Notes: generated from the sequence alone by a model not told the origin. 64,000 nucleotides of DNA from Acidimicrobiales bacterium (GCA_025455885.1 JALOLR010000004.1:62001-126000); one strand, 5' to 3'; positions 1 through 64,000 are shown, counted from the stretch's first letter. Numbers and translations are program-made.

Positions 1-201
1 GGTGACGAAGTCCCGTCCGGGGCGGCACAGCAACGCGACCCGCCGCCCGTCGAGGTCCGGGCCGGCGTCGCGCAGCGTGACGGCCAGCGCCCGCGCGCCC
101 CGGTCGAGGTCCGCGTAGGTCACGGGGCCGTCGGGGTCGACGATGGCGACGCGCCGTCCGTGGCTCCCGACGCGCTCGGGTAGCGAGAGGTGCGGGGTCA
201 C
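1..201 (-). CDS. Acyl-CoA synthetase (AMP-forming), N-terminal part, cut by window edge
   Basis: Only the first 67 codons are in the window; the gene continues past base 1. The reading frame starts at GTG (199-201) and an in-frame TAG lies four codons upstream, so the start is well bounded. The visible protein (VTPHLSLPERVGSHGRRVAI, then VTYADLD, and RRVALLCRPGRDFV) has the N-terminal layout of the ANL superfamily, in which 'TYaeLd' precedes the helix and strand before the substrate domain. These enzymes activate a carboxylate with ATP and pass it to CoA. The substrate cannot be read from this part; a malonyl-CoA synthetase-like enzyme is one possibility. It is divergent from the flippase-like gene. 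Confidence 0.75.
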   Translation of the reverse strand, partial: MTPHLSLPERVGSHGRRVAIVDPDGPVTYADLDRGARALAVTLRDAGPDLDGRRVALLCRPGRDFVT

Positions 202-207
202 TCCCCG

Positions 208-213
208 TTTCTA
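208..213 (-). promoter_or_regulatory. -10 element of the acyl-CoA synthetase gene, probably leaderless
   Basis: On the minus strand TAGAAA is followed by six bases (CGGGGA) and the GTG start, so transcription would begin at the start codon. No clear -35 is seen. Confidence 0.45.
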
Positions 214-423
214 CCGGCCCTCCGGCCTCCGTGTGGCCGGGGAGCGACGGCTCCGCGAACCACGGGCGAACGCACGGCGATCCGTCGGCGAAATCTCGCC
301 TCCCGGTGTCTCGGCCCCCGCACGAGCTGGGTACCTTCGCCACACGTGGGCCTCGTGGTTCCCTCTGCACCGCCAGAGGGCACTGCTCTCCCCTCCGGTC
401 GGCCGATCGCTGTGACGGCGGTC

Positions 424-1572
424 ATGCCGGGAGGTCGGGCCAGGGTGTTGTGGGCCACTCGTGTGCTGTCCGCCGCGGTGGTGGCGGCGATGCTCGCCGC
501 GGCGTTCCGGCTGCGGGGCACGCTGGCCGATGCCGTCACCGCACTCGCGTCGTTGCCGCCGCACACGGTCGTGGCGATCCTCGCGTGCTGGGCAGTCGTC
601 GTGGTCGCCCGAGGCCTGCTCTACCGGTGGTCGCTCGCCGGCTCCACGCTGACCAGAGGGGTGGTGCTCGACCAGGTCGGGTCGGCCGTCGGCAACTCGG
701 TGCCCGGTGGGGGGGTGTTGAGCGGGATGCTCCGCTACCGCATCGGCCGGTCGTTCCGGCACGGGCCCGACGAGATGGCCGTGTGCCTGCTCGCCGTCGG
801 TGAGGCCATGTCGGTGGCCCGCTGGCTGCTCGTCGTCGCGGTGCTCGGCGCGAGCGTCGCCGTCGGGGCGGGCAGCGGGTTCGACGTCGCCGTGCTCGGC
901 TCGGCGGCGCTCGCCGTGGGCGCCAGCGCCGCCGTGTGGCTCGTGCTCTCCCGTGACACCCGGCTGAGTCGTCGCGCCGTGCGCATGGCCCAGGGCGTCG
1001 TCGATCGGGGTGGACGGCGCATCCCCGCCCTGCGGACCGTGGAGGTGGCCCCCTTCGCAGCCGGGCTGCGCACCGGCGCGGCGTGGATCGTCTCGGCCCG
1101 CATGGTGCGCCTCCTCGGGGCCGCCGCGGTGGTGACCACCGGGGGTGCGGCGATCGTCGTCCTCGGGGTGCAGGCCGTGGGCGGGCCCGACGCCCCGTCG
1201 ACGTTCGACATCGTGCGCGTCTACCTGCTGGCCCGCCTGGCCGCCGGGTTCTCGCCGACGCCGGGTGGGGTGGGGGTCGTCGAGGGGGCCCTCGGCGCGG
1301 GCCTCGTGGCCGCCGGGGCCGATCCCGCCTCGGCGCTCGGCGGGATCCTCGTCTACCGCGGGCTGACCTACGCCCTCCCCATCGCCACGGGGTCGGCCGC
1401 CTACCTGGGCTGGCGCCGGTGGCACCGCCGGTACCGGTTCGACCGCAGCCGTCACCCCGCCGGCCGGGCCCTGGTGCCGGCCGTGGCCACCCCCGGCGCG
1501 ACGCTCACCCTCCTCCCGGCGGTGCCGGTGGGCCAGACTGGCCACCATGGAACCGCAGTTGGCGGTGGGTGA
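424..1572 (+). CDS. Lysylphosphatidylglycerol synthase TM-region / UPF0104 family membrane protein
   Basis: This 382-residue protein is almost entirely hydrophobic helices with short Arg-rich loops. It carries the family signature FSPTPGGVGVVEGALGAG in its C-terminal half, matching the 'P.PGG.G..E' motif of the MprF flippase domain and YbhN-like proteins. There is no C-terminal aminoacyl-transferase domain, so it is a stand-alone membrane part, probably a lipid transporter; the substrate is unknown. I chose ATG 424 because the hydrophobic region starts shortly after it; the frame is open further upstream without protein-like sequence. The last 26 bases overlap the start of the next gene. An in-frame GTG at 412 is an alternative start. 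Confidence 0.72.
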   Translation: MPGGRARVLWATRVLSAAVVAAMLAAAFRLRGTLADAVTALASLPPHTVVAILACWAVVVVARGLLYRWSLAGSTLTRGVVLDQVGSAVGNSVPGGGVLSGMLRYRIGRSFRHGPDEMAVCLLAVGEAMSVARWLLVVAVLGASVAVGAGSGFDVAVLGSAALAVGASAAVWLVLSRDTRLSRRAVRMAQGVVDRGGRRIPALRTVEVAPFAAGLRTGAAWIVSARMVRLLGAAAVVTTGGAAIVVLGVQAVGGPDAPSTFDIVRVYLLARLAAGFSPTPGGVGVVEGALGAGLVAAGADPASALGGILVYRGLTYALPIATGSAAYLGWRRWHRRYRFDRSRHPAGRALVPAVATPGATLTLLPAVPVGQTGHHGTAVGGG

Positions 1573-2497
1573 GGCCGTCGAGGACTGGACCGGCGACGCC
1601 CGGTACTTCGAGTACTCCCGGGCCGCCAACCCGGTCGGATCCGGCCACATCCCGGCGGTCCCCCTGGCCCGGTTCCCGGCCGTCGCCCACTCGGACCTTC
1701 GCACCGGCGTGATCCCGTTCGACAACGCCGAGGCGTTGGGCATCGTCGACGGGCCCGCCACCTCCCCGGCGCTGCTGGCCTCCTTCGTGCGCGTCGCCGC
1801 GGGCGACGAGGTCGTGACCGATCCGGTGGCCACCTCCACGCTGCACCACGTGCTCGTCGGCGAGGGCACCTCGACGTCCGCCGCCGGCACGGTCCCGTGG
1901 GCGGCGGGCGACTTCGTCGTGTTCCCCGCCGTCGGTCCGGTGGACCACCGGGCCACCGCCGACGCGCTGATCTACCGGGTGACCGACGAGCCGCTGCTGC
2001 GCCATCTCGGGGCGGTGCCCTCGCAGCCCCGCTTCGCCACCACCCGGTTCCCCGCCGCCGACGTGCGCGCCGAGCTCGACCGGGTGGTCGCCGCCCCTCG
2101 CGCCGCGGACCGCAACCGCCTCGCCGTGCTGCTGAACACGGCACCCAACCATCTCACCCAGACCGTCACCCCGGTCCTCTGGGCGATGTACGGCCTCCTG
2201 CCGGCGGGGGCGGTGCAGCGCCCGCACCGCCACCAGTCCGTGGCGCTCGACCTCGTCGCGGAGTGCCGCCCGGGGTGCTACTCGCTGGTGGGTCGCACGA
2301 TCGACGAGCACGGCGAGATCGTCGACCCCGTCCGGGTCGACTGGGAGCCGCACGGGGCGTTCGTCACCCCCCCGGGGTTGTGGCACGCCCACCACAACGA
2401 GTCCGGGTCGCCGGCGATCATCGTGCCGATCCAGGACGCGGGGCTGCACACCCATCTGCGGTCGCTCGACATCCGCTTCGCGCCGCCGGCGCGCTGA
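1547..2497 (+). CDS. Bicupin protein, gentisate 1,2-dioxygenase-like
   Basis: The 316-residue protein has two cupin barrels. The first (about 75-130) keeps the fold but has no metal-binding histidines. The second (about 215-300) has RPHRHQSVALDL and, later, LWHAHHNES, the pattern of the metal site in gentisate/1-hydroxy-2-naphthoate dioxygenase-like cupins. It probably binds one metal in the C-terminal barrel. Ring-cleavage activity is possible but no aromatic-degradation genes lie nearby, so the substrate is unknown. ATG 1547 lies seven bases after CAGACT, consistent with a leaderless start inside the preceding gene. Confidence 0.65.
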   Translation: MEPQLAVGEAVEDWTGDARYFEYSRAANPVGSGHIPAVPLARFPAVAHSDLRTGVIPFDNAEALGIVDGPATSPALLASFVRVAAGDEVVTDPVATSTLHHVLVGEGTSTSAAGTVPWAAGDFVVFPAVGPVDHRATADALIYRVTDEPLLRHLGAVPSQPRFATTRFPAADVRAELDRVVAAPRAADRNRLAVLLNTAPNHLTQTVTPVLWAMYGLLPAGAVQRPHRHQSVALDLVAECRPGCYSLVGRTIDEHGEIVDPVRVDWEPHGAFVTPPGLWHAHHNESGSPAIIVPIQDAGLHTHLRSLDIRFAPPAR

Positions 2498-2506
2498 ACG
2501 CCCTGG

Positions 2507-2535
2507 TTGCCGGATGGCGGTTCCCGACGTACGAT
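2507..2535 (+). promoter_or_regulatory. Promoter of the sulfane-sulfur operon
   Basis: A -35 TTGCCG (2507-2512) and a -10 TACGAT (2530-2535) are separated by 17 bases. The predicted start near 2542 lies inside the palindrome at 2541-2554, so a bound repressor would block initiation. Confidence 0.6.
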
Positions 2536-2540
2536 ATAGA

Positions 2541-2554
2541 TACCCCCGGGGGTA
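2541..2554. promoter_or_regulatory. CsoR/CstR-like operator palindrome
   Basis: TACCCCCGGGGGTA is a perfect 14-base inverted repeat directly downstream of the -10 element. G/C tracts flanked by TA are typical of CsoR-family operators; the CstR branch senses sulfane sulfur and controls just this gene set (persulfide dioxygenase, rhodanese, TauE). No regulator gene of this family is in the window, so the repressor must be elsewhere. A related sequence occurs at 14357-14370. Confidence 0.6.
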
Positions 2555-2576
2555 CCGGGGCGAAGCGAGGTGACCG

Positions 2577-3977
2577 GTGTACTTCCGTCAATACGAGCTC
2601 CCGTGCCTGTCGTTGTTCAGCTACATGATCGGTGACGAGCGCACCGGCCGGGCGGTCGTGGTCGACCCCCAGCGGGACGTCTCCGGCTACCTGGCCGACG
2701 CCGAGGCCCACGGCCTGACGATCGAGCTGATCCTCGAGACGCACTTCCACGCCGACTTCCTCTCGGGGCACCTCGAGCTGGCCGAGGCCACCGGGGCGGC
2801 CATCGCCTACGGGAGCGAGGCCCGCGCCGACTTCCCGATCCGACGCCTCTCCGATCGCGAGCGCATCGAGCTCGGCGACGTCGTGCTCGAGGCGCGCCAC
2901 ACCCCCGGCCACACCCCCGAGTCGATCTCGATCGTGGTGTACGAACGGGCCGGGGACGAGGACCCGTGGGCCGTGCTCACCGGCGACACGCTGTTCGTCG
3001 GCGACGTCGGCCGACCCGATCTGTTGACCTCGGTCGGCTGGACGGCCGACGACCTCGCCCGTCGCCTCTACCGGTCGTTGCACGACCAGCTGCTGACCCT
3101 CCCCGACGAGACTCGCGTCTTCCCCGCGCACGGCGCAGGGTCGGCGTGCGGGAAGTCGATGTCGGAGGCCGTCTCCTCGACGATCGGCGAGCAGCGCCTC
3201 ACGAACTACGCCCTGCGCCCCATGACCGAGGACGAGTTCGTCGCCGCGGTCACCGAGGGCCAGTCCGTGGCGCCGCTCTACTTCGCGTTCACCGCCGACT
3301 CGAACCGCCGCCAGCGCGACCTCTTCGACGACCGCGAGGCCCCGCCTCGCCTCGACCTCGCGGACCTCGAGCGGTGCCGCCGGGAGGACGCGGTGCTCAT
3401 CGACGGGCGCACGCCCGAGGCGTTCGCCTCCGGTCACGTCGCCGGGTCGGTCAACGTCGGTCTCGACGGGCGCTTCGCCGAGTACGCCGGCGACGTCGTG
3501 CGCCCCGGTCAGCCCATCGTGGTGCTCACCGACGACGGCCGGGACACCGAGGCCCGCGTGCGCCTGGCCCGCATCGGGTTCGACCGGGTGCGTGGGGCCG
3601 TCGTCGACGTCGAGCGGGTCCTCGCCGACCACCCGGAGTTCGCCGAGCGGGCCCACCGGGTGAGCGCCGTCGACCTCGACGCCTGGCGCGTCGACGACCC
3701 CGACCTGCAGATCGTCGACATACGTGGCCCCGGCGAGCTCGAGGTGGGTCTCGTGCCCGGAGCCGTCCACATCCCGTTGGCCCAGCTCCTCGACCGGCAC
3801 GGCGAGCTCGACACCGCCGCCCCGGTGGTCGTCTACTGCGCCGGCGGCTACCGCTCCTCGATCGGCGCCTCGCTGCTGCGCTCGCTCGGGTTCGAGCGGG
3901 TCGCCGACCTCCAGGGCGGGTTCGACGCATGGGCCGCCGGTGGCTTCGGCATCGACCAGGGAGCGCTGGCCCGATGA
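2577..3977 (+). CDS. Persulfide dioxygenase-rhodanese fusion (MBL fold, CstB/ETHE1-like)
   Basis: Residues 1-240 are a metallo-beta-lactamase-fold domain with ETHFHADF (H56, H58, D60), HTPGHTP (H112), TGDTLFVGD (D137) and FPAHG (H185). This is the ETHE1-type persulfide dioxygenase layout with a mononuclear iron site. A first rhodanese-like domain (about 262-355) has no cysteine in its active loop (VLTDDGRD). The second (about 365-460) has VYCAGGYRSS with C421 as the persulfide-carrying residue. The enzyme should oxidise glutathione or low-molecular-weight persulfide to sulfite and move sulfane sulfur. GTG 2577 is preceded by AGG (2568-2570) at good spacing. It is first in an operon with a rhodanese and a TauE exporter. 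Confidence 0.88.
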   Translation: MYFRQYELPCLSLFSYMIGDERTGRAVVVDPQRDVSGYLADAEAHGLTIELILETHFHADFLSGHLELAEATGAAIAYGSEARADFPIRRLSDRERIELGDVVLEARHTPGHTPESISIVVYERAGDEDPWAVLTGDTLFVGDVGRPDLLTSVGWTADDLARRLYRSLHDQLLTLPDETRVFPAHGAGSACGKSMSEAVSSTIGEQRLTNYALRPMTEDEFVAAVTEGQSVAPLYFAFTADSNRRQRDLFDDREAPPRLDLADLERCRREDAVLIDGRTPEAFASGHVAGSVNVGLDGRFAEYAGDVVRPGQPIVVLTDDGRDTEARVRLARIGFDRVRGAVVDVERVLADHPEFAERAHRVSAVDLDAWRVDDPDLQIVDIRGPGELEVGLVPGAVHIPLAQLLDRHGELDTAAPVVVYCAGGYRSSIGASLLRSLGFERVADLQGGFDAWAAGGFGIDQGALAR

Positions 3978-4288
3978 GCGCCGCCGCCGAGCCGATCCCC
4001 AGCGTGACGGTGGCCGAGGCCAGCGGTCGTGATCCCTCGTCGGTGCTGCTCGACGTCCGCGAGGACGACGAGTGGGCCGCCGGTCACGCCCCCGACGCCG
4101 TGCACGTCCCCATGAGCCGCATCTCGCTCGAGGACGTGCCCGCCGGTCGTCCCGTCTACTGCATCTGTCGCAGTGGCAACCGTTCCGGCCGGGTGACCGA
4201 GGCCCTGGTCCACGCCGGCGTCGAGGCCTTCAACGTGACCGGGGGCATGATCGCCTGGAACGACGCCGGCCTCCCCGTGGTCCACTGA
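3974..4288 (+). CDS. Single-domain rhodanese
   Basis: A 104-residue cytosolic sulfurtransferase domain: LLDVREDDEW, GHAPDAVHVP and the active loop YCICRSGNRSG with C65 as the likely catalytic cysteine. Its ATG overlaps the stop of the persulfide dioxygenase gene by four bases (ATGA), so the two are translationally coupled. It probably passes sulfane sulfur to or from the upstream fusion protein, using thiosulfate or a thiol acceptor. Confidence 0.85.
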   Translation: MSAAAEPIPSVTVAEASGRDPSSVLLDVREDDEWAAGHAPDAVHVPMSRISLEDVPAGRPVYCICRSGNRSGRVTEALVHAGVEAFNVTGGMIAWNDAGLPVVH

Positions 4289-4289
4289 G

Positions 4290-5141
4290 GTGAACTGGCG
4301 GGCCATCGCCGTCTCCCCGCTCGGGTTCCTGATCGGGCTCTCCCTCGGCACCCTCGGCGGTGGTGGGTCCATCCTGGCCGTCCCCGCCCTGGTCTTCGCC
4401 GCCGGCCAGAACCCCCAGGAGGCCACCGCCACCAGCCTCGTGCTGGTCGGCGTGGCCAGCCTGGTGGGCATCGCCCCGCACTGGCGGGGAGGGCGGGTCC
4501 GGGTGGGCCTCGGTGTGGCCTTCGGGCTCGCCGGCGTGCCCGGATCCCTGCTCGGATCGGCGCTCAACAAGCGCATGGACCCCGACGCCCTGCTGCTCGG
4601 CTTCTCGGTGCTCATCCTCGTCGCCGCCTGGCGGATGGTGACGGGGTGTCCCACCTGCACGAAGGTCGGCGAGGAGGCCGCCCTGGCCATCGGCGCCGGT
4701 CCGTCGGGGAGCGGTGCCGCGCCGTCGGCGGGCACGGCGGTGGTGGTCGAGCGACGCGTCCAGGTGGAGCGGGCCTTCGCCATCGTCGCCGCCGGCACCG
4801 GTGTCGGATTCCTCACCGGGCTCTTCGGTGTGGGCGGCGGGTTCGTGATCGTGCCCGCCCTCACCCTCCTGTTGGGGCTCAGCATGCCGGTGGCCATCGG
4901 TACGTCGTTGCTCGTCATCGCCATCAACAGCGCCGTCGCCCTGGCCTCGCGCCTGGCGACCACCACGATCGACTGGGCGGTCACGATCCCGTTCACCATC
5001 AGCGCCGTCGCCGGCGTCCTCGTCGGCGGTCGCCTGGCCGGGCGCCTCGACCCGAAGAAGTCGCTGCGGTGGTTCGCGGCGTTGCTCGTCGCCGTGGCGG
5101 TCTACACGGCGGCCAAGGCCCTGGTCGGCCTCCTCGGCTGA
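4290..5141 (+). CDS. TauE/SafE-family sulfite exporter
   Basis: A 283-residue membrane protein with two homologous halves, each carrying a glycine-rich helix start (SLGTLGGGGSILAVPAL and GLFGVGGGFVIVPALTLLL). This is the standard TauE/SafE repeat. A loop of about 45 residues between the halves contains GCPTC (C120, C123), which is not essential to the family and could sense or carry thiol sulfur. GTG 4290 begins one base after the rhodanese stop. In this operon the likely job is export of sulfite made by the persulfide dioxygenase. Confidence 0.83.
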   Translation: MNWRAIAVSPLGFLIGLSLGTLGGGGSILAVPALVFAAGQNPQEATATSLVLVGVASLVGIAPHWRGGRVRVGLGVAFGLAGVPGSLLGSALNKRMDPDALLLGFSVLILVAAWRMVTGCPTCTKVGEEAALAIGAGPSGSGAAPSAGTAVVVERRVQVERAFAIVAAGTGVGFLTGLFGVGGGFVIVPALTLLLGLSMPVAIGTSLLVIAINSAVALASRLATTTIDWAVTIPFTISAVAGVLVGGRLAGRLDPKKSLRWFAALLVAVAVYTAAKALVGLLG

Positions 5142-5212
5142 CACGGGCGGCGGAGGCCCCCCCGCCGCGGTCCGCCGGCCGGGGAGCGAGCGCGCTGTGC
5201 CAGCATCGACGG

Positions 5213-6148
5213 ATGCACGCAGTCACGATCGTCGACGGGCGCCTCGAGTGGCGTGAGCACCCCGACCCCGTTCCCGGTGCCGGCGAGGTGCTGGTGCGGG
5301 TGCGAGGTGCCGGGCTCAACGGCGCCGACCGGCTCCAGGTGGCCGGGCTCTACCCACCCCCGCCGGGAACCCCGGCCGACGTCCCCGGCCTCGAGGCGGC
5401 CGGGGAGGTCCAGGCCGTCGGCCCCGGGGTCGGGTCCTTCCAGCCGGGCGACCGCGTCATGGCGGTTGTCGCCGGCGGTGGTCAGGCCGAGCTGGTGACG
5501 GTGCACGAACGTCACCTGCTCCGGGTGCCCGATGCCCTGGACTGGCCCGCTGCCGGTGGGTTCGCCGAGGTGTTCACCACCGCCCACGACGCCCTGTTCA
5601 CGCAGTGCGGGCTGGGCATGGGCGAGCGGGTCTGCGTCCACGGCGCCGCAGGAGGAGTGGGCCTGGCCGGGGTGCAGCTCGCCGTCGCGGCGGGCGCGCA
5701 GGTGATCGCCACGGTGCGGAACCCGGAGCTGCGCGACGCGGTCGCAGCCTACGGAGCGACGGCGATCGCCCCCGAGGACGTCGTCGACCATGGGCCCTTC
5801 GACGTGGTGCTCGAGCTCGTGGGCGCCCCCAACCTCCCCGACGACCTCCGAGCCCTGAACACCGGTGGGCGGATCGCCGTCATCGGCATCGGCGCAGGCG
5901 CCCGGGCGGAGGTGAACCTCGCCGAGCTGATGCAGCGCCGGGGCCGGATCCACGGTTCCACCCTGCGGGCCCGCTCGCTCGAGGACAAGGCCGACGCCGC
6001 CCGGCGGGTCGAGGCCCACGTGCTGCCCCTCGTCGCCGCCGGGCGGTTGTCGGTGCCGGTGGCGGCCACGTTCCCGATGGCCGACGCCGAAGCCGCCTAC
6101 GAGCGCTTCGCCGCGGGCGGCAAGTTGGGCAAGATCGTCCTGACCTGA
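5213..6148 (+). CDS. Zinc-free quinone oxidoreductase / zinc-type dehydrogenase-like MDR protein
   Basis: The 311-residue protein has the GroES-like N-terminal domain (GEVLVRVRGAGLNGADRLQ) and the NADPH-binding domain with VHGAAGGVGLAGVQLA (about 140-157), the hallmark of the quinone oxidoreductase group of the MDR family. The catalytic and structural zinc cysteines are absent. It probably reduces quinones or enones with NADPH in the cytosol. ATG 5213 follows CAGCAT by six bases, so the transcript may be leaderless. It stands alone, 71 bases after the TauE gene. Confidence 0.82.
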   Translation: MHAVTIVDGRLEWREHPDPVPGAGEVLVRVRGAGLNGADRLQVAGLYPPPPGTPADVPGLEAAGEVQAVGPGVGSFQPGDRVMAVVAGGGQAELVTVHERHLLRVPDALDWPAAGGFAEVFTTAHDALFTQCGLGMGERVCVHGAAGGVGLAGVQLAVAAGAQVIATVRNPELRDAVAAYGATAIAPEDVVDHGPFDVVLELVGAPNLPDDLRALNTGGRIAVIGIGAGARAEVNLAELMQRRGRIHGSTLRARSLEDKADAARRVEAHVLPLVAAGRLSVPVAATFPMADAEAAYERFAAGGKLGKIVLT

Positions 6149-6283
6149 CGGTTTCGCCCCGGTCGCCGGCGCCCGGGATTCTCACCGGATCCTCACCTTC
6201 GCCCTCCCCGGCCCTTACCGGCCCGGCCAGCGTGGTCGATGCCGAGGGAGACCGCCTCCCCGCGTTCGACACGAGGAGACACC

Positions 6284-6994
6284 GTGCGTACCAAGATCGC
6301 CGTGCTCGGCCTGTCCGCCGCCCTGGTCGCCGGAGGAGCCGGCCTGGCCGTCGCCCTGCCGGCCATCTCGTCGGCCCAGTCCGAGGACACCACCACCACG
6401 ACCCCGGCCGATCAGGACGGGGCGCGCACCTCGCACCTCGCCGACGTCCTCGCCCCGCTGGTGGCCGACGGCACCCTGACCCAGGACCAGGCCGACGCCG
6501 TCGTCGCCGCGCTCGAGGCCGCCGGTCCGAGGGGTGGGGGCCATGGCCACGACGGCATGGGCCGGGGCGGTCCCCGCCTCGGTCTCGATGCCGCCGCCAC
6601 CGCCCTGGGCGTCAGCCAGGAGGAGCTCGTGACCGCGCTCCGCGACGGCCAGTCGATCGCCGACCTCGCCGCCGCCCGGGGCGTGGACGTGCAGGTCGTC
6701 ATCGAGGCCATGGTGGCCGACGCCGAGGCCCACCTCGCCGAGGAGGTCGCCGAGGGCGACCTCACCCAGGAGGAGGCCGACGCCCGCACCGCCGAGCTCA
6801 CCGCCAAGGTGACCGAACTGGTCGACGGCACCCTGCCCCTCGGCCCGGACGGCCCGGACGGCCCGGACGGCCGGGGCGGACACGGCGGCCGGGGCGGCAT
6901 GCACGGCGACGGCGAGGCCGACGAGGACGCTCCCGCGACCACTGCGCCGTCGGGCTTCGCCACGTCCGGATCGGCCTCGGTCCGGCCCGCCTGA
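6284..6994 (+). CDS. Secreted protein with acidic helical repeats and Gly/Asp-rich linker
   Basis: The function is not recognised. GTG 6284 has AGGAG at 6274-6278 and opens a signal peptide (VRTKIAVLGLSAALVAGGAG, ending near SSAQS). The mature protein has two similar short blocks, DGTLTQDQADAVVAALEA and EGDLTQEEADARTAEL, around a middle LGVSQEELVTALRDGQSIAD segment, then a run of GPDGPDGPDG and a His/Gly-rich stretch before a Thr/Ala-rich tail. Such blocks are common in secreted actinobacterial proteins of unknown role. About 236 residues. Confidence 0.62.
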   Translation: MRTKIAVLGLSAALVAGGAGLAVALPAISSAQSEDTTTTTPADQDGARTSHLADVLAPLVADGTLTQDQADAVVAALEAAGPRGGGHGHDGMGRGGPRLGLDAAATALGVSQEELVTALRDGQSIADLAAARGVDVQVVIEAMVADAEAHLAEEVAEGDLTQEEADARTAELTAKVTELVDGTLPLGPDGPDGPDGRGGHGGRGGMHGDGEADEDAPATTAPSGFATSGSASVRPA

Positions 6995-7045
6995 CGCCGG
7001 CCGAAGCGCCGACGGGTGCCGTCGTCGGGGGGTCACCTCGCCCGG

Positions 7046-7051
7046 TAGGGT
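7046..7051 (+). promoter_or_regulatory. -10 element of surE, leaderless
   Basis: TAGGGT is followed by six bases and the ATG of surE at 7058, so transcription should start at the start codon; no ribosome site is present. Confidence 0.55.
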
Positions 7052-7057
7052 CGCCGC

Positions 7058-7966
7058 ATGGCCCGCCTGCTGGTGACCAACGACGACGGCATCCACGGCC
7101 CGGGCATGCACGCCCTGGCCCGCTCGCTGTCCGATGACGGCCACGACGTGGTGGTCGTCGCTCCCGACTATGACGCCAGTGGCACCTCGGCGTCGCTCGG
7201 GAGGGTCAACCTCCGTGAGGACCTCCCGGTGCAGCGTGCCGAGCTCCCGGGGGCTCCCGGGGTCGAGGCCTGGGCACTGCCCGGGCCTCCGGCGATGTGC
7301 GTGCTCGCCGCGGTGCTCGGCGGCTTCGGTGACGAGCCCTACGACGCGGTGGTCTCCGGCATCAACGCGGGGGCGAACACCGGTCGGGCGATTCTGCACT
7401 CGGGCACCGTCGGCGCCGCCCTCACCGCCCAGAACTTCGGCTACCGGGGTCTCGCCGTCAGCCTCGCCGAGCACGAGGACGACGACTACGAGTGGGCCAC
7501 CGCCGCCCGCCTCGCCGCCGAGGTGACCCGCCGGCTCCTCGAGGCGCCGCCCCGCAGCGCCCTGAACCTCAACGTGCCGGCGCTGCCCGACGGCATCACG
7601 CCGCCGTTGCGGTGGGCCCGTCTCGCGTCCTTCGGCACCGTGCGCAGCTCGATGTCGGGGGCCGAGGAGGGAGCGCTGCAGTTCGAGCTCGTGGCTGTCG
7701 ACCAGGAGCTGCGCGCCGACACCGACACCGCCATGATCCGGGAGGGGATCGCCACGCTCACCGCGCTCGGCGGCGTGGCCGAGGCCTGGGCGGTGCCGCC
7801 GATCGGGCCGGCCGACCCCGCCGACGCCCCTGACGGCGGGGTGGAGGGACCGACGGGCGGGCTGTCCGTCGCCGCTCACCCCGTGCCGGGCGATGAGCTC
7901 TCCCCGGCCCACCTCTTCCCGGACCCCGAGATCGCCGAGCACCTGCACCCTCGCCGGTTCGACTGA
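7058..7966 (+). CDS. surE: 5'/3'-nucleotidase SurE
   Basis: SurE hydrolyses nucleoside monophosphates and short polyphosphates with a divalent metal. The N-terminus LLVTNDDGIHGPGMHAL carries the two metal-binding Asp residues, and SGINAGANTGRAILHSGTVG carries the rest of the active site. At 302 residues it is longer than the usual 250 or so because of an acidic, Gly/Asp/Pro-rich C-terminal extension after about residue 240, which has no recognisable domain. It is monocistronic and followed by tRNA-Cys. Confidence 0.93.
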   Translation: MARLLVTNDDGIHGPGMHALARSLSDDGHDVVVVAPDYDASGTSASLGRVNLREDLPVQRAELPGAPGVEAWALPGPPAMCVLAAVLGGFGDEPYDAVVSGINAGANTGRAILHSGTVGAALTAQNFGYRGLAVSLAEHEDDDYEWATAARLAAEVTRRLLEAPPRSALNLNVPALPDGITPPLRWARLASFGTVRSSMSGAEEGALQFELVAVDQELRADTDTAMIREGIATLTALGGVAEAWAVPPIGPADPADAPDGGVEGPTGGLSVAAHPVPGDELSPAHLFPDPEIAEHLHPRRFD

Positions 7967-8013
7967 CCGGCCCCCCGGGGGCCCGTGTGGAGGGCGCTAT
8001 CGTGGTCCGGCCG

Positions 8014-8088
8014 GGCGGCGTGGCCGAGTGGCTGAGGCAAGGGCCTGCAAAGCCCTGTACGCCGGTTCGATTCCGGCCGCCGCCTCCA
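8014..8088 (+). tRNA. tRNA-Cys (GCA)
   Basis: The acceptor stem GGCGGCG pairs with CGCCGCC (8078-8084), discriminator T, and CCA is encoded (8086-8088). The anticodon loop CTGCAAA between AGGGC and GCCCT reads GCA. The T arm GCCGG-TTCGATT-CCGGC is perfect. Confidence 0.96.
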
Positions 8089-8089
8089 G

Positions 8090-8124
8090 GAGGGCCTGAT
8101 CCGGGTCGACCGGGTCAGGCCCTC
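8090..8124 (+). terminator. Hairpin after tRNA-Cys, possible terminator
   Basis: GAGGGCCTGA (8090-8099) pairs perfectly with TCAGGCCCTC (8115-8124) around a 15-base loop. No T tract follows, so it could also be a processing or stability element. Confidence 0.45.
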
Positions 8125-8227
8125 ACGGCGTCGGTCGCCCCCCCGGGGTCCGTTCCCCGGCGCGACCGACGTCCTACCCTCGTGCCGGAACGAGCACGGG
8201 CCCCGCCCCGTGCGGAGAGGGATGCAC

Positions 8228-8776
8228 ATGTCGACCATGCCGCCGTCCGGCCCCGGTGACCAGGACCCGGGCGTCGCCCCGACCGGGCCCGCCGGTGACC
8301 CCGACGCCACCGTCCCCGTCGACGCCGTCCCGCCCACCGAACCGGTCGACGCCGTCCCGCCCACCGAACCGGTCGACGCCGTCCCGCCGACCCAGGCCAT
8401 GCCCCCCGTCCCGCCGGGGGCGACTCCCCCGGGCGCCCCGCCCCCTGCGGGCCCGCCTGACGGTGCCGCCGGCGCACCGCCGCCCTCCGGGGGCAGCAAC
8501 AAGGCGTTGTGGATCGTCGTCGCCATCCTCGGGTTCGTGGTGGTGGCCGCCATCGCCGTCGCCGCCGGCATCGCCATCGGCTCCGACGACTCGCCGGGCA
8601 CCACGACGACCACCTCGACGAGCACCACGTCGACGAGCACGACGTCGACCACCCGACCGCCGACGACCACCCGGCCGCCCCAGACCACCACTACGGCACC
8701 ACCCCAGACCACCACGACCGCCGCCCCGACCACGACGACGACGGTGCCGCCGACCACCACGACGGCCAGCCCCTAG
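8228..8776 (+). CDS. Membrane protein with Pro-rich N-terminus and Thr-rich tail
   Basis: The function is not recognised. ATG 8228 is preceded by GGAGAGGG (8214-8221); an ATG at 8222 is an alternative. About 90 residues rich in Pro/Gly/Ala include three copies of the VDAVPPTEP unit, then one membrane helix (LWIVVAILGFVVVAAIAVAA) and a tail of about 60 residues made mostly of Thr, Pro and Ser. A tail of this kind is often outside the cell and glycosylated; the Pro-rich part would then be inside. Convergent with the next gene. Confidence 0.6.
   Translation: MSTMPPSGPGDQDPGVAPTGPAGDPDATVPVDAVPPTEPVDAVPPTEPVDAVPPTQAMPPVPPGATPPGAPPPAGPPDGAAGAPPPSGGSNKALWIVVAILGFVVVAAIAVAAGIAIGSDDSPGTTTTTSTSTTSTSTTSTTRPPTTTRPPQTTTTAPPQTTTTAAPTTTTTVPPTTTTASP
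8318..8388 (+). repeat. Tandem 27-base repeat within the Pro-rich protein gene
   Basis: Two perfect copies of a 27-base unit (8318-8344 and 8345-8371) and a third that matches for its first 17 bases (8372-8388). Each encodes VDAVPPTEP. Confidence 0.9.
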
Positions 8777-8800
8777 CCCGGCCCGGGGGCGTACCCGGTC

Positions 8801-9169
8801 TCAGTCGATACCGCTGGCGGCCACCGCACCGAGCGCCGCGCCCCCTCCGGCGGCGGCGACCGTGAGGGCGGTCCGGGCCGCGCCGAGCGTTCGCGCCGCT
8901 CCGGTGGCGGCGACCACGTCGGCGACGTCGCCGACCATCGACATGGTCACCCAGGGGCGCACCGGCGCCCCCTCGTCGAGGGCCCGTAGCGTGCCGATCC
9001 CGAGGGCGAGGTCGCGCGCCCCGAGGCCGCGGACCAGCAGCCGGGCCCGGCGGTCGAGCGGTCGGCTCCCGAGCCACAGCCCGCCGGTGGTGCCCGGGGC
9101 GACGAGGAGGGCGACGCCGATCACGGTGCGCAGGGCGGCCAGGGAGCGGGCGAGCTGGCGGTGGTCCAT
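8801..9169 (-). CDS. Small membrane protein of unknown function
   Basis: A 122-residue protein with three or four hydrophobic segments (TVIGVALLVAPGTTGGLWL near the start, then GLGARDLALGIGTLRAL and a C-terminal helix rich in Ala/Gly). The pattern resembles small DUF4267-type membrane proteins but I cannot assign it. ATG 9169 lies seven bases after TAGAAC on the minus strand, so it may be leaderless. It converges on the Thr-rich membrane protein gene, with 24 bases between the stops. Confidence 0.55.
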   Translation of the reverse strand: MDHRQLARSLAALRTVIGVALLVAPGTTGGLWLGSRPLDRRARLLVRGLGARDLALGIGTLRALDEGAPVRPWVTMSMVGDVADVVAATGAARTLGAARTALTVAAAGGGAALGAVAASGID

Positions 9170-9299
9170 GCCGCCCGTTCTATCGGGCGATCGCGTCCGG
9201 GCGGCCGCTCGGGGCCGTCGTCGGGGGTCCGGCCGGGGTCGCGGCTCCGTCCACCGCCGCTGCTAGGGTGCCAGCGCTGGCCGGTCTCGATCGGCACGC

Positions 9300-9373
9300 G
9301 GACCCGTAGCTCAGTTGGCTAGAGCGCTTCCTCGACACGGAAGAGGTCGCTGGTTCGAGTCCAGTCGGGTCCA
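9300..9373 (+). tRNA. tRNA-Val (GAC) with C33
   Basis: Acceptor GGACCCG pairs with CGGGTCC (9366-9372), discriminator A; CCA is not encoded. The D arm is GCTC-GAGC and the T arm is GCTGG-TTCGAGT-CCAGT. The anticodon stem CTTCC/GGAAG is perfect, and the seven-base loop TCGACAC gives anticodon GAC. Base 33 is C instead of the almost invariant T/U. Confidence 0.88.
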
Positions 9374-9416
9374 CTCCGCGAAACTCCCAGGGGTCCCCTC
9401 GGCGACCGGCGGGACG

Positions 9417-11828
9417 TCAAAGGGATGCGGGCGGCGGGACCGGTTCACCCGTGTCGCCGGTCGGCGCTCCGGTCGTTCCTCCTGCGGGCGCACCGCGGGA
9501 CACGGGCCCGGCGCCCCGCTTGGCGAACACGATCGCGCCGATCAGGACGACGAGGGCGAGGCCGGCCACGGCGAAGCGCCAGTTGCTGTCCTCGAGGCTG
9601 ATGATGGCCGGGAGGAGCAGCAGGGAGACGAGGTTCATCACCTTGATCAGCGGGTTGAGCGCCGGTCCGGCGGTGTCCTTGAAGGGGTCGCCCACCGTGT
9701 CGCCGATCACGGCGGCCTTGTGGGCGTCGGAGCCCTTGCCGCCCTCGTGGCCCGCCTCGATGTACTTCTTCGCGTTGTCCCACGCCCCCCCGGCGTTGGA
9801 GAGGTAGTTCGCCATGAGCTGCCCGGTGAGGATCACCGCGGCGAGGAACGCCCCCAGTGCGACGGAGTCGATGCCGAACCCGATGATCACGGGCGTCAGC
9901 ACGGCGAGCAGCGCAGGGGTGGCGAGCTCGCGCAGCGACGCCGTCGTGCAGAGGTCGATGACCGGCCCGTAGTCGGGCCGTTCGGTGAAGTCCATGATCC
10001 CGGGCTTCTCGCGGAACTGCCGCCGGACCTCTTCGATCACCACGGCGGCCGTGCGGCCCACCGCCCGGATGGCCAGTGCCGAGAAGAGGAAGGCGACCGA
10101 GCCGCCGATGAGCAGGCCGACGAACGCGCCCGGTCGGGCGACGTTGATCGGGAGGGCGTCGAAGACCGTCTGGCCCGACGCCTCGAGCTGGTCGAGGGCG
10201 GCCTCCCCGAAGCGTTCGACGGCGACGGTCTCGACGAACGACGCGAACAGGGCGACGGCGGCGATGACCGCCGAACCGATGGCGAACCCCTTGGTCACCG
10301 CCTTCGTGGTGTTGCCGACGGCGTCGAGGCCGACCATCACCTGTTCGGCCTTGCCGTCGAGCTCCCCTGACATCTCGGCGATCCCGGCCGCGTTGTCGGC
10401 GACCGGGCCGAAGGAGTCCTCGGACACCACCATGCCGGTGGTGGCGAGCATGCCCATGCCGGTGAGGGCGACCAGGTAGAAGCCGAACCGGACGTCGCCG
10501 CCCCCGAGGATCGCCGCGGTGCCGATGGCCGCGGCGATCGCCACGATCGCCCAGACGGAGGACTCGAGACCGGAGCTGGTGCCGGCCAGGACCGTCGTCG
10601 CCGGTCCGGTCCGGGCCGCCTCGGCGATCTCGCGGACGGGGGTGTGCATCGTCGAGGTGAAGTACTCGGCGATGTGGCTCACCACCTGGGCGAGGACCAG
10701 CCCGATGACCACTGCGCCGAGCATCCGCCACCCCGGTGCGCTCAGCGTCCCCGGCTCGTTGCCGACGTAGGCGACCACGACGGCGCCGATCCCGACCACC
10801 GTGAGGACGCTGGCGGTGCGGAACCCGCGGTTGATGGGCGCCATCGCCGAGGTGTCGCGGTCGGTGGCGCGGACCGTGTACACCCCGGCGATGGACGCCA
10901 GCACGCCGACGGCCCGGGCGGCGACGGGGAAGACCAGCCCGATCGCCCACTTCGCGGGGTCGTCCGGGTAGATGGACTGGAAGGCGCTGACGCCGAGGAT
11001 GATGGACGCGACGAGGGTCACCTCGTAGCTCTCGAACAGGTCCGAGGCCATGCCCGCGCAGTCGCCGACGTTGTCGCCGACGTTGTCGGCGATGGTCGCC
11101 GGGTTGCGGGCGTCGTCCTCGGGGATGCCCACCTCGATCTTGCCCACGAGGTCGGCGCCCACGTCGGCGGCCTTGGTGAAGATGCCGCCGCCGACCCGGA
11201 GGAAGAGCGCCAGCAGCGACCCGCCGAAACCGAAGCCCACGAGGATGGCCGAGCTCGTGTTCTGGAAGACCATGATGATGGTGGTGGCCCCGAGCAGGCC
11301 CAGACCCACGGTGAACATGCCGGTGATGGCCCCGGTGCGAAAGGCCACCCGGAGGGCGGCCGGCATGGACCCCGACCGGGCGGCGGCGGCGGTGCGCACG
11401 TTCCCCCGGACGGCGAGGCTCATCCCGATGAACCCGGTGAGCCCCGACAGCACGCACCCGGCGACGAAGGCCAGCGTCCGCATGAGCCCCGACTGGGCGA
11501 ACGTGAGCACCACGTCGCCCCCGGCGGCGGCCGGCTCGGTGATCTCCGTGGACGTCACGAAGACGATGGCCGCGACGGGGACGAGGATCACCGCGATCGT
11601 GCGGAACTGTCGGCGCAGGTAGGCCGCGGCGCCCTCCTGGATGGCCGCGGCGACCTCCCGCATCGTGGCCGTGCCCTGCTCGGCGACCAGCACGCCCCTC
11701 ATGAGCACGAGGCCGACAGCCAGCGCGATGACCGAGGTGGCCACCGCGAAGGTCAGCCAGAACCAGTCCCGGGCCTCGAGGGTGAAGGCCTGGTAGCCGC
11801 CTTCCGCGGCGAGGATGACGTGCACCAC
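9417..11828 (-). CDS. hppA: Membrane proton-pumping pyrophosphatase, K+-independent type
   Basis: The 803-residue protein has the family's 16-helix architecture. It has the pyrophosphate-site motifs DVGADLVGKIE, NPATIADNVGDNVGDC and, near the C-terminus, the GDTVGDPFKDT loop. It hydrolyses PPi and pumps protons across the membrane. In the helix that sets potassium dependence it reads GNTTKAVTKGFAIGSA: a Lys in the position that is Ala in K+-dependent pumps, so I predict K+-independent H+ pumping. The start is GTG 11828 or the adjacent GTG 11825. The DUF1918 gene lies 24 bases upstream and may be cotranscribed. Confidence 0.95.
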   Translation of the reverse strand: MVHVILAAEGGYQAFTLEARDWFWLTFAVATSVIALAVGLVLMRGVLVAEQGTATMREVAAAIQEGAAAYLRRQFRTIAVILVPVAAIVFVTSTEITEPAAAGGDVVLTFAQSGLMRTLAFVAGCVLSGLTGFIGMSLAVRGNVRTAAAARSGSMPAALRVAFRTGAITGMFTVGLGLLGATTIIMVFQNTSSAILVGFGFGGSLLALFLRVGGGIFTKAADVGADLVGKIEVGIPEDDARNPATIADNVGDNVGDCAGMASDLFESYEVTLVASIILGVSAFQSIYPDDPAKWAIGLVFPVAARAVGVLASIAGVYTVRATDRDTSAMAPINRGFRTASVLTVVGIGAVVVAYVGNEPGTLSAPGWRMLGAVVIGLVLAQVVSHIAEYFTSTMHTPVREIAEAARTGPATTVLAGTSSGLESSVWAIVAIAAAIGTAAILGGGDVRFGFYLVALTGMGMLATTGMVVSEDSFGPVADNAAGIAEMSGELDGKAEQVMVGLDAVGNTTKAVTKGFAIGSAVIAAVALFASFVETVAVERFGEAALDQLEASGQTVFDALPINVARPGAFVGLLIGGSVAFLFSALAIRAVGRTAAVVIEEVRRQFREKPGIMDFTERPDYGPVIDLCTTASLRELATPALLAVLTPVIIGFGIDSVALGAFLAAVILTGQLMANYLSNAGGAWDNAKKYIEAGHEGGKGSDAHKAAVIGDTVGDPFKDTAGPALNPLIKVMNLVSLLLLPAIISLEDSNWRFAVAGLALVVLIGAIVFAKRGAGPVSRGAPAGGTTGAPTGDTGEPVPPPASL

Positions 11829-11852
11829 CGTGCCCCGGCCCTGGAGCGGCGC

Positions 11853-12062
11853 TCAGCCGGCGGCCGGGTGGTGTTCGACGTCGGCGTCGGAACCCGGGAA
11901 GAACAGGTGCTCCTGGGGCTCGTCGTGCTCGTCGTCGTCCCAACGGACGAGGTATGGAGGCCCGCCGTCGGGACCACGGACCTCGACGATGGTGGCCGAC
12001 CGCTCGTGGGTCCCCACGGCATGGCCCCGGATGATCAGCTTGTCCCCGACCTCGGCCTTCAT
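11853..12062 (-). CDS. DUF1918 domain protein
   Basis: A 69-residue protein typical of DUF1918 (MKAEVGDKLIIRGHAVGTHE..., then RDGG/PYLVRWDDDEHDE and a HLFFPGSDA end). It is a short soluble beta-rich domain of unknown function found in many actinobacteria. The ATG has GAGAGGAG just upstream on the minus strand. It is upstream of hppA on the same strand with only 24 bases between. Confidence 0.85.
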   Translation of the reverse strand: MKAEVGDKLIIRGHAVGTHERSATIVEVRGPDGGPPYLVRWDDDEHDEPQEHLFFPGSDADVEHHPAAG

Positions 12063-12261
12063 CGCGTGCTCCTCTCGTTCGGACGTGCAGCCTGTGTGGC
12101 CGACCTCAGCATCCGTCCCGGCCGTCCCGTTCGCCAGGGACCAGAGTCCTCAGACCGGAGGGCGCCGGGACCGGGGCGGCGGGGGCGGCGCCCGAGGTCG
12201 GTGAGGCAGACTTGGACCGCGCCGGTGACGCCGGGCGCGCCGCCACGAGCCAGGGGACCCG

Positions 12262-13386
12262 ATGCTGACGCCGTTCGACGACTTCCCGATCCACCAGACC
12301 GGTGAACCCATCGCCCAGACGGTGAGCGCCGATCCCAACCACTACGACCGGTACTTCTTCGACGGCTTCGACGAGGACGGGCGCTTCTTCCTCGGCGGGG
12401 CGATGGGGCACTACCCGAACCGCGGGGTCGTCGACGCGGCGTTCAGCATCGTGCTCGACGGCGTGCAGCACTCGGTGTTCGCCTCGGGCCTCATGTCCTT
12501 CGACCGGGCCACGAACGTCGGGCCGATCACCCTCGAGGTCATCGAGCCACTGCGCACGATCCGGCTGCGCGTCGAGCCGAACGATCACGGCCCGAGCTGC
12601 GACCTGGTCTTCCGGGCCCGCACGGCGGCGGTCGAGGAGCCCAAGCAGCGCATCGTGCGCAACAGCGTGCTCATCATGGACTACACCCGCCTCACCCAGT
12701 GGGGGACCTGGGAGGGCACCGTCACGGTCGACGGGACGACGGTGGACGTCGCCGCCGAGTCGACGTTCGGCGTCCGTGACCGCTCGTGGGGGGTCCGGGG
12801 CGTCGGTGTGCAGACCGAGACGAACTTCGACGCCGCCGTGCCGCAGATCTTCTGGCTGTGGGCCCCGTTGCACTTCGACGACGTCTGCACCCACCTGGCC
12901 ATGTTCGAGCGGGCCGACGGGTCGCGCTGGATGGAGTCGGCGCTGAAGGTGCCGGTGCTCGGCTCACCCGACGCCCCCACGTGGGGTGACGTGCCCCAGC
13001 CGGTCGAGGTCAGCGACGTCGCCTACGAGATCGACTGGCGGCCCGGCACCCGGGAGATGGCGTCGGCGTCGTTGACGTTCACCGACACCGACGGGACCCG
13101 CCGGACCATCGAGTTCGAGCGTCTCTTCACCTTCCGGATGCGCGGCATCGGTTACATGCACCCGACGTGGTCCCACGGATCGCTCCACGGCGCCCTCGCG
13201 GTGGGCGGCGAGTCGGTCGCTCTCGAGGACTTCGATCCGCAGGACCCCGCCAGCATCCACATCCAGACGCTGTGCAAGGTGCGGATGGGCGACCGGGAGG
13301 GCATCGGCGTGCTCGAGCAGCTGGCCTTCGGCGACCACCACCCGACCGGGCTGGCCGGCATCCTCGACGGCTACGCGCCGGGCTGA
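12262..13386 (+). CDS. AttH/CrtC-like lipocalin-fold protein of unknown function
   Basis: The 374-residue protein has no signal peptide or membrane helix and is rich in beta strands. The motif GVRDRSWGVRGVG in its middle is the kind of 'R.SWG.R' signature seen in AttH/hydroxyneurosporene synthase-like double-lipocalin proteins. Those proteins bind hydrophobic ligands; no catalytic residue can be pointed to here. Related proteins are often found in sterol- or fatty-acid-using actinobacteria (general knowledge, not tested). AGGGGA precedes ATG 12262. The last 16 bases overlap the end of the convergent gene. Confidence 0.55.
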   Translation: MLTPFDDFPIHQTGEPIAQTVSADPNHYDRYFFDGFDEDGRFFLGGAMGHYPNRGVVDAAFSIVLDGVQHSVFASGLMSFDRATNVGPITLEVIEPLRTIRLRVEPNDHGPSCDLVFRARTAAVEEPKQRIVRNSVLIMDYTRLTQWGTWEGTVTVDGTTVDVAAESTFGVRDRSWGVRGVGVQTETNFDAAVPQIFWLWAPLHFDDVCTHLAMFERADGSRWMESALKVPVLGSPDAPTWGDVPQPVEVSDVAYEIDWRPGTREMASASLTFTDTDGTRRTIEFERLFTFRMRGIGYMHPTWSHGSLHGALAVGGESVALEDFDPQDPASIHIQTLCKVRMGDREGIGVLEQLAFGDHHPTGLAGILDGYAPG

Positions 13387-13928
13387 CCCACCTGCGGGAG
13401 GGAGCAGCTCACGGCCCCCACCCGGCGGAGCTGGGAGCGCAGCACGAAGCCGAGCATCACGATCGCGGCGAGTCCGAGGAGCGGCTGCACCGGTCCCCAC
13501 CAGCTGAGCGCCCCGCTCGTCCCGAGAGCGACGAGGACCACCTTGTTGCACACCGGGCAGCCGACGGCGAGGCCGGCGAGGAGCCCGGCGAACAGCGATC
13601 GGCGTCGTGCCACCTGGTCGCCGGCCTCGATGGCCTCGGCGGTGGTCCCGGTGTCGGTGGCGGGCGCACGGCGGGCGGCCCAGATCATGCCGATCAGCAG
13701 CGCGGAGGCCACGGCGATGACATGGTCGACTGCGCGGGGGGCGATGGAGCGTCCGAACGCGGGGGTCACGACCAGGGCGGTGGGCACGGCGATCGCCAGG
13801 TAGGCGACCGCGGCGGTGAGCAGGGCGGCCGCCCAGTAGCACGAGCCCATGCCCAGCAAGGCACGGATGGCACCCGGATCCGGACGGACGGTCGTGGTGA
13901 CGGTCGGTGTCGGTGCCTCCTCGATCAC
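13371..13928 (-). CDS. Membrane protein with GCPVCNK motif
   Basis: A 185-residue protein with about five membrane helices. Between the third and fourth is GCPVCNKVVLVALG, a pair of cysteines next to a helix that could bind metal or form a disulfide. I do not recognise a characterised family. The GTG start (13926-13928) overlaps the stop of the DUF302 gene by four bases (GTGA), so it is coupled to it. Another Cys pair (GMGSCYW and AVSCSLP) sits near the ends. It is downstream of a CsoR/CstR-like palindrome with the DUF302 gene, so metal or sulfur handling is a reasonable guess. Confidence 0.6.
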   Translation of the reverse strand: MIEEAPTPTVTTTVRPDPGAIRALLGMGSCYWAAALLTAAVAYLAIAVPTALVVTPAFGRSIAPRAVDHVIAVASALLIGMIWAARRAPATDTGTTAEAIEAGDQVARRRSLFAGLLAGLAVGCPVCNKVVLVALGTSGALSWWGPVQPLLGLAAIVMLGFVLRSQLRRVGAVSCSLPQVGQPGA

Positions 13929-14314
13929 GGGCCGGCCTCGGCCACCACGGTGTCGACGGCGGCTCGGAGCCGGCCGTGCGCCTCGGCGGCGAGCTCGGCG
14001 AAGCCCGGGTCGTCCATGAGTTGGGTGGGGTCCACCGCCTCCACCCGCGTGCCGCCGTCGACGGCGGCCAGCGTGACGTTGCAGGGCAGCAACAGGGCGA
14101 CCGAGGGGTCGATCTCGAGAGCCCGGGCCGCCAACGTCGGGTTGCAGGCGCCGAGGATCTTCAGGGCCGGACGGTCGAGGTCGAGCTTGGCCTTGAGCGT
14201 GGCGGCGACGTCGATCTCGGTCAGCACGCCGAAGCCCTGGGCGCCGAGCGCTTCCCGGACGGCGGCTTCCGTTCGATCGAGGGGCAGCGGCACGGTTGCG
14301 GTGATGGCGTCCAT
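13925..14314 (-). CDS. DUF302 family protein
   Basis: 129 residues, matching DUF302: an N-terminal strand/helix, the core FGVLTEIDVAATLKAKL, KILGACNPTLAARALE and LLLPCNVTLAAVDGGT. The ACNP and PCNV segments carry two conserved cysteines. The family is cytosolic and of unknown function but often found beside sulfur or metal-stress genes. The ATG has AGGAGG just upstream on the minus strand. It is first in a two-gene operon with the GCPVCNK membrane protein. Confidence 0.85.
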   Translation of the reverse strand: MDAITATVPLPLDRTEAAVREALGAQGFGVLTEIDVAATLKAKLDLDRPALKILGACNPTLAARALEIDPSVALLLPCNVTLAAVDGGTRVEAVDPTQLMDDPGFAELAAEAHGRLRAAVDTVVAEAGP

Positions 14315-14339
14315 CGAACCTCCTGGGTCGTCCCCAGCC

Positions 14340-14370
14340 TACCCCCTGGGTCCGTCTACCCCTGGGGGTA
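14340..14370. promoter_or_regulatory. CsoR/CstR-like operator upstream of the DUF302 operon
   Basis: TACCCCTGGGGGTA (14357-14370) is the same palindrome as at 2541-2554 except for one central base. Next to it, TACCCCCTGGGT (14340-14351) is a partial second copy. The site lies 43 bases upstream of the DUF302 start, in the promoter region. Confidence 0.5.
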
Positions 14371-14423
14371 TGCATGCACCGGGCGGAGCGATCCCGCCCG
14401 ATCGCCCTAGCCTTGGCGCGGAC

Positions 14424-15002
14424 ATGACGCAGCGGGGCGGACGGACGGAGAGGGGCACCGCCCCCTGGTGGGACCGGGGACGGGTGTGGGTCGTCGTCAT
14501 CGTGGTGGGCACGGTGGGCGCGCTGGTCGCCGCCTGGTGGGTCGACAGGGAGGGCGACCCCTTGGCTCGGCCGCCCGAACGGGGCGCCGACTACTGCAAC
14601 GCAGTCGCCGAGATGCAGGGCGACGGGGACATCACCACCACCCTCGCCCAGGGCGCGCCTGGCCTCCAGCGGATCTCCGACGGCTTCGGGCGCCTCCAGG
14701 AGGCCGGGGTCCCGTCGGTGATCGAGGACGACCTCGAAGCCCTGCGCCTCTCGCTCGACCCGGTGATCCGGGCGGCGCTCGAGGTCGAACTCACCGATCC
14801 TGCGGCAATCGCAGAGCTGTCGGGCCGGCTCGATGAGCAGGTGCGGCCGCTGCAGTCCGAGTCCGACCGCGTGAACGAGTACACCGCACGGTGGTGCGGG
14901 GTCGACCTCAACGGCGTGCGAGAGCCTGACGAGGTGCCCGCGGCACCCGTCGAGTCGGTGCCGGCCGAGGCCCAGCCGCCGTCGACGCCGCCCCCGTCCT
15001 GA
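14424..15002 (+). CDS. Membrane-anchored extracytoplasmic protein of unknown function
   Basis: 192 residues: a basic N-terminus with Trp, one membrane helix (VWVVVIVVGTVGALVAAWWV), then a soluble, mainly helical domain of about 110 residues with two cysteines (DYCNAV, ARWCGVDL) and a Pro/Ala/Ser-rich end. The soluble part should be outside. Not recognised. TAGCCT (14408-14413) lies ten bases upstream of ATG 14424. It is convergent with the molybdopterin oxidoreductase gene, 10 bases between stops. Confidence 0.55.
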   Translation: MTQRGGRTERGTAPWWDRGRVWVVVIVVGTVGALVAAWWVDREGDPLARPPERGADYCNAVAEMQGDGDITTTLAQGAPGLQRISDGFGRLQEAGVPSVIEDDLEALRLSLDPVIRAALEVELTDPAAIAELSGRLDEQVRPLQSESDRVNEYTARWCGVDLNGVREPDEVPAAPVESVPAEAQPPSTPPPS

Positions 15003-15012
15003 CCGACCGGGG

Positions 15013-17310
15013 TCAGGCCGGTCCGACGGTGACCGGCACCCCGTTGAGGACGGCGTTGCCGGAGAGCGGGTCGAGCACCTCGGGGTCGGTCAGGATGTTG
15101 GCGTTCACGCCCGGGCGCGCTCCGGCCACGGTGAACGGGGCACCGGGGAGGTCGTGGCCCCACCCGTGCGGCAGGCTGACCACGCCCGGGCGGATGGCGT
15201 CGGTCACCTCCACCGTGGCCGTCACGGTCCCCACGCGGGAGGTCACGACGGCATCCGCGCCGTCGACGAGCCCCCGGCGCTCGGCGTCGTCGGGGTGGAC
15301 CTGCAGGGTGCAGCGGAACCTTCCTTTGGCCAGCACGTCGACGTTGTGCATCCAGGAGTTGTTCGACCGCAGGTGGCGCCGCCCGACCAGGACCAGATCG
15401 TCCCCGTTCCTCGCGGGGACGGCGTGCAGCGAGGCCTCCAGGCGTTCGAGGTCGGCGAGCACCGCCGACGGGGCCAGCTCCACGGTCCCCGACACCGTGC
15501 GCAGCGCCGCGGGCAGGCGAGGGGTGAGCGGACCGAGGTCGACGCCGTGGGGGTTGGCGGCCAGCACGTCGAGCGACAGCCCGTCCGGCACCGCGCCGAA
15601 CCAGTCGCCGGCGTGGCCCGTGCGGATCATCACGTCGACGAGGTGATCGACGGTCGTCCGGCTGGGATCGGCGGTGACCAGGGCCCGCAGCTCGTCGACC
15701 TCGCGCCCGCCGACGGGGGAGCCCGGTCGGTCGATCGCCGCCCGGAGGGCCCCGTCGAGGAGGAGGGCATCGAGGACGGCGGGGTCGTCGCCCGCCTCGG
15801 GTCCGGTGGCGATCAGGGCCAGGCGTCCCAGGATCTCGTGCTCCTGGGGGGCGTCGGTCGGGAACAGCGGGGGCGCCCACGAGGCGTGGTTGCGCACCGC
15901 CAGGGAGTAGAAGGCGAGGTGGTACTCGCTGCGTTCGAGGGCCGACGGCGGCGGCAGGATGACGTGGGCGTGGCGGGTGGTCTCGTTGCGGTACGGGTCG
16001 ACGCTGACCATGAAGTCGAGCCCGGCCAGCGCCCTGGCGAGGCGCTCGGAGCCGGGCGCCGAGAGGGCGGGGTTGCCGGCGACCGTGACCAGGGCCCGGA
16101 CCTGGCCCTCTCCCGGTGTCTCGATCTCGTCGGCCAGGGTGGCGACCGGGAACTCGCGCCGGACCTCGGGGTGGCCCTTCACCCGGCTGTGGTGGCGGCC
16201 GGTGGTGAACCCCCGACCGGAGCCCTTGCCACCCCCGCCGGCGTGGGCGGGCAGCGGGAACATCGCCCCCCCGGGCCGGTCGAGGTTGCCGGTCAGGGCG
16301 TTGAGCACGTCCACGGCCCAGGCCGCCACCGTGCCGAACTCGACGGTGTGGGTGCCGATGCGCCCGTAGACGGCCGCCGACGGGGCCGTGGCCACGGCGT
16401 GGACCATGGCGGAGATGCGCTCGGCGGGGATCCCGGTGACCGGGGCCACCCGCTCGGGGGTGAAGGGTTCGACGGCCCGCCGGACCTCGTCGATGCCGCT
16501 GAGGTGGCCGTCGAGGTCGCCGACCTCGACGAGCGAGTCGGCGAAGAGCGCGTTGAGCATGGCGACGAGCAGGAGCGCGTCGGTGCCCGGCACGATCGGC
16601 ACCCACTCGTCGGCGTGCTCGGCGGTCCGGGTCCGCCGGGGGTCGACGACCACCACCCTCCCGCCGCGGGCGCGGATGGCCTCCATCCGGGCCGGGAAGT
16701 CCGGGGCGGTGCACAGGCTGCCGTTGCTCTCGTAGGGGTTGGCGCCGAGCATCAGGAGGTGCGCGGTGCGGTCGAGGTCGGGCACGGGGATGAGGAGCGG
16801 GTCGCCGAACAGGTAGCCGCACGAGACGTGCTTGGGCATCTGGTCGACCGTCGACGCGGAGTAGATGTTCGCGGTGCCGAGTGCCCGGATCAGGGGTCCG
16901 TTGAAGATCGTGGGGCCGAGCGAGTGGATGCTCGGGTTCCCGAGGTAGATCGCCACGGCGTCGCGTCCGTGGGTGTCGATCACCCCTCGGAGCCCGGCCG
17001 CGACGACTGCGAAGGCCTCGTCCCACGACACCTCCTCCCACGTGGCGGTGGCGGCATCGTCGCCGTGGCGCACCAGTGGGCGTCGGAGGCGGTCCGGGTC
17101 GGTGTGCAGCCGGTGCAACGCCGAGCCCTTCGGGCAGATGAAGCCCCGGGAGAACGTGTTGTCGCGGTCGCCGCGGATGCGCACCACCTGCTCACCGCGG
17201 ACCGCCACCTCGAGCCCGCAGGTGGCCTCGCACAGCGGGCAGGTGCGGTGGTGGAGCGTGGTGCCCGGATCGGTCGCGGTGCTGGTCGGCGCGTCGGCGT
17301 CGTCGGTCAT
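15013..17310 (-). CDS. Molybdopterin oxidoreductase (formate dehydrogenase / Mop family, catalytic subunit)
   Basis: 765 residues. The N-terminal [4Fe-4S] motif is CPLCEATCGLEV with C24, C27, C31 and C59, followed by CPKG (K61), which places it in the DMSO-reductase/Mop superfamily. The molybdopterin-binding domains and the C-terminal domain (from about residue 640) follow in the normal order. A Cys in KHVSCGYLFG (about residue 150) is a possible Mo ligand, but I cannot assign it. No partner subunit, FdhD or Mo-cofactor genes are next to it, and the N-terminus has no twin-arginine signal, so it is likely cytosolic. Its substrate is unknown. Confidence 0.82.
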   Translation of the reverse strand: MTDDADAPTSTATDPGTTLHHRTCPLCEATCGLEVAVRGEQVVRIRGDRDNTFSRGFICPKGSALHRLHTDPDRLRRPLVRHGDDAATATWEEVSWDEAFAVVAAGLRGVIDTHGRDAVAIYLGNPSIHSLGPTIFNGPLIRALGTANIYSASTVDQMPKHVSCGYLFGDPLLIPVPDLDRTAHLLMLGANPYESNGSLCTAPDFPARMEAIRARGGRVVVVDPRRTRTAEHADEWVPIVPGTDALLLVAMLNALFADSLVEVGDLDGHLSGIDEVRRAVEPFTPERVAPVTGIPAERISAMVHAVATAPSAAVYGRIGTHTVEFGTVAAWAVDVLNALTGNLDRPGGAMFPLPAHAGGGGKGSGRGFTTGRHHSRVKGHPEVRREFPVATLADEIETPGEGQVRALVTVAGNPALSAPGSERLARALAGLDFMVSVDPYRNETTRHAHVILPPPSALERSEYHLAFYSLAVRNHASWAPPLFPTDAPQEHEILGRLALIATGPEAGDDPAVLDALLLDGALRAAIDRPGSPVGGREVDELRALVTADPSRTTVDHLVDVMIRTGHAGDWFGAVPDGLSLDVLAANPHGVDLGPLTPRLPAALRTVSGTVELAPSAVLADLERLEASLHAVPARNGDDLVLVGRRHLRSNNSWMHNVDVLAKGRFRCTLQVHPDDAERRGLVDGADAVVTSRVGTVTATVEVTDAIRPGVVSLPHGWGHDLPGAPFTVAGARPGVNANILTDPEVLDPLSGNAVLNGVPVTVGPA

Positions 17311-17365
17311 CGTGGCCCCCTTCCCGGGCCCAGGGTAGGGCCGTCTCCGTACCGACGACCCGGCC

Positions 17366-17371
17366 TAACCT
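17366..17371 (+). promoter_or_regulatory. -10 element of the GNAT/acyl-CoA synthetase gene, leaderless
   Basis: TAACCT is followed by seven bases and ATG 17379; no ribosome binding site lies between. Confidence 0.5.
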
Positions 17372-17378
17372 CTCGACC

Positions 17379-20102
17379 ATGGCGGAGCCCCTCGATCCCG
17401 CCCCCGGGCTCCCGGCCAACTACCCGGCCCGATGGGAGTTCGACGCCGTGCTGTCCGACGGCGGCACGGTCCACATCCGCCCGATCCGCCCCGACGACGC
17501 CGAGCGGGTGGCGGCCTTCCACGCCCGCCAGTCCCGGGAGAGCATCTACTTCCGCTACTTCAGCCCGATGCCCCGTCTCGGGCCCCGTGAGCTCGAGCGG
17601 CTGGTCAGGGTCGACTACGTCTCGCGCCTGGGCCTGGTGGCCGTCCTCGCCGGCGAGATCGTCGGGATCGCCAGCTACGACGCCTGGCACGACCGCAACG
17701 AGGCCGAGGTGGCCTTCATCGTCGACGACGAGCACCACGGCCGCGGCCTGGCCACCGCGCTGCTCGAGTACCTGCTCGTGGCGGCCCGCGAGAACGGCTT
17801 CGCCGGGTTGACCGCGCAGGTCCTGCCCACGAACCGGAAGATGCTGGGGGTCTTCCACCAGGTCGGGTTCCAGGTGTCCAGCGCGTTCGAGGAGGGCGTC
17901 GTCGAGGTGCACCTCGGCCTCGAACCCACCGATCATGCACGCGACCTGATGGCGCGCCGTGAGCAGCGGGCCGAGGCGGCATCGGTGGCCCGGCTGCTCG
18001 CCCCCCGGTCGATCGCCGTGATCGGCGCCGGACGCGAGCGTGGCGGCATCGGGCACGAGACCTTCCGGGCCCTCGTCGCCGGTGGGTACGACGGCACCGT
18101 CTACCCGGTCAACCCCGCCGGGGAGCACGTCGCCAGCGTGCGGGCCTACACGTCGGTGCTGGCCGTGCCCGACGAGGTCGACCTCGCCATCGTGGCGGTG
18201 CCGGCCGCGAACGTCCTCGACGTCGTCGACGAGTGCGGCACCAAACGGGTGGGCGGGCTCCTGGTGGTCAGCGCCGGGTTCGACCAGCTCCCCGAGGGGA
18301 CCGAGCGGCGGATCGTCGAACGGGCCAGGTCGGTGGGCATGCGCGTCCTGGGGCCCGAGTCGATGGGGATCATCAACACCGCCGGTGGGCTGTCGCTGCA
18401 CGGCACCTTCGCGCCGGTGCCCGTCCGCCCGGGCGGGGTGGGCTTCCTCACCCAGTCGGGCACGCTCGGGATCGCCGCGCTCGACCACGCGCACCGCCTC
18501 GGCGTGGGGATCTCCCAGTTCGTCGACGTCGGCGCCAAGCTCGACGTGTCGGGCAACGACCTGCTCCAGTACTGGGCCGCCGACGACGACACACGGGTCG
18601 TCGCCCTGTTCCTCGAGTCGTTCGGCAACCCCCGCAAGTTCACCCGCATCGCCCGGTCCCTCGCCCGCCGGACCCCGATCGTGGCGGTGAAGAGCGGGCT
18701 GCGCGGACCCACCCGCTTCTCGTCGGGACCCGAGGGGCTGTCGGCGGCCTGGCCGACGGACGCCACCGTGGCCGCCCTGCTCGCCCAGAGCGGCGTGATC
18801 CGCGTGGGCACCGCCTCGGAGCTCTTCGACGTCGCCCGGGTCCTCGAGGCCCAACCCGTCGCCACGGGTCGCCGGGTGGCGGTCGTGAGCAACGCCCGGG
18901 GTGCCGCGGTGCTGGCCGCCGACGCCTGCCTCGGCGCGGGGCTCTCCACACCGGCGTTGGATCCGGCCGCGACGCAGGAGCTGCGCCGCGCCGTTCCGAC
19001 CGGGGCGTCCCTCACCAACCCCCTCGACCTGACCTGGGAGGCGGGCCCGGATGCCTACGAGGCCGCGGTCGCGGCGTCGCTGGGCGACCCGGACATCGAT
19101 GCGGTGATCGTGGTCTACGCCCCGCCCGTGCGCCCCGACCACGGCGCGGTGGCCTCGGCGGTGGCCCGGGCGGCGGCGAACGCCGGGGCCGACAAGCCCG
19201 TCGTGGCCACCTTCCTGGGCAACGAGCCGGGCATCGAGGTGGTCGACGGGTTCCGCCTCCCGCTGTTCCGCTTCCCGAGCGAGGCGGCGGGCGTGCTGGG
19301 CAGGATCGCCGAGTACGGCGAGTGGCGGGCCCGTCCGGAGGGGACGGTGCCCGGCGCCGAGGACCTCGGCCTCGACGTCGACGCCGTGCGCTCGATGGTC
19401 GCCGAGGTGCTCGTCGACCATCCCGACGGTCGATGGCTGGGTCGCGCCGAGGCCTCGATGCTGCTGGCCGCGGCCGGCATCGCCGTCTGCCCGACCGTGA
19501 TCGTGGGCTCGGTCGACGAGGCGGTCGCGGCCGCCGACACGATGGGCTTCCCGTTGGTGCTCAAGGCCACCGGGGTCGGTCACTACCACCGCGGCGAGGA
19601 GGGCGGGGTGGCCCTCGACCTACGCGACACCGGCTCGCTGCGCGCCGCGTACGAGCGGATGGCGGCGTCGCTCGGTGACGCCATGCACCCCGCCGTGGTG
19701 CAGCGGATGGCGTCGCCCGGCGCCGACGTGCTCGTCGTCGGCCACCAGCACGCGGCGTTCGGTGGGGTGGTCAGCGTCGGGCTCGGTGGGTCGATGGCGT
19801 TCGCCACCGCCGATCTCCCCGTGCGGGTGCTGCCGCTCTCCGACACCGACGCCGCCGAGGTGGTGGCCTCGTCGCCGGTGCGAGCGTTGCTCGACGGCGA
19901 GGGTGAGGACGGGCGCACCCACGTGGCGCTCGAGGAGCTGTTGGTGGCGTTCGCCGTGGTGCTCGAGCAGGTGCCCGAGCTGGCCGACGTGATGCTCAAC
20001 CCGGTGATCGTGGGTGACCAGGGTGCGGTGGTCACCGACGCCTGGATCCGGGTGGCGCCCTACCGTCTCGACCCCGACGTCGGCATCCGGCGGCTGAGTT
20101 GA
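17379..20102 (+). CDS. Bifunctional GNAT acetyltransferase / ADP-forming acyl-CoA synthetase-like (Pat-type protein acyltransferase)
   Basis: The 907-residue protein begins with a GNAT domain (about 30-185: VHIRPIRPDDAERV, then AFIVDDEHHGRGLATALLEY for acetyl-CoA binding). It is followed by a CoA-binding domain (RSIAVIGAGRERGGIGHETF, about 207), a succinyl-CoA-ligase-like domain, and an ATP-grasp domain in the last 230 residues (LGRAEASMLLAAAGI onward). This is the gene layout of actinobacterial Pat-type protein lysine acetyltransferases, where the synthetase part senses acyl-CoA rather than making it; I cannot tell whether it is catalytic here. The gene is alone on the + strand. Confidence 0.85.
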   Translation: MAEPLDPAPGLPANYPARWEFDAVLSDGGTVHIRPIRPDDAERVAAFHARQSRESIYFRYFSPMPRLGPRELERLVRVDYVSRLGLVAVLAGEIVGIASYDAWHDRNEAEVAFIVDDEHHGRGLATALLEYLLVAARENGFAGLTAQVLPTNRKMLGVFHQVGFQVSSAFEEGVVEVHLGLEPTDHARDLMARREQRAEAASVARLLAPRSIAVIGAGRERGGIGHETFRALVAGGYDGTVYPVNPAGEHVASVRAYTSVLAVPDEVDLAIVAVPAANVLDVVDECGTKRVGGLLVVSAGFDQLPEGTERRIVERARSVGMRVLGPESMGIINTAGGLSLHGTFAPVPVRPGGVGFLTQSGTLGIAALDHAHRLGVGISQFVDVGAKLDVSGNDLLQYWAADDDTRVVALFLESFGNPRKFTRIARSLARRTPIVAVKSGLRGPTRFSSGPEGLSAAWPTDATVAALLAQSGVIRVGTASELFDVARVLEAQPVATGRRVAVVSNARGAAVLAADACLGAGLSTPALDPAATQELRRAVPTGASLTNPLDLTWEAGPDAYEAAVAASLGDPDIDAVIVVYAPPVRPDHGAVASAVARAAANAGADKPVVATFLGNEPGIEVVDGFRLPLFRFPSEAAGVLGRIAEYGEWRARPEGTVPGAEDLGLDVDAVRSMVAEVLVDHPDGRWLGRAEASMLLAAAGIAVCPTVIVGSVDEAVAAADTMGFPLVLKATGVGHYHRGEEGGVALDLRDTGSLRAAYERMAASLGDAMHPAVVQRMASPGADVLVVGHQHAAFGGVVSVGLGGSMAFATADLPVRVLPLSDTDAAEVVASSPVRALLDGEGEDGRTHVALEELLVAFAVVLEQVPELADVMLNPVIVGDQGAVVTDAWIRVAPYRLDPDVGIRRLS

Positions 20103-20139
20103 CGAAGTCCGGATCGCCGCCGCGGCGCGGCCGTCGCCG

Positions 20140-21276
20140 TCACCGCGGCAGGGCGAGGATGCGGTCGCCGACGATGTTGCGCAGGATCTCGGTGGTGCCG
20201 CCCATGATCGTGTAGGCGGGTGCGTAGCAGGCGTTGCGCGAGACCCGGTTCCACAGGAGCGCCTCGGGCCCGACGACGGCGGCGCAGAAGCCCGCCACCT
20301 CCTGTTCGAACTCCGTGCAGATCGTCTTGGTGGCCGCCGAGAACCCTGCCGGGGCCTGGCCGAGAGCCTCGCGCAGCACCAGCAGCCGCCCGATCCGGTA
20401 CATCGACTCGAGGTGGGCGACCCGTTGGCGCACCCTCGGGTCGTCGGTGTCGGCGCGGGGGAGGACGGCGTCGTAGAGCGCTCGGTTGCTGACCAGGCGG
20501 TCGATGCCGCCGCGCTCGTGCTCCATCTGGCGCATGACCTGGCGGAAGCTGTCGTTCTCGACGCCCACGAGGTTCTCGGCGGGCACCCGGACGCCGTCGA
20601 AGCGCAACTCGCAGAAGTGGGCGTTGCCGGTGGCGTCGACGATCGGGCGGATCTCGACGCCCGGGCCGTGCAGGTCGACCAGGAACTCCGAGAGGCCTCG
20701 GTGGGGCGGAGCCGTCGGGTCGGTGCGGGCGATGAGGTAGCACCAGTCGGCGTGGGCGGCCCCGCTGTTCCAGACCTTGGCGCCGTCCACGATCCACTCG
20801 TCGCCGTGGCGCACGGCGCGGGTCGTGATCGAGGCGACGTCGGAACCGGCGTCGGGCTCGCTCATGCCGATGCTCCACGCCGACCGGCCCTGGAGGATCT
20901 CGGGCAGGAAACGTCGGCGTTGGTCGGGGCTGCCGTACTGGAGGAGCGTCGGCCCGATCTGGCGGTCGGCGAACCAGGACGTGGCGATGGGGGCGCCCCC
21001 GGCGATGAGCGCCTCGTAGACCACGAACCGTTCGAGCGCGGTGCGGCCGTGACCGCCGTCCTCGACCGGCCAGGTCATCCCGATCCACTCGCGGCGGGCC
21101 AGTTCGAGGGAGAAGGCCCGCGAGGCCCCGATGAGCCAGGAGTCCTCGGGGACGGCGAAGTCGGTCCCCATCGGGTCGGGCGTCGAGCCCCGATCGGTCC
21201 GTCCCGCCCACTCGCGAGCCACGCCCTCGGCCTCGGCGCGCAGGGCGAGCAGTTCGTCGGGCCAGGCGAAGTCCAT
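20140..21276 (-). CDS. Acyl-CoA dehydrogenase family protein
   Basis: The 378-residue protein shows the acyl-CoA dehydrogenase fold: SIGMSEPDAGSDVASITTRA, the FAD-binding middle domain (DEWIVDGAKVWNSGAAHADW), and a C-terminal domain ending YTIMGGTTEILRNIVGDRIL. It oxidises an acyl-CoA with FAD and passes electrons to ETF. Glu in the C-terminal GGTTEILR is in the usual place for isovaleryl/medium-chain types but I cannot name the substrate. ATG 21276 is the start I prefer; an in-frame GTG 21294 is possible. The SbtA gene begins 32 bases upstream on the same strand but no other fatty-acid gene is adjacent. Confidence 0.88.
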   Translation of the reverse strand: MDFAWPDELLALRAEAEGVAREWAGRTDRGSTPDPMGTDFAVPEDSWLIGASRAFSLELARREWIGMTWPVEDGGHGRTALERFVVYEALIAGGAPIATSWFADRQIGPTLLQYGSPDQRRRFLPEILQGRSAWSIGMSEPDAGSDVASITTRAVRHGDEWIVDGAKVWNSGAAHADWCYLIARTDPTAPPHRGLSEFLVDLHGPGVEIRPIVDATGNAHFCELRFDGVRVPAENLVGVENDSFRQVMRQMEHERGGIDRLVSNRALYDAVLPRADTDDPRVRQRVAHLESMYRIGRLLVLREALGQAPAGFSAATKTICTEFEQEVAGFCAAVVGPEALLWNRVSRNACYAPAYTIMGGTTEILRNIVGDRILALPR

Positions 21277-21308
21277 GGGCTTCGATGCTGGCACAGCCTC
21301 GCCGTGGC

Positions 21309-22418
21309 TCAGGTGCCGAGGACCCCGGCGACGGCGTAGTAGAGCGGGATGCCGAGCACGATGTTGAACGGGAACGTCACGCCGAGCGCCAACGTGAAGT
21401 AGCGGCTCGGCCGGGCCTCGGGGATGGCGTAGCGGATCACCGCCGGCACCACGATGTAGCTCCCGCTCGCCGCGAGGACGGCGAGGAGGGTGAGGTCGCC
21501 GACGTCGAGGCGCAGCGCCCCGCCGATGAGGAACGCCAGCCCTGCGCCGACGAGGGGCATGGCGATGCCGAAGGCGATGAGGAACGGCCCCACGTCGCGC
21601 ACCTCCCGGAGCTGGCGGGCGACGAGCAGACCCATCTCGAGGAGGAAGAAGGCCAGGAGCCCCTTGAAGATCCCGTTCACGAACGGGTCCATGGCCTCGC
21701 CGCCGGCGGTGCCGCTGACCACCCCGATCACCATCGAGCCGATCAGGAGGAGGTGGGCGCCGTCGGTGAACGCCTCGCGCAGCACCTCCTTGATGGACAG
21801 GGGCGCCCCCGCGTGGGGGTCGGGGCCCTCGTCGGGGCCGCGGTGGCCCGAGGCGTGGTCGGCCTCGGGGACGATCGTCCGGGCGTCTTTCACGGCGAGG
21901 TCTCTCACCACCGATCCGGCCGGCTCGGGGCCGACGGACTCGGTGCCCGTGGCCTCGCGACCCCGCACCCACGTGGCGAGCAGGACGGCCATGATGATCG
22001 CCGGTGACTCCATGAGCACGAGGGCCACCGTGAGGTACCCGCCGGCGGCGTCGCCCCGGGCGGCCACGAACTGCGAGGCCGTGACGAACGTGACCGCGCT
22101 CACCGAGCCGTACGTGGCGGCGATCGCCGCGGCATCGAACGCGTTCACCCGTCGCCGCAGGGCGAGGAAGGCGAGAGCGGGGATCACGGTGGCCAGCACG
22201 AGGGCGGCCCCCACGACCTTGAACACGTCGCCCGAGAGGCCGGCGTCACCGAGGGCCTGGCCGCCCTTGAAGCCGAGCGCCATGAGCAGGTAGAGCGAGA
22301 GGAACTTCGCCACGGGCGCCGGGATCTCGAGGTTCGACCGGATCAGGCCCACGAAGACGCCGAGGAAGAAGAAGAGGACCGCCGGATCGGTGAGGTTCTT
22401 GATGACGCTGGCGTCCAC
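21309..22418 (-). CDS. sbtA: Sodium-dependent bicarbonate transporter, SbtA family
   Basis: The 369-residue protein is predicted to have ten membrane helices. It begins with VDASVIKNLTDPAVLFFFLG and has LSLYLLMALGFKGGQAL, followed by the YGSVSAVTFVTASQF motif, typical of SbtA. A cytoplasmic acidic loop of about 45 residues (around 170-215) separates two helix groups, as in cyanobacterial SbtA. It would import HCO3- with Na+. GTG 22418 has AGAGGA upstream. No SbtB partner gene is near it. Confidence 0.85.
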   Translation of the reverse strand: MDASVIKNLTDPAVLFFFLGVFVGLIRSNLEIPAPVAKFLSLYLLMALGFKGGQALGDAGLSGDVFKVVGAALVLATVIPALAFLALRRRVNAFDAAAIAATYGSVSAVTFVTASQFVAARGDAAGGYLTVALVLMESPAIIMAVLLATWVRGREATGTESVGPEPAGSVVRDLAVKDARTIVPEADHASGHRGPDEGPDPHAGAPLSIKEVLREAFTDGAHLLLIGSMVIGVVSGTAGGEAMDPFVNGIFKGLLAFFLLEMGLLVARQLREVRDVGPFLIAFGIAMPLVGAGLAFLIGGALRLDVGDLTLLAVLAASGSYIVVPAVIRYAIPEARPSRYFTLALGVTFPFNIVLGIPLYYAVAGVLGT

Positions 22419-22486
22419 GCACGGTCCTCTCGTTCAGCGCGCGGCGACGCTACCGGCCACCGACCGGCGCGGGGAAAACGGGACGA

Positions 22487-23359
22487 TCAGCGGGCCGCGG
22501 CGTCGGTCACGAGGCGGACCGCGATCCGCTCGGCGAGCACGTCGCCGCCGACCTCGCCGCGAACGACGGTGACGGCCTGCCCGGCCAGCAGCACCCGGTC
22601 CTCCACGACGGTGACCCGCACCGCGCCGCCGCGGGTCGAGAGCTGGCGGGCGAGGAGGTCGGACTTGGCGAACCGCTCCGCCCAGAACGGGCCGAGCGTG
22701 GTGTGCGACGAGCCCGTGACGGCGCCCTCGTCGACGCCGATGGCGGGAGCGAAGTAGCGAGAGACCATGTCGTACAGGCCTTCGCCGACGGCGGTCACGA
22801 TGACGCCGTGGGGCACGTCGTCGTCCTTCAGCGCGGCCAGCGCCCGGTGGTCCGGTCGCAGGGCCCGCACGGTGTCGGCGGAGTCGGTCTCGACGAGCCA
22901 GTCCTCGCGACCCCGGGCGACGGTCACCACCTCGGGGTGACCCAGCGCGGCGAGCAGGCCCGGCGGCGGCTCGGTCTCGACGGGCGGGTCGGCGGGGAAG
23001 CCGATCTCGATCCAGCCGTCGTGGCCGACCTGGGCCACCAGCACCCCCGAGAGGGTGACGAAGCGCAGCCGGGGCGCGTCGACCCCGAGATCGGTCACGA
23101 GGTGGTGGGCGGCGGCGAGGGAGGCGTGCCCGCCCAGCTCGACCTCGGTGGTCGGGGTGAACCAGCGCATCGCCCAGGTGGGGTCGTCGTCGCCGTCGGT
23201 GATGCGGTGGAGGAAGGCGGTCTCGGTCTGGTTCAGCTCGGCGGCGATGGCCTGCATCCACTCCTCGGCGAGGGGCTCGTCGAGCACGCACACCGCGGCA
23301 GGGTTCCCCCCGAAGGGACGTTCGGTGAAGGCGTCGACGAGGACGACCGGGAGGCTCAT
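22487..23359 (-). CDS. PhzF family isomerase-like protein
   Basis: The 290-residue protein has the PhzF/diaminopimelate epimerase fold. It has PFGGNPAAVCVLD, NQTETAFL with the catalytic-type Glu (E47), ELGGHASLAAAHHL, and VDEGAVTGSSHTTLGPF. Despite the phenazine name, most such proteins are isomerases of unknown substrate and no phenazine genes are here. Its start is 35 bases downstream of the citrate synthase stop on the same strand, so it is probably cotranscribed with it. Confidence 0.85.
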   Translation of the reverse strand: MSLPVVLVDAFTERPFGGNPAAVCVLDEPLAEEWMQAIAAELNQTETAFLHRITDGDDDPTWAMRWFTPTTEVELGGHASLAAAHHLVTDLGVDAPRLRFVTLSGVLVAQVGHDGWIEIGFPADPPVETEPPPGLLAALGHPEVVTVARGREDWLVETDSADTVRALRPDHRALAALKDDDVPHGVIVTAVGEGLYDMVSRYFAPAIGVDEGAVTGSSHTTLGPFWAERFAKSDLLARQLSTRGGAVRVTVVEDRVLLAGQAVTVVRGEVGGDVLAERIAVRLVTDAAAR

Positions 23360-23393
23360 GCGTTCGCGGCGGTGGGGGTGGGGTGGCCGGGGT

Positions 23394-24662
23394 TCAGCGG
23401 TCGCCGAGGTCGACGTAGTCGCGCACGACCGGCCCTGCGTAGAGCTGGCGGGGCCGGGCGATGCGACTGTTCTGGTCGAGCATCTCCTGCCAGTGGGCCA
23501 GCCACCCCGACACGCGAGGGATGGCGAAGAGCACGGTGAACATCTCCATCGGGAAGCTCATCGCCTGGTAGATGAGCCCGGAGTAGAAGTCGACGTTCGG
23601 GTAGAGCTTGCGGCTCACGAAGTAGTCGTCGCTCAGGGCTGTCTCCTCGAGCTTGAGGGCGATGTCGAGCAGCGGGCTCTTGCCGGTGACCTCGAAGACC
23701 TCGTAGGCCACCTCCTTGATGATCTTGGCCCGGGGGTCGTAGTTCTTGTACACCCGGTGACCGAAGCCCTGGAGGCGCCCCTTGCCGGCCTTGACGTCGG
23801 CGATGAAGGGCTCCACGTTCTCGATCGACCCGATCTCGGTGAGCATGCGGATCACGGCCTCGTTGGCACCGCCGTGGCGGGGACCGTAGAGAGCCGCAGC
23901 GGCGGCCGCGGTGGCGCTGTAGGGATCGGCGTGGGAGGACCCCACCACGCGCATCGCCGTGGTGGAGCAGTTCTGCTCGTGGTCGGCGTGGAGGATGAAC
24001 AGCACGTCGAGCGCGTGGGAGAGCACCGGATCGGGCTCGTAGTGCGGCTCGGCGACCTTCCACATCATCGACAGGAAGTTGGAGCAGAAGTCCAGGTTGT
24101 TGTCCGGGTAGACGAAGGGCATGCCCACGCTGTGACGGTGGGCGCCGGCGGCGATCGTCGGCATCTTGGCGATCAACCGGATGATCTGCTTGTAGCGGTT
24201 CTCGGGATCGCCGATGTCCTTGGCGTTCGGGTAGAAGGTGCTCAGCGCGGCCAGCGTGGACACCATGATCCCCATGGGGTGGGCGTCGTGGTGGAAGCCC
24301 TCCATGAAGCGCTTGCGCACGTTCTCGTGGATGAACGTGTGGTACGTGATGTCGTGCTGCCAGACGGCGAACTGCTCCTCGGTGGGGAGCTCGCCGTGCA
24401 GCAGCAGGTAGGCGACCTCGAGGTAGCTCGACTTCTCGGCGAGCTGCTCGATGGGGTAGCCCCGGTAGCGCAGGATGCCGGCTTCGCCGTCGAGTTCGGT
24501 GATGGAGCTCTCGGCGGCGGCGGTGGTCGAGAAGGAGGGGTCGTAGAACCACAGGCCCGGCACCAACTTGGCCCATTGGGCGGCGTCGACGCCGCCGTTG
24601 GTGATCGGGATCTCGATCGTCTCACCGGTGCGGTTGTCGGTGATGGTCACGCTCTCGGTCAC
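23394..24662 (-). CDS. gltA: Citrate synthase
   Basis: 422 residues if started at GTG 24662, which has GGAG at 24668-24671 on the minus strand; a GTG at 24692 would add ten residues. It condenses acetyl-CoA and oxaloacetate in the TCA cycle. The active-site motifs HADHEQNCSTTAMR and GFGHRVYKNYDPRA are present and intact, as is the HRHSVGMPF loop. It is the type common in actinobacteria (about 420-435 residues). The 137 bases upstream contain no recognisable riboswitch. Confidence 0.96.
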   Translation of the reverse strand: MTESVTITDNRTGETIEIPITNGGVDAAQWAKLVPGLWFYDPSFSTTAAAESSITELDGEAGILRYRGYPIEQLAEKSSYLEVAYLLLHGELPTEEQFAVWQHDITYHTFIHENVRKRFMEGFHHDAHPMGIMVSTLAALSTFYPNAKDIGDPENRYKQIIRLIAKMPTIAAGAHRHSVGMPFVYPDNNLDFCSNFLSMMWKVAEPHYEPDPVLSHALDVLFILHADHEQNCSTTAMRVVGSSHADPYSATAAAAAALYGPRHGGANEAVIRMLTEIGSIENVEPFIADVKAGKGRLQGFGHRVYKNYDPRAKIIKEVAYEVFEVTGKSPLLDIALKLEETALSDDYFVSRKLYPNVDFYSGLIYQAMSFPMEMFTVLFAIPRVSGWLAHWQEMLDQNSRIARPRQLYAGPVVRDYVDLGDR

Positions 24663-24799
24663 ATCTGCTCCACGAGTTCTGGGTGGGGACACGAACTGGG
24701 CAGGGAGGCGTCGGAGAACTCGCCTCGACCCTGTCCCGGCGGAGCCTACAGGCCCTCCCGCGGCCTCGTTGCGGTCGGACCTTCAGCGCCGCGCGCTGT

Positions 24800-26212
24800 T
24801 CACAGAGGCGTGTTGTCGTGGGCTCTCGGACGGAGCCGTTCGCGCTTGTCCTCGAGCACCGCGAGGGCGGCGGTGAGCTCGCGGCGCGTGTCCGCGGGGT
24901 CGATGACGGCGTCGACGAAGCCCCGCTCGGCGGCGATGTAGGGGTTGAGGAGGCGCTCCTCGTAGGCGATCTCCATCTCGAGGCGCTCCTCGGGTGTGGC
25001 CCGGCGGTGGAGGATCTCGACGGCCCCCTTCGCGCCCATCACCGCGATCTCGGCCGCCGGCCACGCCAGGGCGAGGTCGTTCCCCATGCGCTTGGAGTCC
25101 ATGACGATGTAGGCCCCGCCGTAGCTCTTGCGGAGGGTGACGTTCACGCGGGGCACCGTCGCCCGGGCGTAGGCGAAGGCCATCTGTGCGCCGTGGCGGA
25201 TCATCCCGCGCCACTCGAGGTCCTTGCCGGGGTAGAAGCCGGGTGTGTCGACGAGGGTCACGAGCGGGATGTTGAACGCGTCGCAGAAGGCGACGAACCG
25301 GGCTCCCTTCTGGGAAGCGGGGATGTCGAGGGTGCCGGCCAGGGCGCAGGGCTGGTTGGCGACGACCCCCACGGGGCGGCCGCCGATCGAGGCCAGGGCG
25401 GTGACGAGGTTCGGAGCCCACCCGGCACGGAGCTCGAGGATCTCCCGGTCGTCGGCGAGGGCGCGGACTACGGTGCGCACGTCGTAGGAGCCGGTGGCGG
25501 ACTCGGGGATGACGGCTCCGGCTTCGGGGACCGGACGGTCGTCGGGGTCGTCGGTGCTGATCGTGGGCGGCAGCTCGTCGTTGTGGGCGGGGAGGAAGTC
25601 GAGGATCGATGCCACCGCGGCCCGACCGGCGTCGGTGTCGGCGACGACGAGGGAGGCCACGCCGGTGGCGCGGGCGTGCGCGCCCGCCCCGCCGAGCGCC
25701 GCCGCGGCCACCGGCACCCCCGTGAACTGGCGCACCATGTGGGGTCCGCTCACGAACGCGTACGAGTCGTCGGTCATGACGACGTGGTCGACGAGGCCGA
25801 GCAGCAGCGCGGGGCCCGAGACGGCCGGTCCGTTCACGAGGGCGATGGTGGGCACGGAGCCGCTGCACGCCACGAGCGCCGCGGCGGCCCGGCCCCAGCC
25901 GTGCAGCGCGGCGATGCCCTCGTCGACGTCGGCGCCGCTCGAGGCGAGCTCGACGACGAGGGGGAGGCGTTCGGCGAGGGCGGTCCGGGCGGCCGTCTCG
26001 ATCACCAACCCCGCCGCCTCGGTGAGCGCGCCGGCCCGTTCGGTGCCGTCGACGACCACGGTGATGGCGGCCCGCTCACCGTGGACGGTGTCGACGCCGA
26101 CGGCCGCGGCCCGGGCGACCCCGGGGACCCGCGCCCGGAGGGACAGGGGAGGGATGGTGCGCGACCCCGTCGACCAGGGGGCGGGCGGCGCCGGCGGCGG
26201 GGTGATGGTCAT
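24800..26212 (-). CDS. Acyl-CoA carboxylase carboxyltransferase (beta) subunit, short N-terminus
   Basis: The 470-residue protein is the carboxyltransferase of a biotin-dependent acyl-CoA carboxylase. The biotin half is intact: KSYGGAYIVMDSKRMGNDLA and AVMGAKGAVEILHRR near the C-terminus. The CoA half has SGPALLLGLVDHVVMTDDSYAF. The N-terminal 'KLTAREREELLLD' segment of ordinary PccB/AccD5 proteins is missing, giving about 50 fewer residues. Its ATG overlaps the LysR gene's stop by four bases. The biotin carboxylase subunit and the biotin carrier are not in the window. It probably carboxylates acetyl- or propionyl-CoA, but the substrate is not clear. Confidence 0.82.
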   Translation of the reverse strand: MTITPPPAPPAPWSTGSRTIPPLSLRARVPGVARAAAVGVDTVHGERAAITVVVDGTERAGALTEAAGLVIETAARTALAERLPLVVELASSGADVDEGIAALHGWGRAAAALVACSGSVPTIALVNGPAVSGPALLLGLVDHVVMTDDSYAFVSGPHMVRQFTGVPVAAAALGGAGAHARATGVASLVVADTDAGRAAVASILDFLPAHNDELPPTISTDDPDDRPVPEAGAVIPESATGSYDVRTVVRALADDREILELRAGWAPNLVTALASIGGRPVGVVANQPCALAGTLDIPASQKGARFVAFCDAFNIPLVTLVDTPGFYPGKDLEWRGMIRHGAQMAFAYARATVPRVNVTLRKSYGGAYIVMDSKRMGNDLALAWPAAEIAVMGAKGAVEILHRRATPEERLEMEIAYEERLLNPYIAAERGFVDAVIDPADTRRELTAALAVLEDKRERLRPRAHDNTPL

Positions 26213-27219
26213 CGGCGGTGCGACCCGTCGTCGGTGCGCCGGGTTACCTCGGTGTCGCCCGCCTGGCCGGAGGTCGCCCGGGCGCGGCCCCGGGGCGTCG
26301 AAGGGCCCCGGGTGGTCGGGTGGATGCCGGGCTGGTCGTCGCCGGGGTCGGCGACGAGGGCGTGCAGGGTGTCGCGCAGCGCCCGGGCGGGGGAGCTGAG
26401 CAGGCCGCGACGCCGGGTCGCCAGGCCGACGGATCGCCCGGGGAGGTCGACGACGGGGATCTGGTGCCAGCTCCCCCCGAGCCACGACGGGTTGGCGCTC
26501 GCCGGCAGGATGGCGGCCCCGAACCCCTGGAAGGCGAGGGAGGCCATCAGGCGGGTCCCGTCGACCTCGGCCTGGGCGGTCAGGCGACACCCGGCGGCCC
26601 GGGTGAGGGCCTCGAGGTTCTCGCGGAACGGCATGCCCCGTGGTTCGAGGAGCAGCGGGACGCCGTCGAGGTCGGCCAGCGCCACCTGCTCACGGTCGGC
26701 CAGCGGGTGGCCGAGCGGGACGACGAGCAGGCGGTCCTCGTCGAAGAGCGGCTCGGAGTGCAGGTCGGGATCGTTGACCGGGAGCGTGAGGACGGCCAGG
26801 TCGATGGCGCCGGAACCGAGCGCCAGCAGGAGCGAGGAGGTGGTGGCGTCGTGGACGACCACCTGGACCTGGGGGTAGGTCGCCGCCATGGTCTCGACGA
26901 GGCGGGGCACGAGCCAGCGGGCGGTGGTGCCGATCATCCCCAGCCGGCCGGGCCCGGAGACGAGGTCGTGGGCGGAGGCCACGTCGGCGGTCAAGGCGTC
27001 GAGCTCGGCGTTGATCCGGCGGGCCCGGGCGACCACGGCGGCTCCCTCGTCGGTGACCTGGCCCGTCGAGCGGTCGATGAGCACCGCCCCCAGCTCGCGT
27101 TCGAGGCGGGCCACGTGGGTGGAGACGTTGGACTGGACGGTGTGCAGGGAGCGGGCGGCCGCCGAGAAGCTGCCGTGCTCGGCGACGGCGAGCACCGCGT
27201 TGAGCTGGCGGAGATCCAT
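26209..27219 (-). CDS. LysR-family transcriptional regulator
   Basis: 336 residues. Residues 1-60 are a winged helix-turn-helix (MDLRQLNAVLAVAEHGSFSA, AARSLHTVQSNVSTHVARLE). Residues 88-290 form the effector-binding fold. The last 40 residues are Arg/Thr-rich and resemble no fold. The stop codon overlaps the ATG of the carboxyltransferase gene by four bases (ATGA), so it is likely the first gene of a two-gene operon and may regulate its own partner. A TGATGG-N9-CCATCA palindrome lies just upstream of its start. Confidence 0.9.
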   Translation of the reverse strand: MDLRQLNAVLAVAEHGSFSAAARSLHTVQSNVSTHVARLERELGAVLIDRSTGQVTDEGAAVVARARRINAELDALTADVASAHDLVSGPGRLGMIGTTARWLVPRLVETMAATYPQVQVVVHDATTSSLLLALGSGAIDLAVLTLPVNDPDLHSEPLFDEDRLLVVPLGHPLADREQVALADLDGVPLLLEPRGMPFRENLEALTRAAGCRLTAQAEVDGTRLMASLAFQGFGAAILPASANPSWLGGSWHQIPVVDLPGRSVGLATRRRGLLSSPARALRDTLHALVADPGDDQPGIHPTTRGPSTPRGRARATSGQAGDTEVTRRTDDGSHRR

Positions 27220-27228
27220 CGCTTTCCA

Positions 27229-27249
27229 TGATGGCAGGTATCACCATCA
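27229..27249. promoter_or_regulatory. Palindrome upstream of the LysR gene, possible LysR site
   Basis: TGATGG (27229-27234) and CCATCA (27244-27249) form an inverted repeat with nine bases between. It lies 10 bases upstream of the LysR start and just before the 6C promoter. Confidence 0.4.
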
Positions 27250-27253
27250 ACTG

Positions 27254-27283
27254 TTGGACGAATCTCGTGCACGCGTTCACAAT
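27254..27283 (+). promoter_or_regulatory. Promoter of the 6C RNA
   Basis: A -35-like TTGGAC (27254-27259) and a -10-like CACAAT (27278-27283) are 18 bases apart, predicting a start near 27290. Confidence 0.45.
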
Positions 27284-27289
27284 GAGTCC

Positions 27290-27415
27290 AGCAACGCCGA
27301 GCGATGTCCGGACCCCCCTCCGAGATGCGCTCGACTGAGGCGCAGGTACCGATCCCCCCTCGGGCCGCCCTCTCCACGAGACCGGCCCTCCCCCCGGGCC
27401 GGTCTCGTCAGTTTT
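27290..27415 (+). ncRNA. 6C small RNA
   Basis: This is the actinobacterial 6C RNA motif: hairpins with loops containing six C's. Hairpin 1 pairs CGAGCG (27298-27303) with CGCTCG (27328-27333), with CGG-CCG closing loop ACCCCCCT (27312-27319). Hairpin 2 pairs GGCG (27339-27342) with CGCC (27366-27369), with CCGA-TCGG closing loop TCCCCCC (27353-27359). It ends in a strong terminator with a third C6 loop. In mycobacteria the 6C RNA is thought to pair through its C-rich loops with G-rich mRNA segments. The 5' end is an estimate from the promoter. Confidence 0.85.
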
Positions 27416-27416
27416 C
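27377..27416 (+). terminator. Rho-independent terminator of the 6C RNA
   Basis: CGAGACCGGCCC (27377-27388) pairs perfectly with GGGCCGGTCTCG (27396-27407), loop TCCCCCC, followed by TCAGTTTTC. It is the only clear rho-independent terminator I can find in the window. Confidence 0.9.
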
Positions 27417-27472
27417 TCCGACCTCCGGCGCCGCCCGCCCCCGTCACCCCGGGCTCCTCGGGACCTGCGGTC

Positions 27473-27478
27473 TACCGT
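27473..27478 (+). promoter_or_regulatory. -10 element of the SMP-30 gene, leaderless
   Basis: TACCGT is followed by six bases and the GTG start at 27485. Confidence 0.5.
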
Positions 27479-27484
27479 TGGCCC

Positions 27485-28366
27485 GTGGACCTGCGCGCCG
27501 CCCTCACCGTCGCCGAGGGCCTCGTCTTCGCCGAGGGGCCCCGCTGGCACGACGGGGCGCTGTGGTTCAGCGACATGCACGGCGGTGCGGTGCACCGCGT
27601 CGGCGCCGACGGCGTCGTCGAGGTCGTGTGCCGCCCCGACGACGCGCCGTCCGGACTCGGATGGCTGCCCGACGGCTCGCTCCTCGTCGTGGCGATGGAG
27701 ACCCAGCGCCTCCTGCGGGTCGGGTCCGGCGGGGGCACCCGCGTCCACGCCGACCTGTCCTCGGTCGCCCGGGGTTCCCTGAACGACATGATCGTCGCCG
27801 ACGACGGCACGGCCTACGTGGGCGACATGGGGGCTCGTCTCTTCGCCGAGCACCCCGACCACTCGGTGCCCGGGCAGATCTTCGCGGTCGCTCCCGACGG
27901 TGGCGTGCGTGTCGCCTGCGACGGGCTCCGCTCGCCGAACGGGATGGTCCTCCCCCCCGGGCAGGCCACCCTCGTCGCCGCCGAGAGCGGCGGCTTCCGG
28001 CTCCTGCGCTTCGCTCGTCGGTCCGACGGCAGCCTCGACGCCCCGACGGTGTTCGCAGAGCTCGTGCCCGACGATCCGGAGGTGCGGTTCTCGGCCCCCG
28101 ACGGGATCTGCGGCGACGAGCGCGGCGCGGTGTGGGTCGCCGACCCGATCGGTTCCCGGGTGCTCCGGGTGCTGCCCGGCGGCGAGGTCACCGACGTCCT
28201 CGCCTCCCCCCACGCCCGGCCCTATGCGTGCGTGCTCGGCGGGCCCGATCGCCGCAGCCTCTTCGTGTGCGTCGCCGAGACCCACGGCCGCCCCCCTCCC
28301 GGCGCGGCGCCGACCGGCCGGGTGGTGGTCGTCGACGTGGAGGTGGCGGGCGCGGGCCGCCCCTGA
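27485..28366 (+). CDS. SMP-30/gluconolactonase-like protein
   Basis: 293 residues, a six-bladed beta-propeller of the SMP-30/gluconolactonase/LRE-like family. It has FAEGPRWHDGALWFSDMHGG, GLGWLPDGSLLV, SLNDMIVADDGTAYVGD, APDGICGDERGAVWVADP. Glu and Asn/Asp residues in these motifs bind Ca2+ in the family, which hydrolyses sugar lactones; the substrate is unknown. It is the first of three same-strand genes (SMP-30, BKACE, HAD-PlsC), each with its own leaderless start. A second SMP-30 paralogue lies at 48331-49185. Confidence 0.85.
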   Translation: MDLRAALTVAEGLVFAEGPRWHDGALWFSDMHGGAVHRVGADGVVEVVCRPDDAPSGLGWLPDGSLLVVAMETQRLLRVGSGGGTRVHADLSSVARGSLNDMIVADDGTAYVGDMGARLFAEHPDHSVPGQIFAVAPDGGVRVACDGLRSPNGMVLPPGQATLVAAESGGFRLLRFARRSDGSLDAPTVFAELVPDDPEVRFSAPDGICGDERGAVWVADPIGSRVLRVLPGGEVTDVLASPHARPYACVLGGPDRRSLFVCVAETHGRPPPGAAPTGRVVVVDVEVAGAGRP

Positions 28367-28393
28367 CCGCGGGTCCCCGACGGCGCTCCCCGT

Positions 28394-28399
28394 TAGCGT
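28394..28399 (+). promoter_or_regulatory. -10 element of the BKACE gene, leaderless
   Basis: TAGCGT is followed by six bases and ATG 28406. Confidence 0.5.
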
Positions 28400-28405
28400 G
28401 GGACG

Positions 28406-29275
28406 ATGGATCGTGCACCGGTCATCATCGAGGTCGCCGTCAACGGCGGGACGACGAAGGAGGTCAACCCCCACGTCCCCCGCACCCCTGAAGAGGTCAC
28501 CGTCGACGCGTTGGCCTGCTTCGCCGCCGGTGCGGCGATCGTGCACAGCCACGCCGACCCCGTCGGCGAGCCCCGCGTCATCGCCGACAGCTACCTGGCG
28601 GCGTGGCGGCCGGTGCTCGCCGAGCGCCCCGACGCGCTCTGGTACCCCACCGTGGCCTTCCGGGACGGGCGCATCGACTACTCCCACGTGGACCTGCTCG
28701 CCCGCGACGGCGTGCTCCGCGTCGGCCTCTGCGATCCCGGATCGGTCAACCTCGGGGCGACGGTCGACGGGGTGCCCGTCGGCGGGTTCGTCTACGCCAA
28801 CAGCTTCGAGGACGTGGCGGCCCAACTCGAGCTGAACCGTGCCCACCGCCTCGGCCCGAGCCTGGCCCTCTTCGAGCCCGGCTTCCTGCGGGCGGCGCTG
28901 GCCTGGTGGAGGGCCGGTCGCCTCCCGGCGGGGTCGATGTTCAAGTTCTACCTGTCGACCGACCGGGGCCTCATGGGCGCGCCCTTCGGCCTGCCGCCGA
29001 CCCGGGCGGCGCTCGACCTGTACCTCGACATGCTGGGCGACTGCCCGATCCCGTGGGCGGTGTCGGTGGTGGGGGGCGACGTCGTGGCGTCGGGCCTCGC
29101 CGAGTACGCCGTCGAGCGGGGTGGTCACATCCACCTCGGACTCGAGTTCCATGCCGGCGACCGGACCCCGACGAACGTCGAGCTCGTCGAGGAGGCCGTG
29201 GCGGTGTGCGCCGGGCTCGGAGTGGCCGTGGCCACCCCCGACGACGCCGCCGTCGTCCTCGGCCTCCTGCGCTGA
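28406..29275 (+). CDS. 3-keto-5-aminohexanoate cleavage protein family (BKACE, DUF849)
   Basis: 289 residues, a TIM-barrel enzyme that cleaves a beta-keto acid with acetyl-CoA. The N-terminus has EVAVNGGTTKEVNPHVP and IVHSHAD, where H47 and H49 would bind the zinc ion, and ERGGHIHLGLEF supplies the rest of the site. Family members use different beta-keto acids; the lysine fermentation substrate is not expected here because no other kamA-like genes are present. The specific substrate is unknown. Confidence 0.88.
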   Translation: MDRAPVIIEVAVNGGTTKEVNPHVPRTPEEVTVDALACFAAGAAIVHSHADPVGEPRVIADSYLAAWRPVLAERPDALWYPTVAFRDGRIDYSHVDLLARDGVLRVGLCDPGSVNLGATVDGVPVGGFVYANSFEDVAAQLELNRAHRLGPSLALFEPGFLRAALAWWRAGRLPAGSMFKFYLSTDRGLMGAPFGLPPTRAALDLYLDMLGDCPIPWAVSVVGGDVVASGLAEYAVERGGHIHLGLEFHAGDRTPTNVELVEEAVAVCAGLGVAVATPDDAAVVLGLLR

Positions 29276-29297
29276 CCCGCGTCGTCCGGCCCGGGGG

Positions 29298-29303
29298 TAC
29301 GGT
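29298..29303 (+). promoter_or_regulatory. -10 element of the HAD-PlsC gene, leaderless
   Basis: TACGGT is followed by six bases and ATG 29310. Confidence 0.5.
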
Positions 29304-29309
29304 GCCGCC

Positions 29310-30713
29310 ATGGACGTGACGGATCGCGGCGGGGCGGTCTTCTTCGATCTCGATCGCACCCTGCTGCGCGGCGCCAGCGGCCCAGTCATCTCGGCGGCGC
29401 TGCGGCGCTCCGGGCTCATGCCCGAGCGGTCGATCCCCGGCGAGGGCCTGCTCTTCGGCCTGTTCGACCTGATCGGGGAGATCCGCCCGTCGATGATGCT
29501 CACCCGCCAGGCGGTCCGGGCGGCGCGGGGCTGGGACCGGGAGGTCACCCGCGAGGCCGGACGTCATGCCGCCGAGGAGCTGGCCGAGGCGGTGCAACCC
29601 TGGGCCCGGGTCGTGATCGCCCAGCACCAGGCCGCCGACCGTCCGGTCCTGCTCGCCACCACCACCCCGTTCGACATCGTGGAGCCCCTCGCCGAGCGCC
29701 TCGGCCTCGACGGGGTGCTGGCCACCCGCTACCGGGTCGGCACCGACGGCCGCTACGACGGGACCTTCGACGGTGAGTTCGTGTGGGGCAAGGGCAAGCT
29801 CGCCGTCGTACGGGCCTGGGCGGCGGCCAACCAGGTCGATCTCGCCGAGAGCTGGGCCTACTCGGACAGCTACTACGACCTGCCGCTGCTCGAGGCGGTC
29901 GGTCGGCCCGTCGTGGTCAACCCCGACCCCCGCCTGGCCGCGGTGGCGGTGCTGCGCCGATGGCCGGTGCAGTTCCTCGACGCCCCGCCCGGCGTCCCGA
30001 AGGTGTTCGGCATCGAACCCCAGACGGCTGCGTTCCCCTTCCTGCGCCGGGAGCTGATGCCCTACGTGCGCATCGACGTCGAGGGTGTCGAGCACCTCCC
30101 CGCCGAGGGGCCGGCGCTGTTGTGCTCGAACCACCGCAGCTTCTTCGACCCGATCGCCGTCGGCTACGCCGCCGCCCGGCGTGGTCGTCCGATCCGCTTC
30201 CTCGGCAAGAAAGAGGTGTTCGACGCCCCGGTGGTGGGCGACATCGCCCGGGCCATGGGCGGCATCCGGGTGGAGCGCGGCACCGGCTCCGACGAGCCCC
30301 TGCTCGAGGCGGCCGCCTGCCTGCGGGCCGGGGAGATCGTGGCCATCCTCCCCCAGGGCACCATCCCCCGGGGTCGCGACTTCTTCGATCCCGTGCTGAA
30401 GGGCAGGTGGGGGGCCGCCCGCCTGGCCGCCGAGATGGCCGAGGAGGGGGTGGCCGTGCCGGTGATCCCCATGGGTCTCTGGGGCACCGAGAAGGTGTGG
30501 CCCCGGCATGCGCGGGTCCCGAACGTCCTCAACGTGTTCGACCCGCCGGCGGTGCAGGTCCGGCTCGGACCGCCGGTCGGGTTGGGCCTCGCCGACCCCG
30601 GGGCCGACACCGAGGCGATCATGGCCGCCATCGTCGACCTCCTCCCGCCCGAGGCCCGCGAGGCCCACGAGCCCACGGAGGACGAGGTCCTCCGGGCGCT
30701 GCCCCCGGACTGA
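29310..30713 (+). CDS. HAD-IB hydrolase fused to PlsC-type acyltransferase
   Basis: 467 residues. The N-terminal 230 residues are a HAD-IB phosphatase with motif I FFDLDRTLL (D13, D15) and motif IV YSDSYYDLPLLEAVG. The C-terminal half is a 1-acyl-glycerol-3-phosphate acyltransferase with CSNHRSFFDP (the HX4D motif) and LPQGTIPRGRDF. It probably acylates lysophosphatidate and may dephosphorylate a product in the same lipid pathway. Such phosphatase-acyltransferase fusions are common in actinobacteria. Motif I is complete, unlike the HAD domain at 45255-47612. Confidence 0.87.
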   Translation: MDVTDRGGAVFFDLDRTLLRGASGPVISAALRRSGLMPERSIPGEGLLFGLFDLIGEIRPSMMLTRQAVRAARGWDREVTREAGRHAAEELAEAVQPWARVVIAQHQAADRPVLLATTTPFDIVEPLAERLGLDGVLATRYRVGTDGRYDGTFDGEFVWGKGKLAVVRAWAAANQVDLAESWAYSDSYYDLPLLEAVGRPVVVNPDPRLAAVAVLRRWPVQFLDAPPGVPKVFGIEPQTAAFPFLRRELMPYVRIDVEGVEHLPAEGPALLCSNHRSFFDPIAVGYAAARRGRPIRFLGKKEVFDAPVVGDIARAMGGIRVERGTGSDEPLLEAAACLRAGEIVAILPQGTIPRGRDFFDPVLKGRWGAARLAAEMAEEGVAVPVIPMGLWGTEKVWPRHARVPNVLNVFDPPAVQVRLGPPVGLGLADPGADTEAIMAAIVDLLPPEAREAHEPTEDEVLRALPPD

Positions 30714-30793
30714 TCCGACGCGGCCCGACCTGACGCGACCGGCCTGACGTGACCTGGCCGACCGGCCCCGCCGGGGTCCGCCGGGGTCCGCGC

Positions 30794-33070
30794 TCAGACG
30801 CCCTGGCGCTGCCGGATGATGTTGAGCGCGCCGCCGGCCCTGAACCAGCCGATCTGTTCGTCGTTCATGGTCTGGAGGCCCTCGAAGTCGATCGTGGTGC
30901 CGTCGGGCTTGACGATCTGGCAGCGCACCGGGGTGTCGGGGGCCAGGTCGGCGAGGCCGAGCACGTTGATCCGATCGTCCTCGTCGATGAGGTCGTAGGT
31001 GGCCGGGTCGGCGAAGGTCAGCGGCAGCACGCCCTGCTTCTTCAGGTTCGTCTCGTGGATCCTGGCGAAGCTGCGGGTCAACACGACCCGGGCGCCCCGG
31101 AAGCGCGGCTCCATCGCGGCGTGCTCGCGAGACGACCCCTCGCCGTAGTTCTCGTCACCGATGGCGATCCACGGCTGGCCCGCCTCGTGGTAGTGGGCGG
31201 CGATGTCCGGGAAGCTCTTGGTCCGGCCGTCGAGCTGGTCCTTGCCGGCGCCCACCTCGTCGGTGAACGCGTTGACGGCGCCGATGAAGAGGTTGCCGGA
31301 GATGTTCTCGAGGTGGCCCCGGTACTTGAGCCACGGGCCCGCCGCCGAGATGTGGTCGGTGGTGCACTTGCCCTTGGCCTTCATGAGGATGGGGAGGCCG
31401 ACGAAGTCCTCGCCGTCCCAGGCCGCGAACGGGGAGAGGAGCTGGAGGCGGTCGGAGTCCGGCGAGACCCGCACCTCGACCGAGGACCCGTCCTCGGGCG
31501 GGGAGATGAACCCGCTCTCGCCGGGGGTGAAGCCCTTGGCCGGGAGCTCCTCGCCCACGGGGACCTCGAGGCGGACCTGCTCGCCGGTCCGGCTGGTGAG
31601 CGTGTCGGTGACCGGGTCGAAGTCGACGCGGCCGGCGAGGGCCAGGGCGATGACGGTCTCGGGCGAGGTGACGAACGACAACGTGGAGGCGAGGCCGTCG
31701 TTGCGCTTGGGGAAGTTGCGGTTGTAGGAGTTGACGATCACGTTGGTGTCGCCCTCCTGTACGTCGCTGCGCGACCACTGGCCGATGCACGGCCCGCAGG
31801 CGTTGGCCAGCACGGTCGCCCCGAGCTGTTGGAGGTCGGCGAGGAGCCCGTCGCGCTCGATGGTGGCCCGGACCTGCTCGGACCCCGGGGTGACGAGGAG
31901 CGGGGTCTTGATCTCGAGGCCCCGGTCGACGGCGAAGCGGGCGATGCTGGCGGCGCGGCTGATGTCCTCGTAGGAGGAGTTGGTGCACGAGCCCACGAGC
32001 GCTGCCGAGATCTCCATCGGCCAGCCCTCGGCGCGGGCCTCGGCGCCGAGCTCGCTCAGCGGTCGGGCCCGGTCGGGCGTGTGGGGGCCGTTGATGAGGG
32101 GGCGCAGCTCGGACAGGTCGATCTCTATGACCTCGTCGAAGTAGGCGCGGGGGTCGGCGAGCACGTCGTCGTCGGCCCGCAGGTCGTGGGCCACCGAGTC
32201 GGCGGCGTCGGCGATCGCCTCGCGCCCGGTGCTCTTCAGGTAGCGGGCCATGGCGGCGTCGTAGGGGAACAGCGAGGTGGTGGCGCCGATCTCGGCCCCC
32301 ATGTTGCAGATCGTGGCCTTGCCGGTGCACGAGATGGATTCGGCACCGGGGCCGAAGTACTCGACGATGGCGCCGGTCCCGCCCTTGACGGTGAGGATCT
32401 CGGCGACTTTCAAGATGACGTCCTTGGGTGCCGACCAGCCGCTGAGCTCGCCGGTGAGGTGCACGCCGATGAGCTTCGGCCAGCGCACGTTGAACGGGTA
32501 GCCGGTCATCACGTCGACGGCGTCGGCGCCGCCGACCCCGATGGCGACCATGCCCAGCCCGCCGGCGTTGGGGGTGTGGCTGTCCGTGCCGATCATCATC
32601 CCGCCGGGGAAGGCGTACTGCTCGAGGACGACCTGGTGGATGATCCCCGAGCCCGGCTTCCAGAAGCCGATCCCGTAGCGGGCCGACACCGACTCGAGGA
32701 AGTCGTACACCTCGGCGTTGACGTCGATGGCGACGCGGAGGTCCTGGCGGCCCTCGACCTTGGCCTGGATGAGGTGGTCGCAGTGCACCGTCGAGGGGAC
32801 GGCGACCCGGGGGAGCCCGGCGGTCATGAACTGCAGGAGGGCCATCTGGGCGGTTGCGTCCTGCATGGCCACGCGGTCGGGGTCGAGGTCGGTGTAGCTG
32901 CGTCCCCGGTCGAGGCCGCCCGTCTCGGGGTCGCGGAGGTGGTTGATCAGGACCTTCTCGGCGAAGGTGAGCGAGCGGCCGAGGCGGCGACGGCCGACGG
33001 CCAGGCGCTCGGGGAGCGAGGCGTAGACGTCCTCGATGAGCTCGATCGGGGTGTTGGCGGCGACGGCCAT
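30794..33070 (-). CDS. acn: Aconitate hydratase, mitochondrial-like type
   Basis: 758 residues, clearly shorter than the AcnA type (about 890-930) common in actinobacteria. It has [10 protein letters not shown] and CGPCIGQW supplying the three [4Fe-4S] cysteines, and the swivelling domain [15 protein letters not shown]... [20 protein letters not shown], as in mitochondrial aconitase. It interconverts citrate and isocitrate. ATG 33070 is preceded by GGAAGG and by a 9-base hairpin. It is not in the citrate synthase operon. Confidence 0.93.
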
Positions 33071-33085
33071 GTCTCGGTGCCTTCC

Positions 33086-33106
33086 GCGCCCGTCGGAGAC
33101 GGGCGC
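33086..33106 (-). promoter_or_regulatory. Perfect hairpin in the aconitase leader
   Basis: GCGCCCGTC and GACGGGCGC form a 9-base stem with a three-base loop, 15 bases upstream of the aconitase start and adjacent to the ribosome site. No T tract follows, so it could be a regulatory stem, an operator, or a weak end for the upstream gene. Confidence 0.45.
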
Positions 33107-33147
33107 TGTCTCGTCGGTTGGTGCGAACGGGCGCCGGCCGGGCCGGC

Positions 33148-33732
33148 TCAGGTGGCGGTGCCGTCGGTCGGCACGGTGGTCGTGGTGGTGTCGAGCTGGT
33201 CGAGGATGTCGGTGATGAGGTCCGGGTTGTTGATGAGGATGATGACGTACACCAGCGAGACGAGGGTACCGATCACGCCGAGCACGATCGCCGCCGTGGC
33301 GAGGCCCTCGCCCTTGACCGTCCCGTTCGAGCGGGCCACGCGGCGCCGGGCGAGGATGCCGAGGGTGACAGCGGTCGGTCCGAGGACGATGCCGAGGATC
33401 CCGGCGATGCCGCACAGGGCGGCGAAGATGCCGGTGACCAGGGCCCCGACCGCCATCCCGTCGTTCTTCGGCGCAGCCCACGGTGTGGGTTGGCCCCATC
33501 CCTGGGAGGGCACGCCCGGTGGGATCGGGGCCCCCGGCGGTGCGGCCGCGCTCGGGGGCCACGCCGGGTTGTAGCCGGGAGGGGCGGCGCCCGGGGCGCC
33601 GGCGGGGTCGCCGGGGAAGGGTGGGGGGTAGTCGGAGGGACCGGGGTTCGCGGGAGGCCGGTCCTCGGGGGGCAGGGGGTTCCCCCACGGGTCCCGGGGG
33701 ACATCGGCTCCGGTGCGAGGGTCGTCGCTCAT
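33148..33732 (-). CDS. DUF4190 membrane protein with Pro-rich N-terminus
   Basis: 194 residues. The first 90 residues are Pro/Gly/Ala-rich with repeated PP and GAPG units. Then comes the DUF4190 double helix: [20 protein letters not shown] and [20 protein letters not shown], linked by an [10 protein letters not shown] loop. Its Asp/Thr-rich end should be outside the membrane. Function unknown. TAGCCT is nine bases from the start on the minus strand. Confidence 0.75.
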
Positions 33733-33744
33733 GCGCCGGTGAGG

Positions 33745-34272
33745 CTACCGGGTCGGCGCTCCGGGCCCGGAGGCCGGTGCAGCCGGCGGGGCACCTCGGC
33801 GTCGGGCCAGGTGCAGCGCCCCCACCGACAGGGCGACCGGCGCCAGGACCACCACCAGGTCGGGCGGGGTCGGGCGGATCGGGCGATCGGTGCCCAGGGC
33901 CGCCGCGGCCAGCACCGCGAGGCCGACGTTGCGGGCCACCGCCACCCACGACAAGGGGTCGCGCCGCGACGAGCCGAAGCAGGCGCACGGCGTGTGCATG
34001 CCCGCCCGGAGACGTCCGGCCAGGAACACCGTGAAGAAGGCCAGGGTCACCAGCGCCCCGACGCCACCCGCCGAGGGGACGATGAGCAACAGGGCCACCA
34101 CCGCCAGCTCGGCCAGCGGAACGAACAGCGCCATCGTCCTCGGCCGGGGCAGGCCCATCGCGTCGAAGGCCGTGGCGGTGCCCTCCGGGTCGCGCAGCTT
34201 GGCGACCCCGGCGAGTGCGAACACCGTCGCGACCACCACGGCAGCGGTGTACGCGATGCCGGCGATCGTCAT
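33745..34272 (-). CDS. MauE/DoxX-like membrane protein
   Basis: 175 residues with four membrane helices. Its [13 protein letters not shown]-terminal helix end and the [17 protein letters not shown] motif after helix 3 match the MauE family. The two cysteines in CACFG may bind or transfer electrons or disulfides, as proposed for MauE in methylamine dehydrogenase maturation. There are no mau genes here, so the real role is unknown. It lies between gltB and the DUF4190 gene on the same strand. Confidence 0.75.
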
Positions 34273-34291
34273 CGGCGCAGTCTCGCGTCGA

Positions 34292-38818
<4,527 letters not shown>

Positions 38819-38960
38819 GGCGGGCCTCCAGTGCGTCGTGGATCGGTCGAGCCCTGACCGGGGAGCTCCATCGCCGTTGGTGGCGAGGCTTCGTTGCCCC
38901 TACGACCCCTGTCGGGAGATGGTCACCCTACCCATCGCGGCGATCGCCATGCCGTCGGAT

Positions 38961-40616
38961 TCATCCGGTGAAGCGGGGTTGGGTCCGGATCGGGTCGACC
39001 GTGACGACGAGCTCGACGGTGGTGGGGGCGCTCGTCCCGTAGTAGTCGGCGGCGACGTAGGTGAAGCTGTCCGGTCCGGCGTAGCCGGGGTTCGCCACGT
39101 AGGTGAAGCTGCCGTCGGATCGCAGCTCCAGCGTGCCGTGGGCGGGACCGGCCACGAGGCGGGCGGTGACGCCGTCGGGGGGCAACGCGATGCGCAGGTC
39201 GGCACCCTCGGCCGACATCGTGGCCCCGTCGGCCATGGCCGCCGCTCCCGGGACGAGGAGGCCCTCGCCCCGGTCGTTGCCGAGGACCCCGGGGGCCTCG
39301 ACGGTCGTGGCGCCGACCACCTCGTAGCGCTCGGCGCCGGTCGTCGGGGTCGTCGGGCGGGCCGATTGCTCGAGCGAGACGTTCGGTTCGTCGCGGGCGT
39401 TCAACCCCACGCCACGGACACAGGTCCCGCCCCTCGGCGAGCCGTCGTTCCAGACCTGGCGGAGGCAGTTGCGCAACGCGAGCTGCGCCCAGTAGTCGGG
39501 GTGGAGCGACTCCTGCTGGAAGTGCGAGGTGTCGACGGTGTCGATGTAGATCTCGTTGACCCACTCGGTGAGGTTCTCGGCGCCGGTGGCGGTCCAGCTC
39601 GTCACGCCGCCCGCCTCGAGCTGGTTCACGCCGTTCTCGCAGAGCCGGCGCTGCTCGAGCAGCGGGCTCACCTCCAACGAGACGATGGCGCCGTCGGCCT
39701 CGGCCCGGGCGACCGCGGCCCGGACCGTCGCGTTGACCACGCCGAGGACGTCGTTGACCATCCAGTTGGCGTCGACGTTCCAGAAGCCGCAGCCCCCGGT
39801 GGTCTGACGGGCGTCGGTCTCCGGGTAGCGGAAGTTGCTGCCGTTGGGCAGCGGCTGCGGGTAGTCCTGCACGACCAGCGTGTAGTCCGACGCGCCGTGG
39901 CCGGCGTTGGCCATGGCCGTGCGGATGTTGGCGATCGCCCCGACGATCGCATCCTCGACCCGGGCCGCCGCCGCCGGGGCGACCTTGGCCTGCTGCGCAG
40001 GGTCGGTGTGGCAGTACGAGTTCGAGAAGATCGACTCCAGGAAGTCCTCGACGCAGGCCGTGGCGATGCCCGAGACGTCGAAGTCGTTCCCGCCGATGGA
40101 GAGCACGACCAGCCCGACGTCCTTCCCGGAGGCCACCTCCTGCAGCAGGCGCGCCTGGCCCTGCTTGCCGGCGCCGTCGTCGTAGAAGTCGATCCCGGGC
40201 TTGAAGTGGCCGTCGCTGTCGGTGTAGGTGACGGTCTCGGCCCCGCTGCAGGCGAGGTTGACGGTGTTGGTGGGGTTGATGTGCACCTCGGCCGACTTCG
40301 ACCGGTGGCAGAAGGGGATCAGCTCGCCCGTGTCGGTCGGGTTGTCGAAGTAGGCCGTCGGTCCCAGGGCGTCGTTGGCGCTCTCGGGGAGGCTCGAGGT
40401 GTTGCCGGCCCACCGCCCGGCCTCGCCGGAGATGTAGGAGTCGCCGAGGGAGATGATCCACGGATCCCCGGCGGCCGGTGCGCCCGGCGCGGGGGCGTCG
40501 TCGGCCAGCGCGCCCGGGAGGCTCGGCCCGTGGAGGCCGACGACGATCAGCGCGACGGCGATCGCGGCGATCGCGGCGACCGCGGCGATGGAGCGGGGGG
40601 CGGGGCGACGGGACAT
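38961..40616 (-). CDS. Secreted SGNH/GDSL hydrolase with C-terminal beta-sandwich
   Basis: 551 residues. ATG 40616 has GGAGGACC in front and opens a signal peptide (AAIAAIAVALIVVGLHG). The SGNH domain shows IISLGDSYISGEAGRW (block I Ser), LSIGGNDF (block III) and the ESLHPDY block V His. It probably hydrolyses an ester or lipid outside the cell. The C-terminal 110 residues read GTLELRSDGSFTYVANPGYAG-type repeats, a bacterial Ig/cadherin-like sandwich. There are seven or more Cys, which suggests disulfides. Confidence 0.82.
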   Translation of the reverse strand: MSRRPAPRSIAAVAAIAAIAVALIVVGLHGPSLPGALADDAPAPGAPAAGDPWIISLGDSYISGEAGRWAGNTSSLPESANDALGPTAYFDNPTDTGELIPFCHRSKSAEVHINPTNTVNLACSGAETVTYTDSDGHFKPGIDFYDDGAGKQGQARLLQEVASGKDVGLVVLSIGGNDFDVSGIATACVEDFLESIFSNSYCHTDPAQQAKVAPAAAARVEDAIVGAIANIRTAMANAGHGASDYTLVVQDYPQPLPNGSNFRYPETDARQTTGGCGFWNVDANWMVNDVLGVVNATVRAAVARAEADGAIVSLEVSPLLEQRRLCENGVNQLEAGGVTSWTATGAENLTEWVNEIYIDTVDTSHFQQESLHPDYWAQLALRNCLRQVWNDGSPRGGTCVRGVGLNARDEPNVSLEQSARPTTPTTGAERYEVVGATTVEAPGVLGNDRGEGLLVPGAAAMADGATMSAEGADLRIALPPDGVTARLVAGPAHGTLELRSDGSFTYVANPGYAGPDSFTYVAADYYGTSAPTTVELVVTVDPIRTQPRFTG

Positions 40617-40742
40617 CGGTCCTCCGTGGCGGTGGCGGGTGGCGGTGGCGCGGCGAGCAGCGAGCAGCGAGCGACAGGTGCCGGGGAGTCTCGCAGGCGG
40701 CGCCGGGTCGTCCCCGGCACCCTCGTGCCGGTCGCCCGTCGC

Positions 40743-40748
40743 TACCCT
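40743..40748 (+). promoter_or_regulatory. -10 element of the YdeI-like gene, leaderless
   Basis: TACCCT is followed by seven bases and GTG 40756. Confidence 0.45.
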
Positions 40749-40755
40749 CCCCGGC

Positions 40756-41349
40756 GTGGGCAAGCTCGACGACGCGTTGCGGGTCCATCCGGAGACACGC
40801 GCCGAGTGGCGCGAATGGCTCGCCGCCAACCACGACTCGTGCGTCGGCGCGTGGTTCGTGTCGTGGAAGAAGCACACGGGTCGACCGGCGGTGGCCTATG
40901 ACGAGGCTGTCAGCGAGGCGCTGGCCTTCGGGTGGGTCGACAGCGTGCCCCGCACGCTCGACGACGACCGGTCGATGCTCTGGTACGCGTCCCGCAAGCC
41001 GGGATCGGCATGGTCGCGGCCGAACAAGGAGCGGGTGGCGCGACTGGAGGCCGAGGGCCGGATGGCCCCCGCCGGCGCAGCGGTGGTGGCGGCGGCCCGG
41101 GCTGACGGGTCGTGGTCGAAGCTCGACGACGTCGAGGACCTGGTCGTGCCGTCGGATCTCGCCGCCGCTTTCGTCGAGCATCCGGGCTCGGCCGACGAGT
41201 GGGAGGCCTTCCCGCGATCGGCCAAGCGGGGCATCCTCGAGTGGATCGTGCAGGCCAAGAAGCCCGAGACCCGGGCGAAGCGCGTGGCCGAGACCGCCGA
41301 GTTGGCCGCCCGCCGGGAGCGCGCCAACCAGTGGCCCCGAAAGGCCTGA
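40756..41349 (+). CDS. YdeI/OmpD-associated family protein
   Basis: 197 residues with the family layout: a helical N-terminus, EWREWLAANHDSCVGAWFVS, SEALAFGWVDSVPRTLDDDR, RKPGSAWSRPNKERV. The name comes from a weak link in other bacteria and says nothing about the reaction. The protein is soluble and cytosolic. No related genes are adjacent. Confidence 0.78.
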   Translation: MGKLDDALRVHPETRAEWREWLAANHDSCVGAWFVSWKKHTGRPAVAYDEAVSEALAFGWVDSVPRTLDDDRSMLWYASRKPGSAWSRPNKERVARLEAEGRMAPAGAAVVAAARADGSWSKLDDVEDLVVPSDLAAAFVEHPGSADEWEAFPRSAKRGILEWIVQAKKPETRAKRVAETAELAARRERANQWPRKA

Positions 41350-41400
41350 CGATCGGGGCTTCCCGACCATCCGAACGTCGTGCCGAACGGCCCCGCCTCG

Positions 41401-42444
41401 TCAGACCTCGGGCCAGGTGCGCCCGGCGCGTCGGCGGCCGGGGCGCCGGTCGCCGAGAGCCCACGTGCGCCGCCAGGCGCCCGTGGTCGGCCCCTGGAGC
41501 GAGGGGGTGGCGCCGCTCGCCGCCCGCCGGCGGGCCTGCCACCAGTCGCTTCCCGCCTCGTCGGCCAGCTGCGCGACGGCCTGTTCGATCCGGGTGGCCA
41601 TGCGGCGCGAATCCTCGCCGTCCCCGGGCACCAGCGGGTCGCCGAAGGTGACGGTGGTCGGCGAGGGGCGGGGCACGCGCTTGCCCTTGCGCAGGATGCG
41701 GCCGGTGCCCTCCACGTGGACCGGCACGACCGGGACCTCGCAGCGGATCGACAGGTAGGCGGCGCCGCCGCGGAAGGCCTGCCCCCAGCCGTCGGGGGAC
41801 CGTCCGCCCTCCGGGAAGATGAGCATGCTCCAGCCGTCGTCGATCAGGGCGGCGGCCTGGTCGGCGGAGTTGCGGGTGACCTTCGTCCGCTCGATCGGGA
41901 TGGCTCCGATGGCCAGCGCCGAGAGCGTGGACGTCACCTGGTTGGCGAAGAAGTAGTCGGCGGCGGCGCCGATGAAGAGGTGGTGGCGCCACGGCTCGGG
42001 GATGACCGACAGCATCAGCGGGGTGTCGAAGTGGCTGTGGTGGTTGGCGGCGAACACGACCGGTTGCTCACCCAGGTCGGCCAGGCGGTCGAGCCCCTTC
42101 ACGGTCGGGGTGGCGAAGAGGTCGATGGCCGGGCGGATGACGCCCTCCACCAGCAGCACCCGGGCGGCCCGGGCGGGGTAGGAGCGGGCCCACTCGGTGT
42201 CGTAGTCGGCCCCGACCCGGTTCTCGGGCGGGGGCAGCTCGACGCCGGCGGGAGCGGTGGGGGCCCGCAGCGCGGCCGGCAGCACTCGCCGCAGGTTCCG
42301 GCCGCCGACGCGGGCTGCGCTCGACGCCGTCGAGCGGTTGACCGGGAGCCGCTTCACCAGCTCCGTGGCCTGCCGGGCGGTGACGGGCATGCGCCGTCCC
42401 GCCCAGTCGCCGAGGCCGCTCGCCGATCGGTGGTCGTCGCTCAT
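41401..42444 (-). CDS. PlsC-type acyltransferase (last gene of the acyl-reductase operon)
   Basis: 347 residues. It has AANHHSHFDTPL (HX4D catalytic motif) and LIFPEGGRSPDGW (substrate phosphate motif). A membrane helix is not obvious. It could acylate glycerol-3-phosphate-type or long-chain-alcohol acceptors. It is the last of four minus-strand genes with the DUF2088, alcohol dehydrogenase and acyl-reductase genes, eight bases after the DUF2088 stop. The Arg/Trp-rich C-terminus (about 40 residues) is unlike the family. Confidence 0.8.
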   Translation of the reverse strand: MSDDHRSASGLGDWAGRRMPVTARQATELVKRLPVNRSTASSAARVGGRNLRRVLPAALRAPTAPAGVELPPPENRVGADYDTEWARSYPARAARVLLVEGVIRPAIDLFATPTVKGLDRLADLGEQPVVFAANHHSHFDTPLMLSVIPEPWRHHLFIGAAADYFFANQVTSTLSALAIGAIPIERTKVTRNSADQAAALIDDGWSMLIFPEGGRSPDGWGQAFRGGAAYLSIRCEVPVVPVHVEGTGRILRKGKRVPRPSPTTVTFGDPLVPGDGEDSRRMATRIEQAVAQLADEAGSDWWQARRRAASGATPSLQGPTTGAWRRTWALGDRRPGRRRAGRTWPEV

Positions 42445-42452
42445 GTCATGCC

Positions 42453-44048
42453 TCAGCTCACGTCGGCCATGAGGATCGGCGGGTTGTGGAGGTGGGTGAT
42501 CGTGGCGTCGGGGCCCACCGTGTCGGACGCCATCTCGAGGGCGTCCTGCAGGGTCGAGGCCGCCTTGAAGCCGAGACGGCGCACGGCCCGCACGTCGCCG
42601 CCGACCACGATGACCTGGCCGACGTGCTGGAGCGCGTGGGCGCACCAGTACCACATGTAGAAGGGGTGGACGCCGTGGTAGGCGTAGCTGGTCCGGTAGA
42701 GGTGGCGGTACCACTCGTCCTCCGCGAAGCCCTTCTCGAACTCGGCCTCGATCCGGAGCGGGTCGGTGGTCTCCGAGAGCACCTGCTCGAAGAAGTCGAT
42801 GTAGCTGGGGTGGTGGACGGGGTGGAACTCCCACGGTGTGGGGTGGCTCATGATCACCACGCCGCCCTCGCGCACCGGCGGCCGGCCGCGGTAGAGGTTG
42901 AAGAAGTAGCCCAGCCCGAGGCAGGCGACCAGGATCGGGTTGAGGATCGAGTTGACGTTGTAGGGGCTGATGTAGGGCAGGCCCATCGTGAGGATGTCGG
43001 TCTGGCCCTCGACGCCGACGAGGTGCTGGGCGTAGACGTTCTCGGTCGTGACCTTGTGCACGGCCTCCACCTCACCGGCCTGCACCGAGGTCATGGCGTG
43101 CGGTGCCTGCCACGACTGGAAGGCCGACCGCCGGGTGCGTTGGGGGAGGCGGTCGAGCCCGGCCTTCATGGCGGCGAAGGAGATGCGGTCCTTGGCGTTC
43201 CACTCCCACTCGCGCTTCTGGAGCACGGCCAGCGGGCCGTCGGTGCCGAAGACGTTGTTGTTCATGGTCGTCTCGATCTGGAACACCTTGACGCCCGAGT
43301 CCCTGAGCACCTTGCCCATCCGCCAGTTCGACGAGTGCAGCTCGGAGCGGTGCTGGTCCATGAACGACCGGGAGTGCTGCATGGTCGCGACGTTGTGGTG
43401 GTGGCGCAGGCTGCGGTAGCTGGCCAGCCCGGTGGCCGTCGACTTCCAGCCGCCGTCCATCGAGACGAGGTTGATGTTCACGTAGACGATGAGGTCGCTC
43501 GTGGCGGCCCGCTTGTTGATCTCGACCTCCTCGCCCTGGTCGGTGGTGCCCAGGTACTCGAGGTTGTCGGGGTCCTCGGCGTCGTGGTTGACGAGCAGGC
43601 CGTGCGGGGCGAAGGCGTCGTAGACCCGGTCGCCCACCGCGTGGCGCAGCTCGGCCTCGGTCATCCGGCGGTGCAGGGCCAGGGCGGCGACGAGCACCAC
43701 GTCGTCGACGCCGTTGGCGGCCGCCTGGTCGAGGACGGCCTCGATGACCCGCTGGCGGATGTCGGGCCGCTTCATGGGAGGGAGCGGCAGCGAGATGTCG
43801 TCGAAGGCGATCGTGAGCGTCATGCCGGGACGGAGCAGCGCCGAGAGCGGTTCGCTGTCGCCGAGCGGGCTCTCGAGGGCGTGACGGATGGCGGCGTCGG
43901 GGTGCTCGATGGGCTCGAGGGGTTCGGCCGGGTAGATCACCCGGCTCCGCCCGGCGGGCAGCTTCTCGAGGCGGAAGCCCTCCCCGTGGTGGAACAGGAT
44001 CGGTGGCGTCGACCGATCGACGTCGAGCACGAAGCCGGGTCTAGGCAC
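42453..44048 (-). CDS. DUF2088, LarA-like protein
   Basis: 531 residues. The N-terminal half is the lactate racemase (LarA) N-terminal-like fold with AALALHRRMTEAEL (H126, like the H of 'GTHRPMT' in LarA) and INKRAATSDLIVYVNI. LarA needs a nickel pincer cofactor tied to Lys and His residues; I cannot verify all ligands, and no larB, larC or larE genes are here. Its GTG overlaps the end of the alcohol dehydrogenase gene by eight bases. Its reaction is unknown; the operon suggests a lipid-related acid or alcohol. Confidence 0.75.
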   Translation of the reverse strand: MPRPGFVLDVDRSTPPILFHHGEGFRLEKLPAGRSRVIYPAEPLEPIEHPDAAIRHALESPLGDSEPLSALLRPGMTLTIAFDDISLPLPPMKRPDIRQRVIEAVLDQAAANGVDDVVLVAALALHRRMTEAELRHAVGDRVYDAFAPHGLLVNHDAEDPDNLEYLGTTDQGEEVEINKRAATSDLIVYVNINLVSMDGGWKSTATGLASYRSLRHHHNVATMQHSRSFMDQHRSELHSSNWRMGKVLRDSGVKVFQIETTMNNNVFGTDGPLAVLQKREWEWNAKDRISFAAMKAGLDRLPQRTRRSAFQSWQAPHAMTSVQAGEVEAVHKVTTENVYAQHLVGVEGQTDILTMGLPYISPYNVNSILNPILVACLGLGYFFNLYRGRPPVREGGVVIMSHPTPWEFHPVHHPSYIDFFEQVLSETTDPLRIEAEFEKGFAEDEWYRHLYRTSYAYHGVHPFYMWYWCAHALQHVGQVIVVGGDVRAVRRLGFKAASTLQDALEMASDTVGPDATITHLHNPPILMADVS

Positions 44049-45258
44049 GGTGGCGATCCTTTTCGTTGCGGAGGTCGAAGGCGATGCGGACGGCGCCGCG
44101 AGCGCCGGCGTCGGCGGCGTGGGCGATGGCGTCCTCGAAGCGGGTGAGGGGGTAGGTGGCGCTCACCAGCCGGCCGAGGTCGGCGGCGCCGACGAGCTCG
44201 AAGGCGAGGTCGAAGGTCCGGCGGCGCCCGCCGTCGGGGAGCGTCTCGGTGCCGTAGGCGTAGGCCCCGGCGAGGGTGATCTCGCGTTGCCAGAGCCCGG
44301 TGAGGTCGATCTGGGTGCGCCCGGGCATCCCCACCATGGTGATGCGGCCCCGCGGGCGCACCACCGCCAGGCTCTGGGCGAGGCTGGCGTCGTTGCCGAC
44401 GCAGTCGATCACCACGTCGGCGCCGCCGGTGAGCCGCACGATGTCACCGTCGCCGAGCGCCATGGTCCCGGTGGCGCGCCGCACCGCCCGGGCGACCTCG
44501 CCGGGGGCCACGACGGTGTCGGCGCCGAGCTCGCGGGCCAGGTCACGTTGGACGGGGTGCTTGGCGACGGCCACGACGGTGCACGCCGGCGCGTATCGGC
44601 GGACGGCGGCGATCGTGAGCAGCCCCAGGGCGCCTGCGCCGAGGACGACGACGAGGTCGCCGGTCTCGACCCGCGCGGCGAGCGCGCCGTGGACGGCGCA
44701 GGCCGTCGGCTCGACCATGACGGCCGCCTCGTCGGACCAGCCGGCGGGAACGGGGTGGAGCTGGCTGGCGTGGGCCACCATCCGGGTCGACCACCCACCG
44801 CCGGTGTCGCAGCAGAACCCCGACTGGAGTCCGGGCTCGATCGCCCCGAAGGCGATGCGTTCGCAGTTGCCGAGGTCGCCGCGGGCGCACGCGTCGCAGA
44901 CCGGGTCGATCCCGCGGGTCACGCAGCCGAGGACCGGCTCGAGGACGACCCGCCCGGCGGGGACGCCGTCGCAGGGTGCGTCGAGGTCGGCCACGACCTC
45001 GTGGCCGGGGACGAACGGGAACGACACGATCGGCTCGAAATACCGGGAGCTGAGCCCGTCGATCGTCGACAGGTCCGAGCCGCAGATGCCGGCCAGGCGG
45101 GGCTTGATCTCGGTCCACCCGGCGCCGGGGAGGTCGGGCGGGTCGATCGAGCGCAGTCGCAGCGGGCCGACCTTCGCGCCGGCGCCGCCGGCGATGCGCC
45201 CCGCCACGGTGGCGGCGGCGAACCGGGGGAGGTTGCGCTCGAAGCGCAGCGCCTTCAC
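44041..45258 (-). CDS. Zinc-dependent alcohol dehydrogenase
   Basis: 405 residues of the MDR zinc-dehydrogenase type. AGICGSDLS and VPGHEVVADL supply the catalytic zinc ligands. The structural zinc cysteines lie in LGCVTRGIDPVCDACARGD. The nucleotide-binding part has VVLGAGALGLLTIAAV. GTG 45258 overlaps the stop of the acyl-reductase gene by four bases. It could interconvert a fatty aldehyde and alcohol, feeding or draining the acyl reductase; this is inferred from its place. Confidence 0.88.
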   Translation of the reverse strand: MKALRFERNLPRFAAATVAGRIAGGAGAKVGPLRLRSIDPPDLPGAGWTEIKPRLAGICGSDLSTIDGLSSRYFEPIVSFPFVPGHEVVADLDAPCDGVPAGRVVLEPVLGCVTRGIDPVCDACARGDLGNCERIAFGAIEPGLQSGFCCDTGGGWSTRMVAHASQLHPVPAGWSDEAAVMVEPTACAVHGALAARVETGDLVVVLGAGALGLLTIAAVRRYAPACTVVAVAKHPVQRDLARELGADTVVAPGEVARAVRRATGTMALGDGDIVRLTGGADVVIDCVGNDASLAQSLAVVRPRGRITMVGMPGRTQIDLTGLWQREITLAGAYAYGTETLPDGGRRRTFDLAFELVGAADLGRLVSATYPLTRFEDAIAHAADAGARGAVRIAFDLRNEKDRHRA

Positions 45259-47612
45259 GCGGTGCCTCCCGGGACGAGGGGGTTGGCCAGGCCGCCCCGG
45301 CGGGTGCGGCGGGGCCCGATCGGGATGACCCGGCGGGGGGCGCCGGGGGCCTTTGCGAAGTGCTCGACCAGCCAGCCCCGCTTGCGGGCCAGCGCGGCGA
45401 GGCGTGTCTCGGGGTTCACCGCCACCGGGAACCCGACGGCTTCGAGCATCGGGAGGTCGCTGGTGGAGTCGGCGTAGGCGACGGTCTCGTCGAGGTCGAG
45501 GTCGTGGGCGGCGGCGTAGTCCATGAGGACCTGCGCCCGGCTCTCCCCGGTGGGGGGCACCTCGGTGAGCTCGCCGTCGTAGGCGCCGTCCGTCACGCCC
45601 ATCTCGGCGGCGACGATGTCGTCGAACAGCGGGCCGAGCGGCTTGACCACGAAGTCGAGGGCGCCGGTGATGAGGAGGGTGCGATGCCCGGCGGCCCGGT
45701 GCTCGCGGACCCGTCGGATGGCGGCCGGGAACGACTTCGCGATGATGAGCCGACTGAACATCTCGGCGGAGTCCTCGTCGATCTGCTGCACGGGGGCGCC
45801 GTCGTAGCGGCGGTAGAAGAACCGCAGGAAGTCGCTGCGGTCCGTGCGGTCGAGGCTCAGCAGCGACGGGCCCTCGGCCAGCAACGACGCCGCGAACCGC
45901 ACGCGGTCGCGGCTGGGCATCCGCCGGGTGGCGAGGAACGCGTAGCTCGCCACCACGTTGGACGCGATGAGGGTGTTCTCGAGGTCGAAGGCGGCGAGCT
46001 GGCGCTCGGGGGCGAGGACCTGGGCGCGCAGGCGGGTCTCGCGGCTCGGGCCGGTGCGCCCGCCCGGGGTGGTGCGGACGCGGGCCTGCTGGACGACCGA
46101 CGGCAGGAAGACGTTCTCGGTGAAGTCGGTCCAGTCGATGACGCGTGGGTCGAAGCAGAAGTCCCGCTGGTCCTCCTCGCTCTGGGCGTCCCAGAGCGCC
46201 AGCAGGTGGTCGAGGCCGTACAACGCCTCGCACTCGGCGTAGGCGCCGTAGAGCTCGACGTAGCCGAGCGCCTGCTCCGCCTCGTCGCGCTTGGCTTCGA
46301 GCGACGCCGTCCACTCCGCCTGCTTGCCGCGCAGGGGGAGCGCACCGAGGACGCGCTCGGCGCGTTCGAGGGTCGTGCGGGCCCGGGTGAGCTGGCCCTG
46401 CACCCGCCCCCGCCCGGGAAACGACCACTTGGGTACGACGATGGGCTGGCCCTTGGCGTCGTAGAGCGGGTGCTCGAGGAACCATTCGCTGACGAGGTCG
46501 ACCAGGCGCCGGTACCGCAGGGGGTTCTGCGAGCCGGAGGCGACCTGCACGACCTCGACGTCGGGCTCGGGTCCCTTGGCGGCCACGGCGATGATGGCGG
46601 CCGACACGAGATCGACCGGGATGACGTCGACGATGCCCTCGGGCACCCCCGGGAACTCCTTCAGCAGGCCCCGGGCGTAGCTGATGATCACCGGGTCGGC
46701 CATGCGGAAGCCCCGGATCCAGCCCGGTCGGGGCTCGGCGAGCGCCGTCTCGATGATCGACGGGCGGACGATGCTGACGGGGACGTCGCCGCGGGTCTCG
46801 ACCAGGGCCCGTTCGCCGAGCGCCTTGGTGTAGGCGTAGGCGTCGGGCCACCCGAGGGATGCGGCCCGGGCCCGGCCCGCCTCCACCATCCGGTCGTCGA
46901 CCCACCGGGCCCGGTTCTGCTCGGTCCGCTCGGACAGCGCCGGGGTGCCGGCGGCACCGAGCGAGGTGCGGGCCTGGCGGGCGAAGTCGGCCAGCATCTC
47001 CGGCGTCCGGCTGTGGGCCTCGGCGTCGCGGCGGGCCCGGCGGGCGCCCTCGACCTCGCTGCGCCAGTCGACGTCGACGAAGAACGGGCTCTCGTCGACG
47101 AGCTGTTCGGGGGCGGACCCCCGCCGGTTGCCGGCCACGTAGCAGGTGGACACGGCCACGAGGTGGGGGGCGACCCCGAGGTCGTGCAGGGTGGCGGCGA
47201 TGCGGGTGGGACCGAGGAGGTTGACCTCCACGGCGCCGTCGAGGGGGGAGTCGAAGCTCACCGTGGCGGCGGAGTGGATGACGGTGTCGCAGGAGGCCAG
47301 CACGGCCCGGCCCTCGTCGTCGAGGCCGAGGCCGTCGCGGCTCACGTCGCCGGCCACGGCGGTGATGCGTCGTGCGGTCATCTCCGCGAAGCCGTCCTTG
47401 CCGAGCTCGGCGCGCAGGCGGTCGAAGGCGTCGTTCTTCAGGATCTCCCGGGCGACGCGCTGCTCGACGCTCGACCGCTTGCCGGGTCGGACGAGGAGGA
47501 CGAGCTCGCAGTCCGGCACGGCGCGCAGGAGCCGTTCGAGGAGGTTGGTGCCGAGGAAGCCGGTCGTGCCGGTGATGAACAGGCGCTTCCCGGCCAGCGA
47601 CTCGCGGATCAC
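45255..47612 (-). CDS. Fatty acyl-CoA reductase-like protein fused to a HAD-IB domain
   Basis: 785 residues. Residues 11-280 form an extended SDR domain (TGTTGFLG at 14-21, YAYTK with Y259 and K263), with a FAR-type 'sterile' C-terminal domain around 300-510. Such enzymes reduce acyl-CoA to alcohol with NADPH. Residues 540-740 are a HAD-IB domain with LITGALDF and ADSTSDLPMLEAVG, but motif I is AFDLENTLI: the second Asp is Glu545. GTG 47612 is seven bases after TAGACA. It is the first gene of the four-gene operon and divergent from a TetR gene. Confidence 0.83.
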   Translation of the reverse strand: MIRESLAGKRLFITGTTGFLGTNLLERLLRAVPDCELVLLVRPGKRSSVEQRVAREILKNDAFDRLRAELGKDGFAEMTARRITAVAGDVSRDGLGLDDEGRAVLASCDTVIHSAATVSFDSPLDGAVEVNLLGPTRIAATLHDLGVAPHLVAVSTCYVAGNRRGSAPEQLVDESPFFVDVDWRSEVEGARRARRDAEAHSRTPEMLADFARQARTSLGAAGTPALSERTEQNRARWVDDRMVEAGRARAASLGWPDAYAYTKALGERALVETRGDVPVSIVRPSIIETALAEPRPGWIRGFRMADPVIISYARGLLKEFPGVPEGIVDVIPVDLVSAAIIAVAAKGPEPDVEVVQVASGSQNPLRYRRLVDLVSEWFLEHPLYDAKGQPIVVPKWSFPGRGRVQGQLTRARTTLERAERVLGALPLRGKQAEWTASLEAKRDEAEQALGYVELYGAYAECEALYGLDHLLALWDAQSEEDQRDFCFDPRVIDWTDFTENVFLPSVVQQARVRTTPGGRTGPSRETRLRAQVLAPERQLAAFDLENTLIASNVVASYAFLATRRMPSRDRVRFAASLLAEGPSLLSLDRTDRSDFLRFFYRRYDGAPVQQIDEDSAEMFSRLIIAKSFPAAIRRVREHRAAGHRTLLITGALDFVVKPLGPLFDDIVAAEMGVTDGAYDGELTEVPPTGESRAQVLMDYAAAHDLDLDETVAYADSTSDLPMLEAVGFPVAVNPETRLAALARKRGWLVEHFAKAPGAPRRVIPIGPRRTRRGGLANPLVPGGTA

Positions 47613-47619
47613 GGGGTGT

Positions 47620-47649
47620 TGTCTACCACTTGGTAAGTGTTGCGGTCTA
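47620..47649 (-). promoter_or_regulatory. Promoter of the acyl-reductase operon
   Basis: On the minus strand a -35-like TAGACC (47644-47649) and a -10 TAGACA (47620-47625) are 18 bases apart. The start would fall on the GTG of the reductase at 47612. The palindromes at 47624-47639 lie inside the spacer. Confidence 0.5.
47624..47639. promoter_or_regulatory. Likely TetR operator between the two divergent genes
   Basis: TACCA-CT-TGGTA (47624-47635) and overlapping CACTT-GGT-AAGTG (47627-47639) are perfect inverted repeats. They lie between the two start codons, and a third TACCA is at 47648-47652. A TetR protein bound here could repress both genes. Confidence 0.5.
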
Positions 47650-47653
47650 CCAT
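47648..47653 (+). promoter_or_regulatory. -10 element of the TetR gene, leaderless
   Basis: TACCAT is followed by six bases and GTG 47660. Confidence 0.45.
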
Positions 47654-47659
47654 CGTGGG

Positions 47660-48292
47660 GTGGCGACGGCGACGAAGGCGACGGGACGGGGCCCCCGGGC
47701 GGCACGCACCCGCGAGACCGAGGACCGGATCCTCACCGCGGCGCTCCAGTCCTTCGGGGGTCGCGGCTTCGAGGCCACCTCCCTCGACCAGGTCGCCGCC
47801 GAGCTCGGCGTCACCAAGCAGACGATCCTCTACCACTACCCGTCGAAGGCGGCGCTGCTCGACGCGGTCATCGACCGGGCCACCGCCGACCTGATCGTGA
47901 CGTTCGACGCCACGCTGGCCGCCGCCGGACCCGGCTGGGATCGCGTCGAGGCGGTCGTGCGCGCGGTGTTCCGCCTCGCCCTGCGCCGGCCCGAGCTGCT
48001 CGGGCTGCTCCGCGAGGTGAGCCGGCTCGGTCCGCCGTCGGCGACCCGCGTCGCCGAGAACCTCGACGGGCTGGTGCGCCGGGCCCGGGCGTTCCTCGAG
48101 GCGGAGATGGACGCCGGCCACGTCCGCCGCAGCGACCCCGGGTTGTTGTTGGTCTCGGCCTACTCGACGGTCATCGGCGTGGCCACCGAGGTCGAGGTGT
48201 TGCGGGCGGTGGGCATCGAGCCCACGCTGCGCACCACCGTGCGGCGCCGCCAGGAGCTCCTCGCGTTCCTGCGCTCGGCGCTCGTCCCCTGA
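47660..48292 (+). CDS. TetR-family transcriptional regulator
   Basis: 210 residues. The helix-turn-helix is TEDRILTAALQSFGGRGFEA and TSLDQVAAELGVTKQTILYH, followed by a helical ligand domain. I prefer GTG 47660, six bases after TACCAT; a TTG at 47630 in frame would add ten residues. Divergent from the acyl-reductase operon with the palindromes in between, it is probably that operon's repressor, with an acyl compound as the likely ligand (inferred). Confidence 0.88.
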   Translation: MATATKATGRGPRAARTRETEDRILTAALQSFGGRGFEATSLDQVAAELGVTKQTILYHYPSKAALLDAVIDRATADLIVTFDATLAAAGPGWDRVEAVVRAVFRLALRRPELLGLLREVSRLGPPSATRVAENLDGLVRRARAFLEAEMDAGHVRRSDPGLLLVSAYSTVIGVATEVEVLRAVGIEPTLRTTVRRRQELLAFLRSALVP

Positions 48293-48330
48293 TCCGAGCC
48301 GCTCCGCGATCCGGCGCCGACCGGCGGGAC

Positions 48331-49185
48331 TCAGGCCATCGGCACCTCGACCCGCACCGCCTCGATGCACCCGGCGCGCATGGCCGTCGTCTTGGCCGGG
48401 TTGGTCGATCGGCCGGTGCACAGGAACAACGTCCGTCCGTCGGATCCCCCCAGCGCGCACGAGTACACGGAGCGGTCGCCGGTGGGGATCCAGGCGACGA
48501 TGCCCTCGTCGACGTGCACGCGCATCACCCCGTTGTAGACCGGGTCGGCGATCCAGAGCGCCCCCTCGGCGTCGAGGCAGATGCCGTCGGGCACGTTGGG
48601 TCGCAGGTCGGCCCACACCCGGGGGTTGCTGAGCGAGCCGTCCGGTTCGAGGTGGTAGGCGGAGATCCGCTGGCCGAAGGTCTCGGCCACCAACAGCAGC
48701 GGGGTGAGCTCGTGGGGGACGACGACGGCGCCGTTGGGGAACAGCAGTTGCTCGGCCACCACCCAGGCCTCGCCGTCGGGCTCCACGCACACCATGCGGG
48801 CGCCGGCCGGCTCGTCGCCCCGCTCGGCGTCGTAGCCGTAGTTGCCGATGTAGGCCCGCCCCTCGCCGGTCACCACCATGTCGTTCCAGGGGTGCAGCGA
48901 GAACCGCTCGAGGTCGCAGACCTCGGTGAGCCCGTCGTCGTCGAGGCGCAACAGGGCGTGGTCGAGCATCGAGACGACGAGCAGACGCCCGTCGGGGAGC
49001 CACCCGAGGCCACCCGGTTGCTCGGTCATCCGGACGACCGGCTCGGCCTGGCCGTCCTCGGTCATCGCCCAGACGCGGCCGTCGTGCACGTCGGAGAACC
49101 ACAGGCGGCCGTCGTGCCACCGGGGGCTCTCGGGGTAGGCGAGGCCGTCGAGCACGACCGAGGGCTCGCCGGGTGCCCAGGTCAT
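48331..49185 (-). CDS. SMP-30/gluconolactonase-like protein (second copy)
   Basis: 284 residues with the SMP-30 blade motifs: YPESPRWHDGRLWFSDVHDG, PGGLGWLPDGRLLVV, HPWNDMVVTGEGRAYIGN and PDGICLDAEGALWIADP. It probably hydrolyses a lactone and binds a metal ion. It is related to the protein at 27485-28366 but clearly different. Its ATG overlaps the ddl stop by four bases, so it is likely cotranscribed with ddl, for no known metabolic reason. Confidence 0.85.
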   Translation of the reverse strand: MTWAPGEPSVVLDGLAYPESPRWHDGRLWFSDVHDGRVWAMTEDGQAEPVVRMTEQPGGLGWLPDGRLLVVSMLDHALLRLDDDGLTEVCDLERFSLHPWNDMVVTGEGRAYIGNYGYDAERGDEPAGARMVCVEPDGEAWVVAEQLLFPNGAVVVPHELTPLLLVAETFGQRISAYHLEPDGSLSNPRVWADLRPNVPDGICLDAEGALWIADPVYNGVMRVHVDEGIVAWIPTGDRSVYSCALGGSDGRTLFLCTGRSTNPAKTTAMRAGCIEAVRVEVPMA

Positions 49186-50315
49186 CGGGGCAGTGCCCTG
49201 CGTCGGTGGCGTTCGAGGGCCAGTCCGAGGAGCTCGTCGAGCAGCGCCGGGTAGGGGAGCCCCGATGCCGTCCAGAGCTTCGGGAACATCGAGATCGGGG
49301 TGAACCCGGGGATGGTGTTCATCTCGTTGAGGAGGAACCCCCGCCCCGGATCCTCGAGGAAGAAGTCGACGCGGGCCATGCCCGAGCCCCGCATCCCGGT
49401 GAACACACGACAGGCCAGGTCGCGCACCCCGTCGGCGTCGGCGGTCGAGAGCGGGGCCGGGACCCGCAGCTCGGCGGCGCCGGTCGCGTACTTGTCGTCG
49501 TAGTCGTAGAACTCGGCGCCCGGCACGATCTCGCCGGGGACCGACGCCCGCGGGGACTCGGTGTGGCCGAGCACGGCCACCTCGATCTCCCTGCCGGCCA
49601 CCCCTTCCTCGACGACGAGCCACTCGTCGTGGAGGAGCGCCGCCCGGAGCCCTGCCTCGAGTCCGTCGACGTCGGTGACCCGGGAGATCCCGATCGACGA
49701 GCCCATGTTGGCGGGCTTCACGAACGCCGGGAGGCCGAGCTCGGCGGCGAGCTCCTCGGCCAGTCCCGGCCGGATCCGGTCCGCGGCCCCCGGGTCGACG
49801 ACCTCGGAGCGGTGCAACCCGCGCCAGCGGGCCTGGGGGATGCCGAGGGCGCTCGCCATGTGCTTGGCGGCGATCTTGTCCATGGCCAGCGCCGATCCGA
49901 GCACCCCGGAACCCACGTAGGGGACCCCGGCCAGCTCCAGCAGGCCCTGCACGGTGCCGTCCTCGCCCATCGGGCCGTGCAGCAGTGGCAGCACGACCAC
50001 CGCCGCGTCGCCGTCGTCGCCGGCGAGCATCGGCAGGGGGTCGACCTCGGGGCCGTCGACGGCGAGGGCGTCGGGGAGGGCGTCGACGGCCAGCGCCGCG
50101 TCACCGCTGAGGAGGGCGGCGGGGGCCGGCTCGGGCCGGACCCACGCTCCGTCGCGGGTGATGCCGATCGGCACGACCTCGAAGCGCTCCCGGTCGAGCG
50201 CGGCGATCACGTGGCGGGCCGTCACCCGGGACACGTCGTGCTCTGCGGACTGCCCCCCGAACAGCACCACGACCCGTGTCCGCGCGCCGGTCGACGGTGG
50301 GGGCGGGGGGGTCAT
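49182..50315 (-). CDS. ddl: D-alanine-D-alanine ligase
   Basis: 377 residues. It joins two D-Ala with ATP for peptidoglycan precursors. The N-terminus has VLFGGQSAEHDVSR; the ATP-grasp core has FVKPANMGSSIGISR and NEMNTIPGFTPISMF. The ATG is eight bases after TAGCGT on the minus strand. It is divergent from murF, which uses its product, 64 bases between the starts. The SMP-30 gene follows with a four-base overlap. Confidence 0.95.
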   Translation of the reverse strand: MTPPPPPSTGARTRVVVLFGGQSAEHDVSRVTARHVIAALDRERFEVVPIGITRDGAWVRPEPAPAALLSGDAALAVDALPDALAVDGPEVDPLPMLAGDDGDAAVVVLPLLHGPMGEDGTVQGLLELAGVPYVGSGVLGSALAMDKIAAKHMASALGIPQARWRGLHRSEVVDPGAADRIRPGLAEELAAELGLPAFVKPANMGSSIGISRVTDVDGLEAGLRAALLHDEWLVVEEGVAGREIEVAVLGHTESPRASVPGEIVPGAEFYDYDDKYATGAAELRVPAPLSTADADGVRDLACRVFTGMRGSGMARVDFFLEDPGRGFLLNEMNTIPGFTPISMFPKLWTASGLPYPALLDELLGLALERHRRRALPR

Positions 50316-50323
50316 GGGTCCCG

Positions 50324-50329
50324 ACGCTA
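50324..50329 (-). promoter_or_regulatory. -10 element of ddl
   Basis: TAGCGT on the minus strand, eight bases upstream of the ATG; the leader would be one or two bases. Confidence 0.45.
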
Positions 50330-50367
50330 CCGCCGCGGTGCGGTCCTCTCCGGTCCTCGTCGCTCGG

Positions 50368-50373
50368 TACGGT
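50368..50373 (+). promoter_or_regulatory. -10 element of murF, leaderless
   Basis: TACGGT is followed by six bases (GAGGAG) and GTG 50380. The purine stretch is too close to the start to act as a ribosome site, which supports the leaderless reading. Confidence 0.55.
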
Positions 50374-50379
50374 GAGGAG

Positions 50380-51684
50380 GTGAGGTTCACCGCCGCCGAG
50401 GTCGCCGACACCGTCGGCGGCACCCTCCACGGAGCCGACGTGGTGGTGGTGGGGGCGTCGATCGATTCCCGCACGCTCGAGCCGGGCCAGCTCTTCGTGC
50501 CTGTCGCCGGGGTGCGCGACGGCCACGACTTCGTCGCCGCGGCCGCGGCGGCCGGGGCGGCAGCCACGCTCAGCGCCCGAGGCCCCGTCGACGGCGTCAC
50601 GACCATCGTCGTCGACCGGCCCGAGGCGGCGCTCACCCGGCTCGGGGCCCACGCCCGGGAGCGGCTCCCGGAGCGGGTGGTGGGCATCACCGGGTCGGTG
50701 GGCAAGACGTCGACGAAGGACCTCTGCCGCGGTGTGCTCGAGCCTCACCTGCGCACCGGTGTCAGCGCGAAGAGCTTCAACAACGAGCTCGGCGTGCCCC
50801 TCACCCTGGTGAACGTCCCCGACGACACCGAGGTCGCGGTGATCGAGATGGGGGCCCGTGGGCGGGGCCACATCGCCTCGCTGTGCGCGGTGGCGCGGCC
50901 GACCATCGCCGTGGTGACGGCCGTGGAGCTGGTGCACGCCGAGCTGATGGGCGACCTCGACGGCATCGCCCGGTGCAAGCGCGAGCTCCCCGAGTCGCTG
51001 CCCGCCGACGGGGTGGCGGTGCTCAACGCCGCCTACGACCGGGTGGCGGCGATGGCCGCGGTGACGTCGGCGCGGGTGGTGCGCTACGGCGCCGACGACA
51101 GCGAGGTCCGGGCCACCGACGTCGAACTCGACGAGGACCTGCGGGCCCGCTTCCGGTTGGCGACGGACTGGGGCGGCGCCGACGTCCACCTCGCGGTGCG
51201 CGGCCGCCACCAGGTCGGCAACGCCCTCGCCGCCGCGGCGGTGGGGCTGGTGTGCGGCATCGACGTCGCCGACGTGGCCGCCGGCCTGGGGCGTGGCGAG
51301 CTGTCCCCCTGGCGGATGGACCTGCGCACCGCGCCGGGCGGGGCCCGGGTGCTGAACGACGCCTACAACGCCGGCCCGGCGTCCACGGCCGCCGCCCTCT
51401 CGGCGCTGGTCGCCCTGCCGGCCGAGCGGTTCCACGCCGTGCTCGGCCCGATGGCCGAGCTGGGGGACGACGGTCCGGCCGAGCACCGGCGCATCGCCGG
51501 GCTGGCCACCGCGGCGGGCGTGAGGCTCGTGGCCTTCGCCACCGACGACTACGGGATCGCCCCGGTCGACACGATCGACGCCGCGCTCGAGGCGCTCGGA
51601 CCGCTCGGGCCGGGGGACGCGGTGCTGGTGAAGGGCAGCCGGGTGGCGGGGCTCGAACGCCTGGCCGAGGCGCTGCTCAGCTGA
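50380..51684 (+). CDS. murF: UDP-N-acetylmuramoyl-tripeptide--D-alanyl-D-alanine ligase
   Basis: 434 residues. It adds D-Ala-D-Ala to UDP-MurNAc-tripeptide. It has the N-terminal UDP-binding domain, P-loop GITGSVGKTSTKD, SFNNELGVPLTL and LNDAYNAGPASTAAAL. Together with the divergent ddl it gives two successive steps of wall synthesis. GTG 50380 is the only start that fits the leaderless promoter. Eight bases of its end overlap the convergent MFS gene. Confidence 0.93.
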   Translation: MRFTAAEVADTVGGTLHGADVVVVGASIDSRTLEPGQLFVPVAGVRDGHDFVAAAAAAGAAATLSARGPVDGVTTIVVDRPEAALTRLGAHARERLPERVVGITGSVGKTSTKDLCRGVLEPHLRTGVSAKSFNNELGVPLTLVNVPDDTEVAVIEMGARGRGHIASLCAVARPTIAVVTAVELVHAELMGDLDGIARCKRELPESLPADGVAVLNAAYDRVAAMAAVTSARVVRYGADDSEVRATDVELDEDLRARFRLATDWGGADVHLAVRGRHQVGNALAAAAVGLVCGIDVADVAAGLGRGELSPWRMDLRTAPGGARVLNDAYNAGPASTAAALSALVALPAERFHAVLGPMAELGDDGPAEHRRIAGLATAAGVRLVAFATDDYGIAPVDTIDAALEALGPLGPGDAVLVKGSRVAGLERLAEALLS

Positions 51685-53011
51685 CGACCGGGCCGGGGTC
51701 GCCGGGGGGAGGCCGCAGGTCGGCGTACCAGACGAGGAACGTCGCCATCGCCGCGCCGATGAGCACCATCACGGTGACGTCGGTCTGCTCGACCAGCCAG
51801 CCGCCCACCAGGCCCCCGACGGGCACGGTGCCCCCGAAGGCCATCATCCACACGGCCAGCACCCGCCCCCGCACCCGGTCGTCGAGGCGCTGTTGGAGCA
51901 CCGTCGACAGCGAGGTGATGGCCGCGAAGTAGCAGAAGCCGAGCAGCACGCCGATGGGGTAGGCGAGGGCCGGTCCGCGCACCAGGCCGTAAGCGGCGAG
52001 CAGCACCGCGAAGCCGGCCAGCGACACCCGCAGCACCCGTTCGAGGCTGCGGTCCGCGAAGACGGTGCCGATGGACAGGGCGCCCGCGAGGGCGCCGACC
52101 CCGAAGACCGCGTAGAGGATGCCGTAGGCGGTGCTCTTCGGGTTGATGTCGAAGTTGTCGGCGGCGAGCACCGGCATCTGGGTGAGGAACGTCAACGAGA
52201 AGAACGAGAAGAGGGCGATGGTGCCGACGGCCCGGCGGATGACGGGGTCGCGGCGCACGACCCGGAACCCGCCGAGGAGGCGGGCCACGCCGACGGGGTC
52301 GTCGGCGGAACGGGCGACCGGGGGCACGGTGATCCGGCTCACGGCGAGCACGATGAACACGTAGGTGGCGGCGTTGGCCACGAACACCCACGAGGCGCCG
52401 ACGGTGGCGTAGAGGGCGCCGCCGAGCGCCGGGCCGACGATGCGCGACAGGTTCATGTTCGCCGAGTTGAGCGACACGGCCCCGCTGATGTCGCGGCGGG
52501 GCACCAGGTTGGGGAGCAGCGACGCGAACGTGGGGGCCTGCAGGGCGTTGCCGGTCCCGATGGCGAAGGCGGCCAGGAGCAGCGCCACCTCCGACGGTGC
52601 GCTCTGGGCGGCGATGACGGCCAGCACGACGGAGAAGACCATCTGCTCGACGGCCATCACGACGATCACCTTGCGCCGGTCGAAGGTGTCGGCGAGCGCG
52701 CCGCCCACCAGGGAGAACATGAGGAGGGGACCGAGGGTGGCGAAGCCGATCAGCCCGACGAACCCGGCGCTGCCGGTGAGCTCGTACGCGAAGGCGGCGA
52801 GCACCACGTTCTGCATCCAGGTGCCGACGTTGGAGAGCACCGAACCGGTGAAGACGATGCGGAACCGGGGGTTGGCCAGGGCCGAGCGCAGCGGTCCGGC
52901 GATCGGCCGGTCGCCCTCCTCGAGCGCCTCTTCGGCGTCCTCGACGACGAAGGCGGGGAGCCGGTCGTCGTCGTCGGCGGGCGGGCCGGGCGGGCCGGAG
53001 GCGTCGAGCAT
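51677..53011 (-). CDS. MFS transporter (TMS/EntS-like exporter)
   Basis: 444 residues, 12 membrane helices after an acidic 45-residue N-terminus. NPRFRIVFTGSVLSNVGTWMQ and ADTFDRRKVIVVMA are typical of the MFS_3 subfamily that includes EntS and macrolide or siderophore exporters. The substrate is unknown. No adjacent gene suggests one. Confidence 0.82.
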   Translation of the reverse strand: MLDASGPPGPPADDDDRLPAFVVEDAEEALEEGDRPIAGPLRSALANPRFRIVFTGSVLSNVGTWMQNVVLAAFAYELTGSAGFVGLIGFATLGPLLMFSLVGGALADTFDRRKVIVVMAVEQMVFSVVLAVIAAQSAPSEVALLLAAFAIGTGNALQAPTFASLLPNLVPRRDISGAVSLNSANMNLSRIVGPALGGALYATVGASWVFVANAATYVFIVLAVSRITVPPVARSADDPVGVARLLGGFRVVRRDPVIRRAVGTIALFSFFSLTFLTQMPVLAADNFDINPKSTAYGILYAVFGVGALAGALSIGTVFADRSLERVLRVSLAGFAVLLAAYGLVRGPALAYPIGVLLGFCYFAAITSLSTVLQQRLDDRVRGRVLAVWMMAFGGTVPVGGLVGGWLVEQTDVTVMVLIGAAMATFLVWYADLRPPPGDPGPVVS

Positions 53012-53153
53012 GGCGAGGTCAGGCTACGGGCCGCTCCCCCTCGTTGCGAAACGATGCTGTTTCGGAATTGGGGCGGGTCCGGGCCTCTGAGCCGAATGGT
53101 CGCGCGCCGGTCGGGGAACGAACCGTCGGACCACCTCACCACAGGAGATCACC

Positions 53154-53297
53154 ATGGCCTTCGTCCTCTGGCTCATCGCCGTCGTTCTCGTCATCGCCGG
53201 GATCGTGGCGCTCGTGCGCAAGCAATGGCTGGCCGGCCTGGCCCTCATCGTCGTCGGCTTCCTCGTCGGCCCGGGGGGTGTCTCGGTCTTCGTCTGA
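53154..53297 (+). CDS. Small membrane protein, 47 residues
   Basis: ATG 53154 has AGGAG (53143-53147) at six bases. The protein has two helices (FVLWLIAVVLVIAGIVAL and LAGLALIVVGFLVG) joined by VRKQW, and a GPGGVSVFV end. This is the classic form of small actinobacterial two-helix membrane proteins, of unknown role. Its codon use is like its neighbours'. It lies between the MFS and the Tad operon genes, which are on the other strand. Confidence 0.7.
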   Translation: MAFVLWLIAVVLVIAGIVALVRKQWLAGLALIVVGFLVGPGGVSVFV

Positions 53298-53316
53298 CCG
53301 GTGCCGTCGACGCCCG

Positions 53317-53775
53317 TCAGTCGACGACGAGTCGGGCGGCGGCGCCGCCGCGCACGACGACGCCGTCGGCGACCCCCGGGAGCGCCTTGGCGAACACGTA
53401 GCCGACCCGTCGGACGAGACGCACCTCGACCGTGCCGTCGGCTCCCACCGTGACCGTGGGCGGTTCGTCGAGGTCGTCGAGCAGGCCCTTGGCATCGAGC
53501 GAGGCGAGCACGGCGTCGTCGACCCGGTCGGGATCGACGACGTAGCCCCGCCCGGACCGCAGCGCCACCTCGTCGAGGCCGTGACCAGCGGCATCGTTGG
53601 CGGCGTCGGCTGCGGCGGCGATGAGCTCGCGTTGGCCAAGGCGGGCCACGGTGAGGTCGACGGTGATGGCTCCGAGGACGAGCACGATGAGCACGGCCGC
53701 CGGCATCAGCATCAACACGCTGCCGACGTCACGCGGCCCCCGGTGGTGGGGGCGGCGCACGCCGGGCCTCAGCAT
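53317..53775 (-). CDS. TadG/Flp pilus pseudopilin-like membrane protein
   Basis: 152 residues. It has a basic N-terminus (VRRPHHRGPRDVGSV) and one membrane helix (LMLMPAAVLIVLVLGAITVD) followed by an extracytoplasmic domain with RVGYVFAKALPGVA. It matches the TadE/TadG-like group that follows the pilin gene in Tad operons. It is the last gene of the operon; its ATG overlaps the previous stop by seven bases. Confidence 0.7.
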   Translation of the reverse strand: MLRPGVRRPHHRGPRDVGSVLMLMPAAVLIVLVLGAITVDLTVARLGQRELIAAAADAANDAAGHGLDEVALRSGRGYVVDPDRVDDAVLASLDAKGLLDDLDEPPTVTVGADGTVEVRLVRRVGYVFAKALPGVADGVVVRGGAAARLVVD

Positions 53776-54245
53776 CTCGCCTCCCCGGGGAGCCCCGATC
53801 GGTAGGGGTCGACGATCTCACTCGCGCGGGCGGTGACCTCGAAGGCCTCGCCGAACCCGCCGACGAACGGGAGCGCCAACGCCGGCACCGGGTAGCTGAC
53901 CGTGACCGTGGCCCGGGTGCAGCGGCTGTAGGGACGGTCGTCGGCGTGGGTGATCTCCATCTCGGCACGGTCGGGATCGCGGCCGTGGCCGGCGATCGCC
54001 GATCTCGTCGCAGCGGCGGCGAGCTCTGTCGCGATGGCTGGACCCGATGCCTCCACATAGCTGCGGACGGCTTCGCGAGAGGCACTCGTCGCCGCCAGCT
54101 TGGCGTCGACGACACCCCAGGCGTTGGCCACCAACAACGTCCCGATGACGAAGACGAGCAGTCCGAAGGCGAGCACCTCCATGCCCCCGACCTGGCCTCG
54201 ATCGCCGAGTCCCCTCCCACCGATCGCCCTCCGGGCCGGCGTCAC
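53769..54245 (-). CDS. TadE/F-like membrane protein
   Basis: 158 residues. Near residues 15-45 it has RGQVGGMEVLAFGLLVFVIG, a leader-like segment followed by TLLVANAWGVVDAKLAA, the pseudopilin form seen in TadE/F proteins. GTG 54245 overlaps the preceding gene's stop (GTGA). The outer domain has one Cys (YSRCTRATV). Confidence 0.68.
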   Translation of the reverse strand: MTPARRAIGGRGLGDRGQVGGMEVLAFGLLVFVIGTLLVANAWGVVDAKLAATSASREAVRSYVEASGPAIATELAAAATRSAIAGHGRDPDRAEMEITHADDRPYSRCTRATVTVSYPVPALALPFVGGFGEAFEVTARASEIVDPYRSGLPGEARC

Positions 54246-54664
54246 TGCGCCTGCTCGATCCGCACCGTGACGGTCCGGTCGACGAGCGCCGCCCCGGGGC
54301 CGCGCAGGGTGTTCCACAGGAAACCGGGTGGGGTCGCCCGGACCCGCAGCGCCACGGTGTCGGCGGTCGAACCCGACCAGTCCATCGTCACCTCGTCCCC
54401 GAAGCGGCCGAGGAGCCGGCGCACCTCACCCTCGGCGGCGATCCGGGCGTCCTGCTGCGCCGCCGGGTCGCCCTGCTCGACGCGTGCCCCCGCCACCCTC
54501 CTGGCGCCCTCGTGCGCGGCGTCGGTGACCACCGACCGGGTGTAGAGGCCGACGAGGGTCTGGACGGCGAAGAGCATCATGGCCAGGAACACCAGCAGCC
54601 CCGCCACCGAGCCGATCAGCCCCGTGCCGCCCTCGCCGGTCGCGGCCCGGCGTCGGCCGTTCAC
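54242..54664 (-). CDS. TadE-like membrane protein
   Basis: 140 residues. It starts VNGRRRAATGEGGTGLIGSV with a helix LLVFLAMMLFAVQTLVGL, then a domain ending FLWNTLRGPG, DRTVTVRIEQAQ. The layout (short basic start, one helix, beta-rich outer part) is that of TadE. GTG overlaps the pilin gene's stop by four bases. Confidence 0.7.
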   Translation of the reverse strand: MNGRRRAATGEGGTGLIGSVAGLLVFLAMMLFAVQTLVGLYTRSVVTDAAHEGARRVAGARVEQGDPAAQQDARIAAEGEVRRLLGRFGDEVTMDWSGSTADTVALRVRATPPGFLWNTLRGPGAALVDRTVTVRIEQAQ

Positions 54665-54933
54665 TCCGACCCGATCTGCTCGATCTTGTCGTTCGTGGTG
54701 GCCTCGGTCGACTTCCACATCTGCTGGAAGCCCACCCACATCGCGGCGCCGAGGAACGCCATGATCAACACCGCGATGGCCGCGGAGATCACTCCCTCGC
54801 CCCAGTCGCCGCCACAGCGCCGACGCGCTGCCCGCGGGGAGGGGCGGCGGAGGCGGGCGACGAGCGTGGCCTGCGCCCAGCTCACCCCCGCCCCCCACGA
54901 TCCGACGGTGGGGTCGATGGTCGGTGTGTCCAT
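54661..54933 (-). CDS. Flp-type pilin
   Basis: 90 residues. After a 35-residue basic region comes GDWGEGVISAAIAVLIMAFLG, a hydrophobic segment with the Glu often found at position +5 of prepilins, then AAMWVGFQQMWKSTEATTN. The most likely processing site is before GVIS, but I cannot see a classic prepilin peptidase site. It should build the pilus fibre. Confidence 0.65.
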   Translation of the reverse strand: MDTPTIDPTVGSWGAGVSWAQATLVARLRRPSPRAARRRCGGDWGEGVISAAIAVLIMAFLGAAMWVGFQQMWKSTEATTNDKIEQIGSE

Positions 54934-54977
54934 GGTTCATCTGCCTTTCGTTGGTGGTTCGCTCGATCGGAGGACGG

Positions 54978-55892
54978 TCATCCGCTGGTGAAGAGGCGCA
55001 TCGCCTCGACGAAGGGCACGGCGAGGAAGAGCACGCCGGGCACGAGGGTGGCGACGGTGACCGGGATCCAGACCTGTTGGCCGCGTCGCTCGATCGTCTC
55101 GACCAGCTCGCGGTGCACGTCGCCTCTGACGGTGCGGGCCTCTTCGGCGATGAGTCGTCCGAGGTCACCGGCCTCCCGGTTCAGGGCGAGCACGCCCACG
55201 AGGCGGTCCACCGCCGGGACCTGGGCGAGCGCGGCCCACTCGCGGAGGGCCGTCACCTCGTCGAGACCCTGTTGGATGCGGCTCACCACGACACGGAGGT
55301 CGGCGGCCACGGCCCCCTGCCCACGGTCGGCCAGCCGGGTGAGCGCCGAGCCCAGGGAGTAGCCGGCGCACAGGAGCATCCCGAGCTGCTCGCTCACGAC
55401 CGGGAGCTCGAGGAAGATCTTGCGTTGCCACGCCGTCGACGCGTTGGAGAGCTGCTGCTCGACGAGGAGGAAGGCCAGCACCGGTGCGCCGACCACGCTC
55501 AGGGCGACGATCGGGACGGCCGGACGCACGACTGCCGTCGTCAGCACCGCGACGGCCAGTGCGCCCATCACCCAGCCCAGCTGACGGAGCCGGAACGAGG
55601 TCGGGTCGAGTGGCGAGTGGACCCGACGGAGTCGCCGACTCAGGTCCTCGGACACCCCCGCGACCCTGGCCAGATCGGCCCCGTGCTGGCGGGCGAGCGG
55701 TCCGAGGACGGCGACGACGGTGGCGCTCCAGCCGGCGCTGCCGGGGGCGGTTCGGCTCCGGGCGTCACCCCCGGGGGCGTAGGGGCGCAGCCGGTCGCGC
55801 AGAGGGATCCTGCGCACCCACCGCACCTCGCCGAGCACCAGCGTGGTGCCCAGCCACACGGCCAGCGCCGCCGGGACGAGCAGTCGCATCAT
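54978..55892 (-). CDS. Type II secretion F / TadC-like membrane protein
   Basis: 304 residues with a GspF-type domain in the C-terminal 170 residues (LFLELPVVSEQLGMLLCAGY-like helix, then AALAQVPAVDRLVGVLALNR), and three or four helices. It is a platform protein of the pilus machine, second of two. Its ATG overlaps the TadB gene's stop by four bases. Confidence 0.78.
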   Translation of the reverse strand: MMRLLVPAALAVWLGTTLVLGEVRWVRRIPLRDRLRPYAPGGDARSRTAPGSAGWSATVVAVLGPLARQHGADLARVAGVSEDLSRRLRRVHSPLDPTSFRLRQLGWVMGALAVAVLTTAVVRPAVPIVALSVVGAPVLAFLLVEQQLSNASTAWQRKIFLELPVVSEQLGMLLCAGYSLGSALTRLADRGQGAVAADLRVVVSRIQQGLDEVTALREWAALAQVPAVDRLVGVLALNREAGDLGRLIAEEARTVRGDVHRELVETIERRGQQVWIPVTVATLVPGVLFLAVPFVEAMRLFTSG

Positions 55893-56779
55893 CGGGGGAA
55901 CACCCGCTCCTCCTCGGGGAGACGCAGGATGCGCCCCGCCCACATCCAGCACGCAGCCACCATCCCGAGGGCGACGAGGACGGCCACCTGCCCGAGCGGC
56001 GTCTGGTACGCAGTACGCCCGTTGCCGACCGAGAGCCCTGCGGCGGCCATGCCGAGCGGGACGAGCAGCACGAAGCGTCGGGCGAAGCGCACGCCGGCCT
56101 GCCGGGCCCGCGCGTCCTTGCGGTAGCGGACGTCCTGGCGTCGATCTTCGGCGAGGTCGGCAAGGCGTCGGTCGACGTCGGTGCCGCCGAGCTCGTGGGC
56201 GATGAGCAGCGTCTCGCACGTGGCGTCGCACGTCGGGTCGGCCAGACGATCCCGGAGGACGGCGAGCGTCCGTTCGAAGTCGGTCGTCAGGCGCCACTCC
56301 CGATGGGCGGCCGCGAACGCCGGTCGCAGCTCCTCCGGTCCTGCCTCGCCGACCTCGAACAGCGCCTGGGGGATCGATCGGCCGACCGAACCCGTGAGGA
56401 TCCGGAGCTCCTCGATCATCCTGGGCCAGCCGTCGCGGGCGACCGCCCGGGCGGTCGCCCGCCGCCGGCGGTACCCGGCAACCGGGAAGGCGGCGGCGAG
56501 GGCCCCGCCCACCAACGCGGGACCCGGGGCTCCGAACAGCGCCATCGCCAGCGCGACGCCGAGCACGAACACCGCCCCGATCACGGCCGCGAACTCTCCT
56601 GTCGCGACCTCGCCGAGGCCGGCCTGGGCGAGCCAGTCATGGGCGCGTGCCCGCGACGTCCCCCGTGCGGTGCGCACCGCTCGCGGCCCGGGTCCGAGCC
56701 CGCTCCAGCCGAGCGCGACCGCCGTGTAGACGAGGAACGTGCCGTACCCGGCGGCGAGGGCGACGAGCGTGGGGATCAT
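55889..56779 (-). CDS. Type II secretion F / TadB-like membrane protein
   Basis: 296 residues with helices at both ends and a GspF-type domain in the middle (LRILTGSVGRSIPQALFEV, ETLLIAHELGGTDVDRRL). It should form the inner-membrane platform with TadC. Its ATG overlaps the tadA stop by four bases. Confidence 0.78.
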   Translation of the reverse strand: MIPTLVALAAGYGTFLVYTAVALGWSGLGPGPRAVRTARGTSRARAHDWLAQAGLGEVATGEFAAVIGAVFVLGVALAMALFGAPGPALVGGALAAAFPVAGYRRRRATARAVARDGWPRMIEELRILTGSVGRSIPQALFEVGEAGPEELRPAFAAAHREWRLTTDFERTLAVLRDRLADPTCDATCETLLIAHELGGTDVDRRLADLAEDRRQDVRYRKDARARQAGVRFARRFVLLVPLGMAAAGLSVGNGRTAYQTPLGQVAVLVALGMVAACWMWAGRILRLPEEERVFPR

Positions 56780-58110
56780 CGGACGTCGCCGTCGCCGAGG
56801 CCGTCATGGGGCTCTCCGCGCAGCATCGAGCTGAGGTCGCGTCCGGTGGCGGCGAGGGCGGCGGAGAGCCGTGCGGGCACGTTGCCGGACCACGCCAGCG
56901 GACGGTCGTACCCCGGCCGGGCGAAGAGGTCGGTGGTGGTGAAGGCGAGCGCGTCGGCGCCGCCCACCAGGTCCTCGACCGCGAGGACCTCGCGGACCCG
57001 TGGACCTCTCGGACCTCGCTCGCTGAAGACCACGAGGTCGACGGCGTCGCTGACGAGCGCCGTGAGCGCCCCATGCGGAAGGTTGCGGGCGGCCTCGGAG
57101 AGCTGTGCGAGGAACCGCAGGCGCGACAGGGCCTGGCGGGCGTTGCCGGAGTGGATGGTCGCGAAGCCCTTGACCCCCGACGAGAGCGTCAGCAGCAGGG
57201 GAAGGGCCTCACGGTCGCGGACCTCGCCGACGATGGCGACGTCCGGGGCCATTCGCAGGAACCCGGCGACCAGTCGGCGCAGGTCCACCTCCGGCCGGTC
57301 CGGTCGGCCGGGTCGGGTCTGCATCTGGGCCACGTTCGGCAACGGGGCATCGATCTCGAAGACCTCTTCGGCGATCACCACCCGCAGCGCCGGGTCGAGC
57401 TCACCGGCGCAGCACGACAGCAGCGTCGTCTTCCCCGAGCCCGGCGCGCCGGCGAAGAGCACCGAGGCGCCGGCGCGCACGGCGGCGGCGAGCACCGCGG
57501 CGACCGGGCCGCTCAGGGTGTCGCGCTCGACGAGCTCGTCGAGGCGGGTGAAGGGCACACCCGTGAACCGGCGGATGTTCACCATCACGTGTCCGCCCCG
57601 GCTGAGGTCGCCGTGGACGATGTGCAACCGCGAGCCGTCGTCGAGCTGCGCGTCCTGCAGGCCCTCGGTGGGGTCGAGCTTGCGGTGGCTGGCGGAGGAC
57701 TCGTCGAGGAGCTTGGTCAGCGTGCGCGCGACGTGGTCGTCGTCGTGGAATGTCTCGTGGTGGTAGCCCGACGGCCCCGAGTGGCGCTTCACGAAGATCG
57801 AGTCCGGTGAGTTGACCTCGATCTCCCAGACGTCGGGGTCGGCGAGGAGCTCGGTCAGCGGTCCGTGCCCGACGAGGTTGCGCCACGCCCGGTCGGCCAC
57901 GAGGTCCGGGTCGGCCAGCGCGTGGGCCCGTCGCCCTCTCCGCACGTCCTCGGCCCAGCCGGCCAGCTCGGCGTCGATGAGACGTCGCAACCCGTCGCGC
58001 CCGCTGTCGGAACCCATGTCGAGCTCGACGACCTTGGCCCGCTCCTGCACGGCTCGCTCGATGATCGCCAGCGGCGCCTCCACCTGGGCGTCAGCGCGCT
58101 CGGCGCTCAC
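56776..58110 (-). CDS. tadA: Pilus assembly ATPase, TadA/CpaF type
   Basis: 444 residues. It has an N-terminal domain up to about 190 and an ATPase domain with Walker A FAGAPGSGKTTLLS (G221-T229), an Asp/Glu box VVIAEEVFEID, and IHSGNARQAL (His box). It drives pilus extension or secretion. The GTG start (58110) overlaps the TadZ gene's stop by four bases. Walker A is intact. Confidence 0.9.
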   Translation of the reverse strand: MSAERADAQVEAPLAIIERAVQERAKVVELDMGSDSGRDGLRRLIDAELAGWAEDVRRGRRAHALADPDLVADRAWRNLVGHGPLTELLADPDVWEIEVNSPDSIFVKRHSGPSGYHHETFHDDDHVARTLTKLLDESSASHRKLDPTEGLQDAQLDDGSRLHIVHGDLSRGGHVMVNIRRFTGVPFTRLDELVERDTLSGPVAAVLAAAVRAGASVLFAGAPGSGKTTLLSCCAGELDPALRVVIAEEVFEIDAPLPNVAQMQTRPGRPDRPEVDLRRLVAGFLRMAPDVAIVGEVRDREALPLLLTLSSGVKGFATIHSGNARQALSRLRFLAQLSEAARNLPHGALTALVSDAVDLVVFSERGPRGPRVREVLAVEDLVGGADALAFTTTDLFARPGYDRPLAWSGNVPARLSAALAATGRDLSSMLRGEPHDGLGDGDVR

Positions 58111-59393
58111 GCCGCACCGCCGATCGAACGGCTCCGGCGGCGCGGCGCGACGCGCTCCTCGAGACGACGCTCCGAGCGGGCTCCCGTCCTGGCGAGGACC
58201 GCTGACGCGGCCCCCGCCACCGGTTCGACGAGCGCCTTGGGAGGTGGGGCCCCGTCGCGGTGCAGCGCGTCGATCTCCCTGCGGTGGGGGAGGAAGAGCG
58301 GGCTGAGCGACGGGCCGTCGGGTCCGACGAGCTCCGCCACCGCTCGGGTGACCTCGGCTCGGCCGCGGGCCGTCCGCGGTGCTCCATTGACCACGGGTAG
58401 GAGCCGGTCGCGCTCCACGCCGTGGTCGACCAGCTCGCCGAGCGTCCGCACCAGCCGGTTGACGCCGGTCACGGACGGCCGCCCCGTGACGAGGACGACG
58501 TCGGCCGACCGGGTGAGGTGGCGGGCGAGGAGGTTGCGGTCCTCGACGTCGAGCGAGCCGGTGAGCCGCTCGCCCTCGACGTCGGCGTCCGCGTCGGCGA
58601 CCACCACGGCGTAGGCCCGGCGCAGCGAGGTCGTGGCCGCTTCGACGGCGCGCGGCCGCAGCACGGTCCAGTCGCGGTGGCGGCGAAGCCCGAGCACGAG
58701 GTCGTAGCCCCGGTCCGGGCAGTGCCAGGTGAGCGCTCGGGTGGCGCTGGTATCGAGTTGCCCGGCCCGATGGGCCTCGACGAGCTCCTGGAGGCCCGGG
58801 ATGACGTCGCCGGTGTCGTGCAGCGCCGCCTGGTCGGCGTGGAGCGCGGCGTCGAACAGCACGACCCGCCCGCCGTGGCCCGGTTCGGCGGCGAGGCCCT
58901 GCGCAAGTGCGGCGGCCACGGTGGACGTGCCCGACCCACCGGCGCCCACCACCGTCATCAGGCGGCCCTCCCAGGCGCCCGGCGCGGCGTCGTCGGCCAG
59001 GTCGGCTCCGCTGCCCGCCGGTCGCTCGAGGGGTGCCGCGCAGCTGCGGAGCACCGACAGCAGGGAGTCCCGGTGGACGGGGGCGTCGAGCACCGCGGCG
59101 GCGCCGAGGTCCACCCAGTCGCGGTGCTCGGGCCCGTCGGCCACCACGACCGTGGCGCATCCCACGGCCCGGGCGGCGTCGATGACATCCCGGTCGAGCC
59201 CGGGGGTGAGGTCGTCGACGAGCAGCGCCGACCAGGCCCGTCCACCGAGCAGCCGGGCCCGCACCTCGTCGAGCGAGACGCAGCGGACGAAGTCGGCCGG
59301 CAGCGATGCCGACGTGGCCCACCGGCCGACCTCGGTGAACCACGGCGCGCGGGGGCGGGCGATGCCGAGGAGGACGTAGTGCTCGGCGCTCAC
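58107..59393 (-). CDS. TadZ/CpaE-like protein with degenerate Walker A
   Basis: 428 residues. The first 140 residues resemble a receiver-like domain, followed by a MinD-type fold. Its P-loop reads GAGGSGTST (residues 150-158), where both Lys of the MinD 'KGGxGKT' motif are missing. TadZ proteins are known to be atypical ATPases, but losing both lysines makes ATP hydrolysis unlikely. It would position the pilus machine at the pole. The C-terminal part (RRLEERVAPRRRSRSIGGAA) is Arg-rich. Its GTG overlaps the CpaB gene's stop by four bases. Confidence 0.75.
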   Translation of the reverse strand: MSAEHYVLLGIARPRAPWFTEVGRWATSASLPADFVRCVSLDEVRARLLGGRAWSALLVDDLTPGLDRDVIDAARAVGCATVVVADGPEHRDWVDLGAAAVLDAPVHRDSLLSVLRSCAAPLERPAGSGADLADDAAPGAWEGRLMTVVGAGGSGTSTVAAALAQGLAAEPGHGGRVVLFDAALHADQAALHDTGDVIPGLQELVEAHRAGQLDTSATRALTWHCPDRGYDLVLGLRRHRDWTVLRPRAVEAATTSLRRAYAVVVADADADVEGERLTGSLDVEDRNLLARHLTRSADVVLVTGRPSVTGVNRLVRTLGELVDHGVERDRLLPVVNGAPRTARGRAEVTRAVAELVGPDGPSLSPLFLPHRREIDALHRDGAPPPKALVEPVAGAASAVLARTGARSERRLEERVAPRRRSRSIGGAA

Positions 59394-60187
59394 GACCCCA
59401 CCCCGCCCCCGGTGGCGTCGGCCGCCGGCGGGCCGGCGCGGTCGCGGATCGGCGCGTCGCCGGCGGTCGTCGCCCGCACGATCGTCAGGTCGGCGACCTG
59501 GGCGGCGTGGGCCACGTCGAGCACGACGTCGCCCGACCCGAGCGCCACGGTCAGCACCAGCGTCGCGCCGCTCCCGATCGTCCCGGCGCCGCCGCTCTCG
59601 ACGTCGATCACGGTCGCGTCGGGGGCCAGGACCGACGTGTACGCGTCGGGCCCGCTGCCGAAGGTCGCCAGGATCGCCACCGACTCGCCGCGCTGCAGCT
59701 TGCCGTCGAGCGCCCGCTCCCGCTCCACCGGAAACGAGAACTCGTGAGCCGGCGCACGGGTTCGACCGTCCGTCACGACCGCGCTGCGCTGGACGAGCTC
59801 GTCGGTCTCGAGGGGTGCGATCGTCACCGCGCCGACGAGCTCGTCGGCGGATGCGAACACCGCGGCAGCCGTCCCCGCCGGCAGCTCCACCGGTCGGGTG
59901 GTCAGGTCGCTCGGGGCGAGCCGGTGGCCGGCCGGGATCGCCGACCGCGCGACGACGGCCTCCCGGCTCGGCGCCGAGCCGGCACCGGTGGTCGCCGCGA
60001 ACACGGCGACCATCGCACCGGTGACCAGGAGGCCGCCGACCACCGCCCGTCCACGGGGGAGGCCGCGGCCGGCTCGGACCGGCCGTCGTCGGCCGACCGC
60101 CTCGGACGGGTCGTCGGTCGGGGTCGCCGGGCTCGCCGCCGATGAGGGCGTGCGAGGTCCGGCTCCCCGGAGGGGGAGCTTGCCCAT
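59390..60187 (-). CDS. CpaB/RcpC-like SAF domain protein
   Basis: 265 residues. A Pro/Gly-rich, basic N-terminus is followed by one membrane helix (VVGGLLVTGAMVAVFAA) and a SAF domain (AIPAGHRLAPSDLTTRPVE, near 100-160), as in the CpaB family. It is the first gene of the Tad operon. ATG 60187 has AGGAG upstream. Confidence 0.82.
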   Translation of the reverse strand: MGKLPLRGAGPRTPSSAASPATPTDDPSEAVGRRRPVRAGRGLPRGRAVVGGLLVTGAMVAVFAATTGAGSAPSREAVVARSAIPAGHRLAPSDLTTRPVELPAGTAAAVFASADELVGAVTIAPLETDELVQRSAVVTDGRTRAPAHEFSFPVERERALDGKLQRGESVAILATFGSGPDAYTSVLAPDATVIDVESGGAGTIGSGATLVLTVALGSGDVVLDVAHAAQVADLTIVRATTAGDAPIRDRAGPPAADATGGGVGS

Positions 60188-60248
60188 CGTGTCTCCTGTT
60201 GATCCCGCTCGGGGCGACGCCGCCATTCCTCGTCGCCGATCGGGACGC

Positions 60249-60277
60249 ACCGTAGAGAGGTGTGACCTCCCGCACAA
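60249..60277 (-). promoter_or_regulatory. Promoter of the Tad pilus operon with an inverted repeat in the spacer
   Basis: -35 TTGTGC (60272-60277) and -10 TACGGT (60249-60254) on the minus strand are 17 bases apart. The spacer has GAGGT-GTG-ACCTC (60257-60269), a perfect five-base inverted repeat, a possible operator. Confidence 0.55.
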
Positions 60278-60331
60278 GGGCCCCCCTGCCCGTTACGCGG
60301 GAAATGAGCCGAACGGCCCGTGCTCGGACGC

Positions 60332-63112
60332 TCAGCCCGTGTTGCGCAGCCCGCTCGCCAAGCCGTTGGTGCAGAGCATGAGCGCCCGGTCGAGGCCGGC
60401 GTCGGGAGACCGCCGGGCTCGGTCGAGCAGCTCGACCTGAAGGGCGTTGAGGGCCCGCAGGTTGCGGTTGCGCACGTCGAGGGTCCTGCGCAGCAACGGG
60501 TGCCGCGTGAGGAGGTCGTCCGCGTCCAGCAACCACAGCACGTGCTCGAGGGTCCGGTCGTGCTCCTCCCGGATGCGCTCGAACACGTGGTGGGCGTGCG
60601 GTGGCGTCAACCGCTCGACGTACCGGCGGGCGATGCCCAGGTCGGTCTTGGCGAGGGCCATCTCGACGTTGGACACGAACGTGGGGAAGAAGTGCCACTC
60701 GGCGAGCATCCGCTTCAGCTCGGCGTCGTGCCCCGCCCGACGGGCGGCGGCGAGGCCGGTGCCCACCCCGTACCACCCGGGCACCACCTGGCGGGACTGG
60801 GTCCAGCCGAACACCCAGGGGATCGCCCGCAGATCGCCGAGTCCCGCGTCGCGTTCGGTCGCCCGGCGCACCGGCCGCGATCCGATGTTGAGCCGGCCCA
60901 TCACCTCCATCGGCGTGGACGAGAGGAAGTACTCGACCATCTCGGGCAGCTCGATCAGCTCCCGGTAGGCGACGTGCGCGGAATCGGACACCAGCGTCAT
61001 CACGTCGTACCAGTGGTCGACGAGATCCAGCGGATGGCGCGACGTGCGGTGGCCGAGCGACGCCCGCACCGTCGCCGACAGGGCCAGCTCGAGGTTCCGG
61101 CGGGCCAACGCCGGTATCCCGTACTTGTCGGAGATGACCTCGCCCTGCTCGGTGATCTTGATGGCGCCGTCGAGGGTGCCGAACGGCTGGGCGAGGATGG
61201 CGGCGCCGGTCGGACCACCACCCCGGCCCACGGTGCCGCCGCGGCCGTGGAACAGCCGCAGGTGCACGCCGTGGGCCGCCGCGACGTCACGCAGCGAGCG
61301 CTGGGCCCGATGGATCTCCCAGAGCGAGGTGGTGATGCCCCCCAGCCGGTTCGAGTCCGAGTAGCCGACCATCACCTCCTGCACGTCGCCCCGGGCGGCC
61401 ACGAGGCGGCGGTAGGTCGGGACGGAGAGGAGAGCGTCGAGCAGGGGGCCGGCCTCGCGGAGCTCGTCGACGGTCTCGAGGAGAGGGACGACCCCGATGC
61501 GCGCCAGGTCGCAGTGGGGGTCGACGAGCCCCGCCTCGCGGGCGAGGACGACCACCGCGAGCAGGTCGTCCACCCCCTTCGTCATCGACACGATGAAGCT
61601 CTCGACGATCTCGGGGCCGTAGCGGTCGAGCGCGACGCGGGCCGCGTCGAAGACCCCGAGCACGGTCTGCACCGTCTCGGGGAAGACCGCCGCGCGCGGC
61701 GACAGCGGGCGACGCCGGTCGATCTCGGCGACCAGCAGCGAGGTCCGCTCGTCGCGGGGGAGCCGGTCGTAGGGCCGGTCGAGCTCCCCGGAGGCGTCGA
61801 ACAGCACGGCGAGCGCGTCGTGGAGGAGCCGGGCGTGTTCGCGCAGGTCCATCGTCGCCATGCTCAGCCCGATCGCGCCGGCCACCCGGAGGGCGCGGAG
61901 CACGACCGCCTCGACCGACGCATCGCCGGCCTCCCGAGCGGCGGCGAGCAGCACGCCCAGGTCGTCGAGGAGGTCGTCGCCCGACGCGTAGTCGAGACCC
62001 GGCCGGTGCCCGGCACCGGTGGACGCCCGGCTCCGGGTGTTGCGGAGGCGCTGGCGGATGTAGGACCCGGCGAGGCGATAGGGCTCGTGGGCATCGAGCT
62101 CGCCGAACGTCCGGTCGACGTCCGGCATCGCGTCGCGACCCCGCTCGATGAACGCCGCCAGCACGGGCGGCGTGCCCGTGATCCGGCTCGACACGCTGAG
62201 GTCGTCCACCAGCCGGTCGATCACGTCGAGCTGCACCGCGGTCGCCTGCTCGACCTGCTGGGCGAGGAGGTCCAGGGTCACCTCGGGGGTGACGAACGGG
62301 TTGCCGTCCCGGTCGCCGCCGACCCACGTGCCGAAGCGGAGGGGGGCCAACCGGTCGGGAAGTGCGAGGCCCTGCTCGTCGCTCAGGGCGGCCAGGTCGT
62401 CGGCGAGCACCGGCAGCACGTCACGGGCCAGCGACGTGAGGAAGAACAGGTTGTTGGCCGCCTCGTCCCGGGGCGTGGGCTTGGTGTGGTGGAGCTCCTC
62501 GGTCTGCCACAACAGATCGACCACCTCCGCCACCCGCCGGTCGAGGCGTCGGGCCTCGTACACGTCGAGGCGGGGATCCCCCCTCCGCTCCATGAGTTCG
62601 GCCACCTGGTGGCGCTTGGCCAGCACCGACCGGCGCTTCGCCTCGGTGGGGTGCGCCGTGAACACCGGTCGCACCTCGAGCCGTGCCAGCAGCGCCTCCA
62701 CCTCGCCGCGGGGGACGCCGTCGGAGAGGAGGTCGGCCACCGTGTGGCGCAGCGACCCCCGGTAGGTCCGGGCACGGGCAGCCAGCTCGTCGGCCCGGTG
62801 GACCTGCTCGGCGATCGTCGAGAGGTGGAAGTCGGTGGTGAGGGCGCGGGCCAGGACGATGGCCGCATCGGAGTCCATCGAGGCGATGAGGGCGGCCAGC
62901 TCGTCGCCGGCGTCGTCACCGCGGTCGGCAAGGTCGCGCACCGCCTCCACGAGGTCCACCACCGCCCGGCCCTCGTGGCGGACGATCGTCTCGGCCAGTG
63001 CATCGGCCAGGAACGAGACGTCGTCATCGAGGTCCGCGTGGTCTGCGGGGGAAGGCGACCGACCCGCCGCCTCGTCGCGCCGCATCCCTGGCGCGACGGG
63101 CGGGGCTTCCAT
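60332..63112 (-). CDS. ppc: Phosphoenolpyruvate carboxylase
   Basis: 926 residues. It carboxylates PEP to oxaloacetate with HCO3-. The catalytic His is in FTAHPTEAKRRS, and FHGRGGTVGRGGGPT and the NTG C-terminus are present. In the conserved VGYSDSN motif the next residues are RLGG instead of the usual KDGG. ATG 63112 is six bases after TAGCGT on the minus strand, so it is probably leaderless. It replenishes the TCA cycle served by citrate synthase and aconitase in this window. Confidence 0.95.
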   Translation of the reverse strand: MEAPPVAPGMRRDEAAGRSPSPADHADLDDDVSFLADALAETIVRHEGRAVVDLVEAVRDLADRGDDAGDELAALIASMDSDAAIVLARALTTDFHLSTIAEQVHRADELAARARTYRGSLRHTVADLLSDGVPRGEVEALLARLEVRPVFTAHPTEAKRRSVLAKRHQVAELMERRGDPRLDVYEARRLDRRVAEVVDLLWQTEELHHTKPTPRDEAANNLFFLTSLARDVLPVLADDLAALSDEQGLALPDRLAPLRFGTWVGGDRDGNPFVTPEVTLDLLAQQVEQATAVQLDVIDRLVDDLSVSSRITGTPPVLAAFIERGRDAMPDVDRTFGELDAHEPYRLAGSYIRQRLRNTRSRASTGAGHRPGLDYASGDDLLDDLGVLLAAAREAGDASVEAVVLRALRVAGAIGLSMATMDLREHARLLHDALAVLFDASGELDRPYDRLPRDERTSLLVAEIDRRRPLSPRAAVFPETVQTVLGVFDAARVALDRYGPEIVESFIVSMTKGVDDLLAVVVLAREAGLVDPHCDLARIGVVPLLETVDELREAGPLLDALLSVPTYRRLVAARGDVQEVMVGYSDSNRLGGITTSLWEIHRAQRSLRDVAAAHGVHLRLFHGRGGTVGRGGGPTGAAILAQPFGTLDGAIKITEQGEVISDKYGIPALARRNLELALSATVRASLGHRTSRHPLDLVDHWYDVMTLVSDSAHVAYRELIELPEMVEYFLSSTPMEVMGRLNIGSRPVRRATERDAGLGDLRAIPWVFGWTQSRQVVPGWYGVGTGLAAARRAGHDAELKRMLAEWHFFPTFVSNVEMALAKTDLGIARRYVERLTPPHAHHVFERIREEHDRTLEHVLWLLDADDLLTRHPLLRRTLDVRNRNLRALNALQVELLDRARRSPDAGLDRALMLCTNGLASGLRNTG

Positions 63113-63118
63113 GTCCGA

Positions 63119-63124
63119 ACGCTA
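63119..63124 (-). promoter_or_regulatory. -10 element of ppc, leaderless
   Basis: TAGCGT on the minus strand is followed by six bases and ATG 63112. Confidence 0.5.
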
Positions 63125-63246
63125 CCGAGGCCCCCGACGTCGTGGCCCGCGGCGACGGCGGCGCCCATCGCTCCCGCAGGCCCGCGAGGTGTCCCGAGGA
63201 GGATCGGGAGGCACCGAAAGGCATCCAGGTGCGGACGTGCGGGACC

Positions 63247-63252
63247 TATGCT
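63247..63252 (+). promoter_or_regulatory. -10 element of the HTH gene, leaderless
   Basis: TATGCT is followed by six bases and ATG 63259. Confidence 0.5.
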
Positions 63253-63258
63253 GTGCCG

Positions 63259-63483
63259 ATGGCGCTCCCCCCGGTCACCTGGATGTCGAGCGGCGAGGCC
63301 GCCGACTACCTCGGCATCACCACCAGAACGCTGTACAAGTTCATCGACGACGGCTCGTTGCCCGGCTATCGGTTCGGTCGGGTCATCCGCCTGAAAGCCG
63401 CCGAGGTCGAGGCCTTCGTCGAGTCGCGCCGCATCGAGCCCGGCACCCTCGAGCACCTCCACCCGGAGGTGGCCGAGCACTGA
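63259..63483 (+). CDS. Small helix-turn-helix protein (excisionase/MerR-like)
   Basis: 74 residues. MSSGEAADYLGITTRTLYKF followed by IDDGSLPGYRFGRVIRLKAA is a single HTH_17-type DNA-binding domain; the rest is a short helix and an acidic end. Such proteins often regulate a neighbouring gene. It converges on the next gene, with a duplicated 20-base segment between their stops. Confidence 0.82.
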   Translation: MALPPVTWMSSGEAADYLGITTRTLYKFIDDGSLPGYRFGRVIRLKAAEVEAFVESRRIEPGTLEHLHPEVAEH

Positions 63484-63528
63484 GGTCGCCTAGGGCGAGG
63501 GGAGCACGGAGGTCGCCTAGGGCGAGGG
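63482..63528. repeat. 27-base-period direct repeat spanning two stop codons
   Basis: GAGGTCGCCTAGGGCGAGGG occurs at 63482-63501 and 63509-63528. The first copy begins in the TGA of the HTH gene; the second contains the TAG of the convergent gene. Confidence 0.85.
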
Positions 63529-64000
63529 CCGGGTGGTGACCTCGTCCGTCGCCCCCAGGTTCACGTAGGCGATGTCGGAGTTGTCGAGGCGCACGACGGC
63601 GACGCCGGCGGAGGCCGAGACCAGCGAACCCCCGAAGGTGGTGCTCCCCGAGGTGACGACCACCCAGTCGCCGGGTTGCGCGGCGGCGAGCACGAGTCGC
63701 TCGAAGCGGCTCGACGTCGACGGGTCGGCCTCCCCGGGGACCGGCGACGACGAGACCGTGCGCAGCGCGGAGATCGCCGCGAGGCGCACCGCCAGCCACT
63801 GGCGGGTCTCCAGGCGCAGCACCGCCGCATCGGGCCCCACCAGGCGCACCCATCCCCGGTGCTGCACCCCGGAGCGCATCATCAGCCCCACCGGCTCACC
63901 CCGGCCGGCGAGGTCCGTCAACACGCCCGGGAGCGTGGCCTCCTCGGCGGCTCGGGACCGCTGCTCGGCCACCTCCGCCCGGCTCCGGGCGGCGTCGTCC
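63517..64000 (-). CDS. Protein of unknown function, 5' end outside the window
   Basis: At least 160 residues. The frame stays open to the window edge (DDAARSRAEVAEQRSRAAEE), so the true start is outside; GTG 63972 is only a possible internal start. The readable part has a basic helix, then PVGLMMRSGVQHRGWVRLVG and RFERLVLAAAQPGDWVVVTS, with beta-rich stretches, no membrane helix and no known family. Its convergent partner is an HTH protein, a pairing that may matter. Confidence 0.6.
   Translation of the reverse strand, partial: DDAARSRAEVAEQRSRAAEEATLPGVLTDLAGRGEPVGLMMRSGVQHRGWVRLVGPDAAVLRLETRQWLAVRLAAISALRTVSSSPVPGEADPSTSSRFERLVLAAAQPGDWVVVTSGSTTFGGSLVSASAGVAVVRLDNSDIAYVNLGATDEVTTRPSP

Follow-up and report, generated by a model that had tools for sequence, protein, structure and literature searches.

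A conserved actinobacterial gene cassette joins a LarA homologue to a fatty acyl reductase fusion and may serve ether-type glycerolipid synthesis

Characterised homologues of LarA act on 2-hydroxy acids (PMC11770544). A group 14 LarA homologue (LarAH) of Frankia, purified in 2020, showed no activity in seven tested reactions (PMC7583248). For LarA_Sp, a member of group 17, lactate racemisation was undetected, and its authors suggest a function in carbohydrate metabolism (PMC12611868). Among lipid loci, the myxobacterial elb ether-lipid locus (ElbD, ElbB, ElbE) and MXAN_1676-1674 bring together a fatty acyl reductase (FAR)-like enzyme, a HAD phosphatase, an acylglycerol-phosphate acyltransferase and an NAD(P) oxidoreductase (PMC9131029). 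A further described system is the ester-to-ether reductase Ger/PlsA, and activity of Ger was shown under anaerobic expression (PMC11150832).

The locus described here lies in a 64,000-nucleotide window (the whole stretch of DNA analysed, approximately 73% G+C) from the 3.29 Mb genome of an Acidimicrobiales bacterium (GCA_025455885.1). Like elb, it joins a FAR, a HAD domain, an AGPAT-like acyltransferase and an oxidoreductase. In contrast to elb, it contains neither an ElbD-type acyl-CoA synthetase or ACP domain nor AGPS, its FAR is fused to the HAD domain, and it includes a LarA homologue, which is undescribed for elb. With Ger/PlsA it shares the proposed product class. By curated score, its LarA homologue falls into the same family as Frankia LarAH14 (NF052592), with the His174 equivalent missing; it differs from LarAH14/15/16, a family with no known substrate, in being tied to a FAR-HAD/acyltransferase cassette. 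The four genes are read from position 47612 to 41401 in the order FAR-HAD, zinc-dependent dehydrogenase (ADH), LarA homologue and PlsC (Table 1), with overlaps of 4 nt between FAR-HAD and ADH and 8 nt between ADH and the LarA homologue, and a gap of 8 nt before PlsC. The initial annotation had described four overlapping or abutting genes with a divergent TetR gene and an operator, and domain searches placed all five genes where it had put them. Its start codon for TetR, a TTG at 47630, falls within the operator; the gene is taken here from the GTG at 47660. For the LarA homologue, a GTG start at 44048 is supported by the conserved beginning MPRPG (alignment A1).

Table 1. Features of the cassette and its control region, with positions counted from the first letter of the window.
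Feature	Position	Strand	Evidence
FAR-HAD fusion, 785 aa	45255..47612	-	PF07993 E=1e-56; HAD PF12710 E=1.7e-28; TIGR01490 above cut-off
Zinc-dependent MDR dehydrogenase (ADH), 405 aa, polyol/ketose-reductase like	44041..45258	-	PF00107/PF08240
LarA homologue, 531 aa, LarAH14/15/16 family	42453..44048	-	PF09861 E=3e-38; NF052592
PlsC-type acyltransferase, 347 aa	41401..42444	-	PF01553 E=4e-18
Divergent TetR-family regulator, 210 aa, GTG start	47660..48292	+	PF00440 3e-15
Palindromic operator TACCACTTGGTA	47624..47635		Between TetR and FAR-HAD starts

The set of FAR-HAD, LarAH, acyltransferase and TetR is a real conserved unit. A failure of the genes to co-occur in other genomes had been named at the outset as a result that would speak against a system; across 396 Actinomycetota genomes, FAR-HAD and the FAR-type LarAH were both present in 87, each was found singly in 5, and neither occurred in 299. 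The two were thus together in 87 of the 97 genomes carrying either, and the genomes with a single gene are mostly incomplete or fragmented assemblies. Fisher's test on this co-occurrence gives 1e-74, a value that overstates independence, since the genomes are related. The arrangement is shared by many families, both within the order Acidimicrobiales and beyond it. Of the best 30 matches to NF052592 in the phylum, nearly all show the succession FAR-HAD, ADH, LarAH, PlsC, including those whose LarAH identity is down to about 60%. Synteny was also followed at 80 named loci of GTDB genomes, the majority of them from Acidimicrobiia. FAR-HAD stands directly upstream in all 72 loci whose contig extends far enough, and PlsC follows LarAH directly in 79, the remaining contig stopping within LarAH. 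ADH is missing in about 35 of the 80, where FAR-HAD adjoins LarAH, and is a variable, dispensable or unlinked member of the cassette. Beside more distant LarAHs (25-43% identity) no FAR-HAD neighbour was found. The divergences of FAR-HAD and LarAH are correlated (Spearman 0.86; 0 of 500 permutations), and the pairwise divergences of the four cassette proteins correlate at 0.77-0.88, as expected for a jointly inherited unit. Together, co-occurrence and synteny rule out an isolated or chance operon. Genes for an aconitase, a D-Ala ligase and a Mur ligase, conserved up- or downstream in Acidimicrobiia, were rejected as members; they were not seen outside the order and likely reflect chromosomal synteny.

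The control region is conserved as well. The sequence TACCANNTGGTA at 47624-47635 is the sole such site in the window with one mismatch allowed (0.07 expected), and none was found at the other loci of this genome that were examined. It recurs with at most one mismatch in 54 of 54 divergent FAR-TetR intergenic regions, exactly in 49 of them and mostly 11-34 bases 5' of the FAR start, a level of recurrence reached by 0.3% of shuffled sequences. Most loci have a TetR gene next to the cassette; it is divergent in Acidimicrobiia, and lies downstream of PlsC and co-directional with it in several other families.

Against NF052592, described as 'NPN-dependent hydroxyacid isomerase, LarAH14/15/16 family', the LarA homologue reaches 884.8 bits (curated cut-off 740). 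Its AF2 model (pLDDT 89.3) has the LarA fold over the whole protein, with Z scores of 28-39 to LarA structures over approximately 400-450 residues. The closest of these is the single-His enzyme 9q3k (Z 39.0, 2.5 A, 453 residues, 25% identity). With the single-His group 17 LarAs (9q2u, 9q3k, 9q3j) the protein shares the fold, one catalytic His and an Asn near the second His position. It differs in sequence, in its loop, which reads YVNxN-xVxM(D/N)GG(H/W)K instead of GHTQGNPYGGYSGGYK, and in its setting, a lipid cassette as opposed to the carbohydrate metabolism suggested there. Profile alignment showed that Asp72, His108, the cofactor-tethering Lys184 and the nickel-binding His200 are kept as D84, H126, K202 and H218, and these four are retained in the FAR-linked LarAHs where covered. 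Arg75, which binds carboxylate or phosphate, is replaced by Leu87 and the second catalytic residue, His174, by Asn193, a signature that is nearly constant across FAR-linked LarAHs. Because the second His and Arg75 are missing, we file the protein in the fold family and not as a classical racemase; the same losses speak against simple alpha-hydroxy acid racemisation. Our literature search found no reported activity for any close relative.

The initial annotation had also been struck by a LarA-like protein with no nickel-cofactor genes. This description holds for the operon and fails for the genome, in which larB and larC lie side by side on one contig (C7:63538 and C7:64365) and larE on another (C18:22542). 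An absent nickel-cofactor pathway is thereby ruled out, and what had looked like a LarA lacking its nickel genes is explained, the cofactor genes simply being unlinked to the operon. Within the order, LarC was found in 19 of 21 LarAH-positive versus 0 of 9 LarAH-negative genomes (p=4e-6), the two LarAH-positive genomes that miss it (G263 and G294) being 96-98% complete. LarB was present in all eight genomes tested. These distributions bear on the idea that the protein is no longer a nickel enzyme and acts as a structural or allosteric partner of FAR or PlsC, which would agree with the lost His174 and Arg75 equivalents and with the 11 of 92 LarAH-positive genomes that have no LarC match. However, LarC tracks LarAH in the order, and K202 and H218 are conserved in FAR-linked LarAHs, whereas the cofactor-less homologues L139, L141 and L142 have lost both the tether Lys and the nickel His. 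We therefore consider a non-nickel role very unlikely; a cofactor-less LarA relic is likewise improbable, as both residues are kept.

In the FAR-HAD fusion, the FAR domain (NAD_binding_4) carries the GxxGxxG and YxxxK motifs and the HAD domain retains its nucleophile and metal-site Asps; Y259/K263 and D543/D715/D719 are invariant (alignment A2). The C-terminal Sterile domain PF03015 reached 26.8 bits (cut-off 35.4). In both sequence and fold, the FAR domain is closest to rice DPW, 7eoz (2e-103; Z 40.4, 449 aligned residues, 32% identity; AF2 pLDDT 84.9), and by this relationship it is assigned to the alcohol-forming type. The zinc ligands C59, H86 and E87 of ADH are invariant and C112/C121/C124/C132 near-invariant (alignment A3). 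Since its closest solved relative is the NADP(H)-dependent ketose reductase 1e3j (4e-38), with L-idonate 5-dehydrogenase also among its relatives, a role in interconverting keto and secondary-alcohol groups of a polyol backbone fits better than fatty aldehyde reduction. In PlsC, the NHxSHxD and PEG motifs are invariant (alignment A4). In Rubrobacteraceae (family f25), the set starts with PlsY and has no PlsC, and in two genomes (G011 and G053) the cassette PlsY is the sole PlsY of the genome; this replacement ties the cassette to glycerolipid initiation. The suggestion made from the DNA alone, production of fatty alcohols and their acylation, thus pointed to the right area, with an alcohol-forming FAR and either PlsC or the glycerol-3-phosphate acyltransferase PlsY in one unit and the glycerol backbone as the setting.

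The lipids of the carriers offer further context. One Rubrobacteraceae genome (G041) is Rubrobacter xylanophilus, its rhodopsin being identical to 6kfq over 239 of 239 residues (PMC6959264), and another carrier (G080) is A. ferrooxidans, whose lipids have been reported by fatty acid profile only (PMC3035218). For Rubrobacterales, a title cited in PMC11150832 speaks of 'dominance of mixed ether/ester' lipids. None of the PF02913 proteins of R. xylanophilus is of the AGPS type. PF09989 (DUF2229, as in Ger/PlsA) was unmatched in all eight cassette-bearing genomes tested, R. xylanophilus included, on which ground the Ger/PlsA route was rejected. No WS/DGAT gene was found in R. xylanophilus, A. ferrooxidans, G011 or G053, whereas the Acidimicrobiales genome has eight.

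Synthesis of 1-O-alkyl glycerolipids is favoured by the ether/ester lipids of Rubrobacterales, by the lack of AGPS, Ger and WS/DGAT in R. xylanophilus and by the likeness to elb. On balance, we lean towards an operon whose product, 1-O-alkyl glycerol phosphate, is acylated in turn and serves as a precursor of ether-type glycerolipids, with the LarA homologue contributing a nickel-pincer hydride transfer under TetR control. We infer that the product is an ether, which substrate each enzyme takes and where the LarA homologue acts, and envisage the following scheme, in which (i) the FAR domain would convert a long-chain acyl-CoA or acyl-ACP to a fatty alcohol (or aldehyde); (ii) PlsC, or PlsY in Rubrobacteraceae, would acylate a glycerol- or dihydroxyacetone-phosphate backbone; (iii) the ketose-reductase-like ADH may set the redox state at C2 of the backbone; (iv) the HAD domain may take off a phosphate; (v) the LarA homologue, with its nickel-pincer nucleotide, would act on a lipid or backbone intermediate by hydride transfer, not by alpha-hydroxy acid racemisation, its substrate presumably not being bound like an alpha-hydroxy acid; and (vi) the TetR protein would control the operon via the operator. 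More specifically, the LarA homologue could take part in forming the ether bond, shifting a hydride within a glycerol-phosphate/fatty-aldehyde hemiacetal, from C2 to the aldehyde carbon, to give 1-O-alkyl dihydroxyacetone phosphate, which ADH would then reduce; this bolder step we regard as improbable.

Other routes could use the same enzymes. The cassette could supply only the fatty alcohol and the acylation for a classical route, with ether-bond formation left to an unlinked AGPS and LarAH confined to a minor task, for example the removal of an alpha-hydroxy by-product by scavenging. The Acidimicrobiales genome does encode an AGPS-like protein on the same contig as the operon (C4:189004; best PDB match AGPS, 6e-50), so that the ether bond could form there without the LarA homologue and the classical route is possible. 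R. xylanophilus, however, is a carrier of the cassette without an AGPS-type protein, and its order, going by the title cited above, is dominated by ether lipids; we consider this route fairly unlikely as a general explanation. Storage as wax esters, with fatty alcohol production by the cassette and the LarA homologue as an operon bystander, would suit a FAR that is alcohol-forming by relationship and the eight WS/DGAT genes of this genome. Against it, LarAH is more constant than ADH and retained where ADH is lost, and PlsC and PlsY are not known to produce waxes. A wax ester locus as the common role was discarded since WS/DGAT is missing from two cassette-bearing species, R. xylanophilus and A. 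ferrooxidans; its chance of being right is slim.

The cassette might instead serve lipids whose building blocks are long-chain 1,2-diols or 2-hydroxy fatty acids. The LarA homologue would then isomerise a 2-hydroxyacyl group, FAR would produce the 1,2-diol and the acyltransferase would acylate it. 1,2-Diols occur in Thermoleophilum, FAR and acyltransferase are compatible with diol acylation, and 2-hydroxy acids are the substrates of the characterised LarA homologues, as noted above. However, the changes at Leu87 and Asn193 in the LarA homologue, the use of glycerol-3-phosphate by PlsY (the sole PlsY in two carriers) and the ketose-reductase likeness of ADH all speak against diols, and a literature search on Thermoleophilum diols gave no diol paper. 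We judge this explanation to be quite unlikely and retain the ether-type glycerolipid precursor as the preferred product.

The initial annotation had put the locus forward as an undescribed system. This stands insofar as our search found no paper joining DUF2088/LarA to fatty acyl reductases; it has to be qualified in that the LarA homologue belongs to a named NCBIfam and a group 14 protein has been purified (PMC7583248), and a lipid paper of 2023 may have noted the Rubrobacter counterpart. Searching the literature for Rubrobacter with 1-O-alkyl yielded nothing useful. Sinninghe Damste et al. (2023, Syst Appl Microbiol 46:126404) reportedly refer in their abstract to a putative operon of Rubrobacter for making 1-O-alkyl glycerol phosphate, which resembles the present locus in organism group and proposed product. 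If that operon is the one described here, the Rubrobacter lipid assignment has already been proposed, and the LarA link and the spread in Acidimicrobiia could still be new.

In summary, the cassette places an orphan nickel-pincer branch, which had failed substrate screens, in a physiological setting, and it predicts a LarA-family substrate outside the alpha-hydroxy acids. It is a candidate ether-lipid gene set for aerobic actinobacteria, among which R. xylanophilus has neither of the established genes for ether formation, AGPS and Ger. Should the LarA homologue take part in ether-bond formation, the reaction would be of a class new to NPN enzymes, and the biological route to ether lipids would be new as well.

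The cassette varies in gene content: the zinc alcohol dehydrogenase (ADH) gene is gone from about 35 of the 80 named loci (L053, L054, L056, L057 and L059–L065 among others), where FAR-HAD directly precedes the LarA homologue (LarAH). In the Rubrobacteraceae cassette, a MOSC-domain gene, of one family in both loci, lies between ADH and LarAH (L136:7355-8047; L127:9716-10402); in L127, MarR and protoglobin genes are also found between these two genes (region 9716-11594). Acidimicrobiia-type cassettes are carried by L039 (CAMCTY010000010.1), labelled Bifidobacterium breve, and L082, labelled Acidobacteria, with LarAH identities of 88% and 76%, respectively; both are probably mislabelled or misbinned records.

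Genes beyond TetR in the window
Gene	Position	Context
SMP-30/gluconolactonase-like	48331-49185	between TetR and D-Ala-D-Ala ligase-like gene
D-Ala-D-Ala ligase-like	49182-50270	neighbour conserved in Acidimicrobiia
Mur-ligase-like	50380-51684	neighbour conserved in Acidimicrobiia

The LarA-like proteins of L139, L141 and L142 lack the cofactor lysine and the nickel histidine, have a conserved neighbourhood of their own, and are candidates for a nickel-free branch of LarA.

In the source genome (G000), the contig that contains the window also encodes an AGPS-like FAD protein (G000:C4:189004-189720; L170:242-1939), whose top PDB match is the alkyl-DHAP synthase 2uuu (6e-50). The genome also has eight matches to wax ester synthase-type (WS/DGAT) proteins, on contigs C2, C3, C4, C8, C10, C12 and C17, which suggests wax ester or triacylglycerol storage separate from the FAR-HAD/LarAH cassette.
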